Shown: in pieces, positions 1 to 45,310 of the stretch
Numbering within the stretch: position 1 is the stretch's first letter
How the letters are laid out: every line of letters starts with the position of its first letter
Assembly (NCBI GenBank): GCA_905233215.1
Contig: CAJODC010000005.1
Span: forward strand, 1 to 45,310
DNA length: 45,310 nt
DNA from: an uncultured Synergistales bacterium
GTDB lineage: Bacteria; Synergistota; Synergistia; Synergistales; Aminobacteriaceae
Direction of reading: 5' to 3'
The notes under the pieces: model-generated
Seen by the model: only the letters and a program-made list of their open reading frames with translations
Told to the model about the DNA's origin: nothing
Databases searched by the model: none
Made by a program: the position numbers and the translations under genes

Positions 1-85
1 CCAGTTCAAACTTCCGTCGCTCAACTTGCATGTGTTACGCACGCCGCCAGCGTTTATCCTGAGCCAGGATCAAACTCTCAGTAAA
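1..85 (-). rRNA. rrs: 16S ribosomal RNA, 5' end only
   Basis: The minus strand carries the universal bacterial 16S start: the AGAGTTTGATCCTGGCTCAG primer site lies at 59-78 (reversed), followed by the conserved AACGCTGGCGGCGTGC and AACACATGCAAG blocks. With E. coli numbering the mature 5' end falls near position 85. The gene runs off the left edge, so only helices up to the start of V1 are present. Short reading frames here are antisense to rRNA and are not genes. Confidence 0.96.
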
Positions 86-135
86 AATTTTGTGAGATTC
101 CGTTTGATTGGCTTTATTTGTACTATCGCTCATTC

Positions 136-234
136 ATTATACGCTGTATTCTCTTGTCAACTAACCTTTTGCTTCATCGCTGCCTATCTCGCAACGACAA
201 GAGGAAATTATACACGCTATTTTTTTTTTTGCAA
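136..234 (-). promoter_or_regulatory. Probable rRNA operon promoter region
   Basis: On the minus strand a TTGCAA box (229-234) and a TATAAT box (207-212) are 16 nt apart, upstream of the 16S gene; the spacer is largely a run of 11 A. Nearer the gene there is a second perfect TATAAT (136-141) and a perfect TTGACA (155-160), but only 13 nt separate them, so that pair is doubtful as a canonical promoter. Tandem promoters are usual for rRNA operons. No clear boxA antitermination site was found. Confidence 0.45.
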
Positions 235-269
235 GCCCCCCGTGAAAAAACTTTTTTTAGCCTTCAACA

Positions 270-298
270 TTCGCAGTCATCTAGCTTTATTGTAAAAT
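270..298 (+). promoter_or_regulatory. Promoter of the secreted protein at 335
   Basis: TTCGCA (270-275) and TAAAAT (293-298) are separated by exactly 17 nt. Transcription would begin near 305, giving a leader of about 30 nt that contains the GGAGGG ribosome-binding site. This also excludes an in-frame ATG at 299 as the start. Confidence 0.5.
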
Positions 299-334
299 AT
301 GCTCACTTTGCCAAGTTTGGAGGGCTTCAATTTC

Positions 335-814
335 ATGAGAAAAATTTTAGCGGTTACAATTTTTCTGTTCATATTTTGCGGACACTCAAACGCTCTTGAG
401 CTTCCCGACAATTTCGGACAGTGGAAGAAAGTCAGCGAAAATATTTTGCCTCTCGTAACTGAGTACAATCAAGAATCACATGGCCGTTTCGTTTTCGTTA
501 CGTACAAAAGTGAAACGCCCGTCAGATTCGTTGATGTCATTCTCGCTGAAGGCTCAGGGGCAGGAAGTCTCTACGTTCCCGAAAAAGTCAACGCACAAAA
601 AGGTATGATGGAAAGCGACTCAGGCTTTGAGGCCGTCAGCGTGTCAGGCCGTGAAGCCGTCATAGAGTCTCAATCATTTATGCCTCTTGTACTCGCTGTG
701 AACGCAGGCGATAATATCACGCTCACTCTCGAAAGTTCATCGCTTGAGAGAGACGAGATGATTAAAACAGCGGAGGCGATATTGTCATCATGGAAAGCTA
801 CAGAGTCGGACTAG
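335..814 (+). CDS. Small secreted protein of unknown function
   Basis: This 159-residue protein starts with a typical Sec signal peptide (MRK, hydrophobic stretch to about residue 17, then HSNA before the mature part), so it is exported, probably to the periplasm. I do not recognise the family. The mature part is rich in beta-type alternation and short acidic stretches, with no cysteines, transmembrane helix or known motif. The start at 335 is chosen because GGAGGG lies at 319-324 and because an upstream in-frame ATG at 299 would precede the likely transcription start. Its last 25 bases overlap the start of the aminotransferase at 790, which suggests co-transcription and translational coupling, not a shared function. 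Confidence 0.75.
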   Translation: MRKILAVTIFLFIFCGHSNALELPDNFGQWKKVSENILPLVTEYNQESHGRFVFVTYKSETPVRFVDVILAEGSGAGSLYVPEKVNAQKGMMESDSGFEAVSVSGREAVIESQSFMPLVLAVNAGDNITLTLESSSLERDEMIKTAEAILSSWKATESD

Positions 815-1869
815 TTCCGGGCCCGGTAAAAGTACCACAAGAAATCTTCAACGCTTGGCGAAATGATTACGGCAGTTCGGATTTAGAGAGCGAATTTTTT
901 GACCTCTACCGGGATAATCAGAGGCTGATTCAGAAGTTACTCGCCACAAAAAACGACATCATCATAACATCAGGCGAGGCAATGTCGGTCTTGTGGGCTT
1001 CCCTGAAATGTACACTCAAAGCCGATGATAAGCTCCTTGCAGTGTCATCGGGTTTGTTCGGCGAAGGCTTCGCGGAAATGGCTCGGTCTTTTGGCGTTGA
1101 AGCTGAAGTCTGTTCGTTCCCATTCGATGAAGTCCCGGAGCCTCAGAAAGTTTTCGACTTTGCTAAACGTTACAGGCCCAAAGTCATCACAGCCGTACAC
1201 TGTGAGACACCTTCAGGAATATTAACGCCGTGTCTCGAAGATTTAGGGAGGATTGCCCGTGAGGTTGACGCTCTTTTTGTTGTTGACTTTGTTGCAAGCG
1301 CAGGGGGTGTCTCCGTTGACGTTGACAGGTGCAATATCGACATCGGCCTTCTTGGGTCGCAAAAAGTTCTGTCGCTTCCTCCGTGTCTGTCGGTCTCGTC
1401 AATATCTCAGCGTGCTTGGAGCGTCATCGAAGACGTGAATTATTCCGGCTACGAGTCATTCATCGGGTGGCGTGAAGTTCCTTCGGTTCTTGCTCCTTAC
1501 ACTTTGGACTGGCACGCTGTGAAGGCTCTGAACGTTTCGATGAACATGATTTTCCGTGAACAGCCCGAAAAAGTCTATCAACGACACAAAGAAGCCGCGA
1601 GTCTCTGCCGTGAAATTGGACAGGAAATCGGGCTGAAACTCTTTCCCAAAGACGAGAGATATTCATCGCCGACTGTTACAGCTTTCTACGTGCCGGAAAA
1701 ATTCACATGGCCTGAGTTCGACCGTGCGTTACGGGAAAAGGGACTCGCTGTTGGAGGAAATTACGGACAGCTCGCAGGAAAAGTCTTCAGAGTCGGACAC
1801 ATGGGTAGTCAGGCAGATTGCGAACTTGTCCGTGAAGGAATGGACATCATCAGGAACGTTGCCGGGTAA
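790..1869 (+). CDS. Class V aminotransferase (alanine-glyoxylate/serine-pyruvate type)
   Basis: A 359-residue PLP enzyme of fold type I. The N-terminal GLVPGPVKVP segment is the usual opening of the alanine-glyoxylate/serine-pyruvate aminotransferase group; TSGEAMSVLWA carries the phosphate-binding region, D166 (VVDFVAS) should pair with the pyridine nitrogen, and K192 in GSQKVLSLPP is the Schiff-base lysine. Length fits the family. Likely substrates are small amino acids (alanine, serine) with glyoxylate or pyruvate, but members also act in phosphonate or purine catabolism and no neighbour settles this. It begins inside the end of the preceding secreted-protein gene (25-base overlap). A weak terminator follows. 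Confidence 0.88.
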   Translation: MESYRVGLVPGPVKVPQEIFNAWRNDYGSSDLESEFFDLYRDNQRLIQKLLATKNDIIITSGEAMSVLWASLKCTLKADDKLLAVSSGLFGEGFAEMARSFGVEAEVCSFPFDEVPEPQKVFDFAKRYRPKVITAVHCETPSGILTPCLEDLGRIAREVDALFVVDFVASAGGVSVDVDRCNIDIGLLGSQKVLSLPPCLSVSSISQRAWSVIEDVNYSGYESFIGWREVPSVLAPYTLDWHAVKALNVSMNMIFREQPEKVYQRHKEAASLCREIGQEIGLKLFPKDERYSSPTVTAFYVPEKFTWPEFDRALREKGLAVGGNYGQLAGKVFRVGHMGSQADCELVREGMDIIRNVAG

Positions 1870-1906
1870 ACAATACGATTCTGTTTCGGTTTACAATAGT
1901 TTTTTG

Positions 1907-1942
1907 ACGGACGCTCGAAAGTTAATCGGTGTCCGTTGTTTT
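1907..1942 (+). terminator. Possible terminator after the class V aminotransferase gene
   Basis: ACGGACGCT (1907-1915) can pair with GGTGTCCGT (1928-1936) over nine positions, two of them G-U, with a 12-nt loop and a short T-rich tail (TGTTTTG). The tail is weak, so termination may be partial. Confidence 0.4.
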
Positions 1943-1946
1943 GTAA

Positions 1947-1952
1947 TATAAT
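1947..1952 (+). promoter_or_regulatory. Possible -10 box for the two-component operon
   Basis: A perfect TATAAT lies 46 nt before the histidine kinase start. No good -35 box sits 16-18 nt upstream, where the sequence overlaps the hairpin of the preceding terminator. AAGGAG at 1979-1984 serves as ribosome-binding site with a rather long 14-nt spacing. Confidence 0.35.
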
Positions 1953-1998
1953 GTAATTGTATCGAGCAAAATAATTTTAAGGAGTCAAGAAAATTTTT

Positions 1999-4900
1999 AT
2001 GTGCCATTCTCAGCAGGATGAACGGAAAAATTTTATCAATACAATTACCCAGCTAGGCAACAGCGCAATTCTTATCTGTTCACACAATGACGGAAGAAAT
2101 GAAACAGTCTTCGCTTCCCAAGAGTACCGAGACATGATGGAATACCCTCAAGATTTTTCGATGCCGTCTTCTTTCATTGAAACAGTTTATCCCGAAGATA
2201 AGTCGATAGTCTGTTACACGCTTGAACACAAACAAGCCCCCGATGATTCGCACAGAATACAATTCCGTCTGCTTACGTTGAAGAATAATGTCATATGGTG
2301 CAGCGCACATTGTGCTTTCATCGAGATAGCCGGTGAAAATTATGTGTACGTTACATTTTCTGATATAACACTGTTCAAGAACTACGAGGAGAAAATCAGA
2401 GCAAGTTACGACTCAATCGGTCAGAATTTCTATCATCAGGACAAATTCACTCTCGGAATGTTCAGAGCAGACATAACTCAGGACACGCTCGAAGAAGTCA
2501 GAGGCAAGGATCTATTCAGTACCGACAGAGAGCATAACTCATTCTCCGAAATGCTCAAGGCAAGAGGCAAGCACTACATAAATTTCATGGAACGTAAAAA
2601 GTTAATGGAGACTTTTGACGTTGACTCTCTTCTTGACGCTTACATTAAGGGCAAAATCGGAACTCGTCAGGTATTGCTCTCAAGGCGTGAGAACGGAAGC
2701 ATTTGTTATGTTGAGTTTTCAGCAATGGTAACGAGAGACCCGTTAAACGGCCATGTAATCGCCTTCATCACTGAGCGTGAGTGCAACAACTCGAAAGTTT
2801 ACCAGACTATTGTTGACAAGATACTGGCCAGACAGTTCGAGATGATAGCTTACATGGCAATAGGACGCTATCACATCACAGTGAGCGATGAACTGTCAGA
2901 AGGAAGCATTCTTCCCAAGAGCGTACACGAAACGTTCAACGCTTATATACATGACGAGATTGTACCGATACTGCACGGAACAGACGAACAGATAAAGGAA
3001 ATGGCACACTCTCTCGCTCCCGACTCGATAGCGTTCGGAACGCAGAAAAGTTCACTGTACGAGGTCAACATAGCCTGTGAAATTGACGGCAAAATTTTCT
3101 ACAAGCAGTTCAATTTTTACGCAGTCAATCCCGGTTTCTATATCATACTTGTTTCGGACACAACGAGGCTTCACAAAGAACAGCAGGAAAGATCCGAGCA
3201 GCTTGAGGAGGCTTTAGACCTCGCAAACGCAGCAATGCAGCAGGCACGCCGGGCAAATTCAGCCAAGAGTGAATTTCTCGCTAACATGTCCCACGAGATT
3301 CGCACGCCCATTAACGCCGTGTTGGGCATGAACGAAATGATAATCCGTGAAAGCACAAGCGACAGAATCACAACTTACGCCCGAAATGTTGAGAGTGCCG
3401 GAAAGAATTTACTCTCAATCATCAACGATATACTCGACTTCAGCAAGATTGAAGCCGGAAAAATGGAGATAACCGAGAGCGATTACAAGCTGAGTTCAGT
3501 GTTGAATGACGTAACGAACATGATAGTCTTCAAGGCAAGACAGAAAGATTTAGTCTTCAATGTCGATGTTGATGAAGAACTGCCCGATGAATTATACGGC
3601 GATGAAGTCAGAGTCAGACAGGTAGTAACGAACGTTCTCAACAATGCCGTCAAGTATACACATGAAGGAAGCGTCAATCTCAAAGTGTCCGGCGGAAAAA
3701 CCTACAATGAAGACGGAACAGAGACAATCAATCTCGTGTTCAAGATAAGCGATACAGGAATAGGCATCAAAGAGGAAGACCTGCCAAAATTGTTCAAGAA
3801 GTTTGAGAGAATTGACCTCGTTCAGAATAACACGGTTGAAGGAACAGGGCTGGGACTGTCGATAACACGAAACTTGTTACAGCTAATGGGCGGAAGAATC
3901 GAAGCCGAGAGCGAATACGGCAAGGGCTCAACGTTCACGATATACCTGCCTCAAAGAGTCATTTCCGAAGAGCCTATCGGGAATTTTCACGATAAATTCG
4001 ACCGTCATGTTCAGACAATGAGAGCGTATCAGGAATCCTTCAAGGCACCTGAAGCGAATCTGCTTGTTGTTGATGACACTGACATGAACCTGACCGTCAT
4101 TGAAGGTCTGCTCAGTAAGACGGAATTACAGCTTGACACAGCATCGGGAGGAAAAGAAGCACTCTCGTTGACACGGGGCAAGAAGTACGATTTGATACTG
4201 ATGGATCAGCGTATGCCCATAATGGACGGTACGCAGACGATGAACGCAATACGTGCGCAGTCAGACGGAATGAATCAGGACACGCCGATAATCTGTCTGA
4301 CTGCTGACGCTGTGAGCGGTGCGAGGAATAAATATCTTGCTGAAGGATTCACAGATTACCTGTCGAAACCTGTCGAAGGCTCAAGCCTTGAAGCAGCGTT
4401 GATAAAATATTTACCGCAGGAAAAAATCCTGCTTCAGGAAGCGTCAGAGCAGTCAAGAAATGAAGTTCACGAGAAAAGCGAGCTTGAAGAATTTTACTCA
4501 CACGCTGAGGGATTGAGTTATGCTGAGGCGATAAAGAATTGCGCAACCGAAGCGATTTTGACGAAGACTCTTCAACAGTTCTGGAACTCGATCAACAATA
4601 ATCTTCGTGATATTGAGGCGTTCTGGAAGAATGACGACATCAAGAACTACACGATAAAAGTACATGCCCTCAAGAGTTCAGCGAGGTTAATCGGTGCAAT
4701 GGAACTGTCGAAGCAGGCAGCTTACCTCGAAGAATGCGGAAACAATAACGACACTGCGAATATCTCGGACTTTACGCCGGACTTGCTGGCGAATTACCGG
4801 GCGTGTCAGTCGAAATTATCACCGCTCTACGAAACTGACGAGGACAAAGAAGAGATTACTCCCGAAAGGCTTCACGAGGCATACGAGGCAATCAAAGAGT

Positions 4901-5058
4901 TCACGGCCATGTTCGACAGCGACTCGATTGACGGGATAATGGAGATGTTGAGAGCCTACAAGATACCAGACAATGAAGCCGAACGCTTCAACATCATAGC
5001 GACTTGTGCGGATTCGGCGGACTGGGGCGGACTTGAGGAAGCATTGAAGGACATATAA
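1999..5058 (+). CDS. Cytosolic hybrid sensor histidine kinase (PAS-like, HisKA, HATPase, REC, HPt)
   Basis: This 1019-residue protein is a tripartite phosphorelay kinase. The first ~400 residues look like PAS-type sensing modules (the clearest about 15-125). HisKA follows with H432 in the H-box MSHEIRTP. The ATPase domain has N-box NVLNNAVKYT, G1 DTGIGI and G2 GTGLGLS. A receiver domain has its acidic pair in VVDDTD, the phosphoacceptor D736 in LILMDQRMP and the conserved lysine in LSKP. An HPt domain has H889 in VHALKSSARL. No signal peptide or transmembrane helix is visible, so it should sense a cytoplasmic or redox signal. The response regulator starts 17 nt later and is the obvious partner. 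Start codon supported by AAGGAG 14 nt upstream. Confidence 0.93.
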   Translation: MCHSQQDERKNFINTITQLGNSAILICSHNDGRNETVFASQEYRDMMEYPQDFSMPSSFIETVYPEDKSIVCYTLEHKQAPDDSHRIQFRLLTLKNNVIWCSAHCAFIEIAGENYVYVTFSDITLFKNYEEKIRASYDSIGQNFYHQDKFTLGMFRADITQDTLEEVRGKDLFSTDREHNSFSEMLKARGKHYINFMERKKLMETFDVDSLLDAYIKGKIGTRQVLLSRRENGSICYVEFSAMVTRDPLNGHVIAFITERECNNSKVYQTIVDKILARQFEMIAYMAIGRYHITVSDELSEGSILPKSVHETFNAYIHDEIVPILHGTDEQIKEMAHSLAPDSIAFGTQKSSLYEVNIACEIDGKIFYKQFNFYAVNPGFYIILVSDTTRLHKEQQERSEQLEEALDLANAAMQQARRANSAKSEFLANMSHEIRTPINAVLGMNEMIIRESTSDRITTYARNVESAGKNLLSIINDILDFSKIEAGKMEITESDYKLSSVLNDVTNMIVFKARQKDLVFNVDVDEELPDELYGDEVRVRQVVTNVLNNAVKYTHEGSVNLKVSGGKTYNEDGTETINLVFKISDTGIGIKEEDLPKLFKKFERIDLVQNNTVEGTGLGLSITRNLLQLMGGRIEAESEYGKGSTFTIYLPQRVISEEPIGNFHDKFDRHVQTMRAYQESFKAPEANLLVVDDTDMNLTVIEGLLSKTELQLDTASGGKEALSLTRGKKYDLILMDQRMPIMDGTQTMNAIRAQSDGMNQDTPIICLTADAVSGARNKYLAEGFTDYLSKPVEGSSLEAALIKYLPQEKILLQEASEQSRNEVHEKSELEEFYSHAEGLSYAEAIKNCATEAILTKTLQQFWNSINNNLRDIEAFWKNDDIKNYTIKVHALKSSARLIGAMELSKQAAYLEECGNNNDTANISDFTPDLLANYRACQSKLSPLYETDEDKEEITPERLHEAYEAIKEFTAMFDSDSIDGIMEMLRAYKIPDNEAERFNIIATCADSADWGGLEEALKDI

Positions 5059-5075
5059 CAGAAAGGCAGAACAAA

Positions 5076-5771
5076 ATGAAGGAAAAAATATTGTACGTCA
5101 GCGACAGGCTGTCAATGGGAGCCGACATGCTGGTGAAAGCATTGAGTGATACTTTTGAGGTAATGCGAATACGATCAAGCGATGAAGTGAAGCACTTGCC
5201 CGGAATAGTCTTGGTAAACCTCGCCGGACTTGAGGACAAAGAAAAAATCAAGTCTTTCACTGGTGCTAAAGTGTTTTTGCTTGGGAGTCAGTCCGAGATT
5301 GACGCTTCAGGGATAAAATCGGCTGAGGGAATCGCAAAACCTTTCAATCCCGCTGAGGTCAAAGCGAAATTGTCATCACTCTCATCAGGCAACGGCACCG
5401 CTCAGAAGACACTGTTGCTTGTTGACGATGACGCTGTAATGATTCGCACGCTCCGTGAAGGTCTAAGCACAAGCTACAAAGTTTTACCAGCAAATTCAGG
5501 AGCGAACGCACTGAAGATTTTAGCGAAGACGAAACCTGATTTGATACTTCTTGATTACGAGATGCCCGAAATGAACGGCCCTCAAGTTCTTGAAGCACTC
5601 AGGGCAGACAGTGAGACAGCGAAAATACCCGTGATGTTTTTGACGGCAAAGAGCGATTCGGAAAGCATCGGAAAAATTGAGGCGTTGAAGACACAAGGAC
5701 ACATGATGAAGACATCACCGCTTCGTGAAATCAAAGAGGCAATACAGAATTTTTTTGACGGAAATTGCTGA
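5076..5771 (+). CDS. Response regulator with pseudo-receiver plus true receiver, no output domain
   Basis: A 231-residue protein with two receiver-like halves. The C-terminal half (about 110-231) is a normal CheY-like domain: VDDD acidic pocket, phosphoacceptor D160 in LILLDYEMP, FLTAKSD and a lysine before the last helix (MKTSP). The N-terminal half keeps the fold pattern (ILYVSDR, FLLGS, AKPFNPAEV with the K-P-F signature) but has VLVNLAG where the phospho-aspartate should be, so it probably cannot be phosphorylated. There is no DNA-binding or enzymatic output, so signalling must go through protein contacts. It sits 17 nt behind the hybrid kinase whose HPt domain likely feeds it, and its end overlaps tmcAL by 7 nt. 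Confidence 0.85.
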   Translation: MKEKILYVSDRLSMGADMLVKALSDTFEVMRIRSSDEVKHLPGIVLVNLAGLEDKEKIKSFTGAKVFLLGSQSEIDASGIKSAEGIAKPFNPAEVKAKLSSLSSGNGTAQKTLLLVDDDAVMIRTLREGLSTSYKVLPANSGANALKILAKTKPDLILLDYEMPEMNGPQVLEALRADSETAKIPVMFLTAKSDSESIGKIEALKTQGHMMKTSPLREIKEAIQNFFDGNC

Positions 5772-6898
5772 CAGCAGTAATCGCTGAACTCAACCCCCTT
5801 CACTCAGGCCATGAATTTCTCATGAAGTCAGCGAAAAGTTCTGAAGGGCTGATCGTAATTTTGTCGTCAAATTTCACTCAAAGAGGCTCGCCGTCAATCA
5901 CTGACAAGTTCACACGAGCAGAAAACGCAATCATGGCCGGTGCTGATTTAGTGGTAGAACTTCCGTTTCTTTACGCTTGTTCGGCAGGGAATATTTTTGC
6001 TGACGGAGCCTGTCAGATTCTCGCCGGGCTCGGCTGTGTGTCAAGAATCGTTTTCGGAGTTGAGGACGATAATTTTGACGTTGAGAGACTAGCTGACGTT
6101 ATGATGACTGAAACATTCGGTGAAATTTTGCGTGCTGAGATGAAGAACGGCTGTTCATACGCTAAGGCATGTTCGATTTCAGCCGAGAAGATTTTACCGG
6201 GAAGCGGCGATTTTCTTTCACGTCCTAACAACACTCTTGCACTGTCTTACGTAACAAGCATAAAGCGCGGCAATTATCACATCGAAACGAGAGCGGTAAA
6301 ACGGACAGGAATTTTCAGCAGTAAAACGATTCGTGAAAACATCATCGGCAGTCTTCACTTGATGCCTGATTATTCCCGACAGTCAATCATAGAGTCGCAA
6401 AAGAACGGGCGCATATCATCAGAGTCAAAGCTGTGGCCATTGATTCAGTGTGTGTTAAACCGTTCAAGCCCTTCAGAATTACGAGACATCTACGGCGTTG
6501 ATGAAGGCATAGAGAATTTAATGCTCAAAAAATGGAGAGCTTCATCAAGTTTTGATGACTTCATCGGTAAATGTGTCTGCTCAAGATACACACGTTCACA
6601 CATAAGACGCTTGACGATATATATTCTTCTCGGGCTGAAACGTGATGACGCTGTGAAAAGCGCAGTGCCTTACGCGAGAGTTTTAGCCTTCAACGAAAGA
6701 GGCCGTGAAATTTTGAGACAGTGCAGAAAATCATCATCAATCCCAATCATAACGAGCCTCAAATACGCTCAAGGGTCAACAGGAAAATTCTTCGCTCAGG
6801 TTGAACAGAGAGCTACACAGTTACACGAAATCACGATGAATTGTCCCGACATGACTCGGGAATCACATGAAGTGCTAAAATTCCCGCAGAAATTTTAA
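5765..6898 (+). CDS. tmcAL: tRNA(Met) cytidine acetate ligase (TmcAL/YlbM family)
   Basis: TmcAL uses acetate and ATP to make N4-acetylcytidine at the wobble base of elongator tRNA-Met. The 377-residue protein begins with the nucleotidyltransferase signature AELNPLHSGH (HxGH motif), followed by LSSNFTQRGSP, the AxNAIxAGADLVVELPF block and SRPNNTLALSYV, all typical of the family. The start is TTG at 5765, overlapping the response regulator stop by 7 nt; the protein begins exactly where homologues do, and no better start exists downstream. The SD is weak (ACGGAA), consistent with translational coupling. Its place between signalling and envelope genes looks like an operon of convenience. Confidence 0.9.
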   Translation: MLTAVIAELNPLHSGHEFLMKSAKSSEGLIVILSSNFTQRGSPSITDKFTRAENAIMAGADLVVELPFLYACSAGNIFADGACQILAGLGCVSRIVFGVEDDNFDVERLADVMMTETFGEILRAEMKNGCSYAKACSISAEKILPGSGDFLSRPNNTLALSYVTSIKRGNYHIETRAVKRTGIFSSKTIRENIIGSLHLMPDYSRQSIIESQKNGRISSESKLWPLIQCVLNRSSPSELRDIYGVDEGIENLMLKKWRASSSFDDFIGKCVCSRYTRSHIRRLTIYILLGLKRDDAVKSAVPYARVLAFNERGREILRQCRKSSSIPIITSLKYAQGSTGKFFAQVEQRATQLHEITMNCPDMTRESHEVLKFPQKF

Positions 6899-6912
6899 CA
6901 GGAGATTATTAC

Positions 6913-8772
6913 ATGACACGAAAATTTTTCACTCTTACACTTCTTGCATTGACGTTTCTTTTTGCCTGCTTCGGACTTTACCCGAGAATAAGGCTGGAAG
7001 CGAGAAACAATAACGCAGCCATTCTCGCTGATTACAGAGAGATTACGGCACTTGCGAAAAATTCAGGGCTTGACGTTGACGAGGCAATAGCACGCTTGAA
7101 ATCGGCAGGCTTGACCGGCTTAATGGTCAGCGAACTCACAGCAGATAACGTTACTCACGGTGTCGGACACGCCGAGATTAAGTCAGCAGGCGACAACCCG
7201 GGCAGTACTGAAGGAACGCTCATCGCAATCAAGCCATTCAGTGAACACAAAGACCTTCTCAACGAGTGGCTGAGACTGAGATTCGGAGTCGATGACGGGA
7301 AAAGAGGACCGATACTCATCAACATGCCAGCCAACATGCTCAAGAACGCCGGAATAATCCCCGACATTGACGGACTCGAGTCGGCGAAAAAGGCCGGACT
7401 GAAAATCTATTACCGGCCTGCGCCATCGCCCGGTCATCTTTCGGACAAAGCAGCGTTAATGTTGCGTAAAGTCCACGAGAAATATCACATTGACGTTTTC
7501 ACGCCGTCAGGAGAATACGTTTCAGGTTATCCCGATGTCAGCGCACTCGCAAACACAGCGAAGGAGCTGAACATACCGATAGCGAAAGTCGAGTTCTCCC
7601 GTCAGGTCGGCGAACCTCAGCTTAACTCGGCAATATCGCCGATGATACTCTCTCTCCACAGCGTGACCAACGAGGAAATGACATCAAGAAGAATCTCACG
7701 CTCTGAACTCAGAGACAGAATGATTCGAGCCGCTGTTGAACGTTCTGTGAGACTTTTGCTTTATCGAACAGCACCGATGAACACGGCCAATTTCAAGTTT
7801 GCCGACTACGCCCAAGAAGTGAAATCTCTCGCCGATGCTCTCAAATCTCACGGCTTCAATCTCTCATGGCCTGAGACTGTTTTTGCTGACAGCAATCTTT
7901 CTCACAATGTTTTCTCGGCTCTCTCGATGTCGGCGGTATTGGTCTTCTGTGTTTACAGCTACCTTGTCAGAATGGGCATGAAGCCAGCAAGAAACGTGGC
8001 CGTAATTTTTGCTGTGTCAGGCGTAATACTTGCTTTTCTGATGCTGAAAGTGTCGGTGATCGCTAGGATTGCAGGAGCGTTTACTGCACCGATGATAACC
8101 GTTGAGGGAGCGTTGATTGCTATGGACGAAGCGAAGAACAGACGAATAATCCCGGCGTTCCTCTTCATCGTTACTGGCGGACTTGCTCTAGCGTCATTCT
8201 TCAGCGTAACGGATTTCATGATGAGAATGCGTACTTTCTCCGGCGTGAAGCTGACACTTTTGTTACCGCCTGTGCTTGTCCTCCTTCATGACCTGAAGAA
8301 CCGCATTCACCCTGAGTCGATGATTGAATTTTTATCTCGTCCGCCTCTTTGGGGGGAAATAATGCTCTACGGTGCTTTGATTGGTGCGATAGGCTTCGCT
8401 GTTTTCAGGAGCGATAACGTGTCGAACATTTCAGGATTTGAGACGACATTAAGAGTGTCTCTTGAACATCTTTTGATTGCGAGGCCGAGAACACGTGAAG
8501 TTCTTGTCGGCTACCCTTCATTGCTACTTTGGGGCTTCTTGGTGAGACACGGCTATTTTGCCCGTTACAGGGAGATATTCAGAATCGGAGCGGTCTTGGG
8601 ATTCTCATCGGTGATAAATTCTTTCTGCCACTTCCACACACCGATGATGCTGATACTGCTTCGTGAGTTCAACGGATTGTGGACGGGAATAATCGCTGGC
8701 CTTGCGGTTGTCTGCGTGATAAAGTTCATGGTGATACCTTTGCTGAAACTGATACGCCCGGTGATAAGCTGA
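6913..8772 (+). CDS. DUF5693 membrane protein, partner gene of csaB
   Basis: A 619-residue protein with an N-terminal signal anchor (about 4-22), a soluble region to about residue 330 and a C-terminal half with several transmembrane helices. The conserved block ARPRTREVLVGYPSLLLWGF lies near residue 518. I match it to DUF5693, which I know as a neighbour of csaB in Synergistota and some Firmicutes. The soluble part starts with an alpha/beta pattern (EAIARLKSAGLTGLMVSE) that resembles a TIM-barrel-like opening, but I see no catalytic motif. Function is unknown; the direct coupling to csaB (stop and start share one base) suggests a role in making, moving or modifying the pyruvylated cell-wall polymer. 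RBS: CAGGAGA before ATG 6913. Confidence 0.82.
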   Translation: MTRKFFTLTLLALTFLFACFGLYPRIRLEARNNNAAILADYREITALAKNSGLDVDEAIARLKSAGLTGLMVSELTADNVTHGVGHAEIKSAGDNPGSTEGTLIAIKPFSEHKDLLNEWLRLRFGVDDGKRGPILINMPANMLKNAGIIPDIDGLESAKKAGLKIYYRPAPSPGHLSDKAALMLRKVHEKYHIDVFTPSGEYVSGYPDVSALANTAKELNIPIAKVEFSRQVGEPQLNSAISPMILSLHSVTNEEMTSRRISRSELRDRMIRAAVERSVRLLLYRTAPMNTANFKFADYAQEVKSLADALKSHGFNLSWPETVFADSNLSHNVFSALSMSAVLVFCVYSYLVRMGMKPARNVAVIFAVSGVILAFLMLKVSVIARIAGAFTAPMITVEGALIAMDEAKNRRIIPAFLFIVTGGLALASFFSVTDFMMRMRTFSGVKLTLLLPPVLVLLHDLKNRIHPESMIEFLSRPPLWGEIMLYGALIGAIGFAVFRSDNVSNISGFETTLRVSLEHLLIARPRTREVLVGYPSLLLWGFLVRHGYFARYREIFRIGAVLGFSSVINSFCHFHTPMMLILLREFNGLWTGIIAGLAVVCVIKFMVIPLLKLIRPVIS

Positions 8773-9722
8773 TGAGGCGTTACAGCGCAACGTTAATCGG
8801 TTATTACGGTTTCGGGAATCTCGGCGATGAACTTTTGCTGAAAGCTTGTGTCGACCTTCTGACTCAATGCGGAGTCGAGAAGAGCCGAATCGCTGTTCTG
8901 TCCAACAATCCTGACGAGACCGCAAAGACGTTCGGAATTGATGCTTTTGACCGCTGGAAGTTCGCTGAGATTCTCCGTGTTCTGAGAGAGAGTGAGAGAA
9001 TGATTTTCGGCGGAGGAGGAATCTTTCAGGACAGAACGAGCGTGAAATCCTGCGCTTGGTACTGGGGAATTGCGAGGCTTGCGGGGCTGATGGGCGTGAA
9101 AGTTTACGCTGTCGGTCAAAGCGTTGGGCCTTTGAGATTGAGAGTGTCAAAAATTCTTTCCGGCAACGCTCTGAGGCTCTGCGGTCTTGTCCACGTGAGA
9201 GACGAAAAATCTCGTGTAATCGCTGAAAGTCTCGGCTGTAAAAACGTCATCGAGGGCTTAGACTTAGTGATGACGATAAAGCCGGAGAGTGTCTCAACTG
9301 TCGGCAAAAAGACTCTCGTAAACCTTCGGCCATGTCCTGAGCTTGAACATTACACGGAAATATTGAGACCTCATATTGACGATGACACGATCGGCGCGGC
9401 GATGTCCCAAGAGGACGAGTCAGCGTTGAGACTTTTGGGACTGAGAGAGATAGTGAGGGTCAGAAATTTTAGTGAGGCCGAAGAATTATGGTGTTGCGCT
9501 AAACGTTCAGCAGGTATGAGATTACATTTCGGAGTGTTGTCGAGAATTTTCAGGACTCCTCTTGCGATGATGCCTTATGACTTGAAAGTGAATGAATTTG
9601 CGGGGCAGTCGGGCGTTCCATGTATCACTGACGAATGGAAAGAGCCTATGATGCCCCGTGAAGTTCCCGAAAGTGCGGGCGATATTATCGGAGTGTTCCG
9701 GCAATTACTCCACCGCCTATGA
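8772..9722 (+). CDS. csaB: Polysaccharide pyruvyl transferase CsaB
   Basis: CsaB adds ketal-linked pyruvate to the secondary cell-wall polymer, creating the ligand bound by SLH domains of S-layer proteins. The 316-residue protein opens with IGYYGFGNLGDELLL, the diagnostic pyruvyl transferase motif, and has FGGGGIFQD and GVKVYAVGQSVGPL further on. The C-terminal half has the typical MRLHFGVL histidine motif (SAGMRLHFG). The start at 8772 shares one base with the DUF5693 stop (TGATG), and an upstream in-frame ATG at 8679 lies inside the DUF5693 gene and is rejected. The last 38 bases overlap mnmA on the other strand. Confidence 0.9.
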   Translation: MRRYSATLIGYYGFGNLGDELLLKACVDLLTQCGVEKSRIAVLSNNPDETAKTFGIDAFDRWKFAEILRVLRESERMIFGGGGIFQDRTSVKSCAWYWGIARLAGLMGVKVYAVGQSVGPLRLRVSKILSGNALRLCGLVHVRDEKSRVIAESLGCKNVIEGLDLVMTIKPESVSTVGKKTLVNLRPCPELEHYTEILRPHIDDDTIGAAMSQEDESALRLLGLREIVRVRNFSEAEELWCCAKRSAGMRLHFGVLSRIFRTPLAMMPYDLKVNEFAGQSGVPCITDEWKEPMMPREVPESAGDIIGVFRQLLHRL

Positions 9723-10722
9723 CATATTCACCGTCATATATCACTGCGCTTTGACCGATTGCCGGACTCTTCAGCTTCTCGGAAAACTCAATCACAATTT
9801 CATCATCGCCGGTCTGATTCACGACACAATCAACTTCACGCTGACGGTAACGAGTTTTGACACTAGAACGGAAATTCACGGGTACACGGTCGAACGCTAT
9901 CAAGTTCACGTCACGGACAACAACGCCCTTAGCGTAAAGCCCTGTATCAGTCTCAGGCACAAGCGTTATTGTGTTGTTCACAGTGTCGATTCTGGAAACG
10001 TAAAGCCTTGAACTTGACGATACCCCCAAGCCCCTTCGCTGGCCAGCCGTGTAATGTATAATCCCAAGATGACGGCCTATAACGTTTCCTTCAGCGTCAA
10101 CAAAATCGCCGGGAGGGTAATCCTTCTTCGTGTAACGCTCAATGAATGAAGCGTAATCACCGTCAGGCACGAAGCATATATCCTGAGAGTCTCGCCTCTT
10201 AGCGTTCACAAAGCCGAGAGACCCGGCTATATCCCTGACTTCTGACTTCATCATTGCGCCCAAAGGAAAATCAACACGAGCTAACTGCTTCTGTGTCAAC
10301 ACGTACAACACATAGCTTTGATCCCTCGAAAGGTCAACGGCCTTACGAAGAAGCCAACGCCCGGAATTATCACGCTCAATTCTCGCGTAATGCCCGGTCG
10401 CAATCACCGCAGATTCTGAATGTCTCAGAAATTCGCCGAACTTGATGAACCTATTGCAGTCGATGCAGGGATTTGGAGTCCCTCCTGACTCGTATACGCC
10501 GATGAACTTCCGTATCACTCTATCACGGAAAATCTCTCGGCAGTCGATAACTTCATGGCCGATGTTGAGAGTCTCGCAGACTGACCTTGCATCGCTGACG
10601 TTATTGGTTCCGTCATCGGCAAGAAGCATCGTAGCACCCTTGCAGTCGTGATATTTTTCACGCATCAAATAAGCGGAGACGCTGCTGTCAACGCCCCCGC
10701 TCATGGCAATAAACACACTCAC
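9685..10722 (-). CDS. mnmA: tRNA-specific 2-thiouridylase MnmA
   Basis: MnmA thiolates U34 of tRNA-Lys, -Glu and -Gln using a relayed persulfide and ATP. The 345-residue protein has the PP-loop MSGGVDSSV at residues 7-15, the catalytic cysteine C89 in NPCIDCNRFIKF and the partner cysteine C183 in SQDICFVPDGDY; the HYTxGQRRGLG block is also present. The start is GTG at 10722, sharing one base with the aminotransferase stop (TAGTG), with GGAG 13 nt upstream. The neighbouring aminotransferase is upstream in the same operon. The 3' end overlaps csaB by 38 nt tail-to-tail with no terminator hairpin between, so transcripts from both sides probably run into each other. Confidence 0.95.
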   Translation of the reverse strand: MSVFIAMSGGVDSSVSAYLMREKYHDCKGATMLLADDGTNNVSDARSVCETLNIGHEVIDCREIFRDRVIRKFIGVYESGGTPNPCIDCNRFIKFGEFLRHSESAVIATGHYARIERDNSGRWLLRKAVDLSRDQSYVLYVLTQKQLARVDFPLGAMMKSEVRDIAGSLGFVNAKRRDSQDICFVPDGDYASFIERYTKKDYPPGDFVDAEGNVIGRHLGIIHYTAGQRRGLGVSSSSRLYVSRIDTVNNTITLVPETDTGLYAKGVVVRDVNLIAFDRVPVNFRSSVKTRYRQREVDCVVNQTGDDEIVIEFSEKLKSPAIGQSAVIYDGEYVIGGGVIAGTLR

Positions 10723-11900
10723 TATTTCAACATAGCTCCGAGTTTCTGAAGACGCTTGATCGCCTCTTCGAGTACATCGGGCGTTCTGGCGAAATGGAAA
10801 CGTATCAGGTTGTTTATCGGTTCACGGAAGAAACTTGAACCCGGCACGGCTGCAACGCCTATGTTCTTGATGACCCATTCGCAGAACTCCAAGTCTCCCC
10901 AGCCCTTGAACTGTTCAAGCTCCAAGAAGTCCGAGATGTCAACCATCACGAAATACGAACCCTGCGGAATGTTGTGCTTCAATCCGGCCTCGTCAAGTCC
11001 TTCAAGGAATCTGTTTCGGAGTCCAGTGTACTTCGCCTTCAGAGCGTCATAGTACTCCGGCGGAAGCTCAAAAGCGTGAACGGCTGCCTCCTGCAACGGC
11101 GCGGCTGCTCCGACAGTCAGGAAGTCGTGAACTTTCCTCGCTCCGTCAACAACATCAGCGGGCCCGATAAGATAGCCGAGTCTCCAGCCTGTTATCGAGT
11201 AAGTTTTTGACAGTGAGTTACAGGTTATAACATGGTCGAAAAGTCCCGGAAGCCCTGAAGCGTAAACGTGCTTGTAAGGGTCAAACACAATGTGTTCGTA
11301 AACTTCATCGGTTACAATGAATGCGTCATACTTCACCGCAAGCGCGCCGATCTCTGTGAGTTCTTTCTCGGTGAAAACTTTTCCGCAAGGGTTCGAGGGG
11401 TTGCAGATTACGATAGCTTTTGCTCCCTGCTTGAAACCGTCCTCGATTAAGTTTATGTCGTAGTCATATGTCGGAGGTACTAGAGGAATGTAAATCGGAC
11501 TTGCTCCCGACAGAATCGAGTCAGCTCCGTAATTCTCGTAGAACGGAGAGAACACCATGACTTTATCGCCGGGGTTGCAGATAGTCATCATGGCCGACAT
11601 CATAGCTTCGGTTGAACCGCAGGTGATTACGATTTCTGTTTCGGGGTCAATCTCTCGGCCGATTGCCTTGCTCTGTTTGGCACAGATAGCATCACGGAAA
11701 TTCTTTGCTCCGAAGGTTATCGCGTACTGGTGAGGGCCTGTGTGGGCGGTCTTTGCGAGCGAGTCCATCATTTCTGTCGGAGGATCCCAGTTAGGGAAGC
11801 CCTGTGAAAGATTTATTGCTCCGTACTTGTTGCAGATTCGTGTCATTCGTCGTATTACGGAGTCTGTGAACGTTCCTACCCTGTCGCTTAATTTGGGCAT
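10722..11900 (-). CDS. Class I pyridoxal-phosphate aminotransferase
   Basis: A 392-residue fold-type-I aminotransferase of the aspartate/kynurenine-type group. It has INLSQGFPNWDPP (substrate-side glycine region), GSTEAMMSAM (phosphate site), NPSNPCGKVF, TDEVYEHIVF, and the Schiff-base lysine in SLSKTYSITGWRLGY (residue 232). A C-terminal arginine for the substrate carboxylate is in NLIRFHFAR. The start is ATG at 11900 (MPKLSDRV) with AAGGA 12 nt upstream; a longer frame reaching 11984 would begin upstream of the likely transcription start. Substrate specificity cannot be read from sequence: aspartate, aromatic or methionine/kynurenine types are possible. mnmA follows directly and is probably co-transcribed. 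Confidence 0.9.
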   Translation of the reverse strand: MPKLSDRVGTFTDSVIRRMTRICNKYGAINLSQGFPNWDPPTEMMDSLAKTAHTGPHQYAITFGAKNFRDAICAKQSKAIGREIDPETEIVITCGSTEAMMSAMMTICNPGDKVMVFSPFYENYGADSILSGASPIYIPLVPPTYDYDINLIEDGFKQGAKAIVICNPSNPCGKVFTEKELTEIGALAVKYDAFIVTDEVYEHIVFDPYKHVYASGLPGLFDHVITCNSLSKTYSITGWRLGYLIGPADVVDGARKVHDFLTVGAAAPLQEAAVHAFELPPEYYDALKAKYTGLRNRFLEGLDEAGLKHNIPQGSYFVMVDISDFLELEQFKGWGDLEFCEWVIKNIGVAAVPGSSFFREPINNLIRFHFARTPDVLEEAIKRLQKLGAMLK

Positions 11901-11938
11901 GGAGATTTCATATCCTTTCGTGAAATAGTCAACGCAAA

Positions 11939-11967
11939 ATTTTACGTTTCCTTTGAAAAATTTGCAA
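11939..11967 (-). promoter_or_regulatory. Promoter of the class I aminotransferase-mnmA operon
   Basis: On the minus strand TTGCAA (11962-11967) and TAAAAT (11939-11944) are exactly 17 nt apart. Transcription would start near 11932 and leave a leader of about 32 nt with the AAGGA ribosome-binding site. This argues against the longer aminotransferase frame. Confidence 0.6.
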
Positions 11968-11991
11968 TATTCGTGTAATCTCACACTCAGT

Positions 11992-11997
11992 TATAAT
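11992..11997 (+). promoter_or_regulatory. -10 box of the phospholipase D-like gene (probable leaderless mRNA)
   Basis: A perfect TATAAT ends 6 nt before the ATG at 12004, so transcription should begin at or within a base of the start codon. No ribosome-binding site is present in the 20 bases before the ATG. No convincing -35 lies at the usual distance. Confidence 0.45.
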
Positions 11998-12003
11998 AAA
12001 TCA

Positions 12004-13062
12004 ATGCGAAAAATCACTCTCAACAATTCAGCCCGTCTCCTTATGAGCGGAAGTGAAACCCTTTCGGCCATGAAAGCCTCTTTGAGCCGTGCCGAACGTT
12101 TCATCAATCTCGAATACTTTTCATTCCACGATGACGAGACCGGGCGTGCCGTAACCGAAATTCTCAAGGAGCGAGCTTCTCACGGTGTCAAAGTCAGAAT
12201 GCTGACCGACTCCGCAGGAAGCTGGAGGCTCGGCAGAAAGTTCATCAAGAATCTTAGAGCCTCCGGGATTGAGTTCAGACGCTTCAGCCCGTTCACGTTT
12301 CACAGGGATCACAGGAAGATTGTTACAGTTGACGGCGTTACGGGGTTTCTCGGAGGCTTCAACATCGGCGATGTTTACCTCAAGCAGTGGCGGGACACTC
12401 ACTTGATGCTCTGCGGAGGTGCTGTCGCTGAACTTGATGCCTTCTTCGCGTCAATGTGGAGGAAGTCCGGCGGTTGTTACAACGCTGAGACAGTGCCGGA
12501 TAATTTCTGCGGTGATGTCCCAGTGAGAATCATAGCCAGCGGAAAGGGAGAGGGTTACAGGGCAGTAGCGGACGAGTACATCAGGGTAATATCATCGTCA
12601 AAGAGTCGAATCTGGATAACTACGCCGTATTTTGCGCCGGACAGAATTTTTCTTGAGGCTCTTTATTCGGCAGTGAAAAGGGGCGTTGATGTCCGAGTGA
12701 TAATCCCGTCATCGTCAAATCACCCGATTGTTTCATGGGCTTCACAGTCTTACGTTGACGAAATGTTGAGGGGCGGTGTTCGAGTTTTTGTGTACAGAGA
12801 GAGATTCATTCACGCAAAGACGATGATTGTTGACGATGATATTGCGTCTGTAGGGACTGCTAATCTTGACGCTTTGAGCTTTGCCATAAACTACGAGGTT
12901 CAAGCGTTCGTTTATTCCCGTGAGATTGTTGACGAACTTACGAAAGTTTTTTCTGTTGACCTGAGCAACTGTTCCGAAGAAAATTTGTCGACAAGAAGAA
13001 AACGCCCGGCCATGATGAGAGTGAAAGAGTTAGCCGGACGGATATTATCACCGATATTATGA
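12004..13062 (+). CDS. Phospholipase D-family protein, cardiolipin synthase-like
   Basis: A 352-residue protein with two HKD motifs, the hallmark of the PLD superfamily: H103-K105-D110 in HRDHRKIVTVD and H270-K272-D277 in FIHAKTMIVDD. The GGFNIGDVY segment after the first motif and GTANLDALSFAINYE after the second are typical of cardiolipin synthases, which join two phosphatidylglycerols. It lacks the two N-terminal membrane helices of ClsA and begins near the catalytic part, as in ClsB/ClsC-like enzymes. The ATG at 12004 has no SD and is preceded at once by a -10 box; a longer frame from 11953 would start upstream of it. The last 6 bases overlap the VTT protein gene on the other strand. Confidence 0.87.
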   Translation: MRKITLNNSARLLMSGSETLSAMKASLSRAERFINLEYFSFHDDETGRAVTEILKERASHGVKVRMLTDSAGSWRLGRKFIKNLRASGIEFRRFSPFTFHRDHRKIVTVDGVTGFLGGFNIGDVYLKQWRDTHLMLCGGAVAELDAFFASMWRKSGGCYNAETVPDNFCGDVPVRIIASGKGEGYRAVADEYIRVISSSKSRIWITTPYFAPDRIFLEALYSAVKRGVDVRVIIPSSSNHPIVSWASQSYVDEMLRGGVRVFVYRERFIHAKTMIVDDDIASVGTANLDALSFAINYEVQAFVYSREIVDELTKVFSVDLSNCSEENLSTRRKRPAMMRVKELAGRILSPIL

Positions 13063-13794
13063 GCGTTGAATTTTGAGGAAGTCATAGACCCATTTTTCGA
13101 TTACTTCCCAGAATAGCCAGAGAATCACCGACAGTATCATCATGACGGCGAAGAGAATTTTCACCCATAGCGTCATTCCGTCAGCGAAGCCTGCGCCTGT
13201 CAGAGAGAGTACCGCCATTCCCGGAGCTCTTCCGAGAAGACAGACGACAGAGAGCGGAAGGAGTTTTAATTTTGTGAGACCGGCCAAGAAACATACGGCA
13301 TCATCAGGAAGTGCCGGTAACAAAAATATCATGAAGAAAGTCATGTAGCCTCCATCGGAAATAACTTTGTCGAAGCTCTGAATGATTTTCTCAGGAACAA
13401 TTTTTCTGACCAGAGATATTCCCAGAAGCCTCGCAAGAGTCATAGCGATGAGACTGCCGATGACGAGTCCTAGTGTGGTTAGTCCCCAGCCTTTCCAGAA
13501 ACCGAAAATGAATCCTCCAGCGAACGCAGCAGCCTGACCGGGTATCGGAGCGATAACGACCTGAAGCACCTGTATGGCAATGAAGAGCCATTCCGAACCT
13601 TCGCCGAGTTTGCGGAGTTCTTGAGGGTTTTGGACGTAGCGAGAGATTTCCGCTGTCCATTCTTCAGGTATCATGAAGCCGAACGCCCATATTAACGCGC
13701 CGAGTATCAGAGTTATCACGAACGCAGGAATGAGAATTATTATGAGCGATGAGAATTTTCGTTTGAGTAAGTCAATGAAGTCTTGTTTTGTCAT
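13057..13794 (-). CDS. VTT-domain membrane protein (TVP38/TMEM64, DedA-related)
   Basis: A 245-residue inner-membrane protein with about five or six hydrophobic segments. The VTT (SNARE-associated) core is visible in APIPGQAAAFAGGFIFGFWKG, with the following GLVIGSLIAMTLARLLG and a proline-containing re-entrant stretch FLLPALPDDAVCFLAG. Relatives are lipid scramblases or transporters of undecaprenyl-phosphate type lipids, but the TVP38 branch is poorly defined. The ATG overlaps the DUF2442 stop by four bases (ATGA), so it is the third gene of a small operon. It converges on the cardiolipin-synthase-like gene, another phospholipid function. Confidence 0.85.
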   Translation of the reverse strand: MTKQDFIDLLKRKFSSLIIILIPAFVITLILGALIWAFGFMIPEEWTAEISRYVQNPQELRKLGEGSEWLFIAIQVLQVVIAPIPGQAAAFAGGFIFGFWKGWGLTTLGLVIGSLIAMTLARLLGISLVRKIVPEKIIQSFDKVISDGGYMTFFMIFLLPALPDDAVCFLAGLTKLKLLPLSVVCLLGRAPGMAVLSLTGAGFADGMTLWVKILFAVMMILSVILWLFWEVIEKWVYDFLKIQRS

Positions 13795-14048
13795 AGTGCT
13801 GTGCCTTTCAAGTACAAAGTATCGGGGCTTATGTCAATATCGCCGGGCCAAACGACAGTACCGTATTCAACTCTTGCCGATCTGAAAACTTTTGCGAGGT
13901 TCTTATACATTGGGAGTTGAAGTAGTGGTTTCGCGTCATAAATTTTTCTTTCGCCGTTTCTGAAAGTTACGACAAGATTGTAATCGCTGTCAGTCTCAAC
14001 ACCTGAGACTCTCGGTAACATTTCTTCTTCCCCGTGAATAATCTCCAC
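13791..14048 (-). CDS. DUF2442 domain protein
   Basis: An 85-residue protein matching the DUF2442 pattern: LPRVSGVE, DYNLVVTFRNGE, a short hydrophobic stretch KPLLQLPMYKNL and the C-terminal YGTVVWPGDIDISPDTLY. The function of the family is not established. The annotated start is GTG at 14048 with AGAGGT 7 nt upstream; an ATG at 14021 (MLPRVSG) with GGGGA before it is an alternative. It lies 14 nt behind a DUF4160 gene and its stop overlaps the VTT gene by four bases. DUF4160 and DUF2442 genes recur as neighbours in many bacteria, which has led to their being viewed as toxin-antitoxin-like; nothing here proves that. Confidence 0.85.
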   Translation of the reverse strand: MEIIHGEEEMLPRVSGVETDSDYNLVVTFRNGERKIYDAKPLLQLPMYKNLAKVFRSARVEYGTVVWPGDIDISPDTLYLKGTAL

Positions 14049-14062
14049 AGTTCACACCTCTT

Positions 14063-14329
14063 TCAGCGCAAAGGATCAATGCGGAAAGTTTCCTCACCGT
14101 TTAACGCCAGCTTCCAGTTTGCGTTCAAATCTTCTTCATGAAGCAATGCCCACGCTTTGACGAGAGCCGCTTGTCTTTTCGGGAAAGTGCCGGATATTAT
14201 TTCCCCGTCAAGTGAGAAGACAGCCTCATACTCACTGTAATAAGCGTGCATGTGCGGCATCTTGTGCTTGTCATTGTCGTGCCAGAACATACGTATTATG
14301 ATTCCAAAAAATAGACTTATTGTCGGCAT
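14063..14329 (-). CDS. DUF4160 domain protein
   Basis: An 88-residue protein matching DUF4160 along its whole length: MPTISLFFGIIIRMFWHD, the HKMPHMHAYYSEYEAVFS histidine-rich core, the DGEIISGTFPKRQ turn and a final LVKAWALLHEEDLNANWKLA helix. Its function is unknown; the conserved histidines suggest metal binding or catalysis. The start at 14329 is fixed by AGGGGG a few bases upstream and by the family's usual N-terminus. It is the first gene of a DUF4160-DUF2442-VTT operon, and a strong terminator hairpin ends only about 12 nt before its start. Confidence 0.87.
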   Translation of the reverse strand: MPTISLFFGIIIRMFWHDNDKHKMPHMHAYYSEYEAVFSLDGEIISGTFPKRQAALVKAWALLHEEDLNANWKLALNGEETFRIDPLR

Positions 14330-14341
14330 ATTTCCCCCTAC

Positions 14342-14379
14342 AAAAAAACGGACACCAGCAAAATTTTCACTGATGCCCG
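14342..14379 (-). terminator. Intrinsic terminator between the secreted protein and DUF4160 genes
   Basis: On the minus strand CGGGCATCAG (14370-14379) pairs with CTGGTGTCCG (14349-14358) over ten positions including two G-U pairs, followed by seven T (14342-14348). It ends the secreted-protein gene at 14401 and leaves no room for an ordinary promoter before DUF4160. Confidence 0.85.
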
Positions 14380-14400
14380 AAATATTCCTGTCTCTGCCGA

Positions 14401-14844
14401 TTACTTCCAGCCCATAGCAGCGATGCTTACCCATTCGCCATCTTTGAAGAATCTTGCACCCTGAAGGTTCAAGCCGTTGGTGTCTTTGATGACATTGACA
14501 CGTACTTTCCTGTCCTCTGCTCTGTAATCCATCTCGATCAACATTGAGTGCTGTCTGAGCCAGCCTTTGTAGTAGATGCCGACTTTAGCGCGTGTGATTC
14601 CGTCGCCCTTGTCGAAAGGCTTCTCGTCAAAATCTGCCTGAGCCTCTTCAATTTTCACTGTCGGGTGAAAATCGGGAAGCACTCTCTCTTTTGCGAATCT
14701 GAGGAAGTCAAACTCGGCTGTCTCCTGTGCGCCGCTTTCCGCTGGCAGGGCTTCCGCAACATCTGATGACTCGGCGAACGACATTGTTGCGCCCAACGCA
14801 AGAACCAACACTGCAAGAAAAACTAATAACGCTGATTTTCTCAT
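14401..14844 (-). CDS. Secreted protein of unknown function
   Basis: A 147-residue protein with a clear Sec signal peptide (MRKSALLVFLAVLVLALG, cleavage probably after MSFA). The mature part has an acidic low-complexity start (about 25-45) and then a compact domain, ending in the hydrophobic segment WVSIAAMGWK. There are no cysteines. I do not recognise the family. The start has GGAGGT 8 to 10 nt upstream, a promoter-like pair at 14879-14906 and a strong terminator downstream, so it is probably a single-gene transcript that is well expressed. Confidence 0.78.
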   Translation of the reverse strand: MRKSALLVFLAVLVLALGATMSFAESSDVAEALPAESGAQETAEFDFLRFAKERVLPDFHPTVKIEEAQADFDEKPFDKGDGITRAKVGIYYKGWLRQHSMLIEMDYRAEDRKVRVNVIKDTNGLNLQGARFFKDGEWVSIAAMGWK

Positions 14845-14878
14845 TGTTACAAAACCTCCGAATTGAATTTATGCTTGA

Positions 14879-14906
14879 ATTTTACCAGTCTCACAACAAA
14901 AAGCAA
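14879..14906 (-). promoter_or_regulatory. Possible promoter of the secreted protein gene at 14844
   Basis: On the minus strand TTGCTT (14901-14906) and TAAAAT (14879-14884) are 16 nt apart, about 35 nt before the start codon. The -35 box is only a moderate match. Confidence 0.4.
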
Positions 14907-14914
14907 TGAGACAT

Positions 14915-15556
14915 TTACTCCGGGTCTTTTCCCCAAAGACCTTTCTTTTCCTGCCTCGCCTCACGCTGAAGATGCACAAAAATATTCGCGTACCTCGAAT
15001 TTGGCTGTATCGTCATCAACTGAGCGTAACCGTCAAGCAGTAACCTAGCGTTGAACATGTGCTTACGTATCACAGCCTCGTCATCAAGATCGCGCTCTGT
15101 CGGTTCCTTCAGCCAAACGTAAGCAAGCATTCTGTCATACCTGTCCTTCACGCCGACATCAGTTTGAAGCCAAACCGTTTTACCTTCGAGGCTCTTTTTC
15201 GTGAAGTTGCTGGCCTCTTTGCCGTAATACTGCACTGGCTTGTTCGGGTGAACTGTCTCGGGCGTGTCAACTCCCAAGAATCTCACACGCTCTTTGAGGT
15301 ACTTGCTTCCGTCGTCAAACAAAAACGAAACTATCGCCGTGTCCCCGTCAACAACTCTCTCAATCTTCGCTTTGTAGACAGTGTTGCGCCTAAGTTCGAG
15401 AGACTCGAGAGCGTTCGGGCCTTTGTGGTAATGATACTCTCCGGTTTCCTTGTTGAAGTGTCCGCCGTTCTTGTCGAGCTTGCCGGGGTGAGCTGATGCT
15501 GTCAAAGACAGTGCCAAAACCAAAAACGCCGTGAGTAAAAATCTCAACTTCCTCAA
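14915..15556 (-). CDS. Exported thermonuclease-family protein with N-terminal YHYH segment
   Basis: A 213-residue secreted nuclease of the staphylococcal nuclease fold. After a signal peptide (MRKLRFLLTAFLVLALS, cleavage after TASA) comes HPGKLDKNGGHFNKETGEYH, a histidine-rich YHYH-type segment that may bind metal. The nuclease domain shows VVDGDTAIV, RVRFLGVDTPET (first arginine and glutamate of the active site) and DRYDRMLAYVWL (second arginine). Such enzymes cut DNA and RNA with calcium. Two TTG starts are possible: 15565 lies almost on top of AAGGA, so 15556, about 10 nt after it, is preferred. The TauE/SafE gene ends 18 nt upstream, so both are probably co-transcribed. Confidence 0.85.
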   Translation of the reverse strand: MRKLRFLLTAFLVLALSLTASAHPGKLDKNGGHFNKETGEYHYHKGPNALESLELRRNTVYKAKIERVVDGDTAIVSFLFDDGSKYLKERVRFLGVDTPETVHPNKPVQYYGKEASNFTKKSLEGKTVWLQTDVGVKDRYDRMLAYVWLKEPTERDLDDEAVIRKHMFNARLLLDGYAQLMTIQPNSRYANIFVHLQREARQEKKGLWGKDPE

Positions 15557-15574
15557 AAAAATCAAATCCTTTCG

Positions 15575-16345
15575 TCAAAATATCAAGTCGTAAACGACTC
15601 TAACAAAGAACAATGATAGCACAATCATGATAACAGGTCTCACAACTTTTGCTCCGCCCTTCTCGAAGTAACGAGCCCCGACATAATTTCCTGCTATGCT
15701 GAAAAAGCCTGCAATGATTCCGACTGGCAGAATGACTTTTCCGTTCGTGAAATAAACAGCTATCGCCGCAACGTTGGTCGCAAAATTTATCGCCTTAGTT
15801 ACGCCGTTAGCTTTTTGCACGCTAAGTTTCGCAGCTCCGGCCATGAACAAAAGCATGAATGTTCCCGCGCCCGGACCGTAGAAACCGTCATAAAAGCCTA
15901 AGAAAAACGCAACCAGCACGCAGATAACGTACGTCCTCAAAGTCAATGTGCTGTCATTATTTTTCTCTTCCTTGAGCAAATCCTGACTCTTGAATACGTA
16001 CCAAGCTGTTACCGGCAGTATCACAAGCATCAGAATCTTGAAGACATAATCGCTGATGAGCAACGCCGTTTCAGCCCCAAGCGATGAGCCTGTAAGCGCG
16101 AAAATTATTCCCAATGCTGAAAGTTTCAACGGCACGTAGCCATCTCGTATAAATTCTGTCAACGCTGTCAACGTACCCATTGCAGAGCCGATTTTGTTCG
16201 TGCCTATAGCGAAATGAACGGGAAAGCCTGAGATCATGAACGCAGGGACAGTGATTAAACCTCCACCGCCTCCGATAGCGTCAACAACACCGGCAATGAA
16301 GACCATCGGACATATTATGAAAAGCTGGGAGATAGACCAATCCAA
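15575..16345 (-). CDS. TauE/SafE-family membrane exporter
   Basis: A 256-residue inner-membrane protein with about eight hydrophobic segments. The first half holds the family signature AGVVDAIGGGGGLITVPAF and the second half the related FYDGFYGPGAGTFMLLF, the inverted repeat typical of TauE/SafE (formerly DUF81). Members export sulfite, sulfoacetate or other organosulfonates; the substrate here is unknown. The start is TTG at 16345, with AAGGTGA 6 nt upstream. The nuclease gene follows closely in the same direction. No clear promoter was found between it and the terminator at 16385-16420. Confidence 0.9.
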   Translation of the reverse strand: MDWSISQLFIICPMVFIAGVVDAIGGGGGLITVPAFMISGFPVHFAIGTNKIGSAMGTLTALTEFIRDGYVPLKLSALGIIFALTGSSLGAETALLISDYVFKILMLVILPVTAWYVFKSQDLLKEEKNNDSTLTLRTYVICVLVAFFLGFYDGFYGPGAGTFMLLFMAGAAKLSVQKANGVTKAINFATNVAAIAVYFTNGKVILPVGIIAGFFSIAGNYVGARYFEKGGAKVVRPVIMIVLSLFFVRVVYDLIF

Positions 16346-16384
16346 TTTGAATCACCTTGAGAGTTTGAGATAAGAAAAAATGTT

Positions 16385-16420
16385 AAACAAAAAGAGCTGC
16401 CGAAGTAACCTGTCGGTAGC
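16385..16420 (-). terminator. Intrinsic terminator after the 53-residue protein gene
   Basis: On the minus strand GCTACCGA (16413-16420) pairs with TCGGCAGC (16396-16403) with one mismatch, followed by TCTTTTTGTTT. It lies about 30 nt after the small gene stop. Confidence 0.75.
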
Positions 16421-16450
16421 AAGAAGATTAAACGAGCCGATAACTAAAAG

Positions 16451-16612
16451 TTACAGTACTCGAAGCAATATGTATACTGCTGCCAAAATAGACAGCGAGG
16501 AGTAGCCGAAAATTTTGTAGAGCCTCATCGCCTTTCCGTAATCTGCTTTAGGTGTGTATTCTGACATCTTTTCCCTCATGAGCGAGTCGTAAGTGTACGA
16601 ATCTTTTTTCAT
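16451..16612 (-). CDS. Small single-span membrane protein, 53 residues
   Basis: This short gene fills most of the gap between the TauE/SafE gene and sbcD. The product starts MKKDSYTYDSLMREKMSEYT, has a polar and tyrosine-rich N-terminal half and a hydrophobic segment (about 34-50, IFGYSSLSILAAVYILL) near the C-terminus, ending RVL. It has its own AAAGGG ribosome-binding site 10 nt before ATG 16612, an AT-rich promoter region upstream and a terminator downstream, so it behaves like a complete transcription unit. The orientation would be N-terminus in the cytoplasm with a short C-terminal tail. No family is recognised. Confidence 0.7.
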   Translation of the reverse strand: MKKDSYTYDSLMREKMSEYTPKADYGKAMRLYKIFGYSSLSILAAVYILLRVL

Positions 16613-16668
16613 TATCTTCAAACCCTTTCACATAAATTTTTCTTAATAGAGACTTTTGTGGATAAGCT

Positions 16669-16682
16669 AATTATATATAATT
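16669..16682. promoter_or_regulatory. Palindromic AT-rich -10 region, possibly bidirectional
   Basis: AATTATATATAATT is a perfect palindrome that offers a TATAAT box on each strand, between the divergent small membrane protein gene and sbcD. On the minus strand a TTGCTT lies 18 nt upstream. The -35 boxes are weak on both strands. The rest of the gap (16613-16745) shows no other structure. Confidence 0.4.
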
Positions 16683-16745
16683 TTACGGATAAAGCAAACA
16701 AAAATTCAAGTTTGGTGTATCATTGTCAAAAAGGACTGGGAAGCA

Positions 16746-17945
16746 TTGCGAATACTTCACACATCAGACTGGCACATAGGCAAGAAACTCAAGGAACATG
16801 ACAGAACGGACGAGTACAGGAAATTTTTTGACTGGCTCGCTGACATCATAGCAAGCGAGAAGATTGACGTTTTGATTTCAGCAGGAGACATTTTCGACAA
16901 CCGTAACCCGTCAATAGAGTCTCAGGAAATTTATTACTCGTTTCTGGGAAAAATCGCCGGTAACACATGCCGTCATGTTGTTATCACAGCAGGCAATCAT
17001 GACTCGGCTGCCTTCATTGACGCTCCGTCAGCACTGATGGAACGATGCGATGTCAGCGTTGTAGGCCGTTCGTCAGAAAACGAGATCATCACTCTGAACG
17101 ATGCTCAGGGAAAATTAGAGCTGATTGTGTGCGCTGTACCGTTCCTTCACGAGGACGATATAAAGATGACGGGAGAGAGCGAAAATTTTGAGGACAGCGT
17201 GAAAAAAATCAGAGCCGGGATAGCGGATCATTACGCGAAAATTTTTGACAAAGCCAGAGAATTGCAATCAAGTTTTGACGTTCCCATTGTCGCTATGGGT
17301 CATCTGTTTCTTGACACAAGCAGGAGACAGAATGATGAAGGCGAAAGAACGCTTTACTTAGGAACAGCAATCGAGGTCAGGAAAGATATTTTCCCTGATG
17401 ACATCGCTTATACTGCGCTAGGTCATCTGCATTCACCGCAGAAAGTCGGACGCTCTAACATTCGTTACAGCGGTTCGCCGATTGCTTTGACGTTTGGCGA
17501 ACTTGACGTGAAAAAGTCCGTCAGCATCATTGACTTTGACGGGAAGAATTTTGCCGGAGTAAGAGAGATTCATGTTCCTGTGTTCCAAAAGATGGAAAGA
17601 ATTTCGGGTAACATGGCCGGGATTGAGCGAGAGATTCGCGCCTTCATCGACAAGAACGAGTCAACGTGGCTTGAAGTTATGTACACAGGCAATGAAGCAG
17701 TCGGCGATCTCCGTGAACGTCTTGATGAAATCGTGAAGGGTTCGCTTGTTGAAGTCCTGAGCATACGCAATGAGAGCGTCAGCAACATTCCGATTGTCCA
17801 GCACAATAACATTAACCCTTCGGACATTAAGCCGATGGAGATGCTCGAAAGATATTACAGCGAGAAAAATATTTCTGAGGCGAAACGTGAAATATTTACG
17901 CCTCTCTACAAGGAAATACTCAGAGAATTGGAGATAGATTACTGA
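16746..17945 (+). CDS. sbcD: DNA double-strand break nuclease subunit SbcD
   Basis: SbcD is the Mre11-type manganese nuclease of the SbcCD complex, which opens hairpins and trims blocked DNA ends. The 399-residue protein shows the calcineurin-like metal motifs in order: HTSDWHIGK, SAGDIFDNRNP, TAGNHDSAAF, MGHLFLD and LGHLHSPQ. Length is normal. The start is TTG at 16746 (MRILHTSDWH), the family's usual N-terminus, with AAGGA about 10 nt upstream. sbcC begins 3 nt after the stop, so they are translated from one mRNA. Confidence 0.95.
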   Translation: MRILHTSDWHIGKKLKEHDRTDEYRKFFDWLADIIASEKIDVLISAGDIFDNRNPSIESQEIYYSFLGKIAGNTCRHVVITAGNHDSAAFIDAPSALMERCDVSVVGRSSENEIITLNDAQGKLELIVCAVPFLHEDDIKMTGESENFEDSVKKIRAGIADHYAKIFDKARELQSSFDVPIVAMGHLFLDTSRRQNDEGERTLYLGTAIEVRKDIFPDDIAYTALGHLHSPQKVGRSNIRYSGSPIALTFGELDVKKSVSIIDFDGKNFAGVREIHVPVFQKMERISGNMAGIEREIRAFIDKNESTWLEVMYTGNEAVGDLRERLDEIVKGSLVEVLSIRNESVSNIPIVQHNNINPSDIKPMEMLERYYSEKNISEAKREIFTPLYKEILRELEIDY

Positions 17946-17948
17946 ATC

Positions 17949-20603
17949 ATGAAGATATTGAACATAGAGCTGAAGAATCTCAATTCCCTTCGCGGTGAAT
18001 GGCGCATAGATCTAACCGACAATGCTTACACGTCAGGAGGCATTTTCGCTGTAACAGGTTCAACAGGCGCGGGAAAGAGTACAATTTTTGACGCTGTTTG
18101 CCTTGCTCTTTACGGTAAAACGCCGAGACTCAAGAATTTTCACAAGTACGAGATAATGTCAAAACACACAAGAACCTGCACAGCAAGAGTGAAATTTGAG
18201 GTTGAAGGAAAAATTTACTCTTGCGAGTGGAGTCAGTCAAAAATCAGAAATGAGTTCAAGACTACTCACACCATCAATGAGAATGGACAAAGATTGCAAG
18301 ACTCGGCAGAAAAAGCCGTTGAAAAAATCACGGGGCTAAACTTCCAGCAGTTCACACAAACAATGCTTCTTGCTCAGGGAGAGTTCGATAAATTTCTGAG
18401 AGCTAATGACGCTGACAGATCGAAGATACTCGAACAGGTAACAGGAACAGAGATATACAGCTCAATTTCGACAGCCATATACGAGCGTCAGAAAAAAGAA
18501 CGTAAAGAACTCGACAGGCTTCAGGCACGTTTGGAAGAGATAAAGCCACGAGATAATTTTGGGACTGATGAGGAAATCGCTCGAAGCACAGAGGAAACGA
18601 GGCAGAAATCCTTGAAGGCTGATGAGGAATATTCAGAGACTCAGGCGGAATTTAACTGGCTCAAAAATATTCATGACATAAGACACGAACTTTCACGGCA
18701 AAACTTAGCGATGGAGGCTCAGAAAAGAGAGAGCGAGAATTTCGCCTCCGAACGTTCAAGGCTTGAGACAGCTTTGAGGGCAAAAGAAATCAACCCGTGT
18801 TACTTGCTTTTTGACAACAAAAGAAAACAGGTCAGCAAAAATATTTCAGACTGCGAAAAACTGAAGGCTGAAATTGAAGCTGAACGCTCAAAACTTTCTA
18901 AGCTCGAAAAAGAAGCGGAAGCCTCAGAAAGATTATTGAAACAAAAAACCGCTTCCCTTCCTGAAAACGAAACCCCTGACAGCCTGTGCGCAAAAGCTCT
19001 GTTCCGAGTCGATGACTTCGTGAAAATCTACAAGGATAAATCAACGGCTGAGTCGAACAAAGCAAAAGCAGAACAGGAACTCAAGCAAGCACGGTCATCA
19101 GTCCAAGAAGCGGAACAGTTGCAGGCAAAAGCGAGGGAAGAATACGAACATATACGGGACAAGTTGAGCGAGATTGTGAACTTGAAAGCGTCGGCGATAA
19201 TTGAGGCCGAAAGAAGAAAGCTCAAACCCGGCTGTCCCTGCCCTGTGTGCGGTTCACTTGAACACCCTGCCTTGTCTCATTCAGAAACGGAACAATCATC
19301 TTCAGGGGAGCTTGTGCAGTATGATGACGAACTAGTCCAGACAACTCAACGAGAAAAATCAGCCCTCAAAAAATTACAGGAAGCAGAAAAAATTTCATCA
19401 CAGCGCAAAAATCATGAAGGTAATTGCCGTGAAAAAGTTTCACAGTTCACGGAGCAGATCGAAGAGTATCAGGCAAAAATAATTGAAGCGAAACAATCCG
19501 TCAACGAGATGATATTGCCGATGGGAATCGTTAACGTGAAAAACTGTGAGGAAATCATCTACCGTGTCAAGAAATGGAGAGCCGATATTAACAGCCTGTC
19601 AGACAGAGTAAATCAAATCAACAGCGATATTATGTCGACAAGAAAAATCATTGAGACAAAAAGCGAAGTTTACGAGAAAGCAGTCTCATCTCTTGCCTCA
19701 GAAAAAAGAGAACTCGAAAGTTTATCGGCTGTCTTCGCAAAAGAACTGTCAGAAAAAAATTTTGCTGACGAAAAACATTTCACGGCTTCAATTATCCCGG
19801 ACTCGAAACTCTCAGGACTTCAGAGAAAAGCAAAGTCCATTGATGACGAAATCAGCAGGCTTCAGGCAGTTGTCGCCAACATTGAGGACAAGTTACGCAA
19901 AGAAGAGGCCAGAGCCGTTACCGATAAGAGCCTCGAAGAAGCAGAGAAAGCAATGAACGAAAAGAAGAATGAGTCCGACAGTTTACACAGACAACTGATC
20001 ACTCTTGAGGAAGCAATGAGAAACAGACGCAAAATAGAAGAGGATTACAGGAAAGTTGAAGAAGAGCGCAGGAAGCAAAGCGAAATTTACGGCAACTGGC
20101 AGGCCTTCAGTGATGAATTGGGACAGAAAGACGGCGGTTTATTCAGAGAATTTGTACAGCGAATGACGCTTCAAATGATGGTCAATCAAGCGAATATTCA
20201 GTTGTCAAAAATGAATAACCGTTACACTTTGACGGCAGACAATAAATTATCGCTGAGTGTTGTCGACAATGAACAGGGCGGTGTGATTAGAACTACAGAT
20301 AATCTTTCCGGCGGTGAAAGATTCATCATCAGTCTAGCGTTGGCACTCGGCCTCTCTCAGATTTCAGGAAGCAGAGCGCAGGTCGACTCGCTCTTCATTG
20401 ATGAGGGATTCGGCTCACTCGATGATGACGCTCTCAACTCAGCACTTGAAGCACTCGCCGAAATCAAGCGTGAGGGAAGAATGATCGGTATCATCTCTCA
20501 TGTTTCGGGCATAAGCGAGAGAGTGCCGGCAAAAATCCACGTCATACGGAAAAGCGAAGGCACAAGCATTATCGAAGGTCCGGGCTGTTCGAGAGTCGGT
20601 TAA
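17949..20603 (+). CDS. sbcC: DNA double-strand break ATPase subunit SbcC
   Basis: SbcC is the Rad50-type SMC-like ATPase that partners SbcD. The 884-residue protein has the Walker A motif TGSTGAGKST near residues 36-45, a long coiled coil on both sides of the zinc hook CPCPVCG (C431 and C434, with an extra C429), the signature NLSGGERF and Walker B VDSLFIDEGFGSLD at the C-terminal ATPase lobe. Two such hooks join through zinc to tether DNA ends. At 884 residues it is shorter than the E. coli protein (about 1050), within the range of shorter-armed homologues. The gene follows sbcD by 3 nt. Confidence 0.94.
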   Translation: MKILNIELKNLNSLRGEWRIDLTDNAYTSGGIFAVTGSTGAGKSTIFDAVCLALYGKTPRLKNFHKYEIMSKHTRTCTARVKFEVEGKIYSCEWSQSKIRNEFKTTHTINENGQRLQDSAEKAVEKITGLNFQQFTQTMLLAQGEFDKFLRANDADRSKILEQVTGTEIYSSISTAIYERQKKERKELDRLQARLEEIKPRDNFGTDEEIARSTEETRQKSLKADEEYSETQAEFNWLKNIHDIRHELSRQNLAMEAQKRESENFASERSRLETALRAKEINPCYLLFDNKRKQVSKNISDCEKLKAEIEAERSKLSKLEKEAEASERLLKQKTASLPENETPDSLCAKALFRVDDFVKIYKDKSTAESNKAKAEQELKQARSSVQEAEQLQAKAREEYEHIRDKLSEIVNLKASAIIEAERRKLKPGCPCPVCGSLEHPALSHSETEQSSSGELVQYDDELVQTTQREKSALKKLQEAEKISSQRKNHEGNCREKVSQFTEQIEEYQAKIIEAKQSVNEMILPMGIVNVKNCEEIIYRVKKWRADINSLSDRVNQINSDIMSTRKIIETKSEVYEKAVSSLASEKRELESLSAVFAKELSEKNFADEKHFTASIIPDSKLSGLQRKAKSIDDEISRLQAVVANIEDKLRKEEARAVTDKSLEEAEKAMNEKKNESDSLHRQLITLEEAMRNRRKIEEDYRKVEEERRKQSEIYGNWQAFSDELGQKDGGLFREFVQRMTLQMMVNQANIQLSKMNNRYTLTADNKLSLSVVDNEQGGVIRTTDNLSGGERFIISLALALGLSQISGSRAQVDSLFIDEGFGSLDDDALNSALEALAEIKREGRMIGIISHVSGISERVPAKIHVIRKSEGTSIIEGPGCSRVG

Positions 20604-20605
20604 GT

Positions 20606-20634
20606 TTGACGGAATAATTTGCGCGTGGTAGAAT
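20606..20634 (+). promoter_or_regulatory. Promoter of tRNA-Pro
   Basis: TTGACG (20606-20611) and TAGAAT (20629-20634) are exactly 17 nt apart, starting 2 nt after the sbcC stop. Transcription would begin near 20641, giving a 24-nt leader before the tRNA. Confidence 0.75.
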
Positions 20635-20647
20635 GCCCGCTGTAGTA

Positions 20648-20664
20648 ACGGGGCGTACTCCGTA

Positions 20665-20673
<9 letters not shown>
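20648..20673 (+). repeat. 10-base direct repeat of the tRNA-Pro 5' end
   Basis: ACGGGGCGTA occurs at 20648-20657 and again at 20664-20673, where it forms the start of the tRNA acceptor stem. The first copy lies in the leader. It could compete with the true 5' strand for pairing with the 3' acceptor strand. Confidence 0.6.
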
Positions 20674-20743
<70 letters not shown>

Positions 20744-20745
20744 GC

Positions 20746-20778
20746 AAAAAAATTCCCCCTTGCCAAAAGGTGAGGGGG
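20746..20778 (-). terminator. Intrinsic terminator of pgi
   Basis: On the minus strand CCCCCTCACC (20769-20778) pairs with GGCAAGGGGG (20755-20764) around a TTTT loop, followed by AATTTTTTT. It ends the long oadA-to-pgi operon. The same hairpin on the plus strand lacks a good T run but may still slow transcripts leaving the tRNA. Confidence 0.85.
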
Positions 20779-20793
20779 ATAAATCTTTTCTGA

Positions 20794-22101
20794 TTACTTT
20801 CCGGGCTTGCCGAGAAGTTTGAACATGTTGGCTTTGTAGAACTCAACACCGGGCTGATTGAACGGATTGATTCCGCTGATGTAACCCGAAACTCCGCAGG
20901 CATACTCGAAGAAGTAGAACAATTCACCAAGCGATTTCTCGTCCTGTGCAGGAATCTTCACCATCATGTTGGGTACTCCGCCGTCAACATGAGCCGCTAT
21001 CGTTCCCTGCATTGCGCACTGATTGACCCAGCTCATTTTCTTTCCGGCAAGGTAGTTCAGTCCGTCAAGGTCGTTGTCCTGTGCTGTAAGCTCAAAGTCC
21101 CTGCGTGCGTTCTCAATGTTCAAGACCGTCTCGAACATTATTCTGTTTCCGTCCTGAATGAATTGCCCCATTGAGTGCAAGTCCGTAGTGAGGTCGACAC
21201 TTGCCGGGAAAATTCCGCGCTGGTCTTTGCCTTCGCTTTCGCCGTAAAGCTGTTTCCACCACTCTGAGATGTAGTGCATTGAAGGCTCATAGTTGGCGAG
21301 AATTTCAACGGTCTTGCCCTTGCGGTGAAGAATGTTGCGGATTGCTGCGTACTGTAACGCCGGGTTATCCTCGAAAGGTTTGTTGAGAGCGGCTTCACGA
21401 CCTGCTGCAGCTCCGGCCATGAGTGCGTCAATGTCTGCGCCTGACGCAGCGATGGGAAGAAGTCCGACAGCAGTCAGAACGCTGAACCTTCCGCCTACAT
21501 CGTCAGGTATCACGAATGACTCGTAGCCCTCAGTGTCTGCAAGAGTCTTCAACGCACCGCGAGCCTTGTCGGTCGTAGCGTAAATTCTTTTCGCCGCTTC
21601 CTTCGCTCCGTACTTCTTGATCAGCAAGTCTCTGAACACTCTGAACGCTATAGCCGTCTCGGTTGTTGTGCCTGACTTTGAGATTACGTTGACCGAAAAA
21701 TCATGGCCCTCAAGAAGGTCGATGATGTTCTGAATGTAGGTGCTGTTCATGCTGTTGCCGACGTAGTAGATGCGTGGAGTCTTTCTGACTTCGGGTGCAA
21801 GGTCGTTGTAGAATCCGTGTCTCAGGAACTCAATCGCCGCTCTCGCTCCGAGATATGAGCCTCCGATTCCTGCCACTAGAAGAATCTCGGAGTCGCTCTG
21901 AATTTTCTTGGCGGCCATTTTGATTCTTGAGAACTCTTCTTTGTCGTAGTTGACCGGAAGATCAATCCAGCCGAGAAAGTCATTGCCTGCTCCTTTTCGG
22001 GACTTGAGAAGCTCTGCCGCAGAAAGGGTGATTGCCTTCATGCTGTCGATTTCATGAGGACGCACGAATTTCAGCGCGTTTGAATAGTCGAAGCCTGTCA
22101 T
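20794..22101 (-). CDS. pgi: Glucose-6-phosphate isomerase
   Basis: This enzyme interconverts glucose 6-phosphate and fructose 6-phosphate. The 435-residue protein is of the shorter bacterial type. It contains [14 protein letters not shown], the sugar-phosphate-binding [30 protein letters not shown] (PGI signature 1 region) and the [21 protein letters not shown] block. The start has a perfect AGGAGGT upstream. It lies 35 nt after corC, so it is probably the last gene of the oadA operon, although a TATAAT at the end of corC may give it an extra weak promoter. A strong terminator follows. Confidence 0.95.
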
Positions 22102-22136
22102 AAAAATTACCTCCTGATGAGATTTTTAGGAAACGT

Positions 22137-23402
22137 TTATATTATAGTCAGTTCTTCGTCTTTTTTCGACAGATTCAAAAGAGTTATGCGGTGTTCCTCA
22201 AGTCCCATTACTTTTATCGTCCAGCCGTCATAATGGAACACTTCGCCTTCTTCAGGGAAGCTCCCCGAAATAGTCAGCACTAATCCTCCGATCGTTTCAG
22301 CATCATCGCTGTGAAAGTCAGTGCCGAGTTCGTCATTCAGATTCTCAAGACTCATCATTCCCTGAACGTTGTACGATCCGTCATCGAGTCTCTGAATCTC
22401 TGGTGCTTCCTCGTCGTATTCGTCCTGAATCTCGCCGACTATCTGTTCGAGTATGTCTTCCATTGTTACGATGCCAGCCACACCGCCGTACTCGTCAACG
22501 ATTATCGCAATGTGTATGTGTTCGCGCCTCATGTTTTCGAGAAGTTCGGCCGTCCTTATCGTTTCAGGAACAAATATAGGCTTTCTCAACAAGTCCCTAA
22601 TCCCTGACGTTAAATCGCCCTCGCTGAGTTTCTTCAGTGTGTCCTTCACGTAAAGTATTCCGATGATATTGTCGGGGCTTTCCTCGTAAACGGGTATTCT
22701 TGAGTGTCCTTCCTCCATGAAAAGTTTTACGGCAATTCCGAGAGTGTCATCAGCTTCAAGGGCTATCATGTCCGTTCTAGGTATCATGATTTCGTGGACT
22801 CTCGTTTCGTCAAAATCAATTATCCCGTCAATCATTCTTCGTTCGTTAGCCTCAAGTGCGCCGGACTCCTCGCCGATTTTCACGAACTGTTCTATCTCGT
22901 CCCTAGTAACAAAAACTTTCTGAGTCCCTAAGTCGATATGAAGAAGAAGCCCGATCCCCTTCACGCATTTTTTCATGGCCCAAGCCACAGGGCTAATCAG
23001 GAACGCAAGCACCCTCAATATCGGAGCAGCGAATATCAATACGTTTTCAGAGTAGACCATAGCGGCACTCTTCGGGAGAATCTCGCCAAGTATGACAATT
23101 AGGACGGTCATAACAGGGACAATCACGACAAGAGCGCGAGACCCGAAAAATTCCAGAGCGACACTCGAAGCAAGCGCACTCAAAGAAATATTCACGACAT
23201 TGTTGGCGATTAGGCAGACGGTCAAAGCCTTCTGAGTGTCATCAATGAGCCACTGAAATGTTGACCGAAGAAAATGATACTTCCCTTCCTCCTGAAGAGC
23301 CTTGAGCTTTCCTGTTCCTGTTGACGTTATGGAAGTCTCAGCACCGCTGAAGAACGCCGACAGTAAAAACAGAACGACAAATCCAGCAATCAAACCGCCC
23401 AT
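22137..23402 (-). CDS. CNNM/CorC-type membrane protein (DUF21, two CBS, CorC_HlyC)
   Basis: A 421-residue protein with an N-terminal DUF21 membrane domain of about three or four helices (signature AFFSGAETSITS and ILGEILPKSAAM), a CBS pair (about 200-320, with MIPRTDMIALE and HIAIIVDEYGGVAGIVTMEDILEQ) and a C-terminal CorC_HlyC domain. Relatives move magnesium or sodium, or were named hemolysins (TlyC). The start at 23402 is fixed by GGAGGT 6 nt upstream and shares one base with the ybeY stop (TGATG); a longer in-frame start at 23450 lies inside ybeY and is rejected. In many bacteria this family sits next to ybeY, as here. Confidence 0.9.
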   Translation of the reverse strand: MGGLIAGFVVLFLLSAFFSGAETSITSTGTGKLKALQEEGKYHFLRSTFQWLIDDTQKALTVCLIANNVVNISLSALASSVALEFFGSRALVVIVPVMTVLIVILGEILPKSAAMVYSENVLIFAAPILRVLAFLISPVAWAMKKCVKGIGLLLHIDLGTQKVFVTRDEIEQFVKIGEESGALEANERRMIDGIIDFDETRVHEIMIPRTDMIALEADDTLGIAVKLFMEEGHSRIPVYEESPDNIIGILYVKDTLKKLSEGDLTSGIRDLLRKPIFVPETIRTAELLENMRREHIHIAIIVDEYGGVAGIVTMEDILEQIVGEIQDEYDEEAPEIQRLDDGSYNVQGMMSLENLNDELGTDFHSDDAETIGGLVLTISGSFPEEGEVFHYDGWTIKVMGLEEHRITLLNLSKKDEELTII

Positions 23403-23857
23403 CACAGCACCTCCAGAATTTTCCGGGCAATCTCGTCCTGTTTCGCCCACATTGCTTTCTGATGCTCTTCGTCCTCATGGTCATAGCCCAAAAGGTGAAG
23501 GAATGAATGCGCTATCATCAAGCAGACCGCTTCACGCCGGGACAGTTCCGGGTGTAACTGCTCTGTCATCTCAGGGCATACCACAATATCGCCGAGCATT
23601 AACACCGGCATTCCGTCAGGAACATCATCAATCATCGGGAACGACAAAACGTCTGTCGCTTCGTCAACGTCCCTGTAATCACGGTTGAGTTTTCGTATCT
23701 CGTCAGAAGAGACAAACGACAAAGAGACTTCCGCCGACTCGTATTTCTCGCTGTCGGGGTAAATCTCTCGCAAATATTTTTCTAGTACTGTTGATATTTT
23801 GGGGTAATCTGAATTTTCACTGTCTGATGAATCGTCTACTGTTACCGATAAAATCAA
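23402..23857 (-). CDS. ybeY: Endoribonuclease YbeY
   Basis: YbeY is a zinc metallo-endoribonuclease needed for 16S rRNA 3' maturation and ribosome quality control. The 151-residue protein has the conserved ATDVLSFPM segment, LGDIVVC and the three-histidine zinc motif in AHSFLHLLGYDHE, where the usual glycine after the first histidine is replaced by serine. The start is TTG at 23857 with AGAGG about 10 nt upstream, 6 nt after the pgpH stop. Its end overlaps corC by one base. Confidence 0.93.
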   Translation of the reverse strand: MILSVTVDDSSDSENSDYPKISTVLEKYLREIYPDSEKYESAEVSLSFVSSDEIRKLNRDYRDVDEATDVLSFPMIDDVPDGMPVLMLGDIVVCPEMTEQLHPELSRREAVCLMIAHSFLHLLGYDHEDEEHQKAMWAKQDEIARKILEVL

Positions 23858-23863
23858 GTGTAA

Positions 23864-25963
23864 CTAACCTCTTTCTGATTGTTTCTTGTGTTCAATCTTT
23901 TTCACTTTTCGAGTGTGATACATTGATTGTAACACGGATATTAGCGTCTTCTTTATCACGGTCAAATCTTTCATGGTGAATGCAACGTTCTCGAATTGAT
24001 TTTCGTTTATCTTGCTTTGAACGACTTGATTCACTATCTTTTCGATTTTGCTGACCGCCTGACTGTTGCCCTCAATCTCTCGGATATTAGCGGCTCTCAC
24101 TGCTGCTTCAACCGAGTCGGTAATCATGAGCAACGCAGTTTCTCTTGACTGAGGTTTAGGGCCGGGATAACAGAACTGAGACCACTGGACATTTTCGCCG
24201 AGAGATACGGCTTTGTTGTAGAAATATCGTGTGCTTGTATCGCCGTGATGTTCGGCTATGAAGTCTCTGATTCTTCTTGGGAGATTGGCTTCGTAGGCCA
24301 GTTCGAGTCCGTCTTTCACGTGTGAGATTATCGCTAGCGAACTCAGCATCGGCGACATTGAGTCGTGAATGTTCACGCCTCCGCCCTGATTCTCAACAAA
24401 ATACTCAGGCTTCCGCAGCTTTCCTATGTCGTGATAATACGCTCCTGCCCTGAGTAAGTTTGTGTCCATTCCCAGCTCCATTCCTACGGCTTCAATCAAC
24501 GTCGCTATAGTCAAACTGTGCTGATACGTTCCCGGTGCCTGTCTCTGAAGGTCTCTCAACAACGGGCTTGAAGGGTTGCTGATTTCACGTATGCTCATGA
24601 TTGAGAGTATTCCCAAGTATTCCTCAAAGTATTGAAGTATACCCATCATTGCGTGTGATGAGCCTGCCTCGAAAGCGAAGAAGAGCAACGCTCCACGCCA
24701 AAAAGTTCCGAAACTGTAGGGAATACCTTGAGAGTATCTTATCGACATTCTAACGGCTGTCATCAAGAGTGCCATTATTATGATTCTGAATGAAACCTGA
24801 CGGCGGGACTCCAAATTTCTCATGCAGTAAAATCCCATCGTAGCCCCAAAAGAAGCCAGTGCCAACAATAGCGTTACGTTAGTTACAGCTTGGCCGGTTA
24901 TCACGAAAACTCCCGACACTCCGGCTATCACAGCTATACAGAACGCCAAGTAGCTGTCAATGCACAAGTACGAAATAGTCATGGCCGCCAAAGTCCCTGC
25001 GCCGTATATCCCGATTTTAGCCGCTAAAGTCTCAAATACCCAAGCACAGAGAATTATGAAGACGATACAGAGGAGGCCGGGTTTATTCTCTCCTGCTCCG
25101 TGCTTGAAGATGTCAAGCCACAAAGGAAGAAGAAGCACACAGATTGTTACCGAAATTATTTCTTTGACAGGGAAAACGTCCTCTGTATAACCCTGAAGCC
25201 GTAGAAGTATTGCTGTCTGTTCGGTTACGGTCTCGTTCTGACTGATGATGACATCTCCAGGCTCTAGTTTCCTGTCAATCGTTGGAACGTCATTGATCGC
25301 TGCCTGACGTGCAAGCTCGGTGAGTTCGTTGTCTGTTTTGAGATTCAAGTTGCCTAAGCCCGCGAGTATCTGATAGATGAAGTTAGCGTCTTGAGTTGAA
25401 GCTCCTGACTTCTTGATTTCTTCCCATAAAATCGAGTTAGATTTGTTGGTGCTTGTTCGGTAAATCTTTTCGGATTCAAGGCGGTCAAGATACGCGCTTC
25501 CGACAACGTAAGAGTATTTCGCTATCCTCGTTTTGTCCGCAGGTTTCAGCCTGATGAAAGCGAGAATGAACGCATCAGGGAATGTCGCAAGGTAAGACAG
25601 ATTCCGAGAGGCTTGAAGGTCTTGAAGCTCCTGCATTTCCTCAAGCCTTCTGAGGAGTCTGGAACGTGCCGAAACATCACGGACTGTTACGCTTGACACG
25701 CTCTCGCTGACCATTGAACGCAATATCCGTGCCGACTCCTGATCATCGTAGCGTATTCTCGTGATTACCCTGTAAGTTTCAGGCGAAGGACTGCCGACCT
25801 TGAAGCTGTCCCCCCTGTTGTTGAGCAAAGACCATTGAGCGAGTACGATGAGGATTCCAGCGGCGAAAAGAAACATCATAGGGCCGAAGTAGCTCAGTAT
25901 GAATCCAAAATTTACACGCTCAAAGAAACCACGCTCGGAAGGAATTATTACTCTGCGTTTCAC
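23864..25963 (-). CDS. pgpH: Cyclic-di-AMP phosphodiesterase PgpH-like (7TMR-HDED, HD domain)
   Basis: A 699-residue membrane protein: one N-terminal helix (about 25-46), an extracytoplasmic 7TMR-HDED domain (about 50-270), a block of seven membrane helices (about 275-460) and a cytoplasmic HD phosphohydrolase with the HDIG signature AGAYYHDIGKLRKPEYF and downstream AEHHGDTS. PgpH enzymes hydrolyse c-di-AMP, which controls potassium and cell-wall balance. The start is GTG at 25963 and overlaps the phoH stop by four bases (GTGA). The order phoH-pgpH-ybeY is conserved in many Gram-positive genomes as well. Confidence 0.93.
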   Translation of the reverse strand: MKRRVIIPSERGFFERVNFGFILSYFGPMMFLFAAGILIVLAQWSLLNNRGDSFKVGSPSPETYRVITRIRYDDQESARILRSMVSESVSSVTVRDVSARSRLLRRLEEMQELQDLQASRNLSYLATFPDAFILAFIRLKPADKTRIAKYSYVVGSAYLDRLESEKIYRTSTNKSNSILWEEIKKSGASTQDANFIYQILAGLGNLNLKTDNELTELARQAAINDVPTIDRKLEPGDVIISQNETVTEQTAILLRLQGYTEDVFPVKEIISVTICVLLLPLWLDIFKHGAGENKPGLLCIVFIILCAWVFETLAAKIGIYGAGTLAAMTISYLCIDSYLAFCIAVIAGVSGVFVITGQAVTNVTLLLALASFGATMGFYCMRNLESRRQVSFRIIIMALLMTAVRMSIRYSQGIPYSFGTFWRGALLFFAFEAGSSHAMMGILQYFEEYLGILSIMSIREISNPSSPLLRDLQRQAPGTYQHSLTIATLIEAVGMELGMDTNLLRAGAYYHDIGKLRKPEYFVENQGGGVNIHDSMSPMLSSLAIISHVKDGLELAYEANLPRRIRDFIAEHHGDTSTRYFYNKAVSLGENVQWSQFCYPGPKPQSRETALLMITDSVEAAVRAANIREIEGNSQAVSKIEKIVNQVVQSKINENQFENVAFTMKDLTVIKKTLISVLQSMYHTRKVKKIEHKKQSERG

Positions 25964-26919
25964 AGCCTGTTCTCCTCCTCGTAGCGTGAATATGCCTGTA
26001 CTATTTTTTGTACTATCTCGTGCCTCACAACATCAGCGTGTGTCAAGTCGATGAAGCCGATTCCCTTTATGCCTCCCAAAATCTCACGGACGCTCCGCAA
26101 ACCTGAAGGCGATGAACCGGGCAGGTCAACCTGAGTTATATCGCCGGTAACAACAGCCTTAGAACCGAAGCCCAATCGTGTCAAAAACATTTTCATCTGC
26201 TTCGGCGTAGTGTTCTGTGCCTCATCGAGAATGATGAAACTTTCGTTGAGAGTCCTTCCCCTCATGTAAGCAAGAGGAACAATCTCAATGACTCCCTTGT
26301 CGGCGTAACGCAAAAATTTTTCCGGCGACAATAAATCGTAAAAGGCATCGTACAACGGCCTCACATAAGGTTCAACCTTCTCGCGCAAATCACCGGGAAG
26401 ATAACCGAGACTCTCGCCTGCTTCAACGGCAGGACGAACGAGAACGACTCTGTTGACCTTTCCGGCTTTGAGCATTGAGACGGCCTCACAGACTGCGAGA
26501 TAAGTTTTGCCTGTACCGGCCGGGCCTGTAGCAAAAAGAATGAAGTTGTCCCGAATCGCTTTGATGTAGGCACGCTGGCCGGGAGTCTTTGCTCGAATGG
26601 GTTTTCCCCGTGCTGTTGAGCAGATTATTTCACTGTAGAGGGCGTTGAGATCAAGTTCTCGGCCTTCAGCGAGTGCGTCCATCGCCGCTCTTATGTCATC
26701 GGTGTGAATCTCATGGCCTTTTGACGCTGCCGATGCTAATTCCCGTATCAGTCGAGAAACTATATTGACGGGTTCGGAGTCAGGGCCGCTGATGTGAACG
26801 GCCCCGTCTCGTACTGAAAGTGTTACGGGATAACGTGCCTCAATCGTGCGGAGATTCTCATCGTTTACGCCGAACAATCTCGCCTGAGTGAAGCTGTCTC
26901 CCGTTAAAGGTATGTCCAT
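25960..26919 (-). CDS. phoH: PhoH-family ATPase (YbeZ-like)
   Basis: A 319-residue cytoplasmic P-loop ATPase: N-terminal PhoH-specific domain (about 1-115), Walker A GPAGTGKT near residue 135, Walker B FIILDEAQN and the GDITQVDLP sensor region. YbeZ works with YbeY in ribosome maturation, and ybeY lies two genes downstream. The start at 26919 (MDIPLTGDSF) shares one base with the oadA stop (TAATG) and has GGAGG 13 nt upstream; a longer frame reaching 27033 runs inside oadA and is rejected. Confidence 0.93.
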   Translation of the reverse strand: MDIPLTGDSFTQARLFGVNDENLRTIEARYPVTLSVRDGAVHISGPDSEPVNIVSRLIRELASAASKGHEIHTDDIRAAMDALAEGRELDLNALYSEIICSTARGKPIRAKTPGQRAYIKAIRDNFILFATGPAGTGKTYLAVCEAVSMLKAGKVNRVVLVRPAVEAGESLGYLPGDLREKVEPYVRPLYDAFYDLLSPEKFLRYADKGVIEIVPLAYMRGRTLNESFIILDEAQNTTPKQMKMFLTRLGFGSKAVVTGDITQVDLPGSSPSGLRSVREILGGIKGIGFIDLTHADVVRHEIVQKIVQAYSRYEEENRL

Positions 26920-28316
26920 TATGCCGGGTAAGCCTCCGGTGCTGCCTGTTCCTGAAGCCCTGAGTCGCGCTTGTTGACTCTTGCGTACTTCTTCGGCAGG
27001 AAGTCCTTTGCGACCTGCGGGAACATTATCCATGTGAGAACGTCTTCGGGTTCAGTCGCCCAAGGCTTTGACTCCTCACGAGCCTTCTCCATTTCGGGCG
27101 GAATCTTCTCGCCGGGTCTGCAAGTTATAGGCTCTTCGTTTCCGATCGCCAGCTTCTGAACTTCGGGGTCTACCGGTGCCGGGGGCTGACCGTAGTAACC
27201 CAAGAAGTACTGACGTATTTCCTTCGGGAAACTCTTCCAGCGTCCTCTCAAGACGTTGACGGTTGCCTGAGTTCCGACCATCTGGCTTGACGGCGTAACA
27301 AGCGGAGGATAGCCCATTGCTTTACGGACAACGGGAACTTCGTTGAGAACGTCCTCAAGTTTGTCGAGAGCGTTCATTTCACGGAGCTGATTGACCATGT
27401 TGGAGTACATTCCTCCGGGTATCTGGTAACGAAGAATGTTGATGTCGACTCCTGCAATTTCGGGCAGTAAGTCCTTGTACTTCTCACGGAGCTTCTTGAA
27501 GTGCATCGTTATCGGCATGAGGGAGTCAATCTTTATCCCTGTGTCGTATTCCGAACCTTCGAGAGCTGCGACGATTGACTCTGTCGGGGGCTGGCTTGTT
27601 CCGAGAGCGAACGGTGAAATTGCTGTGTCGACTATCTCCGCTCCTGCCTCAATTCCGGCAAAGTAGGCCATGCTTGCCAGTCCTGTCGTGTAATGGCTGT
27701 GAAGCTCTATGGGAATGTCGACTTTCTCCCTGATTGCCTTGACGAGTTTTGCGCAGTCTATAGGCCCGATGAGTCCGGCCATGTCTTTGATCGCTATCGA
27801 GTCGGCTCCCATGTCCTGCATTTTCTTGGCCATTCCTGCGAATGATTCGAGAGTGTGAACGGGTGAAAGAGTGTAGCTCATGCAGAGCTGAAGGTGCGCT
27901 CCTTCCCTCTTGATTTGTTCGGCTGCGACTTCAACGTTTCTGAGGTCGTTCAGAGCATCAAAGCATCGAATTATGTCGATACCATTGCCGACAGCTTTTT
28001 TGACGAACTCACGGACAACATCATCAGCGTAATGACGATAGCCGACAAGATTCTGACCGCGAAGAAGCATCTGTAACTTTGCGTTCTTGACACGGGCTCG
28101 AATCAGTCTCAGTCTCTCCCAAGGGTCTTCATCAAGGAATCTCATTGCCGAGTCGAACGTAGCACCGCCCCACATTTCGAGTGCCCAGTAACCGGCATTG
28201 TCCATGTATTCGAGTACCGGGAGCATGTCATCAGTGCGCATACGTGTTGCGATTAACGACTGATGAGCATCACGCAGACCCGTTTCGGTTATTCTTACTT
28301 TCTTAGTTCCTGCCAT
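26919..28316 (-). CDS. oadA: Oxaloacetate/pyruvate carboxyltransferase subunit (OadA-like), without biotin domain
   Basis: A 465-residue carboxyltransferase of the HMGL-like TIM-barrel family, which moves CO2 between a biotin carrier and pyruvate or oxaloacetate. It shows ITETGLRDAHQSL, the catalytic lysine in SIAIKDMAG, the metal-binding HSHYTTGLA and the C-terminal PASS/conserved carboxylase region (about 300-460). The usual C-terminal biotin-binding MKM domain is absent, so a separate carrier protein is needed; family members of this length belong to multi-subunit sodium-pumping decarboxylases or split pyruvate carboxylases. AAGGAG precedes ATG 28316. It leads an operon with phoH-pgpH-ybeY-corC-pgi, an unusual association for a metabolic enzyme. 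Confidence 0.9.
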   Translation of the reverse strand: MAGTKKVRITETGLRDAHQSLIATRMRTDDMLPVLEYMDNAGYWALEMWGGATFDSAMRFLDEDPWERLRLIRARVKNAKLQMLLRGQNLVGYRHYADDVVREFVKKAVGNGIDIIRCFDALNDLRNVEVAAEQIKREGAHLQLCMSYTLSPVHTLESFAGMAKKMQDMGADSIAIKDMAGLIGPIDCAKLVKAIREKVDIPIELHSHYTTGLASMAYFAGIEAGAEIVDTAISPFALGTSQPPTESIVAALEGSEYDTGIKIDSLMPITMHFKKLREKYKDLLPEIAGVDINILRYQIPGGMYSNMVNQLREMNALDKLEDVLNEVPVVRKAMGYPPLVTPSSQMVGTQATVNVLRGRWKSFPKEIRQYFLGYYGQPPAPVDPEVQKLAIGNEEPITCRPGEKIPPEMEKAREESKPWATEPEDVLTWIMFPQVAKDFLPKKYARVNKRDSGLQEQAAPEAYPA

Positions 28317-28356
28317 TGTTTTATCTCCTTCTCTTGCAGTGTGGAATTTTGTTTGT

Positions 28357-28387
28357 ATTATACATTATCATCATGGCCGTTTATAAT
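28357..28387. promoter_or_regulatory. Overlapping divergent promoters for oadA and the LRR surface protein
   Basis: On the minus strand a perfect TATAAT (28357-28362) lies about 40 nt before oadA. On the plus strand a perfect TATAAT (28382-28387) with TATACA (28359-28364) 17 nt upstream serves the LRR gene. The -35 region of each unit overlaps the -10 of the other, so the two promoters are likely to exclude each other. Confidence 0.5.
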
Positions 28388-28426
28388 ATGCGCCATCATA
28401 TTAAAATTTGTTAAGGAGGATTTCCT

Positions 28427-30235
28427 TTGAGACGCATCATTCTTTCCCTTGTGCTTGTAATTCTATCAGGCACTCTCGCTTTCACGGCTTCAGCAGATGA
28501 CGTTACACTCTCCGAAAATCTCGCAAACGCTTTACTCTCCGCCGATGTCAAAACTTCTGAAGGCTCAAGCGTAACAGTAACCCTAGTGTCAGACGATACA
28601 GTGTCGCTAAGTGTTGACTCGGACGATGTAGCACTGATTGATTTCAGCGAAGCGAATCTCAGCGGTTTAACGGCAAATGATTTCGCATCGTTCGATGTAA
28701 GTTTCACAGGACTTGAGACTCTGAATATCGCCCTTCCAGTTTCGTATGAAGGCGAGTTCGCTCTGTCGCTGGATAAGTTGAAGCTGCTTGATGTTTCGGG
28801 AAGCACGGCGGATTTCACTTTGAGCGTTTACGACATGCCGAACATTGAGTCTCTGAAGGCTGACAACTGCCCGAATCTAAAGGCCGTCAATCTCGCTCTC
28901 GTTGAGCCGAAATCGAGCAGCGGAGGCGGATTAGGCGGATTATTCGGAGGTGGCGGTAACTCTGAAAGCAAACTGATAACATCGCCTCTCAATAAACTCT
29001 CATCAATAGAACTCACCAACAACCCCACACTTGACAGAGTCGGCTACCTTCTTTCAAGAGACAGCGGAGGCGGTATAGGCGGTATGTTCGGAGGTTCAAG
29101 CACGCCTACATTCATCGGCTACAAAGCGCACTGCTTCATAACGACACTCAGAAGAACAACATATTACCCCGAAGAAACTTCTCACCCTGAAGGCACTGCA
29201 AGCACAAATCCTCTTGAGACGTTTACGGGCGGCGGTGGCAGTAACTTGGGGAGTTACACAGAAAAGACAGTGAATCTTATTCCTGCTTTGACGACTCTAA
29301 TTCTCACTAACAGCGGTACAGATGAGATTGACAGTATCAAATTCATCGACATCTCTGACGCTTCCGCCCTTGCCAGCGCAAAACTTGACGGAATGACACA
29401 GCTTCAGGAGATCACTTTCCCTGTCGGTACAACCTTGAAGACGCTTGATCTTACGGGAGATACAGCACTCACTTCGCTTGACCTCTCAAATACTCTGGGC
29501 TTCTTGTGGCCTGAAGGTTTCAATACTTTGACGGGACTGCAAAAGTTAAGGGCAGCAGATAGAGAAGATTTAGCATTTGTTGACCTGAGCGGTTTGTCGG
29601 GACTGAAAGAACTTGACTTGACCAACGATGATTTTGTGTCGATTGACATTTCAGCCAACAAATTGCTTGAACGTCTTTTTGTTGCGAACAACAAGATTAC
29701 CTCGCTTGATCTTGACGGACACACGAAATTCACGAAAATTGACGTGAGGAACAACGCTTTAACGAAAATAGACTTGTCCCGGAACGCGAACATTCACGTC
29801 AACAAAAATTCACCGGAGGACTCAGCAGTTTCGCTTTCCGTGCAGAGACGCTTAATGACGGACAAGAGGTCTCGCAAGTTTGATTTCTCAAGAGTTGGGC
29901 TGGAAGCTGACGAGTTCGTTAATGTCGTTGCCGAGTCCGTGATGGGCGATGGCGTAGCTGCGGTTTCATTTGACCATAAGACGGGCACGGCGGTTTTTGA
30001 GTCCTCACCGTCATTGATAACGTATAACTACAAGAGCGGTGTGTTCTACGAGGCGACAACTGAGCCTGTCTGTATGAACGTCAAACTGGCATGGAACGTA
30101 TCAGAAGATGTCTCAGAAGATGTTACGCCGAACTCAGAAGGTGCCGTCAGCGGCAGCAGCGGAGGAGGCTGTGAGAGTTTCGGACTTTGTGCAGTAGGAC
30201 TGGCGTTTGTTTTCATTGTGATGAAGAAGCGATAA
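28427..30235 (+). CDS. Secreted leucine-rich-repeat surface protein with Synerg-CTERM tail
   Basis: A 602-residue exported protein. Residues 1-23 form a signal peptide (MRRIILSLVLVILSG, cleavage after ASA). Most of the rest is leucine-rich repeats of the LDLS/LKELDLTN type, clearest at about 290-460. Two glycine-rich inserts (about 165-183 and 206-218) interrupt the repeats. The C-terminus SSGGGCESFGLC, then a hydrophobic stretch and KKR matches the Synerg-CTERM sorting signal (TIGR04564), which predicts cleavage and anchoring at the cell envelope in Synergistota. The start is TTG at 28427 with AAGGAGGA 6 nt upstream. Likely role: surface binding. No processing enzyme is seen nearby. Confidence 0.85.
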   Translation: MRRIILSLVLVILSGTLAFTASADDVTLSENLANALLSADVKTSEGSSVTVTLVSDDTVSLSVDSDDVALIDFSEANLSGLTANDFASFDVSFTGLETLNIALPVSYEGEFALSLDKLKLLDVSGSTADFTLSVYDMPNIESLKADNCPNLKAVNLALVEPKSSSGGGLGGLFGGGGNSESKLITSPLNKLSSIELTNNPTLDRVGYLLSRDSGGGIGGMFGGSSTPTFIGYKAHCFITTLRRTTYYPEETSHPEGTASTNPLETFTGGGGSNLGSYTEKTVNLIPALTTLILTNSGTDEIDSIKFIDISDASALASAKLDGMTQLQEITFPVGTTLKTLDLTGDTALTSLDLSNTLGFLWPEGFNTLTGLQKLRAADREDLAFVDLSGLSGLKELDLTNDDFVSIDISANKLLERLFVANNKITSLDLDGHTKFTKIDVRNNALTKIDLSRNANIHVNKNSPEDSAVSLSVQRRLMTDKRSRKFDFSRVGLEADEFVNVVAESVMGDGVAAVSFDHKTGTAVFESSPSLITYNYKSGVFYEATTEPVCMNVKLAWNVSEDVSEDVTPNSEGAVSGSSGGGCESFGLCAVGLAFVFIVMKKR

Positions 30236-30268
30236 CATTGATTTTTTTGACAGGAGATTCGGCAGGCA

Positions 30269-31378
30269 ATGAACGACACAATCATCGAGAACGGAATAAT
30301 TTTCAGACCCGACAAAAATTTTCACAGCGGTACAATTTCTATCGTCAACGGAAAAATATCGGACACATTCCCCGATAATGCAGACAGGATTAACGCTGAA
30401 GGACTCTACGTTATACCGGGCTTGACGGACATACACTTTCACGGCTGCGTTGGTCATGATTTCTGTGAAGGTACTGACGAAGCGTTCAAGGCGATCGCTG
30501 ACTACGAAGCATCGAATGGAATCACTACAATATGTCCGGCGACAATGACGCTTCCGGAGAATGAACTTGTCCGAATAATGAGGTCAGCAAAAACTTTCAG
30601 CCAAAAAAATTCCTCCCTAATCGGCATCAATCTCGAAGGCCCTTTCATTTCACGTTCAAAAAAGGGAGCGCAAAATCCAGCCTACATCATCAAGCCTGAC
30701 ATTGAAATTCTCAAAAGGCTTCAGAAAGAATCAGGCGGTCTGATAAAAATAGCGACTGTCGCTCCTGAAACAGAAGGAGCAATCCCCTTCATCAAAGAAG
30801 CCAAGAGCCTGGCGAAAATCTCAGTGGCACATACAGCGTGTGATTACGATACAGCGAAATCAGCGTTCGAGGCCGGAGCGAGTCACGTTACTCACCTGTT
30901 CAACGCAATGAACCCGATACATCACAGACAGCCCGGACCGATCGCGGCGGCGTTGGAGTCTTCAGCGATGGTCGAACTGATCTGTGACGGCGTTCACATT
31001 CACCCCTCAATCGTGCGAATGACCCTCAAAATGTTCGGGGCTGAAAGAGTCGTATTCATCTCCGACTCTCTTGAGGCTGCCGGAATGCCTGACGGTGAAT
31101 ATACTCTCGGAGGTCAGAAGGTCATCAAGCGTGGGAAAATCGCAACCCTTGAGGACGGCCTAACACTTGCCGGAAGCGTAACGAACTTGATGGACTGCAT
31201 GAGATGCACGGTCAAAGAGATGAATATTCCTCTTGAGACTGCCGTAACTTGTTCAGCCGTCAATCCCGTTAAGGCTGTCGGACTTGATGACGTTTACGGA
31301 AAGATTGATACAGGCAGAACCGCTGACATTGTGATTATGAATAAGAATTTGGACATCGTGAGAGTGATTAAGGCGTAA
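30269..31378 (+). CDS. nagA: N-acetylglucosamine-6-phosphate deacetylase
   Basis: NagA removes acetate from GlcNAc-6-phosphate in amino-sugar and peptidoglycan recycling. The 369-residue amidohydrolase shows the metal motif DIHFHG, EGPFIS, the histidine ligands in AHTACD and HLFNAMNPIHHRQPG, DGVHIHP and the catalytic aspartate in VFISDSLEAAG. Length is normal. The start has CAGGAG 12 nt upstream, 33 nt after the LRR gene, so the two may share a transcript. No nagB or sugar transporter is in the window. Confidence 0.94.
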   Translation: MNDTIIENGIIFRPDKNFHSGTISIVNGKISDTFPDNADRINAEGLYVIPGLTDIHFHGCVGHDFCEGTDEAFKAIADYEASNGITTICPATMTLPENELVRIMRSAKTFSQKNSSLIGINLEGPFISRSKKGAQNPAYIIKPDIEILKRLQKESGGLIKIATVAPETEGAIPFIKEAKSLAKISVAHTACDYDTAKSAFEAGASHVTHLFNAMNPIHHRQPGPIAAALESSAMVELICDGVHIHPSIVRMTLKMFGAERVVFISDSLEAAGMPDGEYTLGGQKVIKRGKIATLEDGLTLAGSVTNLMDCMRCTVKEMNIPLETAVTCSAVNPVKAVGLDDVYGKIDTGRTADIVIMNKNLDIVRVIKA

Positions 31379-31429
31379 CATGCTACAATTTCCGAAGCAT
31401 TAAGAAATCATGAAGGGAGAAATTTTTTC

Positions 31430-32155
31430 ATGGCACTAGATTTTATGAGTCTTCTAGGCTCAATGGTACAGGGTTCAATGTCATCATCAGCTTCAAGTTC
31501 GAGAATGTCAAACGCCGGTAACAGCGTTCAGGACTTGCTCGCTTCGCTCATGGGAGCAGGTCAGTCGGTCAAAAACACGGTAGGCGGAGACAATCTAGCC
31601 GCTGGCGGAATCGGTGCGCTTCTCGGAGCTTTGATGGGCGGTTCAAGAAGCACTACAGCCAACACACTCGGCGGAGGCATGATGGGCTTGTTGGGAATGA
31701 TGGCGTACAAAGCCCTGAAGAACTCAATGTCAGGTCAGGCAGAGTCCCAGTCATACGCACAGCAGCATTACACACAGCCTTCACCGCAGCAGCAGAACAG
31801 CGACGCGGAAATTATCCTCACGGCCATGATTGACGCTGCGAAAGCTGACGGCCAAGTCGACTCCGATGAACTCGGCCGTATCATGAACACAATGAAATCG
31901 TCAGGAATAGGCCAAGAAGGAATGAATTACGTAATCTCAAAACTTCAGGGCCCTATGGAGACCGCTAAAATCGTCTCAGCCGTCAGAGGCCGTCCCGATC
32001 TCGCCGCTCAGGTCTATTCAGCCTCATTGATGGCGGTAACTGTCGACACTGAAGCCGAACGAAGATACCTCGACAAGCTGGCCAAGTCTATGGGACTGTC
32101 TCAATCTGTCGTGAATAACATTGAGAGTCTCACTAACGGGGATCTTCAGTGCTGA
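31430..32155 (+). CDS. DUF533 protein (YebE-like)
   Basis: A 241-residue protein of the DUF533 family. The N-terminal half is glycine-, serine- and methionine-rich with two hydrophobic stretches (about 58-70 and 81-93) that may enter the membrane. A Q/S-rich linker (about 102-124) precedes a C-terminal helical TerB-like domain with ILTAMIDAAKADGQVDSDE and LMAVTVDTEAERRYLDKLA. Its role is unknown; E. coli YebE is an envelope-stress inner-membrane protein. It has GAAGGGAG before ATG 31430. The last 23 bases overlap the XRE regulator gene on the other strand. Confidence 0.85.
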   Translation: MALDFMSLLGSMVQGSMSSSASSSRMSNAGNSVQDLLASLMGAGQSVKNTVGGDNLAAGGIGALLGALMGGSRSTTANTLGGGMMGLLGMMAYKALKNSMSGQAESQSYAQQHYTQPSPQQQNSDAEIILTAMIDAAKADGQVDSDELGRIMNTMKSSGIGQEGMNYVISKLQGPMETAKIVSAVRGRPDLAAQVYSASLMAVTVDTEAERRYLDKLAKSMGLSQSVVNNIESLTNGDLQC

Positions 32156-32519
32156 TTTTCTTTCGGGTTATGAGATTTTCTATGAGCTTATTCAGAATTT
32201 CGTAGCCCTTCTCTGTGGGGGGAAGCTCAATTCTTGTGCCTCCCTCCTCAAATAAAAGCATTCCGTTTGAACGCTCATTATTTGGATAAGTTACTGACGG
32301 CTGTGTTTGTTCTTGGGAATTTTCACGGCCTGAAACTATTTCATCGGGCGAAACTCCGAGAGTGTTGGCAAGTTCGATTATCCTCACGCCGTTGGGGGCA
32401 GTCTCTCCGGCTTCCCAGCGTCTTAGAGTCGCTATTGAGACATTGAGCCTTTCAGCGAGTTCTATTTGAGTGAGACCTGCTCTCTTCCTCAGAACACGCA
32501 AATTTCCTGATATAGACAT
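32133..32519 (-). CDS. XRE-family transcriptional regulator
   Basis: A 128-residue protein with an N-terminal helix-turn-helix of the Cro/C1 type (about 4-60: LRVLRKRAGLTQIELAERL, then VSIATLRRWEAGETAP) and a C-terminal tail with an acidic linker and a helical end. Target genes are unknown. Two ATG codons are possible; 32519 is chosen because AAAGG lies 9 nt upstream, whereas 32525 is almost on top of it. It is transcribed divergently from birA and its 3' end overlaps the DUF533 gene by 23 nt. Confidence 0.87.
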   Translation of the reverse strand: MSISGNLRVLRKRAGLTQIELAERLNVSIATLRRWEAGETAPNGVRIIELANTLGVSPDEIVSGRENSQEQTQPSVTYPNNERSNGMLLFEEGGTRIELPPTEKGYEILNKLIENLITRKKISTEDPR

Positions 32520-32559
32520 TATCATTCACCTTTCTCATCATAAAAGATTTAATATTCAA

Positions 32560-32589
32560 ATTATACCTGTGAAAATATCTTTACTGCAA
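32560..32589 (-). promoter_or_regulatory. Promoter of the XRE regulator
   Basis: On the minus strand TTGCAG (32584-32589) and a perfect TATAAT (32560-32565) are 18 nt apart, about 40 nt before the start codon. The biotin-type operator begins 10 nt upstream of the -35 box. Confidence 0.5.
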
Positions 32590-32598
32590 CAAAATCCT

Positions 32599-32624
32599 AT
32601 TGTAAACCTGAAAAAGTTTACAAT
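32599..32624. promoter_or_regulatory. Inverted repeat, probable BirA (biotin repressor) operator
   Basis: ATTGTAAAC (32599-32607) and GTTTACAAT (32616-32624) form a perfect 9-bp inverted repeat with an 8-nt spacer. The half site TTGTAAAC matches the known bacterial BirA box, TTGTAAACC with GGTTTACAA. The known boxes have spacers of about 14-16 nt, so this one is compact. It lies directly before birA-bioY, the expected target, and covers the -35 box. Confidence 0.72.
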
Positions 32625-32645
32625 CAATTAAAACTGTGGTATATA
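32617..32645 (+). promoter_or_regulatory. Promoter of birA-bioY overlapping the operator
   Basis: TTTACA (32617-32622, inside the right arm of the operator) and TATATA (32640-32645) are 17 nt apart. Transcription would begin around 32652-32653, at the birA ATG, giving a leaderless mRNA. A repressor on the inverted repeat would block the -35 box. Confidence 0.6.
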
Positions 32646-32652
32646 TATCATC

Positions 32653-33639
32653 ATGAAGACAAAAATTTTACGAGCCCTTGAGTCAAAAGGGGGCGTTTAC
32701 GTATCAGGCGAAGAAATAGCAAATTCACTGGGAGTTTCACGGGCGGCAATATGGAAAGCTGTAAGCATATTGAGAAATGAGGGATATAAAATTTCAGCGT
32801 CAACAAAAAAAGGCTACCGTCTTGAAACTGTGAGCGATTCGCTTTCAGTGAAAGGAATCCGGGCAAATCTGAAGAAGTCAACGAGAGTGTCAGAAATAAT
32901 TTTGCTGAACGAAATCGACTCGACCAACAATCACGCAAAAAAGATGGCTTCGGCAGGCTGTCCTGATTTCACGCTCGTTACAGCAGATCATCAGACAGCA
33001 GGAAGGGGACGAAGGGGACATAGTTTTGAGTCTCCGTCAGGGACAGGGCTTTACATGTCGATGGTACTCAGGCCGAAGACGGATATTGACAAGTTCCAGA
33101 TGATTACGACTGCTGACGCTGTAGCCGTATGTCTTGCCATTGAGGATTTGTACCCGTCAGCAAGAGGCAGACTCGGCATAAAGTGGGTCAACGATGTATT
33201 CATGGACGGTAAGAAAATATGCGGCATTCTCACTGAAGCGTTGACGGGAGTTGAGAGCGGAGAAGTTGAGAGCGTTGTAACGGGAATAGGCGTTAATGTG
33301 GCAAGCAGGAAATTCAGTGCTGAAGTCTCACAGATAGCAGGATCAATTTTCGGCGAGAACGATGAGATACTTTTCAGCAGGAATGAACTTTGCGCAAGGA
33401 TAGCGGATTATGTCGCTGATTTTGCCGATAATCTTTCCGACCCAGTGATAATTCAGGCTTACCGTCAGAGGTCTATTCTGACAGGCCATGACATAAGCTA
33501 CATGAGGAATGACGAGAAGTTTTACGGCCATGTTGATGGCATTGACGATACAGGAGGGCTTGTTGTGCGTAATCATTCAGGGAAAATTGAGACACTTAGA
33601 TCAGGAGAGGTTCACATGGTAAGGGGGGCAGTGAAATGA
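32653..33639 (+). CDS. birA: Biotin-protein ligase and biotin operon repressor BirA
   Basis: BirA attaches biotin to carrier proteins through biotinyl-AMP and, with its N-terminal HTH, represses biotin genes. The 328-residue protein has the winged helix (about 1-62, EEIANSLGVSRAAIWKAVS), the biotinyl-AMP loop in HQTAGRGRRGHSF, KWVNDVFMDGKKICGIL and a C-terminal SH3-like domain. The presence of the HTH makes it the bifunctional type. The ATG has no SD and sits where transcription is expected to start. bioY overlaps the stop by four bases. The carrier served by the OadA-type subunit at 26919-28316 is a plausible substrate. Confidence 0.95.
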   Translation: MKTKILRALESKGGVYVSGEEIANSLGVSRAAIWKAVSILRNEGYKISASTKKGYRLETVSDSLSVKGIRANLKKSTRVSEIILLNEIDSTNNHAKKMASAGCPDFTLVTADHQTAGRGRRGHSFESPSGTGLYMSMVLRPKTDIDKFQMITTADAVAVCLAIEDLYPSARGRLGIKWVNDVFMDGKKICGILTEALTGVESGEVESVVTGIGVNVASRKFSAEVSQIAGSIFGENDEILFSRNELCARIADYVADFADNLSDPVIIQAYRQRSILTGHDISYMRNDEKFYGHVDGIDDTGGLVVRNHSGKIETLRSGEVHMVRGAVK

Positions 33640-34175
33640 CAACGGCAAGAAAAACCGTATTATGTTCGCTTTTCGCCGCTTTAATCACCGTAGGAGCGTA
33701 CATTAGAATCCCTGTACCGCTTCTGCCTTTGACGCTTCAGACGCTGTTTGTTGTTCTGAGCGGTCTTGTTCTTGGCCGTAAATTGGGAGCGTTGAGCGTC
33801 TGTGCTTATGTTTTCGCCGGATTGATAGGTATTCCTGTGTTCACCGGCTCTGCGTTTAGTCCTACGTTCGGTTACATTGTGGGATTCATCGCTGGTTCAT
33901 GGACGGCCGGATATATTGCCGAAAAGATGAGGCCGCGATTCTTGACATGGTTTGTCGGCGCACTGGCTGGAATGGCCGTGATTTACGCTGTCGGAATACC
34001 GTATTATTACGTCATGTCAAAATATTATCTCGGCAATGAACTCGGAGCGAAAACTCTGCTGGTTTACTTCGTCTTAATGCCGATGCCCGGCGACATAGCC
34101 AAGAGTTTAGCCGCCGGTTTAATCGTGAAAAGACTCGCTATGTTTTTCCCAAACAGTTTCACATGGAGAAGATGA
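33636..34175 (+). CDS. bioY: Biotin transporter BioY
   Basis: BioY is the substrate-binding membrane component of the biotin ECF-type uptake system. The 179-residue protein has about six membrane helices, the N-terminal IRIPVPLLPLTLQTLFVVLS motif and FSPTFGYIVGF, both typical. It starts four bases before the birA stop (ATGA), so uptake and ligase/repressor are co-translated. No biotin synthesis genes are nearby, suggesting dependence on imported biotin. It ends 3 nt before the convergent gene at 34179. Confidence 0.95.
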   Translation: MTTARKTVLCSLFAALITVGAYIRIPVPLLPLTLQTLFVVLSGLVLGRKLGALSVCAYVFAGLIGIPVFTGSAFSPTFGYIVGFIAGSWTAGYIAEKMRPRFLTWFVGALAGMAVIYAVGIPYYYVMSKYYLGNELGAKTLLVYFVLMPMPGDIAKSLAAGLIVKRLAMFFPNSFTWRR

Positions 34176-34178
34176 CGC

Positions 34179-34709
34179 TCAAAATTCCCAGCGTCTTATT
34201 ATGTGTCTTGTCAGAGCGAGCATAGAGCGTTCATCAGAAGATTTGTAGCTCAGAATGAAACAGTAGAGACTTCCGCCCTGCGCAAATGCTGTGAGCTTCT
34301 GGTCTCGTTCCGGGCTGACACGGTAAGTCATTGACGTTGCCTTGATGCTTCCGAAGAACATGTCTCCTGCCCTGCTTAGTGAAGAGACACCGTTCTGAAC
34401 CCTGAGAGAGGCGGCGATGTCCTGAGCGAAATCGTCCAGCGTTATTCCTTTCGCTGGCCAGAACTTCATCACGATGAGCGACGAACTTGCCGGGCCGTCA
34501 GCCTCAAGAAGAATACGGCGGGACACTCCTTGACCGTAAGCGTTTTCTAGGACGGAGTCGCTTGAGGCTTTGACGTTCCACGATTTTGGAATAGATATTT
34601 TTCCCGAACCCTCAAGCGGAATTTTTTGCCATAAATCCGCTGCTGCATTCAAACCGAAAACGAGGACTGCGACCAAAAGCACCGAATAGAAAACTCTTTG
34701 CTTTTTCAT
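34179..34709 (-). CDS. Secreted protein of unknown function behind a poly-C tract
   Basis: A 176-residue protein with a signal peptide (MKKQRVFYSVLLVAVLVFG, cleavage after NAAA). The mature part has IPKSWNVKASSD early and a C-terminal domain ending HIIRRWEF; the pattern (PKSW near the start, FAQDIAASLR helix, YRVSPERDQK) recalls small lipoprotein-like or PsbP/YoeB-like folds, but I cannot assign a family. The start at 34709 has AGGGAG upstream; a longer frame from 34877 would run through the preceding terminator and is rejected. A run of 12 C lies 32-43 nt before the start codon on the coding strand. Confidence 0.72.
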   Translation of the reverse strand: MKKQRVFYSVLLVAVLVFGLNAAADLWQKIPLEGSGKISIPKSWNVKASSDSVLENAYGQGVSRRILLEADGPASSSLIVMKFWPAKGITLDDFAQDIAASLRVQNGVSSLSRAGDMFFGSIKATSMTYRVSPERDQKLTAFAQGGSLYCFILSYKSSDERSMLALTRHIIRRWEF

Positions 34710-34740
34710 TAGTACATCTCCCTTAAAGCGTAAAATTTTC

Positions 34741-34752
34741 GGGGGGGGGGGG
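34741..34752. repeat. 12-base homopolymer (C on the minus strand)
   Basis: A pure run of 12 G (plus strand) lies between the parA terminator and the secreted-protein gene, 32 bases upstream of its start codon. Such a run slips readily in replication and could change promoter spacing. Sequencing or assembly error in the exact length is also possible. Confidence 0.9.
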
Positions 34753-34786
34753 AAAATGAACTCGTGGAACATTTTATGCGTTAGGC

Positions 34787-34821
34787 AAAAAAAAAAATTA
34801 CCCCCGAAGTTTTGGGGGTAA
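34787..34821 (-). terminator. Intrinsic terminator of the TPR-parA operon
   Basis: On the minus strand TTACCCCC (34814-34821) pairs perfectly with GGGGGTAA (34798-34805) around an 8-nt loop, followed by eleven T (34787-34797). Confidence 0.92.
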
Positions 34822-34830
34822 CTTTGTGTT

Positions 34831-36027
34831 TCACATGAACACTTCAACGGAGCCGTAATCGTCCCACTTGATGACACAGCGCAACGGCTCGATGATCTGA
34901 TCCGGGTACATCACAGGCCAGAATGACGCTGCCTCATCGTTGAGAACGTAGAATGTATACCTCTCCTTGTCCGAGTCCTCAAAGTCCTCACGCAATGACC
35001 TTACGTCAATCTCTCCTCGTGATATTTCCTTCACGTTTTTGAGCATACCTTCCCACGTTGCTTTTTCGGGATCAGGCAGAAGGTCTAAGACATCTTGCTT
35101 GATGCCTTCTTCGTATGCTCCGAGAGTTACGAGCTTTTCGACTGTCTGAGGATTGGCCGGAGGCGGAGTTACAGGTTCAGTTTTTTTTTCCGCCGTTACT
35201 GTCTTGACAGGCTCTTTGGGTGCCGCTGGCGGTTCCGGCTTTACAACGGGCGCGGACTCGTCAGCATTCCCATCAAAACGGCTCAGAAATTCATCGGCAA
35301 CAAGCGTGTAACACTCAGCACCTTTTGATCTGTGGTCGTACTTCAAGACTGACATTCCGAAACTCGAGGCTTCTACGATGCTGACATTCTGCCTGATGTA
35401 ACTCTCGAACAGAAGACCGCCGAATGACCTCTTCACGTCATCGTGTATCTTGCGAGCGATGTACAGTCTTGGGTTGTAATTCGTCATCAGTATTCCGCCG
35501 ATTTTTAGCGATGGATTGAATCTCTGCCTGAATATGTCCATTGAGCGGTCAATCAATCTCAGTCCGAAAAGACTGTAAAAGCCTCCGTCCATCGGGACAA
35601 TGATTTTGTCGCTTGCTGTCAGAACGTTCTGTGTGAATATTCCCAGCTGAGGGGGACTGTCGAGTAAAACATAGTCGTACCTGTCAGAGTCAATTTTCGA
35701 CAGTGCCTTACGAAGCGAGTCATGATTGAGCGATGAAGAGTCATCGTTCATTTCGGCCATGACCAGACTTAGCGAACTGGGTACAATGTCAACGCCTTCT
35801 TTTGACATAATAACATCGTCCCATTCGACAGCACCTGTCAGCAAGTCAAAGACCTGCGGATCTGTCGGAGCGAGATTGATTCCGAAGCCTGCGCTCAAAT
35901 TGCTCTGCGGGTCCATGTCGACTATTGCTATGCGTTTGCCCTTTTTCGCCAGTGCTATTGCTACGTTCTGACAGGCGGTTGTTTTGCCGACACCGCCTTT
36001 AAGGTTGCAGAAACCTACTATCATCAT
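34831..36027 (-). CDS. Orphan ParA-type ATPase with C-terminal extension
   Basis: A 398-residue protein. The first ~245 residues are a complete ParA/Soj ATPase: deviant Walker A in LKGGVGKTT (K10 and K15), DMDPQSNLS, VLLDSPPQLG and VPMDGGFYSL. After a proline/lysine/glutamate-rich linker (about 255-305) comes a further domain of about 90 residues (EEGIKQDVLDLL ... WDDYGSVEVFM) that I do not recognise. No parB or parS follows, so it is not a standard chromosome-partition pair. ParA proteins make nucleoid or membrane gradients that place cargo. Its start overlaps the TPR gene stop by four bases (ATGA), so the two are translationally coupled. Confidence 0.87.
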   Translation of the reverse strand: MMIVGFCNLKGGVGKTTACQNVAIALAKKGKRIAIVDMDPQSNLSAGFGINLAPTDPQVFDLLTGAVEWDDVIMSKEGVDIVPSSLSLVMAEMNDDSSSLNHDSLRKALSKIDSDRYDYVLLDSPPQLGIFTQNVLTASDKIIVPMDGGFYSLFGLRLIDRSMDIFRQRFNPSLKIGGILMTNYNPRLYIARKIHDDVKRSFGGLLFESYIRQNVSIVEASSFGMSVLKYDHRSKGAECYTLVADEFLSRFDGNADESAPVVKPEPPAAPKEPVKTVTAEKKTEPVTPPPANPQTVEKLVTLGAYEEGIKQDVLDLLPDPEKATWEGMLKNVKEISRGEIDVRSLREDFEDSDKERYTFYVLNDEAASFWPVMYPDQIIEPLRCVIKWDDYGSVEVFM

Positions 36028-37874
36028 CTTGCCGTTTGCCTCCTAATGAATGATTCTATTTCCGCGTTCTTGTGAGTTTTCAGACTTTCACGGTAGAGGT
36101 CAAGTGCTTCTTTCGTTTTTCCTGCTTTGAACAGGGCGTTGGCCTCGCTGATTTGACGGTTAGCGGCGTTCACTGCGTCTCGTTCCTTGATTACAGCGTC
36201 TAGGCGTGATACCCATTGCTTCATGTCGTCAGAAGGTGAGATGCTCTGAGCTTTCTTGTAGAGTTCAACAGCTCTGTCAATGTCGCCTTTGTCGTAAAGT
36301 TCATCGGCCTCTTGAATGATTTTCTGAGCGTCAGTCTTCGTGCCTATCCCGAAATCTTCAGGGCCTCGAAGCTCCGTTCCGGGTGCGAGTCTCGTGTTCC
36401 TGCTCAACTGTTGGAGACGCTGTTTAGCGTTGTCGTTCGGCCAAACCTTCATGCTCTCGCTGTAACGCTTGAGGGCTTCCTGATTCTGATTGCGCCTCTG
36501 GAGATCCTGCCCTTCACGGTAGAGGGCGTTGGCTTGACGCTCACGGCGTGAGATGACGTTCTGAAGTTCCTCGATGTGCTGTCGCAAAACTGCGTCAGGG
36601 TTGCTCTGTACGCTGGCTGCGTAATGATTCAACGCTTCCTGCAATTTCCCCTCACGTTCGAGAGCGTTGCCTTCGCCTGCGTAACGGTCAGCATCAGCAA
36701 TCAGAGTGAGCCTGTTGCGTATTCGTTCCATTCTGTCGGAAACTGCATCGTTCGACAAAAGCGAAATGCTCTTGGCGTAATATTCCAATGCGTCCTCGTA
36801 CATGTTCTCGTTGTCGTAGGCACTTGCCGTATCTCTCAGCCAGTTTGCCTGCTGTTGAAGTTTTCGGAATGCGTCAGCTTTTTCTTCTGTCGACCTGATT
36901 ATTCTCTCACCGTCATCAATAGGCCAGATAACCTGCGCAGCTCTCAAATTTCTCAGAGCGTCATCAAATTTTCCTGCCTCCGTCAGATTCACAGCGTCCC
37001 CTCTCAGCTTCTGAGCCTTCATGTAACGGGCATAGTTAGCGTTCATGGCTCGAAGTCCGTCAGAAATCTCGGTGTCTCTCGGTGATAAGTGCAGGGAATG
37101 TGCAGCGAGCTGAAGAGCCTCAGGGTATTTCTTCTCCTCCCAAAGTGATTGAGCCCTCTGCCAGACCTGCCACGCTTCACGCTCCATTGATGACTCTTCG
37201 TAGGTCGAAACAGGCAGCGTAATGTTCACGACACTTTCACCGCTTCCGAGTTTCACGCCCTGAGCGTTGAAAGCTGTTACCGAAATTTCACTCGTTCCGA
37301 CACTTCCGCGCTTCAGGAAAATGTCTCCGTTATCCTGACTCATCAAGGCCGTAGCTGCATCGCTGTTCCACGTGAAGGAATGATCAGAGTTGAGCGAGGG
37401 ATTGAGGGACGCACGTATTCTCACCGGAGTGTTGGCCATAAGAACATCGGGACTCAATGCGTAATCTCTACGCCCTGAAGCGTCCCAAAGCGTTAAAGGC
37501 TTTTCGACAACAACGGAAATGTCAATGACAAATTCTTTCGGGGTAACAAGAGTTTCGCTTGTCGCCGTAATATTTCCGTTTCTGTCGGTGATTGAGGCTA
37601 TGACTCTGATGGGTTTTGTGTCCAGAGGCGTGAAGGCACATTCACGACCGCCTGCTCTGAGGGAAATACGCGCCGGATTTTGTCCTGTTGTCGGCGTAAC
37701 TGACCATTCTACAGAGCCGTTTGACGGAATCCGTGAGGGGTCAACCGAAAGCACTGCTTGTTCTCCGACATGTGCTTCACCGTTCACGTTGATATACTGA
37801 GGCTGTGCGAACGCTGCTGCACTGAAAGAAAGTGTCAAAAGAAACAGGAGTGCGTGAGAAAACTTTATGTGCAT
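36024..37874 (-). CDS. Exported TPR-repeat protein with N-terminal Ig-like region
   Basis: A 616-residue protein. It has a signal peptide (MHIKFSHALLFLLTLSFS, cleavage after AFA), a beta-rich region (about 24-225) of alternating hydrophobic strands that resembles two Ig-like domains (SVEWSVTP, FTWNSDAATAL), and about seven TPR-like helix pairs to the end (pattern GKxxEALxxYxxSxxxxP, for example EREGKLQEALNHYAASVQ). TPR arrays mediate protein-protein assembly. The start at 37874 has AAGGAGGAG 12 nt upstream and a TATAAT box at 37927-37932; a longer frame to 38060 would start upstream of that box. The coupled downstream gene is the ParA-type ATPase. Confidence 0.82.
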   Translation of the reverse strand: MHIKFSHALLFLLTLSFSAAAFAQPQYINVNGEAHVGEQAVLSVDPSRIPSNGSVEWSVTPTTGQNPARISLRAGGRECAFTPLDTKPIRVIASITDRNGNITATSETLVTPKEFVIDISVVVEKPLTLWDASGRRDYALSPDVLMANTPVRIRASLNPSLNSDHSFTWNSDAATALMSQDNGDIFLKRGSVGTSEISVTAFNAQGVKLGSGESVVNITLPVSTYEESSMEREAWQVWQRAQSLWEEKKYPEALQLAAHSLHLSPRDTEISDGLRAMNANYARYMKAQKLRGDAVNLTEAGKFDDALRNLRAAQVIWPIDDGERIIRSTEEKADAFRKLQQQANWLRDTASAYDNENMYEDALEYYAKSISLLSNDAVSDRMERIRNRLTLIADADRYAGEGNALEREGKLQEALNHYAASVQSNPDAVLRQHIEELQNVISRRERQANALYREGQDLQRRNQNQEALKRYSESMKVWPNDNAKQRLQQLSRNTRLAPGTELRGPEDFGIGTKTDAQKIIQEADELYDKGDIDRAVELYKKAQSISPSDDMKQWVSRLDAVIKERDAVNAANRQISEANALFKAGKTKEALDLYRESLKTHKNAEIESFIRRQTAR

Positions 37875-37966
37875 GAGAAACAGACTCCTCCTTTTGAGAT
37901 AAAACATTTTGAAAACTATTAATGTAATTATACATTGAAAGAGCCAAAAACGTTTTGACACGGGCG

Positions 37967-37995
37967 TTGTTAAATGAATGAAAATCACATACAAT
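37967..37995 (+). promoter_or_regulatory. Promoter of glgB
   Basis: TTGTTA (37967-37972) and TACAAT (37990-37995) are 17 nt apart. Transcription near 38002 gives a leader of about 38 nt with AAGGAGG at 38023-38029, and excludes an in-frame ATG at 37974. The opposite strand carries a TATAAT (37927-37932) for the TPR gene. Confidence 0.6.
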
Positions 37996-38039
37996 TTACA
38001 CACCAAAAGAAAACAAAACAACAAGGAGGCAATCATTTT

Positions 38040-39971
38040 ATGGCAGGCAGCATAAGACACGGTGTATCACCTATCACTGACTACGATATTTTCCTCTTCA
38101 AGCAGGGGACGCACTATCATCTTTACGAGAAGATGGGCGCACAGAAATTCACGGACCCTTCGGACAATGCGGAAGGCGTAGCGTTCAGTGTGTGGGCACC
38201 AAATGCGCAGTCAGTCAGCGTAGTCGGAAATTTCAACGACTGGAACACGGAGTCTCACCCGTTGGCAGCAAGATGGGACGGCTCAGGAATATGGGAAGGA
38301 TTTGTACCGGGTCTTGCGAAATGGGAACTGTACAAATTCTGCATCAAGAACTCTCACGGCGAAATCAAAGAGAAAATGGATCCTTTCTGCCGTGCCTTTG
38401 AGCTTCCTCCGAGAACGTCATCAATCACTCACTGGCCGGAATATGAATGGGGCGATTCTGAATGGCTTGCTCATCGCGGTGAGAAGATGAATCTTTCCGC
38501 GCCTCTCAGCGTCTACGAAGTTCACATCGGCTCATGGCGAAGGCACTGGAATGACGGTTTGTCGCTGTCATACAGGGAGATGGCCGAAGAACTGCCCGGC
38601 TACTGTGAGGACATGGGCTTCAACGCTGTTGAGTTTCTGCCGGTAATGGAACACCCGTTCTATGGCTCATGGGGCTATCAGACGCTCGGATATTTTGCCC
38701 CTACGGCACGTTACGGAACGCCGGAAGACTTAATGTACCTCATCGACACGTTGCACAAGAAGAACATCGCAGTCATTCTGGACTTTGTGCCGAGTCATTT
38801 CCCGACAGACGATTTCGGGCTTGCACGTTATGACGGAACGGCACTGTACGAACACGAAGACCCTCGCAAGGGCTATCACCCTGACTGGGGAAGCTACATC
38901 TTCAACTACGGGCGCAACGAGGTCAGAAGCTACTTGATTTCATCGGCTGCATTCTGGGTAGACCAGTACCACGCAGACGGCCTGAGAATTGACGCTGTAG
39001 CCTCGATGCTGTACCTCGATTACTCACGCAAGAACGGCGAATGGGTACCGAACATCTACGGAGGACGTGAAAATCTTGAGGCTATCTCACTGCTTCGAGA
39101 CATGAACAGCGAATTGTTTGGGCGTTTCGGGAACATTCAGACGATAGCGGAAGAGAGTACCGACTGGCCGATGGTAACAAGACCTGTATTCTTGGGCGGT
39201 CTCGGTTTCGGAATGAAATGGAACATGGGCTGGATGCATGACACATTAGCCTACATGAGCCTTGAGCCTGTTTATCGTTCGTGGCATCAGAATCAGTTGA
39301 CGTTCTCAATATGGTACGCATTCAGCGAGAATTTCATGCTTCCTTTGTCGCATGACGAGGTAGTTCACGGCAAAGGCTCGCTAATCAACAAGATGTCGGG
39401 CGACTGGTGGCAGAAGCGTGCGAACTTGAGACTTCTTTACGGATACATGTGGGCGCACCCGGGCAAGAAGCTGTTATTCATGGGCGGAGAATTTGCACAG
39501 GGTCTTGAATGGAATCATGATTCGGCGTTGGAGTGGCATCTGTTGGAGAAAGAAGACTTCAGAGGGATTCAGGACTGGGTGCGAGACCTGAACACGGCGT
39601 ACAAGAAATATCCGCCGTTCTACGAGCTTGATTTCTCGAACGAGGGCTTCAGGTGGATTGACTGTTCGGACTGGCAGCAGAGCGTTATAGTGTGGCTGAG
39701 GAAGGGCAGGAGCGATGACGAGTACATACTGTGCGCAGCGAACTTCACGCCTGTACCGAGATTCGGCTATCGTGTCGGAGTGCCTCGTTCTGGTTTCTGG
39801 AAGGAGATACTGAACAGCGATGCGACGAAGTACGGCGGTTCAGGACTTGGGAACTGCGGAGGAATGGAGGCCGAAATGAAGGAGTGGGAGAACATGCCCT
39901 ACTCAATGCCGTTGACGTTGCCGCCTCTGGGAATTGTCATGTTTCACTTCAGCACGAAGCATGAAGACTGA
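38040..39971 (+). CDS. glgB: 1,4-alpha-glucan branching enzyme
   Basis: GlgB makes alpha-1,6 branches in glycogen. The 643-residue protein has an N-terminal CBM48 domain (about 40-140, FSVWAPNAQSVSVVGNFNDW), then the GH13 barrel: EVHIGSWRR, LDFVPSHF, nucleophile aspartate in GLRIDAVASMLYLDYSR, acid/base glutamate in TIAEESTDWP and LPLSHDEVVHGKGS, then a C-terminal beta domain. The extra N1 domain of E. coli GlgB is absent, as in many shorter enzymes. The start at 38040 has AAGGAGG 10 nt upstream. No other glycogen genes are in the window. Terminator hairpin follows. Confidence 0.95.
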   Translation: MAGSIRHGVSPITDYDIFLFKQGTHYHLYEKMGAQKFTDPSDNAEGVAFSVWAPNAQSVSVVGNFNDWNTESHPLAARWDGSGIWEGFVPGLAKWELYKFCIKNSHGEIKEKMDPFCRAFELPPRTSSITHWPEYEWGDSEWLAHRGEKMNLSAPLSVYEVHIGSWRRHWNDGLSLSYREMAEELPGYCEDMGFNAVEFLPVMEHPFYGSWGYQTLGYFAPTARYGTPEDLMYLIDTLHKKNIAVILDFVPSHFPTDDFGLARYDGTALYEHEDPRKGYHPDWGSYIFNYGRNEVRSYLISSAAFWVDQYHADGLRIDAVASMLYLDYSRKNGEWVPNIYGGRENLEAISLLRDMNSELFGRFGNIQTIAEESTDWPMVTRPVFLGGLGFGMKWNMGWMHDTLAYMSLEPVYRSWHQNQLTFSIWYAFSENFMLPLSHDEVVHGKGSLINKMSGDWWQKRANLRLLYGYMWAHPGKKLLFMGGEFAQGLEWNHDSALEWHLLEKEDFRGIQDWVRDLNTAYKKYPPFYELDFSNEGFRWIDCSDWQQSVIVWLRKGRSDDEYILCAANFTPVPRFGYRVGVPRSGFWKEILNSDATKYGGSGLGNCGGMEAEMKEWENMPYSMPLTLPPLGIVMFHFSTKHED

Positions 39972-39990
39972 TAACAACTAAAACTAACAC

Positions 39991-40027
39991 CCCCCCCCTT
40001 GTATTTTTCGAGAGGGGGCAATTTTTT
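39991..40027 (+). terminator. Terminator of glgB
   Basis: A run of C (39990-39997) followed by TT pairs with GAGGGGG (40011-40017), with a 9 to 11 nt loop, and six T follow at 40022-40027. It may also slow transcripts of the convergent Sm-CSD gene. Confidence 0.7.
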
Positions 40028-40047
40028 AGGGGGAAAATGGAAAGTTA

Positions 40048-41304
40048 TTACGCTTCCTGTTTTTCTTCTTCCTTCTTTTTCAGAAGCCCGGACTTTTCCC
40101 ACTCTTTGATTTTCTCTTCTGGGAACGGGACTGCTGCTTCAACGTTAGTGGCCTTGTTCTTGCCGTTTGCCGTAGTTTTTTGGACGAACTTAACGGCTTG
40201 GCCTTCCGCTGAGGGTGAGACTTCGAGAAACACAGCGAGTATCGGATCGATTACGTCATCGTAGTCGAAACGGAAAAGTTTATTTCCCTTCATGCGTATC
40301 TCGCCGTGAGGGATAGGATCGTAACGGCGGTAGTAGTCAATCTCGCCTTCGTCCTTCTCAACGTTCACAGGAGCTTCTGTCGGTGCTTCCGGCGATACTT
40401 CCGCTGTGGCTTCTGCCGGTGCTGTTGACGGTGACTCTGGTGATGATTTTGTGTCTTCCGGCTTGGCCTCTTCAGTCGGAACGATGCTCACGCCGAGAGG
40501 GAGAATGTCTCCGATCTTCACGTGATTGGCGGTACGGACATCATCGGCTGCTATGCCCTTCTGATTCTGCATCAATCGGAACGTAACCTCAATGTCGGGA
40601 GTTTCAGGTTTTTCGTCCAAGAGCTTTTTACGCAGTACCTTATCAGTAATTTGATTCAAATGGACAAAAACTTTCTCGCCGTCACGCAAAGGAACTCCAG
40701 CTTTCAATACTTCTGCTGACTTTATGAAGCCCCATCGGCGGTGGTCATAATAGAACTCTGTGAGAATCCCGGTAAACTCACGGTCAGGGAGATTGATTTC
40801 AGGGACTTTCGGTGCTTCTGGCTTCTTTTCCTCTTTTTTCGTTTCTTCCTTGACAGGCTGTGTCTCTTTGACAGGAACTGCTGATACTTCCTCTGATTTT
40901 GATTTTTGCTCAGGCTGTTCACCCTTCGGAGGAACTGAAACAGGTTCGGGAACTTTTACTGCTTCCGATTTCTTTTCCTCTTCCTTTTTCGGCTCCTCTT
41001 TGACTGGCTGCGTAACCTGTTGAGTTACTGAGACCGGCTCGGTTACTTCTTTCGGCTCTTCAGTACTCACGGCTTCGGCAGTCTGCTTGACCGTTTTTGG
41101 TGTTACGGGTTCGGCACGTTTAGGTAATTGTCCGTGTGCAATCCTCAAGCCCAAAATCGCCTTATAGGACCATATTTCGTCTCCGTCAATCGTAACAAAA
41201 TCATCATCGCACGATGTTAAAACGCCTGATGTGTAAGGCATGTTGGGAGTCAGGAATATTTCAACCTGCTCTCCTGTTAGATTTCCGAAAACTTCTCGCT
41301 TCAA
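40048..41304 (-). CDS. Putative RNA-binding protein: Sm-like domain plus two cold-shock-like domains
   Basis: A 418-residue protein with three folded parts in a charged, disordered frame. Residues 1-58 resemble an Sm/Hfq-like domain (GEQVEIFLTP, YTSGVLTSCDDDFVTIDG, then SYKAILGLRI). Residues 60-172 are a proline/lysine/glutamate-rich linker with an internal duplication (98-120 and 148-169). Residues 176-260 match a cold-shock domain (GILTEF, RRWGFIKS, KVFVHLNQI, IEVTFRLMQNQKGIAADDV). Residues 333-391 resemble a second, degenerate one (GEIRMKGNKLFRFDYDDVID ... NGKNKATNVEAA). Sm and cold-shock folds both bind single-stranded RNA, so an RNA-chaperone role is inferred. The start is TTG at 41304 with AAGGAGGAG 7 nt upstream. 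Single-gene unit, divergent from the efflux operon. Confidence 0.75.
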   Translation of the reverse strand: MKREVFGNLTGEQVEIFLTPNMPYTSGVLTSCDDDFVTIDGDEIWSYKAILGLRIAHGQLPKRAEPVTPKTVKQTAEAVSTEEPKEVTEPVSVTQQVTQPVKEEPKKEEEKKSEAVKVPEPVSVPPKGEQPEQKSKSEEVSAVPVKETQPVKEETKKEEKKPEAPKVPEINLPDREFTGILTEFYYDHRRWGFIKSAEVLKAGVPLRDGEKVFVHLNQITDKVLRKKLLDEKPETPDIEVTFRLMQNQKGIAADDVRTANHVKIGDILPLGVSIVPTEEAKPEDTKSSPESPSTAPAEATAEVSPEAPTEAPVNVEKDEGEIDYYRRYDPIPHGEIRMKGNKLFRFDYDDVIDPILAVFLEVSPSAEGQAVKFVQKTTANGKNKATNVEAAVPFPEEKIKEWEKSGLLKKKEEEKQEA

Positions 41305-41346
41305 AAATGCTCTCCTCCTTGAAAAATATTTTAATAATGCGTATGT

Positions 41347-41355
41347 ATTATAACA
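41347..41355 (-). promoter_or_regulatory. Extended -10 promoter of the Sm-CSD gene
   Basis: On the minus strand TGTTATAAT is a perfect extended -10 element (TG, one base, TATAAT), about 43 nt before the TTG start. No good -35 is needed or seen. Confidence 0.55.
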
Positions 41356-41376
41356 GCATTGTTAATTTCTTCTGTT

Positions 41377-41404
41377 TTGACCTGTGAGGTTTTTTTGTTA
41401 TCAT
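41377..41404 (+). promoter_or_regulatory. Promoter of the RND efflux operon
   Basis: TTGACC (41377-41382) and TATCAT (41399-41404) are 16 nt apart; transcription would begin near 41411, 25 nt before the ATG, with AAGGAG in the leader. Confidence 0.6.
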
Positions 41405-41435
41405 ACGTTACAAAAATTCACAAGGAGCTGAATCC

Positions 41436-42590
41436 ATGAAAACTTTAGTCAAAATCATATTCGGTGTCGCCGTAGTCGTAGGAATTTGCTACGGTCTCAA
41501 TAAATTTAGGCAGTCCCAAATCCCTCCAACTAATCCCGAAATCGTCCGTCCAGTCAGAACAGTGAGGCTTCAGGGCGGAAACGAGTCATTTAACCGAAGA
41601 TACTTCGGAACAGTTCAGGGCGGTAGAAGGGCTGACCTTTCCTTCAGGGTATCAGGCACACTCAACCGCATTAACACCGAGAAAGGCACGAGCGTTAAAC
41701 GCGGCGCACTTTTAGCGACACTTGACCCACGAGACTTCAACACAAGAATCTCTCAGGCTCAGAGCGCACTATCACAGGCTGAGGCACAGTACAAAAACAC
41801 TCAGGCCGACTTCAAACGCTACGAAAATCTCTATAAACAGAAAGTCATCGCACGAGCGCAATATGACACCTACAAGACTCAGGTTGACGTTGCGAAATCA
41901 GCAGTAACCTCCGCTCAGGCAAACCTCAAGGCCGCTCGTGATGCCCTCAAAGATACAGAACTCCGTGCGCCTTTTGACGGTATCATCGCTGATAGGACTG
42001 TTGAGAACTTTCAGGACGTTACAGCGAAGCAGACTATATTCAGTCTTCAGGACTTGACCACCCTCGAAATCATCTTCAATATCCCTGACAATGACATTCT
42101 TGTTGCACCCATTCCGAAAGTCAGAAGCCTTCAAGACCTCAAGAGTCACGCCGAAATGTTCAACATCAACGCCCATTTCGATGCAATTCCCGAAAAGTCG
42201 TTCCCTCTCACCATAAAGGAAGTCGCAACTCAGGCAACAGCGGCCAACACTTACCCGATTACCGCAACGATGCCTCCGCAGAAAGATTTTCGCATTCTTC
42301 CGGGAATGTCCGTTACTGTCGAAGTTGATTACTCAGACGATGAACACCAATCCGATAAAAGCGGCGTTTATTCCGTACCGTCAACGGCCATACTCAGCGA
42401 GGGAGCGAATAATTACATCTGGCGTTTCGCTGTCGGCCAAGTCTCAAGAGTCCCTGTTACTGTCGGACAGATTCATGACGGCGGTTATGTTGACATTGAG
42501 AGCGAGACTCTTAACGGCGGAGATGTGATTGTTACGGCAGGAGTCTACTTCCTTCACGAGGGACAAAAAGTAAGATTGATGGAGGAATAG
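41436..42590 (+). CDS. RND efflux membrane fusion protein (periplasmic adaptor)
   Basis: A 384-residue HlyD/AcrA-family adaptor. It has an N-terminal membrane anchor (about 5-22), a biotinyl-lipoyl-like half (SFRVSGTLNRINTEKGTSVKRG), a coiled-coil hairpin (about 100-168) and the second lipoyl half with DTELRAPFDGIIADRTVENFQDV, then beta-barrel and membrane-proximal domains. There is no lipobox cysteine. It links an inner-membrane RND pump to an outer-membrane channel; the permease lies two genes downstream and no outer-membrane factor is seen before the window ends. CAAGGAG precedes ATG 41436. Confidence 0.92.
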   Translation: MKTLVKIIFGVAVVVGICYGLNKFRQSQIPPTNPEIVRPVRTVRLQGGNESFNRRYFGTVQGGRRADLSFRVSGTLNRINTEKGTSVKRGALLATLDPRDFNTRISQAQSALSQAEAQYKNTQADFKRYENLYKQKVIARAQYDTYKTQVDVAKSAVTSAQANLKAARDALKDTELRAPFDGIIADRTVENFQDVTAKQTIFSLQDLTTLEIIFNIPDNDILVAPIPKVRSLQDLKSHAEMFNINAHFDAIPEKSFPLTIKEVATQATAANTYPITATMPPQKDFRILPGMSVTVEVDYSDDEHQSDKSGVYSVPSTAILSEGANNYIWRFAVGQVSRVPVTVGQIHDGGYVDIESETLNGGDVIVTAGVYFLHEGQKVRLMEE

Positions 42591-42594
42591 AGCG

Positions 42595-43365
42595 ATGATT
42601 ATGTATTTTTCAGCGACAGGCAACACAAAATACTGCGCCGAATTTATAGCCTCAAGAACAAATGAAGGCTCTGTAGTCTCACTCAATGAAATGATGAAGA
42701 ACGGCATTCATGAAATCGACTGCAACGGCCAAAAAAGACTCGGAATTTTCACGCCCGTTTACGATTGGAACATGGCCTATTCTGTCTCTGAATTTCTCAA
42801 GGGGCTTGAGTTCAGGAACGTTCCTGATGACTGCTACATATACGGCGTATTCACCTGCGGAAGCGCAAGCGGTATCAGCGATGAAACACTGAAAGGCATT
42901 CTCTCGGAAAAAGGCTTGAAACTCTCGGCCTCTTTCGTTGTTGCGATGCCCGATAATTTTGTACTAATGTTACCTCAGAAATCAGATGACGCAAAACGAG
43001 CGATTTTCACAAACGCCGACAAGACACTTCATGAAATCACGAAAGACATTGAGGAAGGGAAGCAGGTTTTCAGGAGCATGGGCAGGAAACTTCCGGGCTT
43101 CATGATGTTCATGATACGAAAATTCTTTATTCCTTCTCAGAAAAAAGTCAAAGGCTTCAGCGTCAATGACAACTGCACGGGCTGCGGTCTCTGTGAAAAA
43201 TTATGTCCGATGAACATCATCGTCATTGAGAATAACCGACCTGTCTGGAAAAAAGACAACTGCGCCTGCTGTCTCGCTTGTCTCCATAGATGTCCGCAGA
43301 AAGCGATCAATCGAGGAAGATCCGCAAAGAACGGACGCTACACCAATCCCAACGTGAAAATGTGA
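42595..43365 (+). CDS. EFR1-type flavodoxin/ferredoxin protein
   Basis: A 256-residue cytoplasmic redox protein. The N-terminal part (about 1-170) is flavodoxin-like, with the FMN phosphate loop FSATGNTKY and IFTPVYDW. The C-terminal part has two complete [4Fe-4S] motifs: CTGCGLCEKLCP and CACCLACLHRCP. This layout is that of the EFR1 family, common in anaerobes, whose partners are unknown. It starts 4 nt after the membrane fusion protein gene with GGAGG 9 nt upstream, and the RND permease starts 10 nt after it, so it is embedded in an efflux operon. A link between redox state and pump is only inferred. Confidence 0.92.
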   Translation: MIMYFSATGNTKYCAEFIASRTNEGSVVSLNEMMKNGIHEIDCNGQKRLGIFTPVYDWNMAYSVSEFLKGLEFRNVPDDCYIYGVFTCGSASGISDETLKGILSEKGLKLSASFVVAMPDNFVLMLPQKSDDAKRAIFTNADKTLHEITKDIEEGKQVFRSMGRKLPGFMMFMIRKFFIPSQKKVKGFSVNDNCTGCGLCEKLCPMNIIVIENNRPVWKKDNCACCLACLHRCPQKAINRGRSAKNGRYTNPNVKM

Positions 43366-43375
43366 GGCGTTAATC

Positions 43376-45310
43376 ATGGACATTGCAAGAGCAAGCATTA
43401 AGCGTTTCAGGGTTGTAATATTCCTCTGTCTGATGACGTTAATCGGCGGTGTCATGGCTTATTTTGAGATAGGAAAACTCGAAGACCCTTCATTCACCAT
43501 AAAGACCGCCGTTGTCAGCGCATTATATCCCGGTGCAAGTGCCTACGAAGTCGAAACGGAAGTTACAGCACGCATAGAAGACGCTATTCAGGCGATGGGC
43601 GAAGTCAAACATATTCGTTCACGTTCGACTCCGGGAATGGCGATAATTTACGTTGACATTAAGGACGAATACACATCGAAGGAACTTCCGCAGGTCTGGG
43701 ACAAGTTACGGCAGAAAGTCAATGACGCTCAAGTTTACATGCCTTCAGGGACAACGATAATCATCAACAACGATTTCGGTGAAGTCTACGGTCAATATTA
43801 CGCCTTAATCGGAGACGGCTACACGATGAAAGAATTGTACGATTACGCTGACTTCCTGAAGAAAAATATTGTCCTAGTTGATGAAGTGGCAAGCGTTAAG
43901 ATTTTGGGCGAACAGACTGAGGCAGTCTACATAGAATTTTCAGCCAGCAGAATGTCAGCACTCGGAATTTCTCCTCTGATTGTATTCGCTGCACTCACTC
44001 AACAAAATATGCTCAATGAGACGGGAAATATCACTCTCGGCGACAGGTACATAAGAATTTCACCGACAGGCGGAATACTTAACGTTGAAGACATCGGCGA
44101 TCTTGTCATAGGCGGTTCGGGCGGAAATCTGACTCGTTTACGGGAAATCGCCAACATAAGGCGTGATTATGTTGTTCCGCAGAGTTTCAAGCTCAAGTTC
44201 AACAACCGTCCAGCTCTAGCGATCGGAATCTCAACAGTTGAAGGCGGTAATGTCGTCAACATGGGCCGAGCGGTGTCAGCAAGACTCAAAGAGCTTGAAG
44301 CGTTCCGGCCGGTAGGAATTGAACTTACGCCGATATATTTGCAGTCTGAACAGGTAACAAAATCCATAGGCGATTTCGTCATTAACCTTCTCGAATCAAT
44401 CGCAATAGTTGTGGGAGTGCTGTTAATCTTCATGGGCTTACGTTCTGGACTGATTATCGGCCTCGTTCTGATGATTACGGTTGCCGGTACCTTCATCATC
44501 ATGAACTACATGGGAATAACATTGCAGATTGTCTCGCTTGCTGCTCTGATTATCGCTCTGGGTTCGCTTGTCGATAACGGTATCGTAGTCGCTGAAGGAA
44601 TGCTCGTCGGTGCTGAACGTGGAATGACGATTGATGACGCAGCGTCCGATTCTGTTGAAGGCTCAAAGTGGGCGATGCTTGGCGGAACGGTCATAGCTGT
44701 AATGGCATTCGCTCCCGTAGGACTGTCGAAGATGCAGGCTGGCGAATTTCTGCGGAGTCTCTTTCAGGTTGTGGGAATCTCAATGATGCTGAGCTGGGTT
44801 GCCGCGCTGATTTGTGCTCCCGTTCTCGGCAAGGCTCTGCTCAAACCCGCAAAGAAAGAAGGAGACCCTTACGGCGGATTCTTGTTCCGTGCTTACCGTG
44901 CGCTGCTTGAAGGCTGTCTGCGTTATCGTGTGCTGACACTTTCAGTTGTTTTCGGAATGTTCGCGGTCTCAATGTACATATTCTCGACAATGGCAACATC
45001 ATTCTTCCCTGACGCAGAGACTGTGTACTTCAACATAGATTTGTGGTCGCAGGAAGGAACATCGATTGAGGCTCAAGAGGAGAGGACTCAAAAGCTGGTC
45101 GACTACATAACATCGAATCCCGAAGTGCGGAATGTCTCACAGTTCATCGGGGGAGGCGGATTGCGATTCATGCTGACGTATTCACCGCCCGAAAACAACA
45201 CCGCGTTCTCGCAGCTGATGGTTGAGATGAAAGACGCTAAAGACACACGCGCAATGCTCCGTAAGACTCAAGCGTATATCAATGACAACATGCCGGAAAT
45301 GTCCGGGTAT
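43376..45310 (+). CDS. RND-family efflux permease, 3' part cut by window end
   Basis: The frame starts at ATG 43376 (MDIARASIKRFRVVIF) and stays open for 645 codons to the last base; complete family members have about 1000-1050 residues, so a little over a third is missing. It shows the N-terminal helix, LYPGASAYEVETEVTARIED and IRSRSTPGMA of the porter domain, then helices with IALGSLVDNGIVVAEG. The TM4 proton-relay pair D-D of AcrB-type pumps reads D-N here, a variant found in many non-proteobacterial members. It should work with the adaptor at 41436. GAGG at 43363-43366 is the likely SD, overlapping the EFR1 stop. Confidence 0.92.
   Translation, partial: MDIARASIKRFRVVIFLCLMTLIGGVMAYFEIGKLEDPSFTIKTAVVSALYPGASAYEVETEVTARIEDAIQAMGEVKHIRSRSTPGMAIIYVDIKDEYTSKELPQVWDKLRQKVNDAQVYMPSGTTIIINNDFGEVYGQYYALIGDGYTMKELYDYADFLKKNIVLVDEVASVKILGEQTEAVYIEFSASRMSALGISPLIVFAALTQQNMLNETGNITLGDRYIRISPTGGILNVEDIGDLVIGGSGGNLTRLREIANIRRDYVVPQSFKLKFNNRPALAIGISTVEGGNVVNMGRAVSARLKELEAFRPVGIELTPIYLQSEQVTKSIGDFVINLLESIAIVVGVLLIFMGLRSGLIIGLVLMITVAGTFIIMNYMGITLQIVSLAALIIALGSLVDNGIVVAEGMLVGAERGMTIDDAASDSVEGSKWAMLGGTVIAVMAFAPVGLSKMQAGEFLRSLFQVVGISMMLSWVAALICAPVLGKALLKPAKKEGDPYGGFLFRAYRALLEGCLRYRVLTLSVVFGMFAVSMYIFSTMATSFFPDAETVYFNIDLWSQEGTSIEAQEERTQKLVDYITSNPEVRNVSQFIGGGGLRFMLTYSPPENNTAFSQLMVEMKDAKDTRAMLRKTQAYINDNMPEMSGY

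Follow-up and report, generated by a model that had tools for sequence, protein, structure and literature searches.

A short protein joining an Sm/SH3-type small barrel to tandem cold-shock folds in a Synergistales bacterium, and its longer paralogue with a predicted HEPN domain

In bacteria, the Sm-like and cold-shock RNA-binding folds usually occur as separate global regulators. One open reading frame in the window analysed here (the whole stretch of 45,310 nucleotides from an uncultured Synergistales bacterium) appears to unite the two, raising the question of what such a protein is, how far it is distributed and what it may do with RNA. A preliminary description of the locus had proposed a single-chain RNA chaperone of Synergistota, perhaps replacing or assisting Hfq.

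The gene and its predicted folds

The open reading frame occupies the coordinates first given for it (40048-41304) and lies on the minus strand, being read from 41304 to 40048 into a product of 418 aa; on the plus strand of this interval, stops interrupt the matching frame. Translation starts at a TTG (41304) preceded by a clear ribosome-binding site, AAGGAGG (41314-41320). Orthologues of the 418-aa protein are present in 13 members of the genus and group together in the tree, and two close pairs show purifying selection (dN/dS 0.10 and 0.15); the frame is therefore a real gene. A pseudogene is rejected by the same dN/dS values and by the intact frames. The features of the locus are as follows:

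40048-41304, minus strand: short-form gene, encoding Sm-like barrel, linker, CSD1, linker, CSD2 and C-terminal helices (ORF reading, AlphaFold2, orthologues in 13 genus genomes)
41314-41320, minus strand: AAGGAGG, resembling a Shine-Dalgarno sequence and set 9 bases ahead of the TTG (sequence reading)
41131-41304, minus strand: predicted Sm/SH3-type small barrel, residues 1-58, alpha plus five strands (AlphaFold2; weak Pfam matches; Edc3 LSm among the Foldseek matches listed)
40795-41130, minus strand: disordered linker rich in K/E/P, residues 59-170, part of which is duplicated (pLDDT mostly <50; duplication)
40531-40779, minus strand: CSD1, residues 176-258, with RNP1 (WGFI), RNP2 (VFVH) and an inserted helix at 222-231 (Pfam CSD, AlphaFold2, CspB residues)
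40135-40353, minus strand: CSD2, a predicted second OB fold and degenerate duplicate of CSD1, residues 318-390 (AlphaFold2 topology, hhalign with CSD1, Unr Foldseek match)
40051-40125, minus strand: two conserved C-terminal helices, residues 394-418 (AlphaFold2; 57% mean pairwise identity)

AlphaFold2, supplied with a 47-row alignment, predicted three confident folds (1-55, 176-258 and 318-390) with disordered linkers between them. When the model was compared with the PDB by Foldseek, the top match was to the tandem CSDs of Unr (6y6m, 7zhr), followed by single cold-shock proteins. Model and structural matches agree with the architecture first suggested, namely an Sm-like barrel and two OB/cold-shock folds in one chain, with the N-terminal part modelled as a small barrel and residues 176-258 and 318-390 as OB folds. 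Unr/CSDE1 of animals likewise possesses tandem cold-shock folds; in contrast, the window protein has two CSDs only, carries an Sm-like barrel in front and shares 11-14% sequence identity with it. The sole match of the whole protein in Pfam and NCBIfam was a sub-threshold cold-shock hit at 208-257, and no name for the complete Sm plus twin cold-shock architecture was found in the domain and protein libraries searched.

The clear cold-shock domain of the preliminary description is borne out in CSD1. Pfam CSD (PF00313) matches 20/20 members of the module (best E 4.2e-7), the window module alone reaching E 8.1e-5, under the curated bit cut-off. The equivalents of CspB F9, F15, F17, F27 and H29 are aromatic or His in 18/18 members and that of K13 is K/R in 16/18, the F30 equivalent varies among L/I/M/F, and W8 is lost in the short forms. 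Of the CspB, Hfq and archaeal Sm reference sequences used in these comparisons, those for Hfq of B. subtilis and Sm1 of A. fulgidus were checked against PDB entries. As in bacterial CspA/CspB, a five-strand OB fold combines RNP1/RNP2 with the binding aromatics and His; unlike these proteins, CSD1 contains an extra helix inserted behind RNP2, falls short of the Pfam cut-off and is one of several domains in a chain of 418 aa. Judged by these kept residues, CSD1 likely binds single-stranded RNA, which it would most likely grip through the RNP aromatic and His side chains. Strong binding is not assured, however, because the Sm-like domain is acidic (net charge -5) and CSD1 is neutral.

The second, degenerate cold-shock-like domain proposed earlier stands as a predicted OB fold, with limits of 318-390 rather than 333-391. 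In the AlphaFold2 model its topology is identical to that of CSD1 (strand-strand-strand-helix-strand-strand), and hhalign places the two in register (P 0.0095; 2/200 column shuffles equal it). The CSD profile gave two weak CSD2 matches among 18 members. Most binding residues are lost in CSD2, whose part is probably to extend the bound strand or hold it in position. The internal duplication described in the linker is present (97-122 against 146-172), in a disordered stretch that is poorly conserved (25% pairwise identity, compared with 54-61% in the folded parts of short forms); this long flexible linker would let the parts move.

The N-terminal barrel and the question of Hfq

The Sm-like reading of the N-terminal part holds for the predicted fold and finds weak support in sequence. 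The model comprises an N-terminal helix and a five-strand bent barrel of Sm/LSm-like type (H3-7, E13-18, E25-32, E36-39, E43-46, E50-55), with pLDDT of 81-95 per block over residues 3-55. Across 29 members, the best Pfam matches were two small-barrel families, DUF6897 (19) and the RimP C-terminal SH3 (10), both weak only (best E 0.0005 to 0.004); no significant LSM match was obtained among them (1/29, E 0.0043), and the LSM profile PF01423 found nothing in the own genome. The Edc3 LSm structure 4a54 was among the 50 Foldseek matches listed for the window model, and 54-69-aa proteins of a viral protein library, one of them named Gemin6, align over approximately the length of the barrel. Since neither listing shows which part of the query was matched, both are taken as supporting only. 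'Sm/SH3-type small barrel' is used as the safe wording for this modelled domain.

Similarity to Hfq/LSm proteins extends to the alpha plus five-strand barrel and to an Sm1-like motif with an invariant Gly27; in contrast to them, the window domain is missed by the Pfam Hfq/LSM models, is acidic and has no YKH His. These features bear on the proposal that the protein is a functional replacement of Hfq, bringing small RNAs and their targets together in a bacterium that lacks Hfq. In its favour, Pfam Hfq (PF17209) matched neither the own genome nor any of 188 Synergistota in a search whose controls worked, the barrel aligns in register with Hfq, and several short forms carry Tyr-Lys at the Sm2 position. 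Nevertheless, the alignment is marginal and near chance (10/200 column shuffles reach its score), and the His of the Sm2 YKH motif is absent throughout the family alignment. Further, Hfq went undetected in all 188 Synergistota searched, whereas the tandem-CSD module was found in 30/43 genomes of the window's rumen genus and 0/145 other Synergistota; the Sm-like part occurs in 31/43 genus genomes and elsewhere as marginal partial matches only. Because the family was found in a single genus, and only 13/43 genomes of that genus have the short form, a role as Hfq substitute for the phylum is excluded, and replacement of Hfq in this bacterium is considered very improbable. The search for the same architecture in other Synergistota succeeded within one genus alone, and neither 'of Synergistota' nor 'replacing Hfq' is supported. 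The acidic barrel is probably an oligomerisation or adaptor unit instead of an Hfq-type RNA surface.

A two-branch family and its long paralogue

By sequence, the window protein groups as a short member of a family with two branches: short forms of 300-500 aa (13 genomes) and long forms of ~1,000-1,090 aa. In the tree, a branch with support 99/89 sets off the short forms, with a long-branched Bacillota relative placed among them, and 12/13 of the short forms group at 100/98; a few rows represent incomplete copies of long genes already included and bear misleading labels (HEPN, OUT), which leaves the short branch unaffected. Profile maps read SM-CSD1-CSD2 for the short form and SM-HELN-CSD1-CSD2-HELC-HEPN for the long form, with the variants SM-HELN-CSD1-CSD2-HEPN in G027 and CSD1-CSD2-HEPN in G017, in both of which the HEPN region directly follows CSD1-CSD2.

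The short and long genes are unlinked. No neighbourhood of the short form is conserved across genomes and its neighbours differ in nearly every one, ruling out a conserved operon. In one genome only (G019, L110 3964-6642), the region immediately upstream of the short form holds a probable DNA adenine methylase together with a small gene. The window protein had no match in phages and plasmids, nor the tandem module in viral contigs, and a mobile or phage origin is rejected. A known anti-phage defence system is likewise rejected, as PADLOC models matched none of the short, long and G021 forms. Among variants of the short form, that of G008 (L040 2919-5777) has an extra CSD1 (Sm-CSD1-CSD1-CSD2) and an apparent IS605-type TnpB gene adjoining it. 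In G033 (L044 4526-5173), a 215-aa protein has the same Sm-like start with TPR-like repeats replacing the CSDs, and adjoins the permease that elsewhere flanks the purL site described below.

The long paralogue of the own genome (L031 5890-9012, contig C33; about 1,040 aa) lies directly downstream of purL and consists of the Sm-like part, a helical insert, CSD1-CSD2 and a large helical C-terminus with a HEPN-like domain; Pfam, NCBIfam and PADLOC gave no name for it. The long gene starts directly after purL in the genomes whose flank was read. The gene is either present or absent at a fixed site, since G023 and G094 keep the same purL and permease neighbours without it. The long HEPN form is present in 29/43 genus genomes. 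At the purL site of G021 (L043 5914-12449), a first frame reads Sm-HELN-CSD1-CSD2-HELC with an AAA/STAND-like NTPase end, and a second, overlapping frame holds a further P-loop NTPase stretch and a HEPN domain; these frames may be two genes or reflect a frameshift.

The C-terminus of the long paralogue is predicted to be a Swt1-type HEPN domain and a putative ribonuclease. HEPN_Swt1 matches weakly in the last 160 residues of 15/18 long C-termini (best E 2.2e-4, all under the Pfam cut-off), and a genome-wide search with this profile also gave matches in G009 and G027. An Rx4H motif, R1001-D/N-x3-H1006, is invariant in the 18 long forms. A review of HEPN proteins places Rx4-6H, in which R is followed by a polar residue, where helix 3 ends (PMC3710099), and the long paralogue appears to agree in both motif and position: in its model, helix 986-1001 ends at the Arg, the His lies in the next loop and helix 1014-1037 follows, the model itself being moderate (pLDDT 68, 18 sequences). 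Profile-profile comparison aligned the long C-terminus in register with the Swt1 HEPN of other Synergistota, weakly (P 0.097). Searching the PDB by sequence with the C-terminus of the long form returned unrelated proteins only, and Foldseek with the long model returned CSDs and low-probability helical repeats, with no HEPN among the 50 matches listed.

The existence of the long protein raises the possibility that the short form is its decaying remnant, left without an effector. One genome, G020 (L116 3000-4236), would fit such decay, as the Sm and CSD parts of its short form lie in different overlapping frames, which may represent a broken gene, an assembly error or frameshifting. The low dN/dS, the intact frames in 12 genomes, the identity kept in the folded parts and the single tree branch all argue against decay, which is scarcely credible as a general account.

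Outside the genus, a Bacillota MAG (JAKPTB010000149, L142 4861-9186) encodes S1-S1, the tandem CSD module, TPR and a STAND-type NTPase in one frame, which breaks off within the NTPase, close to the end of the contig; a wider search around this relative found the full module in that one genome only. A combination of HEPN, STAND and cold-shock-like OB folds has been reported in Bacillus proteins (PMC3710099), so the general theme of HEPN/STAND with cold-shock parts is already known. The long paralogue and the Bacillota relative similarly join cold-shock parts with HEPN or STAND, but differ from the Bacillus proteins in the Sm-like N-terminus, the tandem CSD module and the domain order; unlike Swt1-type HEPN RNases in general, the window protein itself is without a HEPN domain. 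Literature searches found no description of an Sm-like start with a tandem CSD module, and, within the collection searched, no paper combining HEPN, cold shock domain and Sm-like.

Possible role of the short form

From the computed gene, folds, paralogy, conserved binding residues and HEPN motif of the paralogue, we infer RNA binding, assembly and regulation of a nuclease by the short form. The explanation favoured here, tentatively and at somewhat short of an even chance, is that the window protein belongs to an RNA-binding branch that lacks an effector, in a family restricted to the genus and with a predicted HEPN ribonuclease as its second branch. The short form would probably act on the same RNAs as its HEPN paralogue and tune the nuclease. 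Among genomes with the short form, 12/13 also carry the HEPN form, against 29/43 overall (P about 0.02, a value that ignores kinship), which lends mild support to the nuclease link. G014 (97% complete) is a real exception: it has the short form and lacks the HEPN form, which shows that a genome need not encode the nuclease to keep the short form.

The same genome fits a rival account, in which the protein acts alone as an RNA chaperone or translation regulator of the cold-shock type, with no functional tie to the HEPN paralogue, the barrel only raising avidity by oligomerising. The kept RNP residues of CSD1, the lack of linkage between short and long genes, the old and separate short branch of the tree and the resemblance of the tandem CSDs to Unr are all consistent with it. 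Against this account, the genome already encodes an ordinary stand-alone CSD protein (a 79-codon open frame), all folded parts of the short form are common to the nuclease paralogue, and nearly all carriers have both. A stand-alone chaperone is possible, if doubtful.

A bolder extension of the effector-less-branch explanation envisages a HEPN nuclease system, directed by RNA and new to the literature. Here, RNA would be recognised by the Sm-like and tandem CSD modules, which would activate the nuclease; the window protein, lacking an effector and encoded at a separate locus, would serve as its regulator or immunity factor; and the Bacillota STAND relative would employ the same sensor module in a biological-conflict switch. 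As a whole, this system is judged unlikely.

The window protein unites Sm-like and cold-shock folds in a phylum without detectable Hfq, and leads to an unnamed large protein of the purL site that carries a predicted RNase domain in about two-thirds of the rumen-genus genomes. If the sensor-plus-nuclease reading is true, the family would represent a further bacterial route to sense and cut RNA, and its effector-less sibling would offer a natural means of testing how such a nuclease is regulated.
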